Source of the DNA: Cellulosilyticum sp.
GTDB taxonomy: Bacteria; Bacillota; Clostridia; Lachnospirales; Cellulosilyticaceae
NCBI GenBank assembly: GCA_029851645.1
Contig: JARKVN010000141.1
Location: forward strand, 1-43,211
Length of the DNA stretch: 43,211 nucleotides
Direction: 5' to 3'
Translations under genes and position numbers: made by a program
Notes under the pieces: generated by a model
The model's input: the letters and a program-made list of their open reading frames with translations, nothing else
What the model was told of the DNA's origin: nothing
The model's database searches: none
In this document: positions 1 to 43,211 of the stretch, piece after piece
Numbering within the stretch: position 1 is the first letter of the stretch
Layout: each line of letters starts with the position of its first letter

Positions 1-1117
1 AACCAAATACAGTAATGACTCTCCCCTTTGCGAACTCTTTAATCGTTGATAACACATTTTCAAGCCCATCAGGTGTATGTGCATAGTCTACTAATACACT
101 ATAGCCATTTTTTGAAGTGAAAGATTGTACACGTCCAGGTACACCATTTACTTTTGCCAAAGCATCCATAATATGTGTCATAGGAATCCCTATACTTCTT
201 GCTGCCGCAATAACTGCTAGCGTATTATAAACTGTAAATCTTCCTGGAATAGGTACAGATACCTTAAATGTTCCTTCAGGGCAAGTTAAAGTATAGGTCA
301 CACCCGCTGCTGACACAACAATATTACTTGCAGAGTAATCAGCTCCTTTATCCATACCATAAGTAACTAACTTACAAGTTGCTTCTTCTGTCATCCAATG
401 CGCCATGTCACTATCCATATTAACAATGCCTATTTCACAACACTTAAAAAGTTTAGCCTTAGCTTTTGCATAGTTTTCCATGGTCTTATGAAAGTCCAAG
501 TGATCTTGTGTCAGATTTGTAAAAATACCCACTTTAAATTGAGAGCCAACTGTTCTTTTTAATTCTAGTGCATGAGAAGATACTTCCATTAAAGCCGCAT
601 CTACAGATTCATCCGCCATCTTCCTAAAAAGACGTTGTAAATCTACAGACTCTGGTGTCGTACGTTCTGCTTTTAGAATTTGGTTACCAATACGATTTTC
701 AATGGTACCAATAATCCCTACTTTTTTATGATATGCTTCAAGAACTTGACCTAATAAGAATGTAATACTTGTTTTACCATTAGTTCCTGTTACCCCTACT
801 AGCTCAAAGTTTTTGGATGGATGCCCATATGCATTGGTTGCTATAAGCGCCATTGCTAATCTTGTATCCTCTGTTTGAATAACGGTGATAGCATCACTCT
901 CGATTTCAATTGCTTTTTGTACCAATATCACCTTTGCACCATTCTCTATAGCCGCTCCAATATATTGATGTCCATCTGTTTGAAACCCTTCAATTGCAAT
1001 AAATAATCCATGCTTTGTTTTAATCCTTGAATCATAGATGATTTGATCAACTTCTTGTTCCATATTACCTTTTATACATTTATAATTTAACCCTACTAAT
1101 AAGTCCTTTAATTTCAT
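1..1117 (-). CDS. murE: MurE, UDP-MurNAc-tripeptide synthetase (C-terminal part outside the window)
   Basis: Mur ligase that adds the third amino acid of the peptidoglycan stem peptide to UDP-MurNAc-L-Ala-D-Glu in the cytoplasm, using ATP. About 372 codons are visible from the ATG at 1117; the gene runs off the left edge. The ATP-binding loop GTNGKT lies near residues 111-116, preceded by FELVGVT. The central-domain stretch around TTPESVDLQRLF and the later DYAHTPDGLENVL are typical of MurE. The start is fixed by AGGAGG seven bases upstream. It is the last visible gene of the division and cell wall cluster, 62 bases after spoVD, as in Bacillus subtilis. The motif that decides between diaminopimelate and lysine lies beyond the edge, so substrate choice cannot be read here; diaminopimelate is expected for a spore former. 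Confidence 0.93.
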   Translation of the reverse strand, partial: MKLKDLLVGLNYKCIKGNMEQEVDQIIYDSRIKTKHGLFIAIEGFQTDGHQYIGAAIENGAKVILVQKAIEIESDAITVIQTEDTRLAMALIATNAYGHPSKNFELVGVTGTNGKTSITFLLGQVLEAYHKKVGIIGTIENRIGNQILKAERTTPESVDLQRLFRKMADESVDAALMEVSSHALELKRTVGSQFKVGIFTNLTQDHLDFHKTMENYAKAKAKLFKCCEIGIVNMDSDMAHWMTEEATCKLVTYGMDKGADYSASNIVVSAAGVTYTLTCPEGTFKVSVPIPGRFTVYNTLAVIAAARSIGIPMTHIMDALAKVNGVPGRVQSFTSKNGYSVLVDYAHTPDGLENVLSTIKEFAKGRVITVFG

Positions 1118-1179
1118 GGCAATCCTCCTTTGATATCATTTGTTATTATATCATGGTTAATCAAGATTAAAAAGCTATC

Positions 1180-3129
1180 TTATTGTGTATATAAGATTAT
1201 TTTTGTTGTCTTGTTAATTGTTTCTCCTGCAAGTGGGAATTGGGAAACCACCACCTTTCCCTCTCCTTGAATATCTACACCAATCCCTGCTTCTTCTGCA
1301 CACTTTTTAGCATCTGATAAACTTAACCCTCTAAAATTAGGAGTGACGATCTTTTGGACCTCTTCTTTCTTTAATTCTTCTTCTGAGTAGCTAGGTTCTA
1401 CCCCTAAATAAGGCAGAGCATTTTCTAAAACTTCCTTCATAACTGGCCCAGCAATAGTTCCTCCATAGTAGGTTCCTTGTGGCTCATCAATAATAACAAG
1501 TGTCATAATCTTAGGATCTTCTGCTGGTGCAAAAGATAAAAATGATGCCGTATACTTACCAGAACCCCTTGGTAACTTTTGTGAAGTTGCTGTTTTTCCC
1601 CCAATACGATATCCAGGGATATATGCTTTTTTACCACCACCTTCAGAAACAACACTTTCTAATATCTTCTTTAGACGTTCACTGGTCTTGGTAGATATAA
1701 TTTGTTCTCCCTTCCCATAGTCAAAAGTAGTTAGGGTGGCTCCTGTATCATCGACAATTTCTTTGCCAAAATGAGGCGTTACCTTATACCCTCCATTAAC
1801 TGCAGCTGCTGCTGCTGAAAGAAGTTGCATAGGGGTAATTTGAAAAGATTGACCAAAGGACATTGTTGCTAGTTCTACTGGTCCTATATTACTTTTATTA
1901 TGTAAAATACCAACTGCTTCGCCTGGCAAATCTATATTGGTTTTGGATTTAAATCCAAACTGAATCATATAATCATAAAACTTACTTGCACCAATGCGTT
2001 CTGCCACCTCCATAAAGACAGGATTACAAGAGTTTTGAACCCCTTGCACAAAATTTTCCGCGCCATGTGAACGTGGACTTCTCCAACATTTGATGGTTCG
2101 ACCAGCTACTGTTCGGCTTCCTGTACAATTGAATGGACTATTTTCATCAACGACACTTTCCTCTAATCCCATAGCTGCTGTAAAAATTTTAAAGGTGGAA
2201 CCTGGTTCATAAGTATCATTAATGGTAAAGTTACGCCACATTTGATTGAGATAGTTTTGCTTTTCCTGAGCTGAATACAGCTCCCAACTACTTGCTAAAG
2301 CTTCATCATTTATTGTGAAAGGTTCATTTAAATTAAAATCTGGTTTAGTAGCTAATGCATAAATTTCACCATTTTGTGGATCCATCATGATAATAGCACC
2401 TCGTCTTGCCCCCTTCATTTCTACGGCTTTCTCAATAGCTTGCTCTGCATATTGTTGCAAAGTTAGATCCAATGTTGTCACTAAGTGATTACCGTTTATA
2501 GGATCTTTTCTAACTTCTACCTCTTCTTCTCGTCTTTGCCCTTTACCGTTTGTTTCCATTAAAATTTTACCTGGTGTTCCTTTTAAGTAACTATCATACT
2601 TCACTTCAAGCCCAACAATCCCCTGATTATCCTTTCCCACAAATCCTAATGTTTGAGAAGCTAAAGAATTAAATGGATAGTACCTCTTGGAATCTTCATC
2701 CACTTTCACCCCTGGTAAATTTAATGCCCTAACTTCATCTGCTATAGATTTATCTACTTTCGTTGCAATACGCATGAAGGCTACTGATTTAGTTACCTTT
2801 TTGTAAGTTTCCTCATAATCCAGATTTAAGTGCTCAGATAATACTTTTGCAACTCTTTCTGGGTCTGTCACTTGTGCATGAACTACACCAATAGTTGCTA
2901 CTGATGCACTTTTAGCTAATATATTAAAATTACGGTCATATATATTTCCTCTTGTCGGTGCAATGGTTCGGTCCCTTGTTTGCTGCTCTTTTGCTAGGCT
3001 TTGTAGTTTTTCACCCTCCACTAATTGAATATAAGCTAATCGACCACCCATTGCCACTGTCGCTGCAATAAAAATAATCATTAGCATAAATATTCTTCTC
3101 TTAAGTTTAAGAGAAACTTGGTTATGCAT
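1180..3129 (-). CDS. spoVD: SpoVD-type class B penicillin-binding protein
   Basis: Membrane-anchored transpeptidase that cross-links peptidoglycan; in Bacillus SpoVD makes spore cortex. The protein has 649 residues with a short cytoplasmic tail, one membrane segment near 13-33, a dimerisation domain, a transpeptidase domain and one PASTA domain near 592-649. Active-site motifs are STFK at 311-314 and SCN at 367-369. The third motif reads KTA at 512-514 instead of the usual KTG. Cysteines 335 and 348 flank a short loop, at places comparable to the redox-controlled cysteines of Bacillus SpoVD. One PASTA domain and the position between the two-PASTA PBP and murE support SpoVD over PBP2B. The ribosome binding site sits in the 3' arm of a hairpin at 3136-3185, which suggests separate control from pbpB. 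Confidence 0.88.
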   Translation of the reverse strand: MHNQVSLKLKRRIFMLMIIFIAATVAMGGRLAYIQLVEGEKLQSLAKEQQTRDRTIAPTRGNIYDRNFNILAKSASVATIGVVHAQVTDPERVAKVLSEHLNLDYEETYKKVTKSVAFMRIATKVDKSIADEVRALNLPGVKVDEDSKRYYPFNSLASQTLGFVGKDNQGIVGLEVKYDSYLKGTPGKILMETNGKGQRREEEVEVRKDPINGNHLVTTLDLTLQQYAEQAIEKAVEMKGARRGAIIMMDPQNGEIYALATKPDFNLNEPFTINDEALASSWELYSAQEKQNYLNQMWRNFTINDTYEPGSTFKIFTAAMGLEESVVDENSPFNCTGSRTVAGRTIKCWRSPRSHGAENFVQGVQNSCNPVFMEVAERIGASKFYDYMIQFGFKSKTNIDLPGEAVGILHNKSNIGPVELATMSFGQSFQITPMQLLSAAAAAVNGGYKVTPHFGKEIVDDTGATLTTFDYGKGEQIISTKTSERLKKILESVVSEGGGKKAYIPGYRIGGKTATSQKLPRGSGKYTASFLSFAPAEDPKIMTLVIIDEPQGTYYGGTIAGPVMKEVLENALPYLGVEPSYSEEELKKEEVQKIVTPNFRGLSLSDAKKCAEEAGIGVDIQGEGKVVVSQFPLAGETINKTTKIILYTQ

Positions 3130-3135
3130 AAAAAA

Positions 3136-3185
3136 ACTCCTCCCTATAAACTTGTCTTACCTAAAGTTTATTTATAAGGAGGAGT
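3136..3185 (-). promoter_or_regulatory. Terminator-like hairpin between pbpB and spoVD that covers the spoVD ribosome binding site
   Basis: Read on the minus strand, ACTCCTCC (3185-3178) pairs with GGAGGAGT (3143-3136), and ATAAACTT (3171-3164) pairs with AAGTTTAT (3153-3146), around a 10-base loop. A small internal loop separates the two helices. The 3' arm is followed at once by seven T and then the spoVD ATG, so the element looks like an intrinsic terminator. The same 3' arm contains the only strong Shine-Dalgarno sequence for spoVD. The pairing is seen in the sequence; the effect on transcription and translation is inferred. Confidence 0.65.
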
Positions 3186-3192
3186 CATTATG

Positions 3193-5385
3193 CTATGATT
3201 CGCTGATTTGTACAATTATTTTATTATTCTTTTCTATTTTAGTACCTGCCTCAGGTATTTGTTTTGTGATTTTACCACTACCTGTTCCCTCTATGGTAAA
3301 GTTGCCTTCTACAAGTTCTATAGCCTCTTCCATCGTTTTGTCTATTAAATTAGGTACCTCTACTAAAGTATCAGGCTGATCTGTTTTAGTATATAAGATG
3401 ACTTTATCACCAATTCCCCACTTTTCTCCTGCTTCTGGGTATTGTTCGTTCACCTTAAGGCCATTACCAGAAATTTGATACTGAAAACCTTTTTGCTCTA
3501 ATAATTTAATCGCCTCGTATAAATTTTTCCCTGCTACCTCTGGAACGCTGGCTATATCTTCTCTTTCTTCTGTACTACTAGCATCTTTAGGAATGCCTAA
3601 ATAAGGGAATATATTTTCCATCATCTCTTTAAATGCTTTAGTTGGTACCCCTGTACGTTCTGGCATGTTATCAAACACAATAAGTGCCACAACCTGTGGA
3701 TTTTCAACAGGTGCAAATCCTATAAAAGAAATAATATAGTTATCTGGATCTCTAGTAGTTGTTCCTTCAATAAACTTTTCACCTGTTCCTGTTTTTCCAC
3801 CAATACTATACCCCGGAATATAAGCTGTTGTTCCGGTTCCTCCCTCATCTACTACTTTTTTCAAATCCTTTTTTACTAAATCTGTAATAGGGGTAGAAAT
3901 CACTTGTCGCCTTGTCACTTTATCGTGTTTTAATAAACTTTCACCCGTACTACTTGTAATATCTGATACCACATAAGGCTCCATTAAATAGCCTCCATTA
4001 ATAACAGATGAGAAAGCTGTAATAAGCTGTATAGGTGTTACAGTAAACGTTTGTCCAATAGAAGAAGTCGCTTTTTGCACAGGCCCTAAGCTCGTATGTA
4101 AAATACCTGTTTCCTCACCAGCTAACTCAATACCTGTTTTTTCTCCAAAACCATAGCGACTCATATATTCCATAAAGATATCATTATCAAGCTTTTCAGC
4201 AATTTCCATCATGGCAACATTACAAGAATTCGCTAGAGCCTCTCCTAAAGTTTGAACCCCATGACCATCTGTTTTCCAACAATGAATGGTACGGTCTGCT
4301 ACTTGTTTATGTCCTTGACAATAATAAGTATCTGTTTCTTTGATCACATTCTCTTCTAAAGCCATAGCCACTAGTAGTGGCTTAAATGTTGAACCCGGTT
4401 CATAATTATATTGAATACTATAATTTTTCCAAGCACTTAATAAAGCTTTTGTTTGTTGTTCCTGTTTCATATTTACCCAAACATTTTTTCCCAATTGCTC
4501 TGATAGGTCATTATAAGTATTAGGATTAAAGCTTGGATAAGAGTACATCCCCAAAATCTCTCCTGAATTAGGATTCATAATAATAGCACTTGCACTAATG
4601 GGCTTATATTGTTTAATGTATTTCTCCATGACCTGTGAAACATACTGCTGTATCATTTTATCTAATGTTAAGGTAACTGTTGCTCCTGCTTTAGGTTCTT
4701 GAAGCTCCTTGGTTATAATATTACTTTGCTGAAATTGTTGATAAATACGACCTTCCTGTCCTGTTAGATAATCATCATATTCTTGTTCAACACCATATTG
4801 CCCCTCTTCATTTTTATTATAAAATCCTAAAACTTGAGCAGCTAATTCGCCATTAGGGTAATATCTAATATAAGTTTCTTTAACATCTACCCCTCCTAAT
4901 TTTGCAAGCTCATCAGCTACTTCTGTTTCTAATTCTATTTTTTGAACTAAAGGAAGCCATTTTGAATTTGGATTATTTTGAATCCGCTCCTCAACACTTG
5001 CTTTTATCTTTTCTACGGTTTGTCCTTCAATATGGGTTGCTAAAGTTTCATAGACCTTAATTCTAGCCTCTTCCTCCAAATTATTCACTATTTCAAATGG
5101 ACTTAGTGTAATATCATAGGCTAATAAGCTTGTTGCTAGTGGTCTTTCATTGCGATCCTGTATGAGGCCTCGTGGTGCTTCAATGGTTTTCTCACTTACA
5201 TTCATATTTGAAAGTGCTCCCCTTGCATATTCTTCACCTTTAAATAAATTAATGACAATAATTTCTACACCAAACATAGCAAATGCTAGGCACATACTTG
5301 TACCTACAAAAAAGATACGCCTGTTAAGGCGTGTCTTTTTGGGTAGTGTATTCTTCAATTTTTTTTTCTTTGTTTGTTTCTTCAT
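3193..5385 (-). CDS. pbpB: PBP2B/FtsI-type class B penicillin-binding protein with two PASTA domains
   Basis: Septal transpeptidase of the divisome, working outside the membrane with FtsL and an FtsW-type polymerase. It has 730 residues: a lysine-rich cytoplasmic tail, one membrane segment near 24-47, a dimerisation domain, a transpeptidase domain, then PASTA domains near 612-668 and 672-729. Active-site motifs are STFK at 332-335, SCN at 387-389 and KTG at 531-533. Cysteines 356 and 369 lie between the first two motifs. Two PASTA domains and the place between ftsL and spoVD match Bacillus pbpB. It starts 15 bases after ftsL and is probably translated from the rsmH promoter transcript. The unusually basic first 25 residues fit the positive-inside rule. 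Confidence 0.9.
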   Translation of the reverse strand: MKKQTKKKKLKNTLPKKTRLNRRIFFVGTSMCLAFAMFGVEIIVINLFKGEEYARGALSNMNVSEKTIEAPRGLIQDRNERPLATSLLAYDITLSPFEIVNNLEEEARIKVYETLATHIEGQTVEKIKASVEERIQNNPNSKWLPLVQKIELETEVADELAKLGGVDVKETYIRYYPNGELAAQVLGFYNKNEEGQYGVEQEYDDYLTGQEGRIYQQFQQSNIITKELQEPKAGATVTLTLDKMIQQYVSQVMEKYIKQYKPISASAIIMNPNSGEILGMYSYPSFNPNTYNDLSEQLGKNVWVNMKQEQQTKALLSAWKNYSIQYNYEPGSTFKPLLVAMALEENVIKETDTYYCQGHKQVADRTIHCWKTDGHGVQTLGEALANSCNVAMMEIAEKLDNDIFMEYMSRYGFGEKTGIELAGEETGILHTSLGPVQKATSSIGQTFTVTPIQLITAFSSVINGGYLMEPYVVSDITSSTGESLLKHDKVTRRQVISTPITDLVKKDLKKVVDEGGTGTTAYIPGYSIGGKTGTGEKFIEGTTTRDPDNYIISFIGFAPVENPQVVALIVFDNMPERTGVPTKAFKEMMENIFPYLGIPKDASSTEEREDIASVPEVAGKNLYEAIKLLEQKGFQYQISGNGLKVNEQYPEAGEKWGIGDKVILYTKTDQPDTLVEVPNLIDKTMEEAIELVEGNFTIEGTGSGKITKQIPEAGTKIEKNNKIIVQISES

Positions 5386-5400
5386 ACTTTTACCTACTTT

Positions 5401-5838
5401 TTAATTATATGTTGTATAACTTTTTTCAGGTAACTGAATATACACAATTTGATGGGCCAAAGGTTCTCTCATACCTAATTCACTCACTGCCCTTTGTCTA
5501 ATATGTTCTAAGTCAAGCTTTTTAGACATTTCTGCCTTAACTTTTGTAATTTCATTCGTTACAGCAATCTTTTCATTCTTTAATTGATTCAGTTCATATT
5601 GTTTGGTACGCAGCAAGGCATAGCTATTAATATACATAAACGAACTTACAAATAAAATCAGTACACATACTGAAATTTGAACGCCAAAAGCTACATCCAC
5701 TTTTCTTTTAGATTTAGATGTAGGATGCTGTTTAGGTGACGCTGGTGCAGGAACCTTTAATGGCTCTATTGGTTCTGTGTACGCTTTTGCCGTACTATCA
5801 TATTGATAATTGTATTTCGTTTTTGCCTGCTTTGCCAT
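5401..5838 (-). CDS. ftsL: FtsL-like cell division protein
   Basis: Small bitopic divisome protein of 145 residues. The cytoplasmic part (1-47) is rich in proline, lysine and serine. A single membrane segment covers about 48-71, and a charged, leucine-spaced coiled coil follows to about 108. The C-terminal motif LGMREPLAHQIVYI is like that of FtsL/DivIC proteins. Sequence alone is weak evidence for this fast-evolving family, but position between rsmH and pbpB is the classical one for ftsL. In Bacillus FtsL pairs with DivIC and stabilises PBP2B and FtsW at the septum. A GGGAGG ribosome binding site precedes the ATG. The gap to rsmH is 15 bases. Confidence 0.85.
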   Translation of the reverse strand: MAKQAKTKYNYQYDSTAKAYTEPIEPLKVPAPASPKQHPTSKSKRKVDVAFGVQISVCVLILFVSSFMYINSYALLRTKQYELNQLKNEKIAVTNEITKVKAEMSKKLDLEHIRQRAVSELGMREPLAHQIVYIQLPEKSYTTYN

Positions 5839-5853
5839 ACTGTTCCCACCTCC

Positions 5854-6789
5854 CTATATTCTTTCAATAATTCTTAACTTCGCACTTCTCGAACGTGGAT
5901 TTTCTTCTATTTCTTGCTCAGAAGGCAATATTGGTTTCCTTGTAATCACCTTAACTAATGGCTTCTTACCACATACACAAACTGGAATATTTCTAGGACA
6001 TGTACATGGATCTTCTAAACTTTTAAAGGCATGCTTTACAATACGGTCTTCTAAGGAATGGAAGGTAATGATACATAATCTTCCACCTTTGTTCATACTA
6101 CCAACAATGTCTTGAATGGTTGGCTCAATAATTTCTAATTCTCTATTGACAGCAATTCGAATCGCCTGAAAGGTTCTTTTGGCTGGATGAGGGCCATCTT
6201 TACGTGCCCCTTGCGGAATTGCCTTCTTAATCACCTCAACAAGCTCATAAGTTGTCTCGATAGGTTTTGTCGCTCTTTCTGCTACAATAAAGTTTGCAAT
6301 ACGTTTTGCCCAACGTTCTTCACCATATTCTTTAATAATCTGATATAACTCATTCTCACTCATCTTATTCACTACTTCATAAGCATTGTATGAAGCATCT
6401 TGATTCATACGCATATCAAGTGGTGCATCATGCATATAAGAAAACCCTCTTGAAGGCTCATCCAGTTGATGTGATGATACGCCTAAATCAATGAGCATAC
6501 CATCTACACCATCTATATTCAGGTCTTTTAAAATATTTTTTACATCTACAAAGTTACTTTTGACTAAAGTTACTTTTGGCTGAACTTTACTTAATCTTTC
6601 TTTAGAAACAGCTAAGGCATTATTATCTTGATCAATTCCAATAAAGTGACCTTCATGATTTAATTTTAAGCAAACAACACTTGCATGTCCCGCTCCACCT
6701 AGTGTTCCGTCTACATAAATGCCATTAGGTTTAATATTTAGACCCTCAATACACTCATTTAGTAAAACTGATACGTGCTCAAATTTCAT
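5854..6789 (-). CDS. rsmH: 16S rRNA (cytosine-1402-N4)-methyltransferase RsmH
   Basis: SAM-dependent methyltransferase (formerly MraW) that modifies C1402 in the ribosomal P site. The predicted protein has 311 residues, the family's usual length, starting [13 protein letters not shown]-binding motif [11 protein letters not shown] is near the N-terminus, followed by [14 protein letters not shown] and the family stretch [14 protein letters not shown]. The C-terminus carries the four-cysteine segment around [17 protein letters not shown] longer reading frame begins nine codons upstream, but GGAGG lies six bases before the ATG at 6789, so that start is preferred. It is the first gene of the division cluster; mraZ, which normally precedes it, is absent. 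Confidence 0.94.
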
Positions 6790-6836
6790 TTTCATCCTCC
6801 AAACCCAATAAGCCAATCAAATACCTATTTTCTTAT

Positions 6837-6865
6837 ATTTTATTTGTTTTTGGTTAAAATTTCAA
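6837..6865 (-). promoter_or_regulatory. Sigma-A-type promoter for the rsmH-ftsL-pbpB cluster
   Basis: TTGAAA at 6865-6860, a 17-base spacer and TAAAAT at 6842-6837, read on the minus strand, about 48 bases before the rsmH ATG. It lies downstream of a strong terminator, so the cluster most likely starts its transcript here. Predicted by eye only. Confidence 0.6.
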
Positions 6866-6924
6866 GTTAAATTTCCTATACCTTATAACAACTTGTAGGT
6901 ACTTATCCCTTCTAAAATTAACAG

Positions 6925-6965
6925 TTAAAAAAGAAGTTCATTCTTATTTGTTGAATGAACTTCTT
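6925..6965 (-). terminator. Intrinsic terminator of the spo0E-like gene
   Basis: A perfect 13-bp stem pairs 6931-6943 (AAGAAGTTCATTC) with 6953-6965, with a 9-base loop. On the minus strand the stem is followed by a run of T. It lies 30 bases after the stop of the spo0E-like gene and insulates it from the rsmH promoter. Confidence 0.85.
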
Positions 6966-6994
6966 AGTTTATCCTCTTAATCTACTTGCTCCTT

Positions 6995-7162
6995 TTAACA
7001 AGTGGTTCTTTTTAGACTCTCATAATACTTTGCGATTTCTTGATCTAGTCTGACACTCAGCAAATAAATCTTTGTTGCCCTACAATCTGCTATCCCTTCT
7101 TTACTTAATGCCCGATTTAAATTGTTTTGTAAAAATGCAATACGTTCTCTGATCTCTTTCAT
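6995..7162 (-). CDS. Spo0E-like sporulation regulatory protein (aspartyl-phosphate phosphatase family)
   Basis: A 55-residue ORF beginning MKEIRERIAFLQNNL. It has the size and two-helix pattern of Spo0E-like proteins, with the signature segment LLSVRLDQEIAKYY: the S-x-x-L-D core at 36-40 followed by the I-x-x-YY tail. In Bacillus, Spo0E, YisI and YnzD remove phosphate from Spo0A~P and so delay sporulation; the aspartate of the SxxxD motif is essential. AGGGGG lies six bases before the ATG. A possible promoter is at 7239-7267 and a strong terminator follows, so it is a single-gene unit. Whether Spo0A is the target here is inference. The cysteines at 27 and 55 are not part of the family motif. 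Confidence 0.75.
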   Translation of the reverse strand: MKEIRERIAFLQNNLNRALSKEGIADCRATKIYLLSVRLDQEIAKYYESLKRTTC

Positions 7163-7238
7163 ATGAATCCCCCTAAAAAATAAACAATAAAATAAACAAC
7201 AAAACTAATAAAAAAATCTATTTATCTCTATATCTAAT

Positions 7239-7267
7239 ATCATAATACTTATTTTTTAAGAAAACAA
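7239..7267 (-). promoter_or_regulatory. Possible promoter of the spo0E-like gene
   Basis: On the minus strand, TTGTTT at 7267-7262, a 17-base spacer and TATGAT at 7244-7239, about 75 bases before the ATG. The region is very AT-rich, so chance matches are likely. Confidence 0.4.
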
Positions 7268-7292
7268 CATTTATTCAGTTTTTTTTAATAAT

Positions 7293-8159
7293 TTATTTTA
7301 TTATATACTTCTTTCGGCAAAATATAATTCCAATTATTCCTAATATTACCGAAATAATGGCAACAACTTGTGAAACTGGTATATTGATTACCCATAATAA
7401 AAGTTGATCTGTACGAAGTCCTTCTATCCAAAATCGCCCAATACCATATCCAATTAGGTATAGACAAAAGATTTCTCCATAAGCTTTACGATGTTTCCTA
7501 TAACAAAGAAGCAAAAGCAGAAGGATGATATTCCAACAAGATTCATAGAAAAAAGTAGGATGTACTTGTATATACTGAGCGGCTCCAAACTGTTCAAACT
7601 GTGTCATATGATTAAGAACATCTTCAGAAAAAGGTGGCTTTGCATCACTTTTTAGAATGGCCATAGCAAATAGGTTATTGGTATACCCTCCAAAAGCCTC
7701 TTTATTAAAGAAATTACCATAGCGTCCAATAGCTTGGCCTAATATTAAACCATAACAAGCAATATCTGCAAAATGTAGGAACTTGATTTGCTTTTTACGC
7801 GTATAAATAATCGCTACAATAATAGAAGCAATCACTCCCCCATAAATCGCAATGCCTCCTTGCCTAATATTTAAGATTTGGCTAGGATTTGCTTTATAAT
7901 AATCCCAATTAAAAGCGACAAAATAAAGCCTAGCTCCTAATAAGGCAAAGAGAATATCGTACAAAACAAAATCCATAAATAAGTTGGGATCTAATTGTTC
8001 CTTTTTAGCAAGATAGCAAGCTAATACTGTTCCTAAAATAATACCTGAAGTTAAAATAATACCATACCAATAAACTGGTAGTCCAAATAACTGAAATGCT
8101 TCTGAGTCTAACTGAAATGATAATCCTAAATTAGGAAAATAAATATTTGGTATTTCCAT
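7293..8159 (-). CDS. lgt: Prolipoprotein diacylglyceryl transferase Lgt
   Basis: Integral membrane enzyme that transfers diacylglycerol from phosphatidylglycerol to the lipobox cysteine of prolipoproteins, the first step of lipoprotein maturation. The protein has 288 residues with about seven hydrophobic segments. The family signature GRYGNFFNKEAFGG is present near residue 140, and the segment HPTFFYES and the late motif GIGRFWIEGLRTDQL are also typical. GGAGGG precedes the ATG. It stands alone with its own promoter (8183-8211). No clear hairpin follows the stop; only an AT-rich stretch is seen. Confidence 0.95.
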   Translation of the reverse strand: MEIPNIYFPNLGLSFQLDSEAFQLFGLPVYWYGIILTSGIILGTVLACYLAKKEQLDPNLFMDFVLYDILFALLGARLYFVAFNWDYYKANPSQILNIRQGGIAIYGGVIASIIVAIIYTRKKQIKFLHFADIACYGLILGQAIGRYGNFFNKEAFGGYTNNLFAMAILKSDAKPPFSEDVLNHMTQFEQFGAAQYIQVHPTFFYESCWNIILLLLLLCYRKHRKAYGEIFCLYLIGYGIGRFWIEGLRTDQLLLWVINIPVSQVVAIISVILGIIGIIFCRKKYIIK

Positions 8160-8182
8160 AATAACCCTCCTTTTATGTTTTT

Positions 8183-8211
8183 ATTATAGGAGATTTCATA
8201 CTTTATGTAAA
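8183..8211 (-). promoter_or_regulatory. Sigma-A-type promoter of lgt
   Basis: On the minus strand, TTTACA at 8211-8206, a 17-base spacer and a perfect TATAAT at 8188-8183, about 24 bases before the lgt start. Confidence 0.7.
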
Positions 8212-8274
8212 TGTACAGGTATATTTCTTCTACTTTTTTAAATACTAATCTATATCAAGAAAGGAATGATGATT

Positions 8275-8445
8275 ATGATACCAAAATATAGGCATCCTCG
8301 TGTTGCAATCCGTAGTAAACAGGCTCGTCCATATTATTTTATGGATTTACTTAAAAATTATCCACTTGTAATAAAAAGTTTATTGGGCCTTCTTATACTC
8401 TGGCTTATTGTTAAAGGAGCTAGGTGCATCTGCCATCCTAAATAA
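8275..8445 (+). CDS. Small predicted membrane protein, 56 residues, unknown
   Basis: An ORF with AAAGGA upstream and three in-frame ATG codons (8266, 8269, 8275); the last is best spaced. The product begins MIPKYRHPRVAIRSKQ, has a basic N-terminal half, one hydrophobic segment (about 31-47, LVIKSLLGLLILWLIV) and ends in CICHPK. I do not recognise a family. Support comes from the ribosome binding site, a plausible topology with positive residues before the membrane segment, and a hairpin exactly at the stop codon. Against it are the small size and the lack of a clear promoter. It is divergent from lgt and upstream of ychF. Confidence 0.45.
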   Translation: MIPKYRHPRVAIRSKQARPYYFMDLLKNYPLVIKSLLGLLILWLIVKGARCICHPK

Positions 8446-8474
8446 AACTGCATTTTCATGCAGTTTTATTTATT
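8441..8474 (+). terminator. Hairpin at the end of the small membrane ORF
   Basis: A perfect 13-bp stem pairs 8441-8453 (AATAAAACTGCAT) with 8458-8470 around the loop TTTC, followed by TATT. It overlaps the stop codon at 8443-8445. The T-rich 3' arm suits termination on the plus strand. Confidence 0.6.
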
Positions 8475-8477
8475 GAG

Positions 8478-8506
8478 TTGTATTTACTGCTATTATGCGA
8501 TAAACT
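8478..8506 (+). promoter_or_regulatory. Probable promoter of ychF
   Basis: TTGTAT at 8478-8483, a 17-base spacer and TAAACT at 8501-8506. The leader that follows contains an inverted repeat: ACTTATCTT (8524-8532) and AAGATAAGT (8560-8568), the second arm ending a few bases before the ribosome binding site. Confidence 0.5.
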
Positions 8507-8589
8507 ATACATGATATAAACATACTTATCTTTACATTAACGGACTAAATATTCAAATCAAGATAAGTTTTTGAGGAAGGATGAAACAT

Positions 8590-9684
8590 ATGAAACTTGG
8601 AATAGTTGGACTTCCTAATGTAGGAAAAAGTACACTATTTAACGCGTTAACAAAAGCTGGTGCAGAATCTGCAAACTATCCATTCTGTACGATTGAACCT
8701 AACGTTGGTGTTGTGCCCGTACCAGATAGCCGCTTAGAAGTACTGCGTCAAATGTACAATTCTAAACGTGTGCTTCCTGCTGCTATTGAATTTGTAGACA
8801 TTGCAGGACTAATTAGAGGGGCAAGCAAGGGGGAAGGATTAGGCAACCAATTCTTATCTCACATTCGTGAAGTGGATGCCATTGTTCAGGTTGTACGTTG
8901 TTTTGAAGATGAAAATATTGTTCATGTTGATAAAAGCGTTGACCCACTTCGTGATATTGAAACCATTAATATCGAGCTTGCTTTCGCAGATATGGAAATG
9001 ATTGAAAGAAGAATTGCTAAAGGACAAAAAGCTGCTAAAGCTGATAAAACTGTAGCTGCTGAAATTGAAATTCTTAAAGAAATTTATGCTACTTTAGAAT
9101 CTGGTAAAGCTGCACGTACTTTACTTGGTGAAGATGATGAAAAAGATGCCTTTATCAACTCTCTTGGTCTGATTACTTCTAAACCGATGCTTTATGCAGC
9201 AAATATCTGTGAAGATGATTTAATTGGCGGGATTGAAAATGAATACGTACAACGTGTTCGTGAATTTTCAGCTACGGAAAGCTCAGAAACTTTTGTTATC
9301 TGTGCTAAAATTGAACAAGAACTTTCTGAACTTGATGAGGAAGAAAAAGCTGCTTTCCTACAAGATTTAGGCTTAACTTCTACTGGTTTTGACCGTTTAG
9401 TTGCTGCAAGCTATAAATTGCTTGGTTTAATCAGCTATTTAACAGCTGGTGAACAAGAAGTACGTGCTTGGACCATTACAGTAGGTACAAAAGCACCTGG
9501 TGCTGCTGGTAAAATTCACTCAGATTTTGAAAGAGGATTTATCCGTGCAGAAATTGTTAACTTTGATGATTTAGTTGCATGTGGTTCTTATACAGCCGCT
9601 AAAGAAAAAGGGCTTGTTCGTCTTGAAGGTAAAGAATATGTTGTTCAAGATGGAGATATTATTTTATTTAGGTTTAATGTTTAA
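8590..9684 (+). CDS. ychF: Redox-regulated ATPase YchF (OLA1 family)
   Basis: Obg-related P-loop NTPase that binds ribosomes and prefers ATP to GTP. The predicted protein has 364 residues, the usual length, starting MKLGIVGLPNVGKST. The P-loop is at 7-14, with a DIAGLIRGASKGEG switch segment and a C-terminal TGS domain (TVGTKAPGAAGKIHSDFERGF). An ATG three codons earlier (8581) is in frame, but it directly abuts GGAAGG, and the family start is the second ATG. The gene is monocistronic: promoter at 8478-8506, terminator at its own stop codon. In other bacteria YchF influences stress responses and translation of leaderless messages; no specific role can be read here. Confidence 0.95.
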   Translation: MKLGIVGLPNVGKSTLFNALTKAGAESANYPFCTIEPNVGVVPVPDSRLEVLRQMYNSKRVLPAAIEFVDIAGLIRGASKGEGLGNQFLSHIREVDAIVQVVRCFEDENIVHVDKSVDPLRDIETINIELAFADMEMIERRIAKGQKAAKADKTVAAEIEILKEIYATLESGKAARTLLGEDDEKDAFINSLGLITSKPMLYAANICEDDLIGGIENEYVQRVREFSATESSETFVICAKIEQELSELDEEEKAAFLQDLGLTSTGFDRLVAASYKLLGLISYLTAGEQEVRAWTITVGTKAPGAAGKIHSDFERGFIRAEIVNFDDLVACGSYTAAKEKGLVRLEGKEYVVQDGDIILFRFNV

Positions 9685-9735
9685 ACATATAGAAAAACAC
9701 CTTAGTTTCCTAAGGTGTTTTTCTATATGTTTAAA
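9680..9735 (+). terminator. Perfect 26-bp hairpin terminator at the ychF stop codon
   Basis: Positions 9680-9705 and 9710-9735 are exact reverse complements around the loop TTTC. The ychF TAA (9682-9684) lies inside the 5' arm. The inner stem CACCTTAG/CTAAGGTG is flanked by an A-run and a T-run, so it can work in both directions and may also stop transcripts of the convergent gerW-like gene ending at 9769. Confidence 0.85.
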
Positions 9736-9768
9736 TCTTTATCACTTCTGTTATTTTATTAAAGCGCA

Positions 9769-10221
9769 TTAATCATTATCTTTCATTTGATGATAAGTGT
9801 TCACATCATCTACCTTTTCACTATCACCTTTAAACTTTGAAACAAATTCTGGGAATTTCGAAACCAATCCTGGAATCATATCAATGAGCTTCGTAATACT
9901 ATCTTGGGAACGCACATTAATGAGTTGGGTTGTTCCATTTTGAATAACAAGCATTGCACTTGGTGTTACTTTTGCACCTAATCCGCCTGCTCCTGCACCT
10001 GATCCCCCATCTACCCTCTTTTCTTTTTCTTTATGTTTCTCTACAAACTTATTGCTTGCTGTACTCCCTGAAGCAGCAGCAAAACTCACATCAATCAGTG
10101 GTACTAAAATCGTTTGGTCAACATGAATCGGTTCACCTACTACTGTTTTAGTAGTAATAAATCCTTCTAATTGTTGCATTAATCCGTTTAAATCTTCATT
10201 CACCTTATTATTCATCATCAT
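9769..10221 (-). CDS. GerW/YtfJ family sporulation protein
   Basis: A 150-residue cytosolic-looking protein. The central part IHVDQTILVPLIDVSFAAAS and the later glycine-rich GGSGAGAGGLGAKVTPSAML followed by LVIQNG are the hallmarks of the GerW (YtfJ) family. In Bacillus subtilis GerW is made in the forespore and is needed for normal germination. The start is one of three consecutive ATG codons after GGTAGGAA; the first is given. It follows the DUF2953 protein by nine bases, the same pair as ytfI-ytfJ in Bacillus. This conserved pairing supports a sporulation role. A sigma factor for the operon could not be identified by eye. Confidence 0.88.
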   Translation of the reverse strand: MMMNNKVNEDLNGLMQQLEGFITTKTVVGEPIHVDQTILVPLIDVSFAAASGSTASNKFVEKHKEKEKRVDGGSGAGAGGLGAKVTPSAMLVIQNGTTQLINVRSQDSITKLIDMIPGLVSKFPEFVSKFKGDSEKVDDVNTYHQMKDND

Positions 10222-10230
10222 TTCCTACCT

Positions 10231-11025
10231 TTACTTTTTTATTGTTCGTATAAAAGCATGAATCTCCTTATCCAAATAGGCTCGTATTAGTAAAACAATT
10301 ATTTGTATTAAATGAAATCTTCCTTTCACTAAGAAGCCACCCATAAGACATTCCTTTTCATAATCACCTCTTATGATACCATGTCTATAATAAAGGGGAT
10401 ATAACATGGTTAACTTTGCAATTAATTCCCCTGTATCCGCTGGTGTTCCTGCTCCCACAACCACTTCAAAATCCCATTCTCTAGGTCCTATTATTTTTAC
10501 AAATTGCCAACTTCTAATAAGTAGTTGTTTGAGTGCTTTATAAGTTAGTGGATCCCATAAAATTGCTTTAATATCTATAGATTCTGCCTCTTCTATTTGT
10601 TTTTGACTAGATGCTAAGTTATTTTTTTCTTCTGTTGATTTGTTTTCTGAGGCTATGTTCTGAGTCGCTTGCTTTTTAGCTTGCTGCTCCTGATTTACTT
10701 TTCGATTCATCACTTCTCTATCTTGCATCTTTGGGTTCTGATCTTTTTTCTGCTCATCTAAATCCTGCTTTTCATTAACTTCATATATTTTCCTTCCAAA
10801 TAGACTTACTTGGTGTCTCTTTATACCTTGACTTAAATCAAAATCTATCTTAACTCCTGGCAAATAGCGTATTTTTATTTCATAAGCCATCTCTTCGTAT
10901 TTTGCAAAATACCCCTCATATCGAATCGGTATCACTAACACAAGTCCTACTACCAATACTAACAAAAGTAAGATGCCTACAAGTATAAAAAGAATCCATT
11001 TTATGATAAGCCACAATATACTCAT
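10231..11025 (-). CDS. DUF2953 domain protein (YtfI-like)
   Basis: A 264-residue protein with one strongly hydrophobic N-terminal segment (about 5-33) and then a soluble part. Residues about 85-145 are low-complexity, rich in Gln, Lys and Glu. The C-terminal domain, with VVVGAGTPADTGELIAKLTM and a following GGFLVKGRFHLIQII, matches the DUF2953 family. Its function is unknown. In Bacillus the homologue YtfI is encoded directly before the GerW protein YtfJ, and the same order is kept here. The membrane segment suggests that it sits in the inner or forespore membrane with its domain on one side; which side is not certain. Confidence 0.8.
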   Translation of the reverse strand: MSILWLIIKWILFILVGILLLLVLVVGLVLVIPIRYEGYFAKYEEMAYEIKIRYLPGVKIDFDLSQGIKRHQVSLFGRKIYEVNEKQDLDEQKKDQNPKMQDREVMNRKVNQEQQAKKQATQNIASENKSTEEKNNLASSQKQIEEAESIDIKAILWDPLTYKALKQLLIRSWQFVKIIGPREWDFEVVVGAGTPADTGELIAKLTMLYPLYYRHGIIRGDYEKECLMGGFLVKGRFHLIQIIVLLIRAYLDKEIHAFIRTIKK

Positions 11026-11037
11026 ACTACACCTTCC

Positions 11038-11331
11038 TTACTCTAATAATGCCTCATAGGTCTTGCATTTTTGATTATAAAGTTGATCTACTAAAATCTT
11101 CACTCTTTCAACCGCTTGCTTCTTATGTTTACAAACAGCTAATAAGACACAATCCTCATATCGACTTCCTATATACTTTGCCTCAATAATTTCAAAAAGG
11201 AGCTTAGGATTAGGAGATGTACAAACCATATAGGCTTGTCCTTTATAAAAATTCTTTTTCTCTAATGTTCTTTTTCTTAATGCGTTCCATTTTACCTTTT
11301 CATCAATCCAGATTTCTTTACTAATTTTCAT
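11038..11331 (-). CDS. Hypothetical protein, 97 residues
   Basis: I do not recognise this protein. It begins MKISKEIWIDEKVKWNALRK, is basic, has no membrane segment and no signal peptide, and carries cysteines at 37, 71, 77 and 89. It lies 12 bases upstream of the DUF2953 gene in the same direction, so it is likely co-transcribed with the sporulation pair. The ribosome binding site is weak (AAAGG with a long spacer). A TATAAT box at 11423-11418 on the minus strand could be its promoter, back to back with that of the mscS-type gene. Confidence 0.65.
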   Translation of the reverse strand: MKISKEIWIDEKVKWNALRKRTLEKKNFYKGQAYMVCTSPNPKLLFEIIEAKYIGSRYEDCVLLAVCKHKKQAVERVKILVDQLYNQKCKTYEALLE

Positions 11332-11456
11332 TTAAAATGCCTTTTCTATATTTTTTCTCATACATTTACCTTTTATACTACCAGCTATCTTCTATACTAT
11401 TTACTTATCATTACTATATTATACCATATTCACAATTCTTTTGACTAGAAAATCCT

Positions 11457-11485
11457 TTTACTTCATGATTTAATCATTGTATAAT
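11457..11485 (+). promoter_or_regulatory. Sigma-A-type promoter of the mscS-type gene
   Basis: TTTACT at 11457-11462, a 17-base spacer and a perfect TATAAT at 11480-11485, 32 bases before the ATG. It is divergent from a TATAAT box at 11423-11418 on the other strand. Confidence 0.65.
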
Positions 11486-11517
11486 ACAAACATAAACCAT
11501 GTAGAAAGGAAAAAACT

Positions 11518-12630
11518 ATGTATTCAGTACAATCTTTAATCCAAGATCCCATTCTTTTAAGATTAATCTTTGCACTCATTATCGTTTTAATCACTGTGTT
11601 TGCAAGACGCCTTTTAAGCCATGTTGTGATTAAGAGATTATCTCAAATTAAGTTTCAAAAACTTTCTTTGGACTTTAGCAGATTTGATTGTTTACAAAAG
11701 CCTATTAACTATCTCTTACTCATTACTGGTATCTACTTTGCTTTGAAAGTTTCACCCTTTGTCTATTATCAAAACACAAGTGAGCAAATATTAGAACTAA
11801 ATCACCTTAAACTTTCTTTAAGCATTATCTATGTTAAATTTCTCAACCGAATCTATACCTCATTATTTGTAGGCGTTTCAACTTGGATTATTTATAATTT
11901 AGAGCATCTTTATGAGCAATTTTTCATGGAACTTAATGAAAAACATGCCCTAATTGATAATACAGTCATCATACGTTATCTTGCTAGAACGATTCGTTTT
12001 ATTAGTGTTGCAATTGGTACTATCATTACTTTAATTATCTTAATCCCTGACTTATCTACAGTTATTACTGGTGTTGGAATTGGTGGGGCCGCTGTGGCAT
12101 TTGTTTCTAAAGATTCTTTAGCGAGTGTTTTCTCTGGAATGTCTTTGCTTCTAGATAAACCTTTTGTTATTGGGGATTGGATTACTGTAAATGATACAGA
12201 TGGTATTGTAGAAGATATTAGCTTTAGAAGTACACGGATTCGTACTTTTTCTCAAAGTGTAGTGGTAATCCCTAACCATACAGTTAGTAATGCCAATATT
12301 ACCAATTGGAGTCGTATGGAAAAAAGACGTGTCTCATTTGAATTAGGTGTCACCTATGGCACACCGCCTACTCAGATGCAACAATGCATTAAGGCTTTAA
12401 AAGAAATGATTTCTATACAAACTGATATTGAACCTAGTACAGTTTTAGTTCATTTTACTGATTTTGGTGAGTATAGCCTAAACATTAAAATCGTCTATTA
12501 TACTTTAAAGACAGATTTTGCAAGCTATTTAGCCATCCAAGAACATATTAATTTTGAAATCTTAAACATCTGTAATCAATATCAGATTCAGATTGCCTTT
12601 CCAACTCAAACGATTGAAATGCATTCATAA
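11518..12630 (+). CDS. Small-conductance mechanosensitive channel, MscS family
   Basis: Membrane channel that opens when membrane tension rises and lets out solutes during hypo-osmotic shock. It has 370 residues. Hydrophobic segments lie near 12-30, 60-80, 115-130 and 155-180. The pore-lining glycine/alanine helix follows at GVGIGGAAVAFVSKDSL, then the beta domain with GDWITVNDTDGIVEDI and the family motif VVIPNHTVSNANITNWSR. The C-terminal alpha-beta domain is complete. It has more N-terminal membrane segments than E. coli MscS, as in many YnaI/YkuT-like members. AAAGGA precedes the ATG. It is a single-gene unit on the plus strand. Confidence 0.92.
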   Translation: MYSVQSLIQDPILLRLIFALIIVLITVFARRLLSHVVIKRLSQIKFQKLSLDFSRFDCLQKPINYLLLITGIYFALKVSPFVYYQNTSEQILELNHLKLSLSIIYVKFLNRIYTSLFVGVSTWIIYNLEHLYEQFFMELNEKHALIDNTVIIRYLARTIRFISVAIGTIITLIILIPDLSTVITGVGIGGAAVAFVSKDSLASVFSGMSLLLDKPFVIGDWITVNDTDGIVEDISFRSTRIRTFSQSVVVIPNHTVSNANITNWSRMEKRRVSFELGVTYGTPPTQMQQCIKALKEMISIQTDIEPSTVLVHFTDFGEYSLNIKIVYYTLKTDFASYLAIQEHINFEILNICNQYQIQIAFPTQTIEMHS

Positions 12631-12661
12631 GGTTTCACTTAAACATATCATTTGCTCATAA

Positions 12662-12690
12662 TTGACAAGTTCAGTAAAGTAGTGTAAACT
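12662..12690 (+). promoter_or_regulatory. Strong promoter of rnpB
   Basis: Perfect TTGACA at 12662-12667, a 17-base spacer and TAAACT at 12685-12690. The expected start near 12697-12700 coincides with the 5' end of helix P1 of RNase P RNA. Confidence 0.8.
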
Positions 12691-12699
12691 AATAAAGTT

Positions 12700-13046
12700 G
12701 TTAAGTAAATCAGACAGTCGCACGTATCTATTCGAAAGAAGATACTTGAGGAACGTCCGGGCTCCATAGAGCAAGGTGCTGGGTAATACCCAGTGGAGGC
12801 AACTCTAAGGAAAGTGCAACAGAAATAAACCACCTATCATCAGATAGGAAAGGGTGGAAAGGCGAGGTAAGAGCTCACCGTCCTTTAGGTGACTAAAGGA
12901 GCCATGTAAACCCCACCTGGAGCAAGACCGTATAAAGACATATTAGTTGCTCGCTAGTCTTGGGTAGGTCGCTAGAACGAATAGGCAACTATTCGTGTAG
13001 ATAGATGACTGTCAAATACAGAACCCGGCGTATAGATTTGGTTAAC
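12700..13046 (+). ncRNA. rnpB: RNase P RNA (class A-like)
   Basis: Catalytic RNA that matures the 5' ends of tRNAs. Universal blocks are present in order: GAGGAACGTCCGGGCTCC near 12748, GGTAATACCCAGT near 12782, GGAAAGTGCAACAGAAA near 12809, the P10-P11 region with GAGCTCACCG, CCCCACCTGGAGCAAGACC, TAGATAGATGACTGTC near 12999, and ACAGAACCCGGCGTA near 13018. The ends are set by helix P1, GTTAAGTAAATC (12700) with GATTTGGTTAAC (to 13046). The GCAAGACC/GGGTAGGTC arrangement is of the ancestral A type found in Clostridia, not the Bacillus B type; I did not fold it fully. It has its own promoter and terminator. Confidence 0.95.
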
Positions 13047-13051
13047 ACAAT

Positions 13052-13096
13052 AAAAAAATCATCTATGAATCATTTCCATTCATAGATGATTTTTTT
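13052..13096 (+). terminator. Intrinsic terminator of rnpB
   Basis: A 19-bp stem pairs 13052-13070 with 13078-13096 around a 7-base loop, with seven A at the 5' foot and seven T at the 3' foot. It can also act on the minus strand, ending the convergent kinase transcript whose stop is at 13142. Confidence 0.9.
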
Positions 13097-13141
13097 ATTT
13101 ATAATCTCTACTCTTTTAAAAAGTCAATAGTAATCATTTGA

Positions 13142-14800
13142 CTACTTAAAAGAACTTCCTCCTACAAACTCACGAAGTAAGGAGTTACTTGGAATTTCAG
13201 AGGTATTGATTGCCAAAAAGTACTCAAGGAACTTTAAAATACGTTTAGCCTCTGTATAATAGGGTGACTCTCGTGATACTTTAAAAAGCAAAGGCTCTAC
13301 CAAAGGTTTCAAAACGGCTAATTCATAAATCAAGACGGTATTAAACATAACATCTGCTTCTTCTTGAAATGGAAAAATGTTCTTATTTTCACCTCTTCTT
13401 ACAGATGCCCATATGGCTAGGGTTTTTTCTGGATCAATCCCACGATATTGATGATCGCGAATCATTCGGCGAATCAGCCTTGTATCCGTCGTTGGAATAC
13501 GATTGTGCTCATCAATATTAAGCTGAGTTAAACAGCTTACATAAATTTTAAATTTATTTTCTCTAGGAATAGCATAGCTCAGTCTTTCATTTAACCCATG
13601 AATCCCTTCAATCACTAACACATCATCTTGAGCTAAGCGAATTTTATGTCCTCTATACTCCCTTTTTCCAGTTATAAAATTAAAAGAGGGTATCTCTACT
13701 TCTTGACCTTCTATAAGGGCATTCATATGCTGATTAAAAAGTTTAATATCAATGGCCTCTAATGCTTCAAAGTCATATTCACCATACTCATCTCTAGGTG
13801 TTTCCTCACGATTGACAAAATAGTCATCTAACGAAATAATATGTGGTCTTAGACCTTCTACTTTAAGCTGAATACATAACCTCTTTGCAGTTGTTGTTTT
13901 TCCTGAAGAAGAAGGTCCTGCAATCATAACTAGTTTTACATTTTTTCTCATCGTTATTTGATCTGCAATTTGTGCTATTTTCTTTTCATGAAGTGCTTCA
14001 GAAATTTTAATGAGTTCATCTACTTCTCCAGCTACAATAGCATCATTTAAAGCACCTACTGTATCTATTCCCAAAATGCGTGCCCATTTTTCAGATTCTC
14101 TAAAAATACTAGAAAGTTTAGGCTGAGCTACAAAATGATCTAATTGACTTGGATTCTTTTCATTTGGAAATTGTAAAATAAAACCGTGGGCATATGGAAT
14201 AAGCTGAAATATTCCCAGCATTTTGGTACTTGAGGTCATATAGCCATAAAAGTAGTTTTTAATACCATCTAAACAGTAAATATTAACGGTAGAAGTACGG
14301 CGATACTTAAAAAGCTTTTTCTTATCTGGCATATCCTCTCGATCAAATAAAGCCAGTGCGTCATCCACAGAAATACTTTCTTTGGTGATTGGTAAATCTT
14401 CCTCTACCATTTGATGCATCATGTTTTCAATCGCCTCAATATTTTCTTTTGTACAATAGTTTTCATTAGAAAATTCGCAGAAGTATCCACCTGCAATATG
14501 ATGATTCACAATAATATGACAAGCAGGTATTAAACGCTTAGCAGCTGCAATTAATAAAAAGGTTGCACTACGTTGGTAAACACGCATCCCATCTTTCTCA
14601 CCCAAATGAATGAACTCTAATGCTTCTATATCTTCTTCAACACACCCACATAGTTCTCTAAAATGATTATCCCATTTAGCAAGCATAATCGGATAGGGAT
14701 AGTGCGCTTGTACAGAAGTTGCAAGTTGTTGTAAAGTTGTTCCTTTATCTACATTTAATACATTCCCATTTTTTAAACGAACCTTTATGCCCTTACTCAT
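13142..14800 (-). CDS. Nucleoside kinase with ThrRS-like N-terminus (uridine kinase family)
   Basis: A 552-residue protein with three parts: a TGS-like domain (about 1-66), a domain like the second additional (editing-like) domain of threonyl-tRNA synthetase (about 70-230, with NHHIAGGYFCEF and YFYGYM), and a phosphoribulokinase/uridine kinase domain from about 285. The kinase P-loop GPSSSGKTT is at 295-303, followed by ISLDDYFVNREETPRDEYGE and VIEGIHGLNE. The family is annotated as nucleoside kinase in Clostridia and Thermotoga; its exact nucleoside is not readable here. The start at 14800 has a GGGGG ribosome binding site. It is a single-gene unit just left of the dgt-dnaG-rpoD-trmK-nif3 block. 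Confidence 0.85.
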   Translation of the reverse strand: MSKGIKVRLKNGNVLNVDKGTTLQQLATSVQAHYPYPIMLAKWDNHFRELCGCVEEDIEALEFIHLGEKDGMRVYQRSATFLLIAAAKRLIPACHIIVNHHIAGGYFCEFSNENYCTKENIEAIENMMHQMVEEDLPITKESISVDDALALFDREDMPDKKKLFKYRRTSTVNIYCLDGIKNYFYGYMTSSTKMLGIFQLIPYAHGFILQFPNEKNPSQLDHFVAQPKLSSIFRESEKWARILGIDTVGALNDAIVAGEVDELIKISEALHEKKIAQIADQITMRKNVKLVMIAGPSSSGKTTTAKRLCIQLKVEGLRPHIISLDDYFVNREETPRDEYGEYDFEALEAIDIKLFNQHMNALIEGQEVEIPSFNFITGKREYRGHKIRLAQDDVLVIEGIHGLNERLSYAIPRENKFKIYVSCLTQLNIDEHNRIPTTDTRLIRRMIRDHQYRGIDPEKTLAIWASVRRGENKNIFPFQEEADVMFNTVLIYELAVLKPLVEPLLFKVSRESPYYTEAKRILKFLEYFLAINTSEIPSNSLLREFVGGSSFK

Positions 14801-14857
14801 CTCATGTCCCCCTTTTTGTTTTTTCTTTCATCATGTTTACAAAATCACATTAAACCT

Positions 14858-15958
14858 TTATTTTACAAATAATGTTTCCCCATTAATAGATGAATGATAT
14901 ACATCACACATTGGAAAGGCTTGTTTAATACAGTCTCCAATCGGGGAAAGCGCTATACTCTCAGATGCATAATGCCCAACATCTATAACTGTTATGCCCA
15001 TAGATTGTGCCATTTGACCTTCGTGGAACTTTACATCCCCCGTAATATAGACATCTGCTACCCTAGCAGCTAAGGGTATCAACTCACTTCCTGAACCTGA
15101 GCACAAGGCAACCCGTTCAACCTTTCGCTGCATCTCATCTGTTATTCTTATATGTTCAATATTAAAGCAGGCTTTAACTTGTCTTATGAGCTGCTCCATA
15201 GTAACTGCTTCATCTAACTTACCATAGCGTCCAATACCATAGCTTTTTTTCATATTTTCCAAAGGATAAATATCTACAGCTACTTCTTCATAAGGATGCA
15301 CTTTTTGAGCTGCTTCTATTATATGTTCTATTTCATCATAAGTTCCTACGAAACTTAATTGGCTTTCCTTAACCTTTTCTAACTGTCCACTTTTTCCTAT
15401 ATAAGGTGAGCTACCTTCTAGTGGCATAAAAGTTCCTTCGCCTTGTTTGGTAAAGGTGCAACCACTATACTTCCCAAGCTTACTTTTCATATGCGAAATA
15501 ACTACACTTCTTACTTGTTCTAAATAAGCGTCTGGAACATAAATCGTCCCTTTATAAAGCTTTTCCTCATAAGTTGTTTTTAAAACTTTTGTTTTTAAAA
15601 TACCTAATTTCTGCATTAAATAATCATTAAGACCACCTTCAGCAATATCATAATTTGTATGCATACTATAAACAGCTATTTGGTTTAAAATTAACTTCTC
15701 AATCATCCGACCTTGTATACTTTCTAAGTTAATTTGTTTCATGGCTTTAAAGAAAAATGGGTGGTGTGTTATCACGCACTGAACACCTAGATTAATAGCC
15801 TCATCTACAACTGATTCATTTAAATCCAGTGCACAAAGCACCTTATTCACCTTGGCATTAGGCTTTCCAAGCATAAGACCTACATTATCCCAATTTTCAG
15901 CAAGAGAGGTTGGAGCCAATCTTTCTAGTTCATTTATCACATCCTTTAACCTAGGCAT
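14858..15958 (-). CDS. Nif3-like dinuclear metal centre protein (YqfO family)
   Basis: A member of the Nif3/GTP cyclohydrolase 1 type 2 family, 366 residues. The N-terminal half has VITHHPFFF with metal ligands His65 and His66, and SMHTNYD near 98-104. The C-terminal half has GDVKFHEGQ and DVGHYASE, which complete the two-metal site. Between them is an inserted PII-like domain, as in Bacillus YqfO, explaining the length. The biochemical function is unsettled in spite of old NIF3 and cyclohydrolase labels. Its first 13 bases overlap the end of trmK, so the two are translationally coupled, as yqfN-yqfO are in Bacillus. Confidence 0.9.
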   Translation of the reverse strand: MPRLKDVINELERLAPTSLAENWDNVGLMLGKPNAKVNKVLCALDLNESVVDEAINLGVQCVITHHPFFFKAMKQINLESIQGRMIEKLILNQIAVYSMHTNYDIAEGGLNDYLMQKLGILKTKVLKTTYEEKLYKGTIYVPDAYLEQVRSVVISHMKSKLGKYSGCTFTKQGEGTFMPLEGSSPYIGKSGQLEKVKESQLSFVGTYDEIEHIIEAAQKVHPYEEVAVDIYPLENMKKSYGIGRYGKLDEAVTMEQLIRQVKACFNIEHIRITDEMQRKVERVALCSGSGSELIPLAARVADVYITGDVKFHEGQMAQSMGITVIDVGHYASESIALSPIGDCIKQAFPMCDVYHSSINGETLFVK

Positions 15959-16635
15959 GTTATCACCTCTCTTAATGTCTTAATCTCTGATGCTAACTCT
16001 AATTTCCTTTTTAATACACTTGGTGAATCTTGGCTTTCTATAGCTCTATAAATCCCTTCTTGCTTATTAAGCTTCTCTAGGAGCCACTTTTGAAAGACTG
16101 GGAGCTTTTTCTCAATTAAGCATTTCCCATACAAATATTCATAATCTCTTTCATAGCATTCTTCCCCTGGTACTGCTACAATGACTGTATAATATTTCTC
16201 TTCATCCTCTACAAAGGTTTCATCCTCTATTTTAAAGCCAATATGATGAAGATATTTTCTTACCTCTGAAATATCTTGCTGTGGTTGCAAGATAAGCTTC
16301 TTCATAGTTCGAACAAGGGGTAAACTTTTTTTCAGAATTTCTATAGTAAGATACCCCCCCATTCCAGAAATCATGACAACATCTCCTGTGCCTATTTCAA
16401 TGCCTTCTAGTCCATTGGTTTGCCTTAGGCTCACATTTTGAATCCCATGAAATGCCAAATTTTTCCTTGCTTTTTCTAAAGGCCCTTTATTAATATCTGT
16501 CGCTAAGCAAGCTTTTGCGATTCCTTGTTCTACCAAATAAATTGGAATATATGCATGATCTGTACCCACATCAATGACATAACTTCCTTTCGGTACAAAA
16601 CTTGCTATTGCTGATAAACGTATGGATAACTGCAC
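15946..16635 (-). CDS. trmK: tRNA (adenine(22)-N1)-methyltransferase TrmK
   Basis: SAM-dependent enzyme that methylates A22 in the D-loop of tRNAs; known from Bacillus YqfN and essential in some streptococci. The protein has 229 residues: a Rossmann domain with YVIDVGTDHAYIPIYL near 19-34, MISGMGGYLTIEIL near 90, and a C-terminal helical part ending at 229. The ATG at 16635 begins MQLSIRLSAIASFVP, the usual start for this family. It lies just after rpoD but behind a hairpin (16681-16712), so it may have reduced or separate transcription. It overlaps the downstream Nif3-like gene by 13 bases. Confidence 0.92.
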   Translation of the reverse strand: MQLSIRLSAIASFVPKGSYVIDVGTDHAYIPIYLVEQGIAKACLATDINKGPLEKARKNLAFHGIQNVSLRQTNGLEGIEIGTGDVVMISGMGGYLTIEILKKSLPLVRTMKKLILQPQQDISEVRKYLHHIGFKIEDETFVEDEEKYYTVIVAVPGEECYERDYEYLYGKCLIEKKLPVFQKWLLEKLNKQEGIYRAIESQDSPSVLKRKLELASEIKTLREVITCLG

Positions 16636-16680
16636 TTTTACACCTCTTTAGTTCTTTATTTAATAAAATCCCATTATAAG

Positions 16681-16712
16681 AAAAGAGAAGTTGAAATAAA
16701 CTTTCAACTTCT
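16681..16712 (-). terminator. Hairpin after rpoD
   Basis: An 11-bp stem pairs 16686-16696 with 16702-16712 around a 5-base loop. On the minus strand it is followed by CTTTTCTTAT. The T-run is interrupted, so partial termination between rpoD and trmK is more likely than a full stop. Confidence 0.6.
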
Positions 16713-16718
16713 TCTTTG

Positions 16719-17810
16719 TTATTCGAGATAATCTTTAAGTTTTTTACTACGACTTGGATGACGTAACTTTCTTAAAGCTTTTGCTTCAATTTGTCTGATA
16801 CGTTCTCTTGTTACACTAAATTCTTTACCAACTTCTTCAAGTGTTCTTGCACGACCATCATCTAATCCAAAGCGAAGACGAAGTACTTTTTGCTCTCTTT
16901 CAGTTAATGTGTCTAACACTTCAATAAGCTGCTCTTTTAATAAAGTAAAAGCTGCTGCTTCTGCTGGTACTGGAATATCTTCATCTGGAATAAAGTCGCC
17001 TAAATGACTGTCCTCCTCTTCACCAATTGGTGTTTCAAGTGAAACAGGTTCTTGAGAAATTTTCATAATCTCACGTACTTTGGAAACTGGCATGTCCATA
17101 CGTTTTGCAATTTCTTCTGGTTGTGGGTCACGCCCTAACTCTTGAAGAAGCTGTCTTGAAACACGCATAAGCTTATTAATGGTTTCTACCATATGCACTG
17201 GAATACGAATGGTTCTTGCTTGGTCTGCAATGGCTCTAGTAATGGCTTGACGAATCCACCAAGTTGCATAAGTACTAAACTTAAACCCTTTTTCATAATC
17301 AAATTTTTCTACCGCTTTAATAAGCCCTAGATTTCCTTCTTGAATCAAGTCAAGAAAAAGCATACCACGTCCTACATAACGTTTAGCAATACTAACTACC
17401 AGACGAAGGTTAGCTTCTGCAAGCTTCTTCTTAGCCTCTTGATCCCCTTGCTCCATTCTTCTTGCTAATTCAATTTCTTGGTCAGCTGAAAGCAGTGGCA
17501 CTTTACCAATCTCTTTTAAATACATACGTACAGGATCATCAATACTAATACCATCTGGTAAGTTACTGATATCAATGTCTGCATCATCTAATTCAACATC
17601 ATTTAAATTCCCTAAAATATCAATGCTTTGCGCTTCAAGATATTCATAAATTTGTTCTATTTTACTTGGTTCAAGCTCCATATCAGAGAAAACTTCATTA
17701 ATATCTTCTTGTTCTAAAATTCCCTTTTTCTCTTTTGCAATCGCCATGAGCTGATCTAGCTTTGCTTTAAACGCCAGTTTTTGTTCTGCCACATCTTTCA
17801 CTATTATCAA
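16719..17810 (-). CDS. rpoD: Housekeeping RNA polymerase sigma factor RpoD/SigA
   Basis: Primary sigma factor directing RNA polymerase to -35/-10 promoters. It has 363 residues, near the length of Bacillus SigA. Region 1.2 is about 92-125. Region 2 is about 129-198 and includes [21 protein letters not shown], the -10 recognition segment. Region 3 is about 208-285. Region 4 is about 300-355, with the helix-turn-helix [19 protein letters not shown]. The frame opens with TTG at 17810 six bases after AGGAG; GTG at 17801, nine bases after AAAGGA, is an alternative that would remove three residues. It follows dnaG by 21 bases in the classical macromolecular-synthesis operon. Confidence 0.96.
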
Positions 17811-17831
17811 TCCTTTCTCCTGTCTACTATT

Positions 17832-19595
17832 CTAACCATTTATATAATCAATATTCAATTTGTCAAGTTCCTTTTTTCGAATTAGTAGACTTTGTACCTC
17901 TGCTACATCTCTGCTTTCTTTTAATCGTTTCTCAATGTAAGTTTTATTGAGCCTTTTTACATTTTCTGTAATCATCTTCTGTAAGATGGATAGATCTTCA
18001 TAACGTTGATCTTTAAAAACAAACACATGAGAGATAATATTTTGCTCCTCTATACTCGTATAACGAGTGGTAAAGTAAGTCATATCAATTGCTTTATTGG
18101 CTTGGACAGATTCTAAAATCGACTTTGCCAAATCAAACAGTAGCCCCTCATCAAACATTTCTGGCTTTAAATACTCTAAAACAAGCCTTGTAAGCTGTGG
18201 AAAATGATAGAGGGTTGCTAAAAACAATACCTCGTTATTAAATAACTGCTTCTTCTGCATAGATGATACAGCTTCTTCTCTTGCTACCACTTTTTTAAGC
18301 CCTTTTTGATAATGACGATTCATTTCTGCTTTAAGAGCTTCTTCATCAATTTGATAGACTTTACTAATTTCTTTCAAATAAATAGCTTGTTCAATGCTAC
18401 TACTTATCTCAGCCAATATCACGGAAACTTCTTGTAAAAAGTTCACTTTCTCTTCTGGCACATCTAGCTGATAGTTTTGTTCAATCGTTCGTATTTGAAA
18501 CCAAATATCTACTGGTGCACCCTCTAATAAAGCTTTCATCGCTTCGTACCCATGTAAGTTAAGATATTCATCAGGATCTTTCCCTTCTTCTAGGAGTAGC
18601 ACCTTGACCTTAAGTCCTTCACCTCGTAGAATAGGAATAGCTCTAAGTGCTGCTTTTTGCCCTGCCTGATCGCTATCATATAAAATAATAACTTCATCGG
18701 TATGTCGCTTTAATAGCTTAGCATGTCCAGATGTAAAAGCTGTTCCTAAAGAAGCTACTGTTTGTATAAAGCCAGCTTGGTGCATCGCAATCACATCCAT
18801 GTAGCCTTCTACCAAGATAAAATAAGGGGCTCCTGAATTTTTAGCTAGGTGCATTCCATATAAAGTTCGACTCTTGTTAAAAAGCAAACCTTCTGGAGAA
18901 TTAAGATATTTAGGGAGACTACCATCTAGCACACGCCCCCCAAAAGCAATGACTTTTTTACTTAAGTCAAAAATAGGGTAAATCACACGACCTGCAAAGC
19001 GGTCATAGAGCATCTGCTGATTATTCTTACCTTGCAAAAATAATCCAGATTCTAATAGTAACTCATCTTTATATCCTTTTTGCCTCAAATATTCGTAAAG
19101 GTCATTAAACTGATGAGAGGCATATCCTAGACCAAAATGCTTTATTGTCTCCATTGAAAGCCCCCTGCTTGTTAAGTATGCCAAAGCTTCCGCATTTTCA
19201 GGTGCTCGTAAACTATAATGAAAAAATCTGGCACTTTCTTTTAGTATTTCTAAAAGCTGCCCTCTTTTTTTATTATTTTGAACTTCTTCCTCCGATAAAT
19301 AGGTCTCATCTAATTTAATGTTTTCTCTTTCTGCTAGATACTTAATCGCCTCTATAAAAGACATATTTTCTTTTTGCATTAAAAATGTGATTACATTACC
19401 TCCTGCCCCACAGCCAAAACAATAATACAATTGCTTCTCTTCACTTACAGAAAAAGATGGTGTCTTTTCATTATGAAACGGACATAACCCTATATGTGAA
19501 CCCCCTCTTTTATTAAGTGCTGTATATTCGGAAATAATAGACACAATATCATTTTGTTCTCTAATTTGTTCAATAACATGTTCAGGATATCTCAA
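17832..19595 (-). CDS. dnaG: DNA primase DnaG
   Basis: Primase that makes RNA primers for the lagging strand. It has 587 residues. The CHC2 zinc domain has ligands Cys38, His41, Cys59 and Cys62. The catalytic TOPRIM domain carries LVEGYMDVIA, with Glu263, and later IILYDSDQAG. The C-terminal part (about 440-587) is helical and should bind the replicative helicase; it is diverged, as usual. The start MRYPEHVIEQI is the normal one. It lies 28 bases after dgt and 21 bases before rpoD. Confidence 0.96.
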   Translation of the reverse strand: MRYPEHVIEQIREQNDIVSIISEYTALNKRGGSHIGLCPFHNEKTPSFSVSEEKQLYYCFGCGAGGNVITFLMQKENMSFIEAIKYLAERENIKLDETYLSEEEVQNNKKRGQLLEILKESARFFHYSLRAPENAEALAYLTSRGLSMETIKHFGLGYASHQFNDLYEYLRQKGYKDELLLESGLFLQGKNNQQMLYDRFAGRVIYPIFDLSKKVIAFGGRVLDGSLPKYLNSPEGLLFNKSRTLYGMHLAKNSGAPYFILVEGYMDVIAMHQAGFIQTVASLGTAFTSGHAKLLKRHTDEVIILYDSDQAGQKAALRAIPILRGEGLKVKVLLLEEGKDPDEYLNLHGYEAMKALLEGAPVDIWFQIRTIEQNYQLDVPEEKVNFLQEVSVILAEISSSIEQAIYLKEISKVYQIDEEALKAEMNRHYQKGLKKVVAREEAVSSMQKKQLFNNEVLFLATLYHFPQLTRLVLEYLKPEMFDEGLLFDLAKSILESVQANKAIDMTYFTTRYTSIEEQNIISHVFVFKDQRYEDLSILQKMITENVKRLNKTYIEKRLKESRDVAEVQSLLIRKKELDKLNIDYING

Positions 19596-19623
19596 CTATT
19601 TCTTCCTTTCTTAATGAATGTTG

Positions 19624-20631
19624 TTAATAAATATGCCAAGATTTTGGGAAAAATAAATCCATATAAGCATTCACTGCATAACGATCTGTCATTCCAGCAA
19701 TATAATCACAAACTACTTGTTTTTGGGAATCTCCCATTTGGATTCTTTCTGTATACCCGCTGGGTAGTTTCGTCAAATGCTCCATATAGTATGCATATAA
19801 TTCACTTATTACACGCTTGGCTTTTCCATCTTGTTCTTTAGCAACAGAACCTACATAAACATGTTCAAACAAAAATGCCCTCATATGATAAAAAGCTTCC
19901 TCAATTGGTTTACTCATTTTAATATCATTTTGATTATAACTTTCTCTGGCAATATCTTTAATCAATTTATTGTTTCGCTCACTTGAAGTATGTCCTAAAA
20001 TAGAAACACACTCTATAGGAAGTTCTTCTTTTCTTAAAACCTTTCCTCTCATGGCATCATCTATATCATGATTAATATAAGCAATCTTATCAGATATTTG
20101 TACGACTTTGCCTTCCATTGTGCTAGGTTTGCCACTTGTTGGGTGATTTAAGATACCATCTCTTACCTCCCATGTTAAGTTTAAACCTTGACCACTATTC
20201 TCAAGAACATCAACAATTCTTAAACTGTGCTCATTATGAGAAAAAGCACCATCTGTCAATTGCCTTAAAATATATTCACCTGTATGTCCAAACGGGGTAT
20301 GACCAAGATCATGTCCCAAAGCGATTGCCTCTACCAAATCTTCATTGAGACTTAGTGCTCTCGCAATGGTCCTAGCAATTTGAGCAACTTCTAGTGTATG
20401 TGTTAACCTTGTTCGATAATGATCCCCTTCAGGTGAAATAAAAACTTGTGTCTTATGAGCTAATCTTCTAAATGCCTTAGAATGAAGAATGCGATCTCTA
20501 TCACGTTGAAATGCAGTACGTAACTCACACTCTACCTCTGGTGTTTGTCGTCCTTTAGAATACATACTCCTTGTTGCAAATTGATTAAGTACAAGGCACT
20601 CTCTTTTTTCTTGTTCTTCGCGATAACACAT
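19624..20631 (-). CDS. dgt: Deoxyguanosinetriphosphate triphosphohydrolase-like protein
   Basis: HD-superfamily enzyme that splits dNTPs to deoxynucleosides and triphosphate. The predicted protein has 335 residues, the shorter Dgt-like type of Gram-positive bacteria. Metal ligands are visible as His78 in RLTHTLEV and His107-Asp108 in LGHDLGHTPFGH; the next ligand Asp is in KIAYINHDIDDA. The open frame reaches a GTG at 20640, but GAGGTGAT overlaps that codon and stands eight bases before the ATG at 20631, so the ATG is preferred. dgt-dnaG-rpoD is a common clostridial order. Activity of this subgroup may need an activating dNTP; that is family knowledge only. Confidence 0.9.
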   Translation of the reverse strand: MCYREEQEKRECLVLNQFATRSMYSKGRQTPEVECELRTAFQRDRDRILHSKAFRRLAHKTQVFISPEGDHYRTRLTHTLEVAQIARTIARALSLNEDLVEAIALGHDLGHTPFGHTGEYILRQLTDGAFSHNEHSLRIVDVLENSGQGLNLTWEVRDGILNHPTSGKPSTMEGKVVQISDKIAYINHDIDDAMRGKVLRKEELPIECVSILGHTSSERNNKLIKDIARESYNQNDIKMSKPIEEAFYHMRAFLFEHVYVGSVAKEQDGKAKRVISELYAYYMEHLTKLPSGYTERIQMGDSQKQVVCDYIAGMTDRYAVNAYMDLFFPKSWHIY

Positions 20632-20979
20632 CCTTATCACCTCACATATTAATATAAATACTACACAAGTCCCCTATTTCCTTTTTTAAACGACATTTTC
20701 GTGATGTTACATATTTTTACACATATTATTCCTTGATTTTTATTCATTTTCACCACTATATATTAATTTCTATTTTACTTTTTTATATTAATGTAACTGT
20801 CTTTTATTGATATATCCACTAACGAGCCATTTTAATCCATCTCATTAAAGATTTAAACAAGCAATATTCTTACTTTTTCATCAAAAAAGTGTACTTGTCT
20901 TATTAGACCCGTACACTTTATGTATGATTATCCTATTATCCCCATCTTAAGATATTGTTGGTTTTCTATAAAGAATAGC
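20632..20979. other. Intergenic region between dgt and the SDR gene
   Basis: About 348 very AT-rich bases. The only structures I can support are the dgt ribosome binding site at its left end and the terminator at 20883-20919. No ORF with a ribosome binding site and no convincing promoter was seen. Confidence 0.6.
20883..20919 (-). terminator. Intrinsic terminator of the SDR gene
   Basis: AAAGTGTAC (20886-20894) pairs with GTACACTTT (20911-20919) around a 16-base loop. On the minus strand the stem runs into six T. It lies 60 bases after the stop codon. Confidence 0.75.
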
Positions 20980-21765
20980 TTATGGTTGTTTACCAATATA
21001 AGCTAAGATGCCACCATCTACATATAAGACATGGCCATTAACAAAATTTGATGCATCAGATGCTAAGAATACTGCTGGTCCCATTAAATCTTCTGCTACT
21101 CCCCAACGAGCTGCTGGTGTTTTGGCAATAATGAAGTCATTAAATGGATGCCCCTCTTCTCTAAGTGGTGCTGTTTGTGGTGTTGCAATGTAACCTGGTC
21201 CAATACCATTACATTGAATATTATGGGCTCCATATTCAGAACAAATATTTTTGGTAAGCATTTTCAAACCACCTTTAGCTGCTGCATAAGCCGAAACTGT
21301 TTCACGACCTAATTCACTCATCATTGAACAGATGTTAATAATTTTACCATGACCTTTTTGGATCATGCTTGGAATAACAGCTTTAGCCATAATAAATGGT
21401 GCATTCAAATCAACATCAATAACTTTTCTGAAGTCTTCTGCTGACATTTCGCACATTGGAACACGTTTAATGATGCCTGCGTTATTAACTAAGATATCCA
21501 CAATCCCAACTTCTTTTTCAATTTGTTCAATCATTTCAGTAACTTGCGTTTCATTAGTTACATCACAAACATAGCCATGTACTGTTAAACCAATTTCTTT
21601 ATATGCAGCGACTCCTTTATCTACAAATTCTTGATTAATATCATTAAATACAACAGTTGCTCCAGCTTTACCCAAAGCACTAGCAATTGCAAAACCAATC
21701 CCATAAGAAGCTCCTGTTACCAAAGCAATTTTTCCTTTAAGCGAAAAACTATTTAAAATATCCAC
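20980..21765 (-). CDS. SDR-family oxidoreductase, probable gluconate 5-dehydrogenase
   Basis: Cytosolic short-chain dehydrogenase of 261 residues. The cofactor loop reads GASYGIG near 18-24. DVDLNAPF, NNAG near 92-95, the catalytic serine in INICSMMSELGRE and YAAAKGG with Tyr and Lys are all in place. The C-terminus ILAYIGKQP and the GPGYIATPQTAPLR segment resemble gluconate 5-dehydrogenase (Gno/IdnO), which interconverts D-gluconate and 5-ketogluconate; 2-deoxy-gluconate 3-dehydrogenases are close relatives. No sugar-acid kinase, transporter or regulator lies next to it, so the substrate is not confirmed. It is a single gene with its own terminator and a long AT-rich upstream region. Confidence 0.8.
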   Translation of the reverse strand: MDILNSFSLKGKIALVTGASYGIGFAIASALGKAGATVVFNDINQEFVDKGVAAYKEIGLTVHGYVCDVTNETQVTEMIEQIEKEVGIVDILVNNAGIIKRVPMCEMSAEDFRKVIDVDLNAPFIMAKAVIPSMIQKGHGKIINICSMMSELGRETVSAYAAAKGGLKMLTKNICSEYGAHNIQCNGIGPGYIATPQTAPLREEGHPFNDFIIAKTPAARWGVAEDLMGPAVFLASDASNFVNGHVLYVDGGILAYIGKQP

Positions 21766-22061
21766 AATCCCATCCTACCTTTCTTAACACATACGATAAT
21801 TCTACTTATTTATTGCAAATACATTCTTTCTTTTTACATTTATTATTATAATAAAAAAAATTATTTTTTCATATATTATTTTAATATTTTTTTAAATATT
21901 TTTCCAATTTTATATGTTTTATACTTAAATAGCAAACTATTTTTGTCAATCTTGTCTCTTGATTTCTTAAAAACTTTTTTCAAAAAGACATAGTATTAAA
22001 AATTTATTTTAGATTTCCATTCAATACGTCCTTATAAAGTAGCATGAAAATTTATACACTC
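21766..22061. other. AT-rich region upstream of the SDR gene
   Basis: About 300 bases of extreme AT content between the SDR start and the ppdK terminator. A TTGACA sits near 21943-21948 on the minus strand but lacks a well-spaced -10 box. I see no ORF, no clear operator and no RNA element. Confidence 0.5.
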
Positions 22062-22088
22062 AAAAAGGGAAGCTCTACACTTCCCTTT
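22062..22088 (-). terminator. Intrinsic terminator of ppdK
   Basis: AAAGGGAAG (22064-22072) pairs with CTTCCCTTT (22080-22088) around a 7-base loop and is followed on the minus strand by further T. It lies 21 bases after the ppdK stop. Confidence 0.85.
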
Positions 22089-22108
22089 CAATAAAGATAG
22101 ATTTTCTA

Positions 22109-24739
22109 TTATTTTCCTGCATTGTTAATAGCTGCTTGTGCTGCAGCAAGTCTTGCAATAGGTACTCTAAATGGTGAGCAAGACACATAGTTAAGACCTA
22201 TTCTGTGACAAAAATCAATAGAGGATGGATCTCCACCATGTTCACCACAGATACCAAGTTTAATATTTGGACGTGTCTTACGACCTTTTTCAGCAGCCAT
22301 TTGTACCAATTGACCAACACCTGTTTGATCAAGTCTCGCAAATGGGTCACTTTCATAAATGCTTGTATCATAATAAGCGGGTAGGAATTTACCAGCATCA
22401 TCACGAGAAAATCCAAAGGTCATTTGGGTGAGATCATTGGTTCCAAATGAGAAAAAGTCTGCTTCTTCTGCAATCGCATCAGCTGTAAGTGCTGCACGTG
22501 GAATCTCAATCATCGTTCCTACATAATAGGTCATTTCAATACCTGCTTCTTGAAGCACTTCCTTAATGGTTTGAACGACAGCATCCTTAACGAATTTAAG
22601 TTCTTTCTTCTCACCAACAAGTGGAATCATAATTTCTGGTACAATATCATAGCCTTTTTCTTTCTTTACTTGAACAGCTGCTTCCATAATGGCACGTGCT
22701 TGCATTTGTGCAATTTCTGGGTAGGTAACTGCTAAACGACAGCCACGATGTCCCATCATTGGATTAAATTCTTTTAAGTTTTCAATCGTATCTTTAAGCT
22801 GATTAAAATCAAGTTTCATTTCTCTTGCAAGTTCTGCAGTCTCTTCGTCTGTATGTGGTACAAATTCATGAAGAGGTGGGTCAAGAAGACGAATGGTTAC
22901 AGGTTTACCTTCCATTGCTTCATAAATTCCTACAAAATCACCTTTTTGAAGTGGTAGAAGACCTTGTAGTGCTTCTTTTCTTTCTTCTTCAGTCTTAGAA
23001 ACAATCATTTTTCGGATTTTCATAATACGATCTTCTTCAAAAAACATATGTTCTGTACGGCAAAGTCCAATACCTTCTGCCCCAAATCGAACCGCATTAC
23101 GAGCATCTTTTGGTGTATCCGCATTGGTACGTACTTGAAGTTTCCGTGCTTTATCAGCCCAAGCCATAAGTGTTTCAAAGTCACCAGTGATTTCTGGTTC
23201 AACGGTTGCAATATCTTCCCCGTAAATATTTCCTGTAGAACCATCTAAAGAGATATAGTCTCCCTCTTTATAAGTATTGCCACCAAGTGTAAAAGTTTTT
23301 GCTTCTTCGTCTATTTTAATTTCACCACAACCAGATACACAACATGTCCCCATGCCACGAGCTACTACTGCCGCATGTGAAGTCATCCCCCCACGAACCG
23401 TTAAGATTCCTTGTGCAGCTGCCATTCCTTCAATGTCCTCTGGTGATGTTTCAAGACGAACCAAAATCACTCTTTCACCTAATGCAGCTTTTTCTTTAGC
23501 ATCTTCAGCTGTAAAATAAACTTTACCAGCAGCTGCACCTGGAGAAGCTGGCAGAGCACTTCCAATGATTGTTGCAGCTTTCAGCGCTTTTGGATCAAAG
23601 GTTGGGTGAAGTAATTGATCGAGTTGTTTAGGGTCTACACGGCAAACGGCTGTTTCCTCAGTAATTTTTCCTTCTGCAACCAAATCAACAGCTATTTTAA
23701 GAGCAGCTTGTGCCGTTCTCTTTCCATTACGTGTTTGAAGGAAGAATAACTTTCCTTCTTCTACAGTAAACTCCATATCTTGCATATCACAATAGTGTGC
23801 TTCAAGTTTATTATAAATTTCAGTGAATTTCTCATAAACCTCTGGCATATCTTTTTCAAGTTGTGTGATGGGATTAGGCGTACGGATACCTGCAACCACA
23901 TCTTCACCTTGTGCATTAATTAAGTATTCTCCATAAATTTTATTTTCACCAGTAGCAGGGTTTCTTGTGAAAGCAACACCTGTACCAGATGTATTACCCA
24001 TATTACCAAATACCATCATTTGGACATTTACTGCTGTTCCCCACTCAGATGGATAATCATTCATTCTTCTATAAACAACCGCACGTGGATTCATCCAAGA
24101 GCGGAATACTGCTTTAATGGCTTCCATTAATTGATATTCTGGATCTTGTGGAAAATCTACGCCTTGTTCTTCCTTATAAATTGCCTTAAAGCGAACCACC
24201 ATTTCTTTAAGGTCATCTGCATCTAATTCAGTGTCTAGTTGAACACCTTTTTCCTCTTTTATTGTATCAATGATTTTTTCAAATTTAGGCTTTGGAATCT
24301 CCATAACAACATCTGAAAACATTTGAATGAAACGACGATAAGAATCATATGCAAAACGGACATTACCTGTTTTATTTACAAGTCCCTCAACAGCTGCATC
24401 ATTCAGACCTAAATTAAGAACGGTATCCATCATTCCTGGCATGGACACACGTGCTCCTGAACGGACAGAAACAAGCAATGGATTTTCGTTATCTCCAAAT
24501 TTTTTACCTGCTAATAATTCTAGCTTAGCAAGGCATGCTTTAATTTGTTCTTTCATTGTATCTGATAATGAACCATTATTGGCATAATACTCTGTACAAG
24601 CTTCAGTTGTAACTGTGAAACCATGAGGAATAGGTAAGCCTAGTTGTGTCATATCCGCTAAGTTAGCCCCTTTACCCCCTAATAAATTCTTATTTCCAGC
24701 TTCTGCTTCTTCAAACATATACACCCATTGTTTACTCAT
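22109..24739 (-). CDS. ppdK: Pyruvate, phosphate dikinase
   Basis: Cytosolic enzyme interconverting pyruvate, ATP and phosphate with phosphoenolpyruvate, AMP and diphosphate; in anaerobes it often replaces pyruvate kinase or helps form PEP. The protein has 876 residues. The N-terminal nucleotide-binding domain begins with NKNLLGGKGANLADM. The swivelling phosphohistidine domain has GGMTSHAAVVARGMG, with His455. The PEP domain has GTNDLTQMTFGFSRDD and ICGEHGGDP, with Cys831. Both catalytic residues fall on the same numbers as in the Clostridium symbiosum enzyme. It is a single-gene unit with an extended -10 promoter and a hairpin leader. GGAGGG precedes the ATG. Confidence 0.97.
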   Translation of the reverse strand: MSKQWVYMFEEAEAGNKNLLGGKGANLADMTQLGLPIPHGFTVTTEACTEYYANNGSLSDTMKEQIKACLAKLELLAGKKFGDNENPLLVSVRSGARVSMPGMMDTVLNLGLNDAAVEGLVNKTGNVRFAYDSYRRFIQMFSDVVMEIPKPKFEKIIDTIKEEKGVQLDTELDADDLKEMVVRFKAIYKEEQGVDFPQDPEYQLMEAIKAVFRSWMNPRAVVYRRMNDYPSEWGTAVNVQMMVFGNMGNTSGTGVAFTRNPATGENKIYGEYLINAQGEDVVAGIRTPNPITQLEKDMPEVYEKFTEIYNKLEAHYCDMQDMEFTVEEGKLFFLQTRNGKRTAQAALKIAVDLVAEGKITEETAVCRVDPKQLDQLLHPTFDPKALKAATIIGSALPASPGAAAGKVYFTAEDAKEKAALGERVILVRLETSPEDIEGMAAAQGILTVRGGMTSHAAVVARGMGTCCVSGCGEIKIDEEAKTFTLGGNTYKEGDYISLDGSTGNIYGEDIATVEPEITGDFETLMAWADKARKLQVRTNADTPKDARNAVRFGAEGIGLCRTEHMFFEEDRIMKIRKMIVSKTEEERKEALQGLLPLQKGDFVGIYEAMEGKPVTIRLLDPPLHEFVPHTDEETAELAREMKLDFNQLKDTIENLKEFNPMMGHRGCRLAVTYPEIAQMQARAIMEAAVQVKKEKGYDIVPEIMIPLVGEKKELKFVKDAVVQTIKEVLQEAGIEMTYYVGTMIEIPRAALTADAIAEEADFFSFGTNDLTQMTFGFSRDDAGKFLPAYYDTSIYESDPFARLDQTGVGQLVQMAAEKGRKTRPNIKLGICGEHGGDPSSIDFCHRIGLNYVSCSPFRVPIARLAAAQAAINNAGK

Positions 24740-24764
24740 TGATTTCCCTCCTAATTATGTACGT

Positions 24765-24821
24765 AATAAAGTCTACACCCCTAGTAAATTGGCGGCGAAC
24801 TAATGGATTGTCTACTTTATT
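24765..24821 (-). promoter_or_regulatory. Hairpin at the 5' end of the ppdK leader
   Basis: On the minus strand AATAAAGT (24821-24814) pairs with ACTTTATT (24772-24765). Inside it, TTAGT (24803-24799) pairs with ACTAG (24785-24781), and CC pairs with GG, leaving a terminal loop rich in C and G. The predicted transcript start near 24823 places the stem at the very 5' end. It matches no riboswitch that I know; a stability hairpin is the simplest reading. Confidence 0.5.
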
Positions 24822-24829
24822 TCATACCT

Positions 24830-24859
24830 ATTATAGCATAATTTTCACTATTTTGTAAA
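24830..24859 (-). promoter_or_regulatory. Extended -10 promoter of ppdK
   Basis: On the minus strand, TTTACA at 24859-24854, an 18-base spacer and perfect TATAAT at 24835-24830, preceded by TGC, making an extended -10. The leader to the ATG is about 84 bases. Confidence 0.75.
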
Positions 24860-24970
24860 ATATTTTTTAATATAAAATATATTCATTACTTTTCTTAAAA
24901 AAATTTTGTTATATTATACTACTATTTCATAGGAAGTTAGTATTTTTTAACTTTTTATCCATTTTAAACG

Positions 24971-25022
24971 TCATAAAAGCCTTATATAGAAAGCTAGACC
25001 TTTCTATATAAGGCTTTTATGA
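24971..25022 (-). terminator. Long hairpin after glyS
   Basis: A perfect 23-bp stem pairs 24971-24993 with 25000-25022 around the 6-base loop CTAGAC. The T-rich CTTTTATGA is inside the 3' arm, so the canonical inner stem plus T-run can form. It is 28 bases after the glyS stop. Confidence 0.75.
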
Positions 25023-25050
25023 TAAAGCTTTTTATGATTAGATAATGACA

Positions 25051-26436
25051 CTAAAAGGTCATTTTATCTTCAATATATTTTACAAGATCGCCAATTGCAA
25101 TACGTTCTTGCGCCATTGTATCACGGTCACGAACAGTTACCATTTGGTCTTCTAAAGAATCAAAATCAAAAGTGATACAGAAAGGTGTACCAATTTCATC
25201 TTGTCTTCTATAACGTTTACCAATTGAACCTGCTTCATCAAATTCTACGTTAAAATGTTTTGCAAGTTCTGCATAAACTTTAGTTGCTTCTTCTGATAAT
25301 TTTTTAGAAAGTGGTAATACAGCTGCTTTAACTGGAGCAAGTGCTGGATGGAATCTAAAGATCGTTCTTGTTTCACCATCTTCAAGAGTTTCTTCATCAT
25401 AAGCTTCACATAAGAAAGCAAGTGTTACACGATCTGCACCAAGTGATGGTTCAATAACATATGGAATATATTTTTCATTAGTTGTTGGATCAAAATAAGT
25501 CATATCTTGTTTAGACTCTTCTTGGTGTCTTGTTAAATCGAAATCTGTACGACTTGCAATCCCCCAAAGTTCTCCCCAACCAAATGGGAATTCAAACTCA
25601 ATATCTGTTGTTGCATTGCTATAATGTGAGAGTTCTTCTGGAGAGTGGTCACGAAGTCTCATATGTGCTTCATTTACACCAAGACTTAGTAAGAAGTTTT
25701 TGCAGTAGCTTCGCCAGTAGTCAAACCACTCAAGCTCTGTTCCTGGTTTACAGAAAAACTCAAGCTCCATTTGTTCAAATTCTCTTGTTCTAAAAATAAA
25801 GTTACCTGGTGTAATTTCATTTCTAAATGATTTACCAATTTGTCCAATACCAAATGGTACTTTTTTACGACTTGTTCTTTGAACATTTTTAAAGTTAACA
25901 AAAATACCTTGTGCAGTTTCAGGTCTTAAATACACTGTATTTTTAGAATCCTCAGTAACACCTTGGAAAGTTTTAAACATTAAGTTAAATTGACGAATCT
26001 CTGTGAAGTCATGTGCCCCACAAGTTGGACATGCAATTTCGTGATCTTTAATAAAATCTTGCATTCTTTCATTAGACCAACCATCTACAACTTCTGGTGT
26101 TCCTTTTTCTTGTAAGAAGTCTTCAATAATTTTATCAGCTCTAAAACGTTCTTTACAAGCTTTGCAATCCATAAGTGGATCATTAAATCCCCCTACGTGA
26201 CCTGACGCAACCCATACTTGTGGATTCATTAAAATAGCACAATCTACCCCTACGTTATAGGGACTTTCTTGAATAAATTTTCTCCACCATGCTTTTTTTA
26301 CATTATTTTTAAACTCTACACCTAATGGACCATAATCCCAAGTATTAGCTAATCCTCCATAAACTTCAGAACCTGGATATACAAATCCTCTAGATTTTGC
26401 AACTGCAACGATTTGCTGCATATTCTTTTCTGCCAT
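25051..26436 (-). CDS. glyS: Glycyl-tRNA synthetase, dimeric single-chain type
   Basis: Class II synthetase that charges tRNA-Gly. The predicted protein has 461 residues, starting [37 protein letters not shown] is motif 1-like, [20 protein letters not shown] is motif 2, and the C-terminal anticodon-binding domain runs from about 360. The open frame extends 44 codons further (to 26568), but that part is the T-box leader read as protein; GGAGG lies eight bases before the ATG at 26436. This is the alpha2 form found in many Clostridia and in Staphylococcus, not the GlyQ/GlyS tetramer. It is a single-gene unit regulated by tRNA charging. Confidence 0.96.
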
Positions 26437-26483
26437 TTTCATTTCCTCCTTATTTTCTAATAATAATCGGGGCGGAATACAAT

Positions 26484-26520
26484 AAAAAAACCTTCCATCC
26501 CCAGCAAGGGACGAAAGGTT
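26484..26520 (-). terminator. Regulated terminator of the glyS T-box
   Basis: A 13-bp stem with two wobble pairs joins 26508-26520 and 26489-26501 around a 6-base loop, followed on the minus strand by a T-run. It competes with the antiterminator formed by the T-box sequence. Confidence 0.85.
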
Positions 26521-26698
26521 ATCTTCCGCGGTTCCACCCTTATTGAATGCACATACTCCTAATAGCATTCCTCTTTCAAAAATTACTCCAAAGCGCCCTT
26601 CATAAAAAGTCCAGTAACTGGCTTACACCCTCCCAATCTCGCTAAAACTCTTCTTTTTACTACTCCTCTTTTTCATTGTAATAAAGTCTTCATTGATT
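26484..26698 (-). promoter_or_regulatory. Glycine-specific T-box riboswitch of glyS
   Basis: Leader RNA that senses uncharged tRNA-Gly. The T-box core AAGGGTGGAACCGCGG is at 26541-26526 on the minus strand. Stem III is GAATGC paired with GCATTC around 26547-26572. Stem I holds AGCGAGATTGGGAGGGTG in its distal part and GAAGGGCGCTTTGGAGT on its 3' side, where the likely specifier GGC (26597-26595) codes glycine. When uncharged tRNA-Gly binds, the terminator at 26484-26520 is replaced by an antiterminator and glyS is transcribed. The specifier identity fits the downstream gene. Confidence 0.93.
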
Positions 26699-26705
26699 TA
26701 TGATA

Positions 26706-26734
26706 AATTTATCAAAAACAAACAAGACTGTCAA
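26706..26734 (-). promoter_or_regulatory. Promoter of the glyS T-box transcript
   Basis: On the minus strand, perfect TTGACA at 26734-26729, a 17-base spacer and TAAATT at 26711-26706, just ahead of T-box stem I. Confidence 0.8.
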
Positions 26735-26764
26735 GACTCTCTCTTATAAAAAGTCATATTCTTT

Positions 26765-27508
26765 TTATTGCTCCAGCTCAATAATGAGCTTATCTGCTGC
26801 TTTTACTACCTCCCCTTCATATTCTACCCCTTGCTCCTGAACCCACTTCATTAACCCTTCATAATCAGTCACTTGATGGCAAATCACTTCTTCTTGGTAG
26901 ATTTCATAACTGATTCCTGTACTTTCTAAATAAATTTTAAGCTGCTCTACAAAGTCTGGCTTTTCCTTAATATTGACCTGCCACCTAGTCTCCTGTAAAG
27001 ACGCCTCATCTTCTTCGCTTATCAAACGACTTCTCCCTGCTATATTGGGCTGCTCACTAGCTACTTGAACGCCCTGTTCTGGCTCGTAAAAGGATGCTTC
27101 ACTTATAGCACCTTCTTGCGCTTCATAAGGTGCTACTTCAGCTCGTGTAACGGATTTGGCACTTGGTTTATTCTGCATACTAAGTGGAATCATTTGACCA
27201 ATTCCCAAAAACCCTATCATTAAAGCAGCAACCAAGGCCCCACTGTACTGCCATTTCCACTTAAAAGCATGAACTACTTTAGATTTTTTTTCTTGCTTAA
27301 TACGTGTCATAAGTTCTTCGTGAAATCCATCAGGTAACTCAGGACTTTCCATTTGTTCCAGTAAAGATTTCATTTGTTTTAAAGCCCTCATTTCTTCACT
27401 ACACTTCTCGCACACCATAAGATGTGCCATAAGTTGCTCTTTTTCATGTGGACTAATCATTTCATCCATCTCAGCTGATATTAACTCACTATATTTTTTA
27501 CACTCCAT
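26765..27508 (-). CDS. Zinc-type anti-sigma factor (ZAS domain), partner of the upstream ECF sigma
   Basis: A predicted 247-residue membrane protein. The N-terminal zinc-finger anti-sigma domain has His29-x3-Cys33-x2-Cys36, the HxxxCxxC pattern. One membrane segment lies near 89-108. The outer part (about 109-247) matches nothing I recognise; it has an acidic linker and ends with a compact region beginning TRWQVNIKEKPDFVEQL. Such proteins hold their ECF sigma at the membrane until a signal leads to proteolysis or release. The frame also opens at GTG 27517, but AAGGAG is eight bases before the ATG at 27508, so that start is used. It follows the sigma gene by 12 bases. Confidence 0.85.
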   Translation of the reverse strand: MECKKYSELISAEMDEMISPHEKEQLMAHLMVCEKCSEEMRALKQMKSLLEQMESPELPDGFHEELMTRIKQEKKSKVVHAFKWKWQYSGALVAALMIGFLGIGQMIPLSMQNKPSAKSVTRAEVAPYEAQEGAISEASFYEPEQGVQVASEQPNIAGRSRLISEEDEASLQETRWQVNIKEKPDFVEQLKIYLESTGISYEIYQEEVICHQVTDYEGLMKWVQEQGVEYEGEVVKAADKLIIELEQ

Positions 27509-27520
27509 GTGGCACACTCC

Positions 27521-28135
27521 TTATTTATTATTATTATGACGAAAGAAAGAACGATAAGGTTCCTTATTTTGTTCAAAAATTTTCTTTAAGGCGCTTCGTG
27601 CACGAGATAGACGCGATTTAACCGTCCCAAGAGAAATTTCTAAAATATCTGCAATTTCTTCATATGAATAGGCTTCAATATCTCTCATAACAATCATCAC
27701 ACGATAGTCTTCTTTTAATTCACTAATACCTTGATGTATCACTTCTCCTAATTCTTTTTGTTCCATATGATGACTCATATCTTTCCAAATCTCAGTTTGC
27801 TCAGTTAGCTTTTCTTCTTTCCCTTCTTCTTCATCTATAAATAGCGAAATATCTTGAGTCTTTCTCTTATGCTTACGTAGTAAATCTAAGCACTGATTGG
27901 TTGTCATACGATAAATCCATGTACTTAGTTTAGATTGCCCTTTAAAACTACCCAGTTGTTTCCATATTTTAATACAGACTTCTTGCGCTGCATCATAAGC
28001 TTCTTCAGAATCCTTTAGAAGATGTAAACATAAAGCATAAATCTTCTTCTCATAAGCTTTAATGAGCTGCTCATAGGCTTCTATATCCCCTTTTAAACTG
28101 GCTTCTATAAGTTGCTCTTCATTTTCAAAATTCAC
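27521..28135 (-). CDS. ECF-family RNA polymerase sigma factor
   Basis: Extracytoplasmic-function sigma factor with only regions 2 and 4. With the start used here it has 204 residues. Region 2 is about 18-90 and contains DAAQEVCIKIWKQLGSF and STWIYRMTTNQCLDLLR. An acidic linker follows (about 98-125), and region 4 is about 135-190 with SYEEIADILEISLGTVKSRL. The open frame reaches an ATG at 28156 without a ribosome binding site; GTG at 28135 has AGGAG and AGGG upstream and is preferred, with some doubt. The SigW/SigV-like architecture plus the adjacent ZAS anti-sigma gene suggests an envelope stress response. Target genes cannot be told from this window. Confidence 0.88.
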   Translation of the reverse strand: MNFENEEQLIEASLKGDIEAYEQLIKAYEKKIYALCLHLLKDSEEAYDAAQEVCIKIWKQLGSFKGQSKLSTWIYRMTTNQCLDLLRKHKRKTQDISLFIDEEEGKEEKLTEQTEIWKDMSHHMEQKELGEVIHQGISELKEDYRVMIVMRDIEAYSYEEIADILEISLGTVKSRLSRARSALKKIFEQNKEPYRSFFRHNNNK

Positions 28136-28269
28136 GAGGTCCCTGCTCCTCTCCATATTCTATTAGATTATCCACTATTCTAATCTATATCCTAATCTGA
28201 TACAATGATAACCTGTGCTTTCTACTTATCATTTTAATTCATTCTCATTAAAATTTAGTAATATTTTAC

Positions 28270-28298
28270 TTGCCTTAGTGGATAATCTATGGTAATAT
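28270..28298 (+). promoter_or_regulatory. Probable promoter of tRNA-Leu
   Basis: TTGCCT at 28270-28275, a 17-base spacer and TAATAT at 28293-28298, 26 bases before the tRNA. Confidence 0.55.
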
Positions 28299-28323
28299 AA
28301 CTCTTGTCAAAACTTTAATATTC

Positions 28324-28406
28324 GCCGGCATGTCGGAATGGCAGACGATGCAGACTCAAAATCTGTTGTAGGTAACTACGTGTGGGTTCAAGTCCCACTG
28401 CCGGCA
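28324..28406 (+). tRNA. tRNA-Leu (anticodon CAA)
   Basis: Class II tRNA of 83 bases. The acceptor arm pairs GCCGGCA (28324-28330) with TGCCGGC (28399-28405), with discriminator A at 28406. The anticodon loop CTCAAAA gives CAA, reading UUG. A long variable arm (TGTAGGTAACTACG) and the T arm GTGGGTTCAAGTCCCAC are present. CCA is not encoded. It is a single tRNA gene with promoter and terminator. Confidence 0.97.
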
Positions 28407-28412
28407 TTTATG

Positions 28413-28446
28413 AAAATCACTATTAGTAGGCTAATAGTGATTTTTT
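28413..28446 (+). terminator. Intrinsic terminator of tRNA-Leu
   Basis: A 14-bp stem pairs 28413-28426 with 28431-28444 around the loop TAGG and ends in six T. It starts six bases after the tRNA. Confidence 0.9.
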
Positions 28447-28481
28447 GTTTATCTTTTCTAAGATACCTATCCTTTTAATGC

Positions 28482-28520
28482 AAAATCCCCAAGTCATCCT
28501 CTTAAATACTTGGGGATTTT
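28482..28520 (-). terminator. Intrinsic terminator of the ruvA-to-pbp transcription unit
   Basis: AAAATCCCCAAGT (28482-28494) pairs with ACTTGGGGATTTT (28508-28520) around a 13-base loop. It begins right after the pbp stop on the minus strand. Confidence 0.85.
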
Positions 28521-28521
28521 C

Positions 28522-29937
28522 CTATTTACTTTTTCTATAAGCTTCTACAATACTATTGGAAACGGATAAAGCTTGTGCACCTTTGCCGCCTCCCTCACCG
28601 ACTACTGCAAAAGCGAGAGGTGCTTTGGCTTCATCGTTAGGATCCTTAGCATATCCCATAAACCAAGAATGATCTGCTTTGGTTTCGTTTTGAGCAGTTC
28701 CTGTTTTCCCCCCTACAAGCAGTCCTTTTTCGGGTAACGATACGGCTGTTCCACGGTCTAAAACACCTTCCATAAGTTCTTGTAATTTATAGGCTTCTGC
28801 TTCAGTCATTAATGCTTCTCCTATTTTAGGCATGTTACGGTCTTTTATAATACCTGTTTTGATTTGGTTATTTTGATGTTTTTTGGTATATTCAATGAGA
28901 TAGGGCTGCATACTTACACCATCATTAGCTATAGCAGCTGCTAATATCGCCATATGAAGAGGCGTCGTTAAAGTACGTCCTTGCCCAATAGCTGTAGCAG
29001 CTTTCTCAAAGGCTGTATCATTATCTGTCAAACTTAACTGACTAACTGAATAACCAAAATCCACATCTAAAGCCCCATTAAATTTAACAGCTTCACCTGC
29101 ACTTCTTAAAGCACCATTAGGTAGACTTTCACCTAAAGCTACAAAATAACTATTACAAGATTTTTCAAAAGCTTTATTTAAATCGACCTCTCCATGAGCT
29201 GTACCATTAAAACATTTAATCGTATAATGATCTCCACTAATGCTTCCTGTGCAATTATAAGTAAAATCTAGCCCTTTATTTTGCCTCATATAAGCAAGCG
29301 TCGTAACCACTTTAAAAATAGACCCTGGTGGGTATAGGCCTTTAGTCGCCCGATTCAGAAGCGGTGAGTTTTCTTCATCACTATTTAAATCTACCCAATT
29401 CGCTTCTATATCATTAGGATTAAAATGGGGACTAGAATACATCGCTTTAATTTTACCTGTAGTAGCTTCCAATACCACAATACCACCTTTTTTACCCGAC
29501 ATAGCTTCTGCAACCGCACTTTGATAGTCATGATCTATAGTAAGCACCACATCTCGCCCATCAAATTTTTCATTTTTAAAGGCCATTTTTAAAATAGAAA
29601 ACAAGCTGTAATCTGGATATAATAGTTCACTATTAGCTAATGCTTCCACTCCTGTTTTACCTTTTTGACTATATCCTACAATATGTGCATAAAGCGTATC
29701 ATAAGGATAAACTCTCTTTCCTTCTTCATCTGTTGTGGCAAGAAGCATCAACTTATTATCATAAATATCCCCTCTTATGACTTCAGATTCTAAATGATCT
29801 AGCCTATTATTATATGGATGAATAGACATCTCCTTTTTCTTAAAGATGGTAAAATAAATAAGGTAGCCTATCAGTAGTGTAAAAATAATCATAAAGATGG
29901 CTGCTAATGTGTAAATCATTTTTTTATCTTTTTTCAC
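28522..29937 (-). CDS. Class B penicillin-binding protein, PbpA-like, partner of the SEDS protein
   Basis: A predicted 471-residue transpeptidase with an N-terminal membrane segment near 8-31. The domain ahead of the transpeptidase is short, so it is smaller than SpoVD or PBP2B and has no PASTA domain. Motifs are SIFK at 206-209, SCN at 260-262 and KTG at 411-413. Cysteines 229 and 242 are placed like those in the other two PBPs here. The frame opens upstream with an ATG at 29961, but GGGGGAG stands seven bases before the GTG at 29937, which is preferred and overlaps the SEDS gene by 14 bases. This coupling points to a polymerase-transpeptidase pair, like rodA-pbpA in Actinobacteria. It could serve elongation, division or sporulation; the sequence does not decide. 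Confidence 0.88.
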   Translation of the reverse strand: MKKDKKMIYTLAAIFMIIFTLLIGYLIYFTIFKKKEMSIHPYNNRLDHLESEVIRGDIYDNKLMLLATTDEEGKRVYPYDTLYAHIVGYSQKGKTGVEALANSELLYPDYSLFSILKMAFKNEKFDGRDVVLTIDHDYQSAVAEAMSGKKGGIVVLEATTGKIKAMYSSPHFNPNDIEANWVDLNSDEENSPLLNRATKGLYPPGSIFKVVTTLAYMRQNKGLDFTYNCTGSISGDHYTIKCFNGTAHGEVDLNKAFEKSCNSYFVALGESLPNGALRSAGEAVKFNGALDVDFGYSVSQLSLTDNDTAFEKAATAIGQGRTLTTPLHMAILAAAIANDGVSMQPYLIEYTKKHQNNQIKTGIIKDRNMPKIGEALMTEAEAYKLQELMEGVLDRGTAVSLPEKGLLVGGKTGTAQNETKADHSWFMGYAKDPNDEAKAPLAFAVVGEGGGKGAQALSVSNSIVEAYRKSK

Positions 29938-31294
29938 GTAACTTCTCCCCCTTTTCCTCATTCATACGCGCTTTATAAGAGAAATACGTAACCAGTCCAA
30001 TCATCCCCATACTTACTACAATAGAGGTGCCTCCTGCACTCATAAACGGTGTTGTAATTCCTGTAAGAGGAATAATTTTAAGTACGCCACCAATAATAAT
30101 AAAAACTTGAATACAAAAGATACTTGCAATCCCTACAATTACTAAACGATAAAAAGCATGACTATATCTAAAAGCAACTTGTAAACATAATAAAATAATT
30201 CCTAAGTAGCAAAACAATATCACAATGCCAATAATGTTTCCAAACTCTTCACAAACTGCTGCAAAAATATAATCCGAATAGGCAAAAGGGATTTTCCCTG
30301 GCATACCTCTTGTTAAACCACTTCCAAGCCATCCCCAAGTTCCTATAGCAAACAAGCCTTGTACCACTTGATAGCCCCCTCCGTTAATATCTGCCCATGG
30401 ATTGAGCCAAGCTTTCACACGAGTACGAACATGACCAAATAAAAAGTATGCTATAATGCTTCCACCTGCACCCATTAAAATTCCTAGACTAGGCAATAAA
30501 AAACTTTGTGATGCAATTAACAACATAAGTAGTGCAACCAAATAGTATAAAAGTACAGCCCCTAAATCCCTTTGGAGTACAAGGCATCCTAAGCTTAAAG
30601 CAGTAACTATTCCTGGAAAAATCAATCCTCTATATCCCTGCTTTCTGCGCTCCCCATCACTTAAGGTGGATGCCAAAAAAAGGATGAATGCAACTTTTCC
30701 AATCTCAGAGGGTTGAAATGAAATAGGCCCAATACTTACCCAGTTTGTTGCACCATATATGGTATCTCCAGCCACAAATGGCAAAAACATCGTTACTCCT
30801 AATAGCCCAAGATAAATATACTTATTCTGAGGCTTAATAAGCACAGAGAAAATGGAAGGAAAAATAAGGGCAATTACTGTTCCTACAATATAGGCTGCAA
30901 TCTGTTTCGTTACTAGGTCATGTTCTAAGCGCTCTAACATCAAGAAGCCAATGTCCATAATAAAAAACATCAATTGCCATAAAACAAGTTCTTGGTGCCT
31001 TTTCATCACCTTTAAAACAGTCATGGAAACAATAAATATTGCAAGTACAACCAGTCCATTGATGCCAATAGCAACCCGAATAGCTTCATCTGTTTGCTTT
31101 CCCATTAAAATACTCAAACCTGCCAAATGAAAAAAATATAAACAAATGGATAAAAAACGATTCTTTTCTTTACGACTGCCTAAGGAATAACTTACAAAAG
31201 GTTTCATAAAACTAAAGGCTACAATAACAAATAAAATACCAAAACCTGCAAAAATATAACGGCTTAGTAAAATCATGATATTAAAATACCCCAT
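29924..31294 (-). CDS. SEDS peptidoglycan glycosyltransferase, FtsW/RodA/SpoVE family
   Basis: Polytopic membrane protein of 456 residues with about twelve hydrophobic segments. SEDS proteins polymerise lipid II into glycan strands and work with a class B PBP. Recognisable motifs are PISFQPSEIGKVAFILFLA in the middle, NPWADINGGGYQVVQGLFAIGTWGW and its following GSGLTRGMPGKIPFAYSDYIFA, and the C-terminal PLTGITTPFMSAGGTS. Two extra hydrophobic helices at the N-terminus are as in actinobacterial and clostridial RodA-like proteins encoded with PbpA. GGAGGG precedes the ATG. It lies 14 bases after the U32 gene and overlaps the PBP gene. Whether it is FtsW, RodA or SpoVE in role is open. Confidence 0.9.
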   Translation of the reverse strand: MGYFNIMILLSRYIFAGFGILFVIVAFSFMKPFVSYSLGSRKEKNRFLSICLYFFHLAGLSILMGKQTDEAIRVAIGINGLVVLAIFIVSMTVLKVMKRHQELVLWQLMFFIMDIGFLMLERLEHDLVTKQIAAYIVGTVIALIFPSIFSVLIKPQNKYIYLGLLGVTMFLPFVAGDTIYGATNWVSIGPISFQPSEIGKVAFILFLASTLSDGERRKQGYRGLIFPGIVTALSLGCLVLQRDLGAVLLYYLVALLMLLIASQSFLLPSLGILMGAGGSIIAYFLFGHVRTRVKAWLNPWADINGGGYQVVQGLFAIGTWGWLGSGLTRGMPGKIPFAYSDYIFAAVCEEFGNIIGIVILFCYLGIILLCLQVAFRYSHAFYRLVIVGIASIFCIQVFIIIGGVLKIIPLTGITTPFMSAGGTSIVVSMGMIGLVTYFSYKARMNEEKGEKLREKR

Positions 31295-31308
31295 GAGCTG
31301 CCCCCTCC

Positions 31309-33627
31309 TTATAATACCCCTTTAAAGCTGGTTCCTTTTAATGAATGAGCGTCCATATTTCTTAAGTAATACTGTAGAACTTCTTCTATTTGGCATGCTG
31401 ACTCATTAGTAAATTGAATACGTAAATAACCTGACATAGGTAGTTCGTTCTTCTTAATCATTATTGGCTCATGACTCATAAGATGCATGATGCAAGCTTT
31501 ACAATCTGTTTGAATACCCCAAGTGATATTTTTTCGATCTTCTAATTCAAAGATGTGCTTTTCTTTAACACCTTTTTGACAAGATGGTGTTCCTCTTAAA
31601 ACGCATTGAGAAGAAGTCATAACCGGTAAGTGTCCATAAATCACTTTCTCCTTTTCACCTTCTAATAAAGCTGTTTCCTGCATAGATAATTCTACAGAAG
31701 TCGTTACACGTTCTGCGCCTAACTCTTGCCATAAAGCAATCGTTTCGTTATTTGCAATATTTAAGTTATAATCTATCACCATTTTCTTTTGCATCACTTT
31801 TAGGAGGTTAAATTCCCCCATATTGCGCACCAAAAAGCCTGTTAACATCGTATTTTCCCAATAAAGAAGTTCTGTTTTTACTTTCTGGTACATCTCCTCT
31901 TTCATCACATTAGGTAATGCTAAATAAAAAGCTTTTCCTACACTTAAAGCTTTTTCCAAAGCGATTTCAGCTCCGCCATTATCATAAAGCCATTCCCAAT
32001 AGATAGCATCAATTTCTGGATAACCACATACCACTTCCAGTTGCTCTAAGGAAGTTACATGAACAACCCAACCACCTGCCTGACTTCTTGAAAGTGAGAC
32101 GTTAGGATAGCTTTTTGGCACCTGAGCTACTTCTTTTTTTAGAAGCAGTTCTTCAAGTGCTAATACAGCCTCTCTACGTAGTGCATTCAGTGCTTTTACC
32201 CCTATATATGCATTTTCTGGCCACTTCATATCAACTGTTCTTGCGACAAAGGAAGTAGCACCCAATTTAGTAAACTGTTTCTTTGCTTGTTCTAACGTAA
32301 CAGGACTCTGGCTAGCCTCTTCAAGTATTTCTCCTTGTATAGAAACAGTTTTTCCTTGGCAAGTTAAAGTTATTTTTATAGGCTCATTAAGTTCTCCTTC
32401 AATAGTCATCTGAATAGGGAGCTTACGAACTGGTTTAAGATACGTTTGACGCATTTGTTTGAGTAAATTATGATTTTTGGTTAAGTAAACCTCACTTCCT
32501 ACTTCCACATATTTATCAAAAGAACATGTAATAGTAGTGCCTGCTTGACACGCCTTAGTAATTCCTGTTCCTACACTTTCTTTACCCAATCTAATAATTT
32601 CAAGGCCATCCCCAGGTTGTAACGCTTTTGTAAGCTTAATAGTTGCCACACCTGTTTTTGCAATAAAGCGTGTGACTTCGCCTACTTTAACCCCAATATG
32701 TCTTGGACTGACTGGAGTAAGCATTTTCCGGCTTCCTCTTTCATAGTAATACCCTTTAGAAAATCCGCCACGGTTAAAGACCCCTTTTAAAATATTCATA
32801 TCCTCTTCTGATACTTGATAAGGCCCACCTACTTCTGCCAAATCTACATATTTTCTATAAGTTCCTACAACAGATGCGACATACTCTGGAGACTTCATAC
32901 GTCCTTCAATTTTAAAAGAATGAATCCCTGCTTCTAAAAGTTCTGGAATAAACTCAATTGAACAAATATCTTTCAGACTTAAAAGATAACTTTCTTTATC
33001 TATGATCTTTCCATCTTCCTTGATGCCATACTTCATACGGCAAGTCTGTGCACAACGCCCACGATTACCGCTGCGACCACCAATTAAACTGCTCATAAGG
33101 CATTGACCTGAATAGCTATAGCAAAGCGCCCCATGGACAAAGGTTTCTATCTCAATATCACATTTTGTAATGATTTCTTTAATTTCCTTAAGCTGCATTT
33201 CTCTTGCTAGTACCACACGCTTAAAGCCTAGCTCTTTTAAAAACATAACATCTTCAATACTATGGGCTGACATTTGTGTACTTGCATGTAGCCTTAGATT
33301 AGGAAAGTACTGCCTTACCATATGCGCAATCCCTAAGTCTTGAATAATAATGGCATGCACACCTATTTCTTCTAAGTATTTTAAATAATTATACAGATTC
33401 TCTGTTTCTTGAGGCTTAATCAAAATATTAACAGTTACATAAACACGTACCCCTCTTAACTTAGCATACTTTACAATTTCTTCTAATTCATCTTCTGTAA
33501 AGTTATCTGCTGCTTGTCTTGCATTAAATCCTTTTCCTCCTACAAAAAGAGCATCTGCTCCATTTTCAATAGCTGCAATTGCGTTTTCCATTTTGCCAAC
33601 AGGCGCCAGTAATTCTGCTTTCTTCAA
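31309..33627 (-). CDS. U32 family protein with DUF3656 (RlhA/TrhP-like)
   Basis: A 772-residue protein. The N-terminal U32 domain (about 1-280) has the family signature ETFVHGALCYSYSGQCLMSS at 161-180, with Cys169 and Cys176, and Cys192 and Cys196 just after. The C-terminal part (about 380-490 and beyond) fits DUF3656. Long annotated as collagenase-like peptidases, U32 proteins such as E. coli RlhA and Bacillus TrhP are now tied to prephenate-dependent RNA hydroxylation (5-hydroxycytidine in 23S rRNA, 5-hydroxyuridine in tRNA). The DUF3656 architecture resembles RlhA, but I cannot assign the RNA target. The gene is 38 bases after zapA, the usual clostridial neighbour. Confidence 0.88.
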   Translation of the reverse strand: MKKAELLAPVGKMENAIAAIENGADALFVGGKGFNARQAADNFTEDELEEIVKYAKLRGVRVYVTVNILIKPQETENLYNYLKYLEEIGVHAIIIQDLGIAHMVRQYFPNLRLHASTQMSAHSIEDVMFLKELGFKRVVLAREMQLKEIKEIITKCDIEIETFVHGALCYSYSGQCLMSSLIGGRSGNRGRCAQTCRMKYGIKEDGKIIDKESYLLSLKDICSIEFIPELLEAGIHSFKIEGRMKSPEYVASVVGTYRKYVDLAEVGGPYQVSEEDMNILKGVFNRGGFSKGYYYERGSRKMLTPVSPRHIGVKVGEVTRFIAKTGVATIKLTKALQPGDGLEIIRLGKESVGTGITKACQAGTTITCSFDKYVEVGSEVYLTKNHNLLKQMRQTYLKPVRKLPIQMTIEGELNEPIKITLTCQGKTVSIQGEILEEASQSPVTLEQAKKQFTKLGATSFVARTVDMKWPENAYIGVKALNALRREAVLALEELLLKKEVAQVPKSYPNVSLSRSQAGGWVVHVTSLEQLEVVCGYPEIDAIYWEWLYDNGGAEIALEKALSVGKAFYLALPNVMKEEMYQKVKTELLYWENTMLTGFLVRNMGEFNLLKVMQKKMVIDYNLNIANNETIALWQELGAERVTTSVELSMQETALLEGEKEKVIYGHLPVMTSSQCVLRGTPSCQKGVKEKHIFELEDRKNITWGIQTDCKACIMHLMSHEPIMIKKNELPMSGYLRIQFTNESACQIEEVLQYYLRNMDAHSLKGTSFKGVL

Positions 33628-33654
33628 AATCTTTCACCTTTCTCTTAATAAACT

Positions 33655-33680
33655 AACAGGGGAAGTTACCTTCCCCTGTT
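33655..33680 (-). terminator. Hairpin at the zapA stop codon, before the U32 gene
   Basis: AACAGGGGAAG (33655-33665) pairs exactly with CTTCCCCTGTT (33670-33680) around a 4-base loop; the zapA TAA at 33668-33666 is in the loop. On the minus strand AGTTTATTAAG follows, a poor T-tract. Partial termination or mRNA processing is more likely than a complete stop. Confidence 0.55.
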
Positions 33681-34040
33681 TTCATGTTCTTTTTTTCTTT
33701 GATGAGTTGCTATTAACAGCTCTTCTTTCATATGTGCAAGTTGTAACGTCAGTTCTTTTACCGTTTCTTTAAGTTGCTCATTTTCAATCGTAACTTTCTC
33801 TACTGATGTTATATAAGTATCTAGTACTTCTTTTCTTTTTACACATTCATCTGCCAAATTCAAGGTAAGTAGTGTGTTTATTTTATTTTGACCTATATGA
33901 GTTTTATCATAAACGGAATGAATCTCAGCTAATTTTTCATTAATAATTTTAGCTACACGTTGCATGTGCTCTTCTGATTCACTGCTTTGAAGCGTATAAA
34001 TACTACCGCCAATCACAACTTCCACTTTATTTTTTGACAT
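33666..34040 (-). CDS. zapA: Cell division protein ZapA
   Basis: Small cytosolic FtsZ-bundling protein, 124 residues. The N-terminal part NKVEVVIGGSIYTLQSSES followed by HMQRVAKIINEKL is the ZapA head domain. LNLADECVKRKE lies at the base of the long C-terminal coiled coil (about 75-120, repeated hydrophobic and Glu/Lys positions). ZapA crosslinks FtsZ protofilaments at the division ring. It lies 75 bases after ruvB in the same direction. Neighbours with wall-synthesis genes further along agree with a division role. Confidence 0.9.
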   Translation of the reverse strand: MSKNKVEVVIGGSIYTLQSSESEEHMQRVAKIINEKLAEIHSVYDKTHIGQNKINTLLTLNLADECVKRKEVLDTYITSVEKVTIENEQLKETVKELTLQLAHMKEELLIATHQRKKEHENRGR

Positions 34041-34115
34041 GTACTAACACCCCATACCATGCATAATGCGCACTTTTCTTTTCCTAATTATAGCATACCC
34101 CACTTGAAAATACTA

Positions 34116-35108
34116 TCAACTTTTTAGCTTGAAAACTTCGTAAGCCTTTGGTGCAAGCATTCTCCCCCTAGGGGTTCGTTGCATAAACCCTTGCTGAATC
34201 AAATACGGTTCATAAACGTCCTCTAAAGTATCTCTTTCCTCCCCAATGGCTGCTGCCAGTGTATCTAAACCAACGGGTCCCCCTTTAAACTGTAAGGCAA
34301 TCGCTTCAATAATACGCCTGTCAATATCATCTAGACCATTTCTGTCGATATTTAGAAGTCCTAAAGCACTTGTACACACCTTATCATCTATTTGATTTTC
34401 AAATTTAATTAGGGCAATATCTCTAACTCGCTTTAACAGCCTGTTGGCAACTCTAGGTGTTCCACGACTACATTTCGCAAGTTCTAAAGCTGCCCCATTT
34501 GTAATAGGTGTTTCTAAAAGTCTTGCTGTACGCTCAATAATTTGTCCAAGTTCCTCATTTGTATAATATTCTAACCGCTGAATAATCCCAAAGCGATCCC
34601 TAAGTGGTGAGCTGAGCATACCTGCCCTTGTTGTTGCCCCAATTAAGGTGAACTTAGGAAGGGATAAACGAATGGATTTAGCTGTTGGCCCTTTTCCTAC
34701 CACAATATCGATGCAGTAATCTTCCATGGCAGAGTAAAGCACCTCTTCTACTTGTCGACTCATACGGTGAATTTCATCAATAAATAAAATATCCCCATGC
34801 TGCAAATTATTTAAGATGGCAGCAATATCTCCTGGCCTTTCAATAGCAGGTCCAGACGTAATCTTAATTTTAACCCCCATCTCAGCTGCAATAACACCTG
34901 CCATAGTGGTTTTCCCAAGTCCTGGTGGTCCATAGAGTAACACATGGTCTAGTGCTTCTTCTCTATGTTTCGCCGCTTCAATAAAAATTTTAATATTTTC
35001 CTTAATGGCACTTTGACCAATATACTCTCTGAGCGAAAGGGGGCGTATGCCACTTTCAATTTCTTGATCTTCTAATTGTAAGTCACTTGAAATAATTCTT
35101 TTTTCCAC
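34116..35108 (-). CDS. ruvB: Holliday junction helicase motor subunit RuvB
   Basis: AAA+ ATPase that drives branch migration of Holliday junctions as a hexamer with RuvA. It has 330 residues. Walker A GPPGLGKT is at 60-67, Walker [11 protein letters not shown] near 105, sensor 1 GATTRAG near 158, arginine finger in SSPLRDRFG, and a C-terminal winged helix with [16 protein letters not shown] and [10 protein letters not shown]. It starts 12 bases after ruvA. No ruvC lies nearby, which is normal for Firmicutes using RecU or another resolvase. Confidence 0.97.
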
Positions 35109-35120
35109 CTTTTCCCCTCC

Positions 35121-35714
35121 TTACATGCCTAATAGACTTAATGCTTTTCGAATCAGTTCCTCGCTTGAGGTATGATAATCATCAACAGCTTCAACAGCTT
35201 TTTTCGCTTCTTGATGACTATAACCTAATACCTCAAGGGCTTCAATTGCTTCATTTTTGGATTCTTTATCTTGAAGTCCTGTTTGAAGTAAACTTAGATC
35301 TGGTACATGAAGCTTACTGATACTATCTTTAAGCTCTAATATAATACGCTGGGCTGTCTTAGGACCAATTCCACTTACTTTACTGAGCGCCTTACTGTCT
35401 TGCTCCATAATAATTTCAATAATTTCTTGGACACTGTATAAGTTAAGAACTTGCATGCCACCTTTAGGTCCTATGCCACTGACACCAATAAGCTTTCTAA
35501 ATACTTCTCGATCTTCTTTATGATAAAATCCATATAAATCATGCCCATCTTCTTTAATTTGTTCGTGAATATATAGTTTAATTATTTCTTTTTGGTTATA
35601 TAATTCCCCTATTGTTCTTGTACTACAAAACACTTCATAACCAATACCATACGCCTCAATAACAACTGTACTTTCACCTAGCTCACTAACAATTCCTTTT
35701 AAGTAAGTGATCAT
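35121..35714 (-). CDS. ruvA: Holliday junction DNA-binding subunit RuvA
   Basis: Tetramer that holds the four-way junction and recruits RuvB. It has 197 residues. Domain I is an OB fold (1-63). Domain II has two helix-hairpin-helix motifs, LIGVSGIGPKGG and KVSGIGPKTAQRI, and domain III (about 150-197) is the small RuvB-binding helical domain with AIEALEVLGYSHQEAKKAV. GGAG lies before the ATG at 35714. First gene of the ruvA-ruvB-zapA-U32-SEDS-pbp unit, with promoter at 35773-35801. Confidence 0.96.
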   Translation of the reverse strand: MITYLKGIVSELGESTVVIEAYGIGYEVFCSTRTIGELYNQKEIIKLYIHEQIKEDGHDLYGFYHKEDREVFRKLIGVSGIGPKGGMQVLNLYSVQEIIEIIMEQDSKALSKVSGIGPKTAQRIILELKDSISKLHVPDLSLLQTGLQDKESKNEAIEALEVLGYSHQEAKKAVEAVDDYHTSSEELIRKALSLLGM

Positions 35715-35772
35715 CTTAAACTCCTTTTCACTTCTATCTCTTTATTTATATTCTACCTCTGTACTCTTTACT

Positions 35773-35801
35773 ATTTTATACCACATACCTCAAAAAATCA
35801 A
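35773..35801 (-). promoter_or_regulatory. Sigma-A-type promoter of ruvA
   Basis: On the minus strand, TTGATT at 35801-35796, a 17-base spacer and TAAAAT at 35778-35773, about 59 bases before the ruvA start. No LexA box was recognised by eye. Confidence 0.6.
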
Positions 35802-35812
35802 ACAGACATTCG

Positions 35813-35849
35813 AAAAAAGCGATATGTCCCATTTAGGACCATATCGCTT
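35813..35849 (-). terminator. Intrinsic terminator of the topoisomerase-proB-DUF896 unit
   Basis: AAGCGATATG (35817-35826) pairs with CATATCGCTT (35840-35849), extended inside by TCC/GGA after a one-base bulge. On the minus strand six T follow. It lies immediately after the DUF896 stop. Confidence 0.85.
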
Positions 35850-35853
35850 AAAC

Positions 35854-36087
35854 TTAATGGAGCTTCCTTTTATTGTCTGGCATGTACTTTAATGGGTGTA
35901 ATTTACCATCTGGCGTTTTAATTTTTGTGTGTTCTAATTGCCTTTTAAAGTTGCCTCTAAAAATTTCAAGATATTTTTTACGTAGTACTTCTTGTCTAGC
36001 TGTTTCTTCAGGTGTTAATCCTTCTGTTTTTTTCTTGTGTGCAAGTTCATTAATCTCTTTAATCAGTTGATCCATATCTACACTCAT
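35854..36087 (-). CDS. DUF896 family protein (YnzC-like)
   Basis: A 77-residue soluble protein. INELAHKKKTEGLTPEETAR and the following LRKKYLEIFRGNFKRQLE, then the tail TPDGKLHPLKY, are the DUF896 pattern seen in Bacillus YnzC. YnzC-like proteins form a short helical hairpin; the function is not established. Here it follows proB by 20 bases and ends the transcription unit, so it is probably expressed with it. GAGGG is only two bases from the ATG used, so the start could be the ATG at codon 5. Confidence 0.88.
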   Translation of the reverse strand: MSVDMDQLIKEINELAHKKKTEGLTPEETARQEVLRKKYLEIFRGNFKRQLEHTKIKTPDGKLHPLKYMPDNKRKLH

Positions 36088-36107
36088 AACCCTCTAATCC
36101 TTTCTCT

Positions 36108-36902
36108 CTACGCTTTAAACCAAGTTCCTATGGTTTCCCCACGTAAAATCTCTCTTAATATTTCAATCTGTTCGCCTGAAGCGACTACTGTCTGTATGTT
36201 ACAAGCTTTAGCAATTTCAGCGGCTAAAATCTTAGTTAGCATCCCACCTGTTCCTAAGTGAGAACCAGCTCCACCTGCTAAAGCTTTCACCTCCTTAGTA
36301 ATTTCTTCAACCTCTAAAATAAGCTTTGCATCTGAGTTTTCCTTTGGACTACTGGTATAAAGGCCATCAATATCTGTTAATAAAATTAATAAGTCTGCTT
36401 CAACTAATTCTGCCACAGTAGCTGAAAGTGTATCATTATCTCCAAAGCGATACCCTTCAATCTGAGCTGTAGAAATACAGTCATTTTCATTAACGATTGG
36501 AATGACGCCCAAATCCATTAAAGTCACAAAAGTATTTTTAGCATTTGTTTTCTTGATGGGATCTTCCATCACATCCTTAGTAAGTAATATTTGAGCAATC
36601 ACTTGATTATATTCATCAAAAAACTTTTGATACATTTTCATCAAAATAGCTTGTCCAATGGCAGCTGTTGCTTGTTTAAGAGGCAGTTCTTCTGGCCGTT
36701 TACTACGTCCAATACGCTGCATTCCTGCTCCGATAGCCCCAGAAGAAACCAAAATAATTTCTTTACCAGAATTATTAAGATCGGTTAAAACTCTTGCAAG
36801 CTTTTCGAGTTTATCTAAGTCCACCTTACCATTTTCATGTGTCAAAGAAGACGTTCCAATTTTAACCACAATTCGTTTTGCTTCTGCTACTAATTGTCTC
36901 AT
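36108..36902 (-). CDS. proB: Glutamate 5-kinase, short form
   Basis: First enzyme of proline synthesis, phosphorylating L-glutamate to gamma-glutamyl phosphate. The protein has 264 residues and is only the amino acid kinase domain: RIVVKIGTSSLT at the N-terminus, ILVSSGAIGAGM, IVNENDCISTAQ, FGDNDTLSATVA and GAGSHLGTGGMLTK. The C-terminal PUA domain of the E. coli enzyme is missing, as in several other Firmicutes. proA, the usual partner, is not in this window. The gene is 58 bases after the topoisomerase A subunit and is followed by the DUF896 gene. GGGGGG lies before the ATG. Confidence 0.94.
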   Translation of the reverse strand: MRQLVAEAKRIVVKIGTSSLTHENGKVDLDKLEKLARVLTDLNNSGKEIILVSSGAIGAGMQRIGRSKRPEELPLKQATAAIGQAILMKMYQKFFDEYNQVIAQILLTKDVMEDPIKKTNAKNTFVTLMDLGVIPIVNENDCISTAQIEGYRFGDNDTLSATVAELVEADLLILLTDIDGLYTSSPKENSDAKLILEVEEITKEVKALAGGAGSHLGTGGMLTKILAAEIAKACNIQTVVASGEQIEILREILRGETIGTWFKA

Positions 36903-36960
36903 TTAGTCTAAGCCCCCCTATATCATATAAACACTTTTTATTTGATGCTTTATTTTATCA

Positions 36961-39099
36961 TCATGAACGTACTTTACCCGTTGCAGGCAATTCTTTAGCT
37001 GTCCGCTCTGTGATTTCTTGAGTTATTACATTTACTTTCTGCATCTTTTTCATACCCATTTTCTTAGTAATGCCTAGAGCTTGAACACCACTAGCATCTC
37101 TCTTTTGTTTTTCCTCCAAAAGTCCTACCTGAATATACGCTACCTTATCATCTGCTCTTTCAAGTTCCAAAATATCTTCATCTGTTACAAAGGCAATTCC
37201 AACACATGTTGCTTTTCCATAAAAAGCCTTTATCAGTTTCTTACGATTTGTTTTCGTTTCATAAGCTGAAAGTGGTACCTTCGCCACCTTTCCATTTTCA
37301 AATCCAAAGGCTATATATCCAGTATAATCTATAGTTGTACAAATTGCTATAATTTGTTCTCCTGCTTCAAGTTTTAGTAGATTGGGTAAGTACACGCCAA
37401 ATTGACTCGCCTTACAGTCTTCAATTTCATGAAGTTTTAATTTATAAACATTGCACTGATTTGTAAACATTAAAAGCTCACTACGATTACTACTATCCAT
37501 CTCTTGAATGATGACATCATCTTCTTTTAACTTCTGCTCTCCACTACTCCTAAGGGAAACAAGTGTAATCTTCTTAAGATATTGATGGTTTGTAAAAAAG
37601 AGTTTAACATTATAATCTTCAATAAGCTCCTCATGTTTCGGTCTAACTACTTCTGTATGTTTAAGAATTTCAGTTTGACGAGGCATACCATGTTTTTTCT
37701 GTATTTGTTTAAGTTCATCTATAATGACCTTCTTAACCTTTTTAGAATCCGCGATAATCTCCCTTAAGCGTGCAATCTCTTTTTCTAAGGTCTCTAACGC
37801 TTCTATTGTTTCTAAAATATATTGTTTATTTAAATGTCGCAATTTAATTTCTGCAACATAATCTGCCTGCATTTCACTGATATCAAAATGTGCCATGAGT
37901 CGTGGGACAACGTCTTTTTCTTTTTCCGCATGGCGAACAATTTCAATGGCTGCATCAATATCTAATAAGATTTGCTTAAGCCCTAGTAAAAGATGGTAGC
38001 GCTTTTCCATTTTTTCAATAGCAAACTCATATTTTCGTACAATACAACCTTGTCTAAACTTTGACCACTCATGAATGATTTCTTTTACCCCCATCACACG
38101 TGGCATGCCATCTACTAAAATATTAAAGTTACAACTAAAACTATCCTCTAATGAGGTGACTTTATACAGCTTTTCCATAAGTAAATCAGGGTCTACACTA
38201 CGTTTTATATCTATAGCTACCTTTAATCCTGAAAGATCTGTTTCATCACGTACATCTGAAATTTCTTTAATTTTCCCTAATTTAACAAACTCTTCAATTT
38301 TATCAATAATCGCTTCTACTGTTGTGGTGTAAGGGATTTCTGTAATCTCAATACAATTTTCCTTCTTTACATATTCGTATTTTGCACGAACCTTAAAACT
38401 TCCTTTTCCTGTCTCTAAAATGTGTTTGATTTCATTTTCATCAAAAATAAGTGTTCCACCTGTTGGAAAATCCGGCGCAATAATATAATCCATCATTTCA
38501 GCTTTTTCATTTTTTAAATAAGCAATTGTGGCATTACAAATTTCATTTAAATTAAATGCACAAATATTACTTGCCATCCCAACCGCAATCCCTTGATTTG
38601 GATTAACTAAAATGTTTGGAAAACGTGTAGGGAGTAAAACAGGCTCTTTTAATGTCCCATCATAGTTATCTACGAAATCAATGGCATTTTCTTCAATATC
38701 TGCAAAAACTTCATGGCAAATGTCACTAAGTTTTGCTTCTGTATAACGAGAAGCTGCATAAGCCATATCTCTAGAATAAACCTTTCCAAAGTTTCCTTTT
38801 GAATCAATAAAGGGTGTATTTAGGGCTGCATAACCTTTTGTCAAACGAACCATCGTTTCATAAATGGCACTATCGCCATGAGGATTAAGTTTCATCGTTT
38901 GTCCCACAATATTAGCTGACTTGGTGCGAACCCCTTTAATTAAATTCATTTGATACATTGTATAAAGCAGTTTACGATGAGAAGGTTTAAATCCATCTAT
39001 CTCTGGTAATGCCCTTGAAACAATAACACTCATTGCATAAGGCATATAATTACTTTCCAATGTTTCAGTAATGTTTTGTCTAATGACATGTTGCTCCAT
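36961..39099 (-). CDS. Type IIA topoisomerase subunit A, ParC/GyrA-like and divergent
   Basis: DNA-cleaving subunit, 712 residues. The active-site tyrosine is Tyr119 in AYAASRYTEAKLS, next to Arg118. The quinolone region reads HGDSAIYET, with Ser77 and Glu81 at the two classical resistance positions, so no resistance change is seen. The breakage domain includes NYDGTLKEPVLLPTRFPNIL. The coiled-coil tower is about 340-450. The C-terminal domain (about 500-690) is a shortened beta-propeller without a recognisable GyrA box, which favours a decatenating topoisomerase IV over gyrase. Partner subunit B lies 15 bases upstream. A main gyrA/gyrB pair is expected elsewhere. Confidence 0.88.
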   Translation of the reverse strand: MEQHVIRQNITETLESNYMPYAMSVIVSRALPEIDGFKPSHRKLLYTMYQMNLIKGVRTKSANIVGQTMKLNPHGDSAIYETMVRLTKGYAALNTPFIDSKGNFGKVYSRDMAYAASRYTEAKLSDICHEVFADIEENAIDFVDNYDGTLKEPVLLPTRFPNILVNPNQGIAVGMASNICAFNLNEICNATIAYLKNEKAEMMDYIIAPDFPTGGTLIFDENEIKHILETGKGSFKVRAKYEYVKKENCIEITEIPYTTTVEAIIDKIEEFVKLGKIKEISDVRDETDLSGLKVAIDIKRSVDPDLLMEKLYKVTSLEDSFSCNFNILVDGMPRVMGVKEIIHEWSKFRQGCIVRKYEFAIEKMEKRYHLLLGLKQILLDIDAAIEIVRHAEKEKDVVPRLMAHFDISEMQADYVAEIKLRHLNKQYILETIEALETLEKEIARLREIIADSKKVKKVIIDELKQIQKKHGMPRQTEILKHTEVVRPKHEELIEDYNVKLFFTNHQYLKKITLVSLRSSGEQKLKEDDVIIQEMDSSNRSELLMFTNQCNVYKLKLHEIEDCKASQFGVYLPNLLKLEAGEQIIAICTTIDYTGYIAFGFENGKVAKVPLSAYETKTNRKKLIKAFYGKATCVGIAFVTDEDILELERADDKVAYIQVGLLEEKQKRDASGVQALGITKKMGMKKMQKVNVITQEITERTAKELPATGKVRS

Positions 39100-39114
39100 T
39101 TGTTTTGCTCCCTC

Positions 39115-41082
39115 CTAACTCATATCTGCTAAGTCTAAATAGCGATACCCTTCACTGGCAATAAAATCTTTTCTTCCAGCCAAATCATCTCCTAGTAAAC
39201 GATCAAACATCTCCTCTGTCGCTTTAATATCCTCTGGAACCACTTGAATAAGCCTTCTTGTTTCTGGATTCATAGTGGTTTCCCACATCATATCTGGATC
39301 ATTTTCCCCAAGCCCCTTAGAACGTTGGATAGTATATTTTGCTTTTAGACCTTTAAGAATTTCTGTCTTTTCATATTCAGAAAAAGCAAAGTAAGTCTTA
39401 CCTTTTGAATTGATTTCATACAATGGTGTTTCGGCAATAAAAACTTTTCCTTCTTTAATTAAGGTTGGAGCTAATGTATAAAGCATGGTTAAAATAAGTG
39501 TACGAATTTGATAACCATCTACATCAGCATCTGTACAAATAATGACTTTTTGCCATCTTAAGTGATTTAAGTCAAAAGTGTTTAAGTCTTTATTGTATTT
39601 AGAGGTAATTTCTACCCCACATCCTAATACTCTTAATAAATCTATGATGACATCACTTTTAAAGATTTTATCATAATCAGCTTTTAAACAATTTAGGATT
39701 TTACCTCTAACTGGCATAATTCCTTGAAAATCTGCATTACGACCTAGTTTACATGAGCCTAATGCCGAATCTCCCTCCACAATATAGAGCTCACGTTTAC
39801 TTACATCCTTAGAACGACAATCTACAAATTTCTTAATACGATTACCAATATCAATAGAACCACTTAACTGTTTACGTACATTAATACGCGTACGCTCGGC
39901 TTTTTCACGACTTCGCTTATTGACAAGCACTTGCTTTGCAATTTTAAGTGCCTCATCTTTATTTTCTGTAAAATAAATGAATAAGTATTCTTTCAAGTAA
40001 TCCTGCATAGCTTCTTGAATAAATTTATTGGTAATCGCTTTTTTCGTTTGGTTCTCATAACTCGTTACTGTTGAAAAGGAATTTGAAATTAAAATTAAAC
40101 TATCCTGAATATCTACAAAAGTAATTTTCTTTTCATCTTTATTATAAAGGCCTTCATTTTTTAAATATTTATCAATGGCATAAACAAAGGCATTTTTAAC
40201 CGCTTTATCTGGCGAGCCACCATACTCTAAAAAACTTGAATTATGATAGTATTCTAATAAGTTCCTTTCGTTACAAAAACAAAAAGCAATTTGAAATTTT
40301 AATTTATATTCAGGTCTATCTTCACGGTCACGCCCTTTTGTTTCTTGTTCTGTTGAAACAACTTCTGTAAAATTTTGCTCCTTCGCAAGTTCTTTAGCAT
40401 AACCTATAATCCCATCCTCATAAAGATAAACATGCTTTTCATCACTTATTTGATCTTCAAAGACGAATTGTAAATTTTTATTAACAACAGCTTGTCTTTT
40501 TAACACATCATGAAAATAGCTTGGCAAAATATTAATATCAGTAAAAACCTCATCATCAGGACGCCAATGGATTTTACTTCCTGTATGTTTTATATTGGCT
40601 TTCGTCTTACGAAGCCCTCCAATATTTTCACCCTTCTCAAAATGAAGCTCATAAATATAGCCATCACGCTTCACTTCTACATCCATAAATTCAGAGCTAT
40701 ATTGTGTGGCACAACTTCCTAGTCCATTGAGCCCTAAGCTAAATTCATAATTATCTCCCTCATTATTGTTATATTTTCCCCCAGCATAAAGTTCACAAAA
40801 AACAAGCTCCCAGTTAAAACGCTGTTCGCTTTCATTATAATCTACTGGAATCCCTCGTCCAAAATCCTCTACTGTAATAGAATGGTCCAAGTGCAATGTT
40901 ACATGAATTATATTTCCATAACCTTCTTTAAATTCATCTATTGAGTTTGCTAATATTTCAAATACAGAGTGTTGACACCCCTCAATACCATCTGAACCAA
41001 AAATAACCCCAGGTCTCAGTCTAACACGATCAGCACCTTTAAGTGCAGAGATACTCTGGTTATCATATACTTTCTCTTTCAT
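39115..41082 (-). CDS. Type IIA topoisomerase subunit B, ParE-like and divergent
   Basis: ATPase/TOPRIM subunit, 655 residues. GHKL ATPase motifs are FEILANSIDE (Asn46, Asp49), EDFGRGIPV and LGLNGLGSCATQ near 116-127. The TOPRIM domain has VEGDSALGSCKLGRNADFQG, where the usual EGDSAGGS is EGDSALGS at 436-443, then MPVRGKILNCLKA and TDADVDG at 517-523. QRSKGLGEND is near 585. All catalytic acids are kept; the differences mark a side branch of the family that I associate with Lachnospiraceae and relatives. The order subunit B, A matches parE-parC. The start has no strong ribosome binding site (AGGTGAT, ten bases upstream). Promoter at 41118-41146. Confidence 0.88.
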   Translation of the reverse strand: MKEKVYDNQSISALKGADRVRLRPGVIFGSDGIEGCQHSVFEILANSIDEFKEGYGNIIHVTLHLDHSITVEDFGRGIPVDYNESEQRFNWELVFCELYAGGKYNNNEGDNYEFSLGLNGLGSCATQYSSEFMDVEVKRDGYIYELHFEKGENIGGLRKTKANIKHTGSKIHWRPDDEVFTDINILPSYFHDVLKRQAVVNKNLQFVFEDQISDEKHVYLYEDGIIGYAKELAKEQNFTEVVSTEQETKGRDREDRPEYKLKFQIAFCFCNERNLLEYYHNSSFLEYGGSPDKAVKNAFVYAIDKYLKNEGLYNKDEKKITFVDIQDSLILISNSFSTVTSYENQTKKAITNKFIQEAMQDYLKEYLFIYFTENKDEALKIAKQVLVNKRSREKAERTRINVRKQLSGSIDIGNRIKKFVDCRSKDVSKRELYIVEGDSALGSCKLGRNADFQGIMPVRGKILNCLKADYDKIFKSDVIIDLLRVLGCGVEITSKYNKDLNTFDLNHLRWQKVIICTDADVDGYQIRTLILTMLYTLAPTLIKEGKVFIAETPLYEINSKGKTYFAFSEYEKTEILKGLKAKYTIQRSKGLGENDPDMMWETTMNPETRRLIQVVPEDIKATEEMFDRLLGDDLAGRKDFIASEGYRYLDLADMS

Positions 41083-41117
41083 CTCTTATCACCTATTTAT
41101 TTATTCTCATCTTATTA

Positions 41118-41146
41118 ACTGTAAATAAAACATATTCTATTGTCAA
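41118..41146 (-). promoter_or_regulatory. Promoter of the topoisomerase unit
   Basis: On the minus strand, perfect TTGACA at 41146-41141, a 17-base spacer and TACAGT at 41123-41118, about 36 bases before the subunit B start. Confidence 0.65.
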
Positions 41147-41286
41147 GATGTTAACATCTATTTCATAAAAGATTATCGCACAAACGTTCGCAATTTGCAA
41201 GTACTCTTATCTTAATCATTCAAAGTATGATTACCTTAAGTATGGATGTCTTTTTAACGTTTTATGCTTTGAATGCTTTACAACGC

Positions 41287-41314
41287 AAAAAAAGTAGGGC
41301 ATATGCCCTACTTT
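41287..41314 (-). terminator. Intrinsic terminator of the DUF1292 gene
   Basis: AAAGTAGGG (41291-41299) pairs with CCCTACTTT (41306-41314) around CATATG; the whole 24 bases are palindromic. On the minus strand a run of T follows. It lies directly after the stop at 41316. Confidence 0.9.
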
Positions 41315-41315
41315 C

Positions 41316-41696
41316 CTATTCTTCATCATCCATTGGACCAAAGAATACTTCATCAAATAATTCTGCTACAGCGTTCCATTCTTCATCTGTTTCAATATCA
41401 TCTAACTTCACTTCTTCTCCATCTTCTGAATAACGATAGAAGTAAACTTCTGCTTCATCTTCATGATCTACATCAGCTTTTGGTGTAATCGCGATATATT
41501 CTCTACCTTCACATTCAAGGATATCAAGTACAACGCAAGGTACTTCTGTACCATCCTCATCATCAAATGTTACATAGATAATAGATTCTTCTTCATCACC
41601 ATGATTGTGACCACAGCCACATCCATGTGTATTTTCTTCTTCATGTCCATGACCACATCCACAGCTGCCACATCCACAATTTTTGTTTTCTTCCAT
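41316..41696 (-). CDS. DUF1292 protein with Cys/His-rich N-terminus
   Basis: A 126-residue acidic soluble protein. The C-terminal part (about 36-126) is the DUF1292 fold, with IIYVTFDDEDGTEVPCVVL and EGREYIAITP; relatives are the small YrzB-like proteins of unknown function. The N-terminal 34 residues hold Cys7, 9, 12, 14, His16, 18 and, in a second copy, Cys26, 28, His30, 32: two copies of CGCGHxH. This should bind transition metal. AGGAGG precedes the ATG. It is a single-gene unit with an extended -10 box at 41731 and its own terminator. Confidence 0.85.
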   Translation of the reverse strand: MEENKNCGCGSCGCGHGHEEENTHGCGCGHNHGDEEESIIYVTFDDEDGTEVPCVVLDILECEGREYIAITPKADVDHEDEAEVYFYRYSEDGEEVKLDDIETDEEWNAVAELFDEVFFGPMDDEE

Positions 41697-41730
41697 GATA
41701 ACTTCCTCCTTAGGAAATAATTATTTTTAC

Positions 41731-41759
41731 ATTATAGCATATTTACTAGCTTATTACCA
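41731..41759 (-). promoter_or_regulatory. Extended -10 promoter of the DUF1292 gene
   Basis: On the minus strand, TATAAT at 41736-41731 preceded by TGC, with a weak -35 (TGGTAA at 41759-41754) 17 bases upstream. The upstream element overlaps the end of the cyclophilin gene's flank. Confidence 0.5.
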
Positions 41760-41770
41760 TCCTGAATTTT

Positions 41771-42289
41771 CTAGAGTTTTGTTGGTTCTTCGTAAACTTC
41801 ACCTTTTGTATCTACTGTTACGGACTTCATAACCACTGCCTCAAGCGGACGATCATTAAAATCAGTTCCTACTCTAGCAATGTCATCTACAACATCCATA
41901 CCCTCAAGTACTTTACCAAAAGCAGCATATTGACCATCTAAGTGTGGTGCATTTTCGTGCATAATAAAGAATTGAGACCCTGCTGAATCTGGCATCATAC
42001 TACGTGCCATAGAAAGTATACCACGTGTATGTTGAAGTGGGTTTTTCACACCATTTTGTGCAAACTCTCCTTTTATATGATAGCCAGGTCCACCTGTTCC
42101 TGTACCTTGTGGACATCCACCTTGAATCATAAATCCTGGAATAATACGATGGAAAGTTAAACCATCATAAAATCCTTTGCTTACAAGAGATACGAAATTT
42201 TTGACTGATTCTGGTGCAATTTCTGGATAAAGTTCTAATACGATTTGACTGTTATTGTCCATCGTAATGGTTACAATTGGATTATTCAT
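41771..42289 (-). CDS. ppiB: Cyclophilin-type peptidyl-prolyl isomerase
   Basis: Cytosolic protein-folding helper that isomerises Xaa-Pro bonds. It has 172 residues and no signal peptide. The active site is FHRIIPGFMIQGGCPQGTGTG near 47-67, with the catalytic Arg in FHRI, followed by MARSMMPDSAGSQFFIM and HLDGQYAAFGKVLEGMDVVD. These are complete for the family. AAAGGAG precedes the ATG at 42289. The gene follows the M18 peptidase by 13 bases, so both are probably on one message. Confidence 0.95.
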   Translation of the reverse strand: MNNPIVTITMDNNSQIVLELYPEIAPESVKNFVSLVSKGFYDGLTFHRIIPGFMIQGGCPQGTGTGGPGYHIKGEFAQNGVKNPLQHTRGILSMARSMMPDSAGSQFFIMHENAPHLDGQYAAFGKVLEGMDVVDDIARVGTDFNDRPLEAVVMKSVTVDTKGEVYEEPTKL

Positions 42290-42302
42290 TTTCTAACTCC
42301 TT

Positions 42303-43211
42303 TTATTCATCGCCTGCTTTTTTAAGAAAAGCAATATAAGCTTTTCTCATTTCATATAAATCGGCTTTACTTGTGATTTCCCATGGTGCATGCATACTGT
42401 GAACAGGTACGCCACAGTCAATAACATCCATACCATACTCTGCTAAGATATAAGCAATAGTACCACCACCACCAAGGTCAATGCGTCCTAACTCTGCAGT
42501 CTGCCAAGTAACATTTTCCTCTTCCATCATACGTCTTAATTCTGCTACATACTCAGCATTTGCCTCATTAGAACCTGATTTACCTCTAGATCCTGTATAT
42601 TTCATAAAGACAACACCCTTACCAAAATAAGCAGCATTATTTTTCTCCAATACAGTTGGATGATTTGGATCATGTCCTGCTGTTACATCAGAAGAAAGCA
42701 TTTTAGAACGTGCCATAGCGCGTTTTAATTTTAAACTTGAATAACAGCCACATAAGTTCATTAATTCAGCCACCATATTTTCAAAAAATCTAGAGTGCAT
42801 CCCTGATGCGCCTACACTACCTATTTCTTCTTTATCAACTAAAATAGTAGCTGTTGTACGTACTGGATTTTCTACTTCTAATTGTGCTTCGAAAGAAGCA
42901 TAAGCACATACACGGTCATCTTGACCATAACCTATAATCATGCTACGGTCAAGGCCATAATCCCGTGCACTACCAGCTGGAACAATTTGAATCTCAGCAG
43001 AGACGAAATCTTCTTCCATCATACCATATTTTTCATAAAGAAGCTTTAAAATATTTGCTTTTACCTTATCTTTTTCTTCTCCTTCAAGAGGAATACTTCC
43101 TAAACAAAGATTTAAGTCTTCTCCTTTAATCGCTTCACTTAATTTCTTTTGCATTTGTTCACTTGCTAAGTGAATCAATAAGTCCGAAATACCAACAACA
43201 GGATCCATAGG
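42303..43211 (-). CDS. M18 family aminopeptidase (N-terminal part outside the window)
   Basis: Zinc aminopeptidase of the M18 (aspartyl aminopeptidase/Ape1) family. About 302 codons are visible; the N-terminal third lies beyond the right edge. The catalytic and metal segment ILVDKEEIGSVGASGMHS and the C-terminal VIDCGVPVHSMHAPWEITSK (last metal histidine) are clear. GSRGKSGSNEANAEYVAEL and LGGGGTIAYILAEYGMD belong to the central sheet. M18 enzymes release N-terminal acidic or other residues in the cytosol as dodecamers. The ATG at 43208 is not taken as the start because the frame stays open and the family is near 430-460 residues. Confidence 0.9.
   Translation of the reverse strand, partial: PMDPVVGISDLLIHLASEQMQKKLSEAIKGEDLNLCLGSIPLEGEEKDKVKANILKLLYEKYGMMEEDFVSAEIQIVPAGSARDYGLDRSMIIGYGQDDRVCAYASFEAQLEVENPVRTTATILVDKEEIGSVGASGMHSRFFENMVAELMNLCGCYSSLKLKRAMARSKMLSSDVTAGHDPNHPTVLEKNNAAYFGKGVVFMKYTGSRGKSGSNEANAEYVAELRRMMEEENVTWQTAELGRIDLGGGGTIAYILAEYGMDVIDCGVPVHSMHAPWEITSKADLYEMRKAYIAFLKKAGDE

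Follow-up and report, generated by a model that had tools for sequence, protein, structure and literature searches.

How is spoVD, which encodes a sporulation PBP, controlled when the gene lies directly behind another class B PBP gene in a division and cell-wall cluster? We addressed this question in a DNA stretch of 43,211 nucleotides from Cellulosilyticum sp. (assembly GCA_029851645.1, contig JARKVN010000141.1), which in its whole length is referred to as the window, and in the corresponding loci of related genomes. From these comparisons, the 63-bp gap ahead of spoVD is predicted to act as a promoter-choice switch, a reading to which we assign a probability of about 0.75.

The spoVD locus

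On the minus strand of the window the genes follow each other in the order mraW, an ftsL-like gene, a class B PBP gene (pbpB-like), spoVD and murE. The features flanking the gap are:

3193..5385, minus strand: upstream class B PBP gene (pbpB/ftsI-like, 730 aa, PASTA), its stop 7 nt ahead of the hairpin 5' arm
1180..3129, minus strand: spoVD (649 aa)
1145..1153, minus strand: extended -10 TGATATAAT in the spoVD-murE gap, likely the sigma-A promoter of murE
2..1117, minus strand: murE, truncated by the contig end

The pbpB stop at 3193 and the spoVD start at 3129 leave a gap of 63 nt. Both PBPs scored below the cut-off of 688 in the NCBIfam spoVD model, the downstream protein with 635 bits and the upstream one with 517 bits. 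The downstream gene can be named spoVD from its place in the gene order, its higher score and the sigma-E-type promoter described below, in agreement with a preliminary description of this DNA; that the upstream gene encodes the vegetative division PBP, as also stated there, is something we infer. The genes sigE, spoIVA, spoIIIAA, spoIID and spoIIID are all present in the family. In the contigs of this MAG (86% complete) sigE is absent, probably owing to the contig break within murE, and in relatives sigE lies about 11 kb further on. Ahead of murE, about 25 nt past the spoVD stop, TGnTATAAT is conserved in most family members, and TGATATAAT is likely a vegetative promoter of this gene. Two loci of the family showed irregularities. 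The spoVD gene of G003 (G003:C11:58220-60159) is apparently broken by an in-frame TAA and a frame change between two pieces, or the sequence is misassembled. In L023 (G022) the promoter is separated from the apparent pbpB stop by about 260 nt of additional sequence, and a frameshift may have shortened pbpB.

Hairpin and probable promoter in the pbpB-spoVD gap

The following elements were located in the gap:

3187..3192, minus strand: -35 region CATAAT (ATA core 3191-3189), right behind the pbpB stop codon; ATA in 19 of 20 family motif sequences
3170..3186, minus strand: hairpin 5' arm (anti-SD) GACUCCUCCUUAUAAAU, which is also most of the -35/-10 spacer
3165..3172, minus strand: -10 region AATAAACT (family form NATANANT), 16 nt past ATA; family columns AAATAnAnT invariant
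3156..3160, minus strand: predicted sigma-E transcript start in the loop, approximate, placed from the -10 position
3150..3159, minus strand: SpoIIID-like box TAAGACAAGT in the loop, overlapping the predicted start; conserved in genera g1, g5 and g9
3135..3151, minus strand: hairpin 3' arm GUUUAUAGGGAGGAGUU
3137..3144, minus strand: spoVD Shine-Dalgarno sequence (SD) GGGAGGAG, within the 3' arm
3130..3136, minus strand: T7 tract between SD and ATG, a possible U-tract of an intrinsic terminator

The preliminary description had placed a hairpin at 3136-3185, with the spoVD SD in its 3' arm and seven T running into the start codon. The SD (3144-3137) and the seven T (3136-3130) directly before the ATG at 3129 were found as described, and the hairpin exists as well, but its arms (3186-3170 and 3151-3135) reach slightly beyond the span given there. 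The stem comprises 17 pairs, G-U pairs included, and the loop of 18 nt is long for an intrinsic terminator; the mechanical terminator scan, with its loop limit of 8, therefore overlooked the structure. Its minimum free energy was -25.6 kcal/mol compared to -9.6 +/- 2.6 kcal/mol for shuffled sequences (z -6.3), and none of 200 shuffles was as stable. An Rfam covariance-model search returned only sub-threshold chance matches, none of them near the gathering score. A small upstream reading frame in the window, ATGACTCCTCCTTATAAATAA (MTPPYK), was discarded as a candidate because the relatives G005, G004 and G001 lack its ATG or its stop.

The 5' arm is at the same time a promoter spacer, since a sigma-E-type promoter of the form ATA-N16-NATANANT seems to span it. 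The spoIVA gene, a sigma-E gene of the same genus, carries GGTATA-N16-AATATATT with equal spacing, and in C. difficile the -35 region of sigma-E promoters is ATA, that of sigma-K promoters AC (PMC3789822). In the window the -10 region AATAAACT is a weak match, and its first base is A, compared to C in the CATAnAnT-like sigma-E consensus. A sigma-K reading was rejected because the -35 region has no conserved AC. A sigma-A reading of the -10 region (TAAACT) was likewise rejected, as no TTGACA lies at 17 nt and ATA at a fixed distance is conserved instead. The assignment to sigma-E, the start site and the timing are predictions. The preliminary description had expected a shorter spoVD message from a promoter inside pbpB; the promoter lies about where it was guessed, but between the genes. 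As the predicted start falls into the loop, the 5' arm would be missing from the sporulation mRNA. Upstream of spoIVA in the family (L039-L059) there are seemingly two close sigma-E-like promoters, of which the second contains GTACCCATACA[AT]T, nearly invariant across all genera. Upstream of spoIIIAA (L062-L081) many members have no ATA -35; in its stead GTTCTAG, a -35 of another form, is conserved about 16 nt ahead of GCATATA.

In RNA models of the window, the SD of the read-through transcript had an unpaired probability of 0.00 and the AUG of 0.01-0.06. For RNA starting 6-8 nt past the -10 region these values rose to 0.43 and about 0.25, which means that even the short transcript exposes its SD only about half of the time in the model. 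Over 51 loci the median SD opening was 0.18 for the long and 0.41 for the short transcript, and the short one was more open in 45 of them. The SD is thus predicted to be paired in the long transcript and freer in the short one, and from this difference promoter choice should set translation.

SpoIIID binds DNA with the consensus WWRRACARNY. In 12 of 13 sequences of genera g1, g5 and g9 the loop box (TAAGACAAGT or TAAGACAACT) fits this consensus, and in none of the other genera. The spoIIID gene is present in G000, and at spoIID of some relatives the same core, GTAAGACAAG, is found on the other strand. In B. subtilis, spoVD is driven by sigma-E and repressed by SpoIIID (PMC517825, citing Zhang et al. 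1997). We take the loop box to be a putative SpoIIID operator over the start point.

Conservation of promoter and arms

The pbpB-spoVD gap was compared in 23 genomes of the family, 20 of which entered the alignment. In 20 of the 23 genomes the promoter was present along with a hairpin that pairs the SD, or with a recognizable remnant of such a hairpin; G008, G010 and G011 had no trap. Apart from the SD, invariant letters of the alignment were AAATAnAnT, located between arm and loop, and the ATA that follows the pbpB stop, and the distance of 16 between -35 and -10 was kept in nearly all members while the arms varied. RNAalifold predicted 13 pairs, 7 of which had pair-keeping changes on both sides, so the comparison of related genomes for compensating changes, proposed in the preliminary description, came out in favour of the pairing. 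In L027 and L028 (G011 and G010), where the trap is lost, a 14-bp hairpin AACTGCTGC/GCAGCAGTT follows the pbpB stop directly; it has no T-run and lies apart from the SD.

Sixty further gaps were taken from other families of the Lachnospirales. Among all gaps of at least 45 nt (75; another 8 were shorter than 45 nt) the N16 motif occurred in 39, compared to 1.7 expected from dinucleotide shuffles, and outside the family it occurred in 21 gaps compared to 1.5 expected. Although their sequences are unrelated, the arms of f20 (CCCCCATTATTGC/GCAATAATGGGGG), f13 (ACGCCCTGTTTTTTCC/GGAGAAGGCAGGGGTGT) and f17 (ACCTCATAAAAGC/GCTTTTATGGGGT) are positioned alike with respect to the promoter, with the layouts ATA-ATACCCCCATTATTGC-AATAGAAT ... 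GCAATAATGGGGGAATAATATG, ATA-CACGCCCTGTTTTTTC-CATATATT ... GGAGAAGGCAGGGGTG and ATA-ACCTCATAAAAGCAAA-AATAAAAT ... GCTTTTATGGGGT, respectively; further cases were found in f5 and f13. When the arms of 31 representatives were swapped, cognate pairs of spacer and leader had a mean of -14.2 kcal/mol compared to -8.0 kcal/mol for permuted pairs (p<=5e-5, the cognate value lying beyond all 20,000 permutations). This result held separately inside and outside the family. Related rows are not independent, but the outside-family test mixes many families with unrelated arms. Closure of the SD was tested against shuffled upstream bases and reached p<=0.05 in 21 of 75 gaps, with 3.75 expected; this per-genome test has only moderate strength, as the C-rich composition is retained in the shuffles. 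Covariation within the family and coevolving unrelated arms across the order thus lend comparative support to the ribosome binding site trap that the preliminary description had predicted.

The trap is not essential, since some Lachnospirales have short gaps or no trap. Outside the order no such trap was found at 20 loci, a weak comparison as the gene order differs in many of them. In L135 (G032) and L128 (G045) the promoter and the matching arm are retained and an insert separates them from the SD arm; in L135 CACCTTTCATAAA precedes TTTATGAAAGGTG by about 190 nt, and a trap there would be long-range.

Termination and alternative explanations

The preliminary description had also proposed that the hairpin ends most pbpB transcripts. 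With a 17-bp stem directly followed by T7 the window shows the pattern of a GC-rich stem and U-tract. Among 100 SD-bearing genes, taken from the window plus seven long loci of the family, there were six T-runs of at least 5 before a start codon, and since all six are those of spoVD, a chance origin in the family is unlikely. Such a run is present in 14 of 20 family members, with T4 only in g5 and g6, but in just 4 of 31 motif loci outside the family; the f20 genomes have GGGGGAATAATATG and still retain the trap. A terminator is therefore plausible in the family, but it does not seem to belong to what is conserved; the trap probably does, and the terminator is a likely addition in this family. 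Termination before spoVD would be tolerated because murE probably owns a conserved promoter; the supposed need of murE for read-through was for this reason dropped as an argument against termination. In L116, L158 and L151, ordinary terminator-like hairpins with T-runs were observed in the pbpB-spoVD gap, away from the SD, and no trap was seen. It is as if ordinary terminators were another way of insulating spoVD elsewhere in the order.

We predict the following course of events. During growth, division-operon transcripts running past pbpB would carry both arms, SD and AUG would be paired and no SpoVD would be made; in this family a fraction of these messages may also be terminated at the T-run. 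A sigma-E transcript of the mother cell would begin in the loop without the 5' arm, leaving the SD free, and SpoVD would be made. In the nearest genera, SpoIIID at the start-point site would later switch the promoter off, as at B. subtilis spoVD. A wider version of this model appears possible to us but somewhat doubtful. It holds that four functions (sigma-E promoter, anti-SD spacer, SpoIIID operator and terminator U-tract) are superposed in 63 bp, that the spacer was kept as an anti-SD order-wide while the letters of the arm were replaced, and that promoter choice alone decides spoVD translation.

The most serious competitor, though an unlikely one, is that the element simply ends the division operon as an intrinsic terminator and overlaps the SD only because the gap is short. 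The T7 right behind a GC-rich stem base, the restriction of T-runs to spoVD, the ordinary terminators in the same gap at three loci and the low cost of stopping ahead of murE fit this explanation, but arms outside the family coevolve with the SD where T-runs are mostly missing, the runs of g5 and g6 are short, and termination does not require use of the SD. Translational coupling, in which a ribosome finishing pbpB would open the 5' arm and thereby tie SpoVD synthesis to that of PbpB, is quite improbable: the arm of the window, 7 nt past the stop, is in reach of a terminating ribosome, but the trap is kept with stop-to-promoter distances of up to 47 nt (L119 47, L102 35, L129 27), beyond such reach, and the position of the promoter in the arm is left unexplained.

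We give very little weight to a ligand- or protein-binding regulatory RNA with the loop GGTAAGACAA as recognition site. The loop is indeed conserved in three genera, but other genera keep arms and promoter and not the loop, its letters match the SpoIIID DNA box, which at spoIID of some relatives is on the other strand, and no Rfam match came near the gathering score. Least probable of all is that a C/T-rich promoter spacer pairs with a purine-rich SD by chance. Composition alone does partly close the SD and many single gaps are not significant; nevertheless, the excess of significant gaps over expectation, the arm-swap result and the compensatory changes argue against it.

Discussion

If the promoter-choice switch is true, it explains how a sporulation PBP can lie within an always-active division and cell-wall cluster and stay unmade in growing cells. 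Some relatives have lost the trap or carry an ordinary terminator instead, which suggests that selection acts on insulation itself. Moreover, a promoter spacer antisense to the SD is a testable rule by which other genes insulated alike can be searched for. To our knowledge, phage T4 and a single Bacillus gene are the main known examples of read-through traps, and order-wide coevolution is unusual comparative support for such a mechanism.

In the open-access literature we found no report of a ribosome binding site trap at spoVD, B. subtilis included. The B. subtilis gene is orthologous and likewise has a sigma-E promoter and SpoIIID repression (PMC517825). In C. difficile, spoVD likewise encodes a sporulation class B PBP, but it is apparently co-transcribed with a small upstream gene and has its promoter before that gene, and no tandem pbpB is described (PMC8417463).

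For B. subtilis sigG, a hairpin of 20+ bp has been suggested to keep read-through mRNA from being translated (Masuda 1988, in PMC5942855), and it cannot form in mRNA from sigG's own promoter. Both hairpins would act against messages read through from an upstream operon, whereas gene, sigma factors (F/G) and operon are different, and the upstream transcript is a sporulation transcript there and presumably a vegetative one here. In phage T4, the ribosome binding site of gene e is hidden by a hairpin in long early transcripts, and late promoters in the DNA encoding the 5' strand yield transcripts that lack it and are translated (PMC3014915). The trap and the internal late promoter are thus shared with the predicted spoVD element, but gene e is a lysis gene (lysozyme) with a phage late promoter. 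We know of no repressor box or T-run in the gene e element. The spoVD element would function like the T4 gene e and sigG systems without being homologous to them. The class of mechanism is therefore already known, and the spoVD element, as predicted from the compared genomes, is a new, order-wide instance of it.
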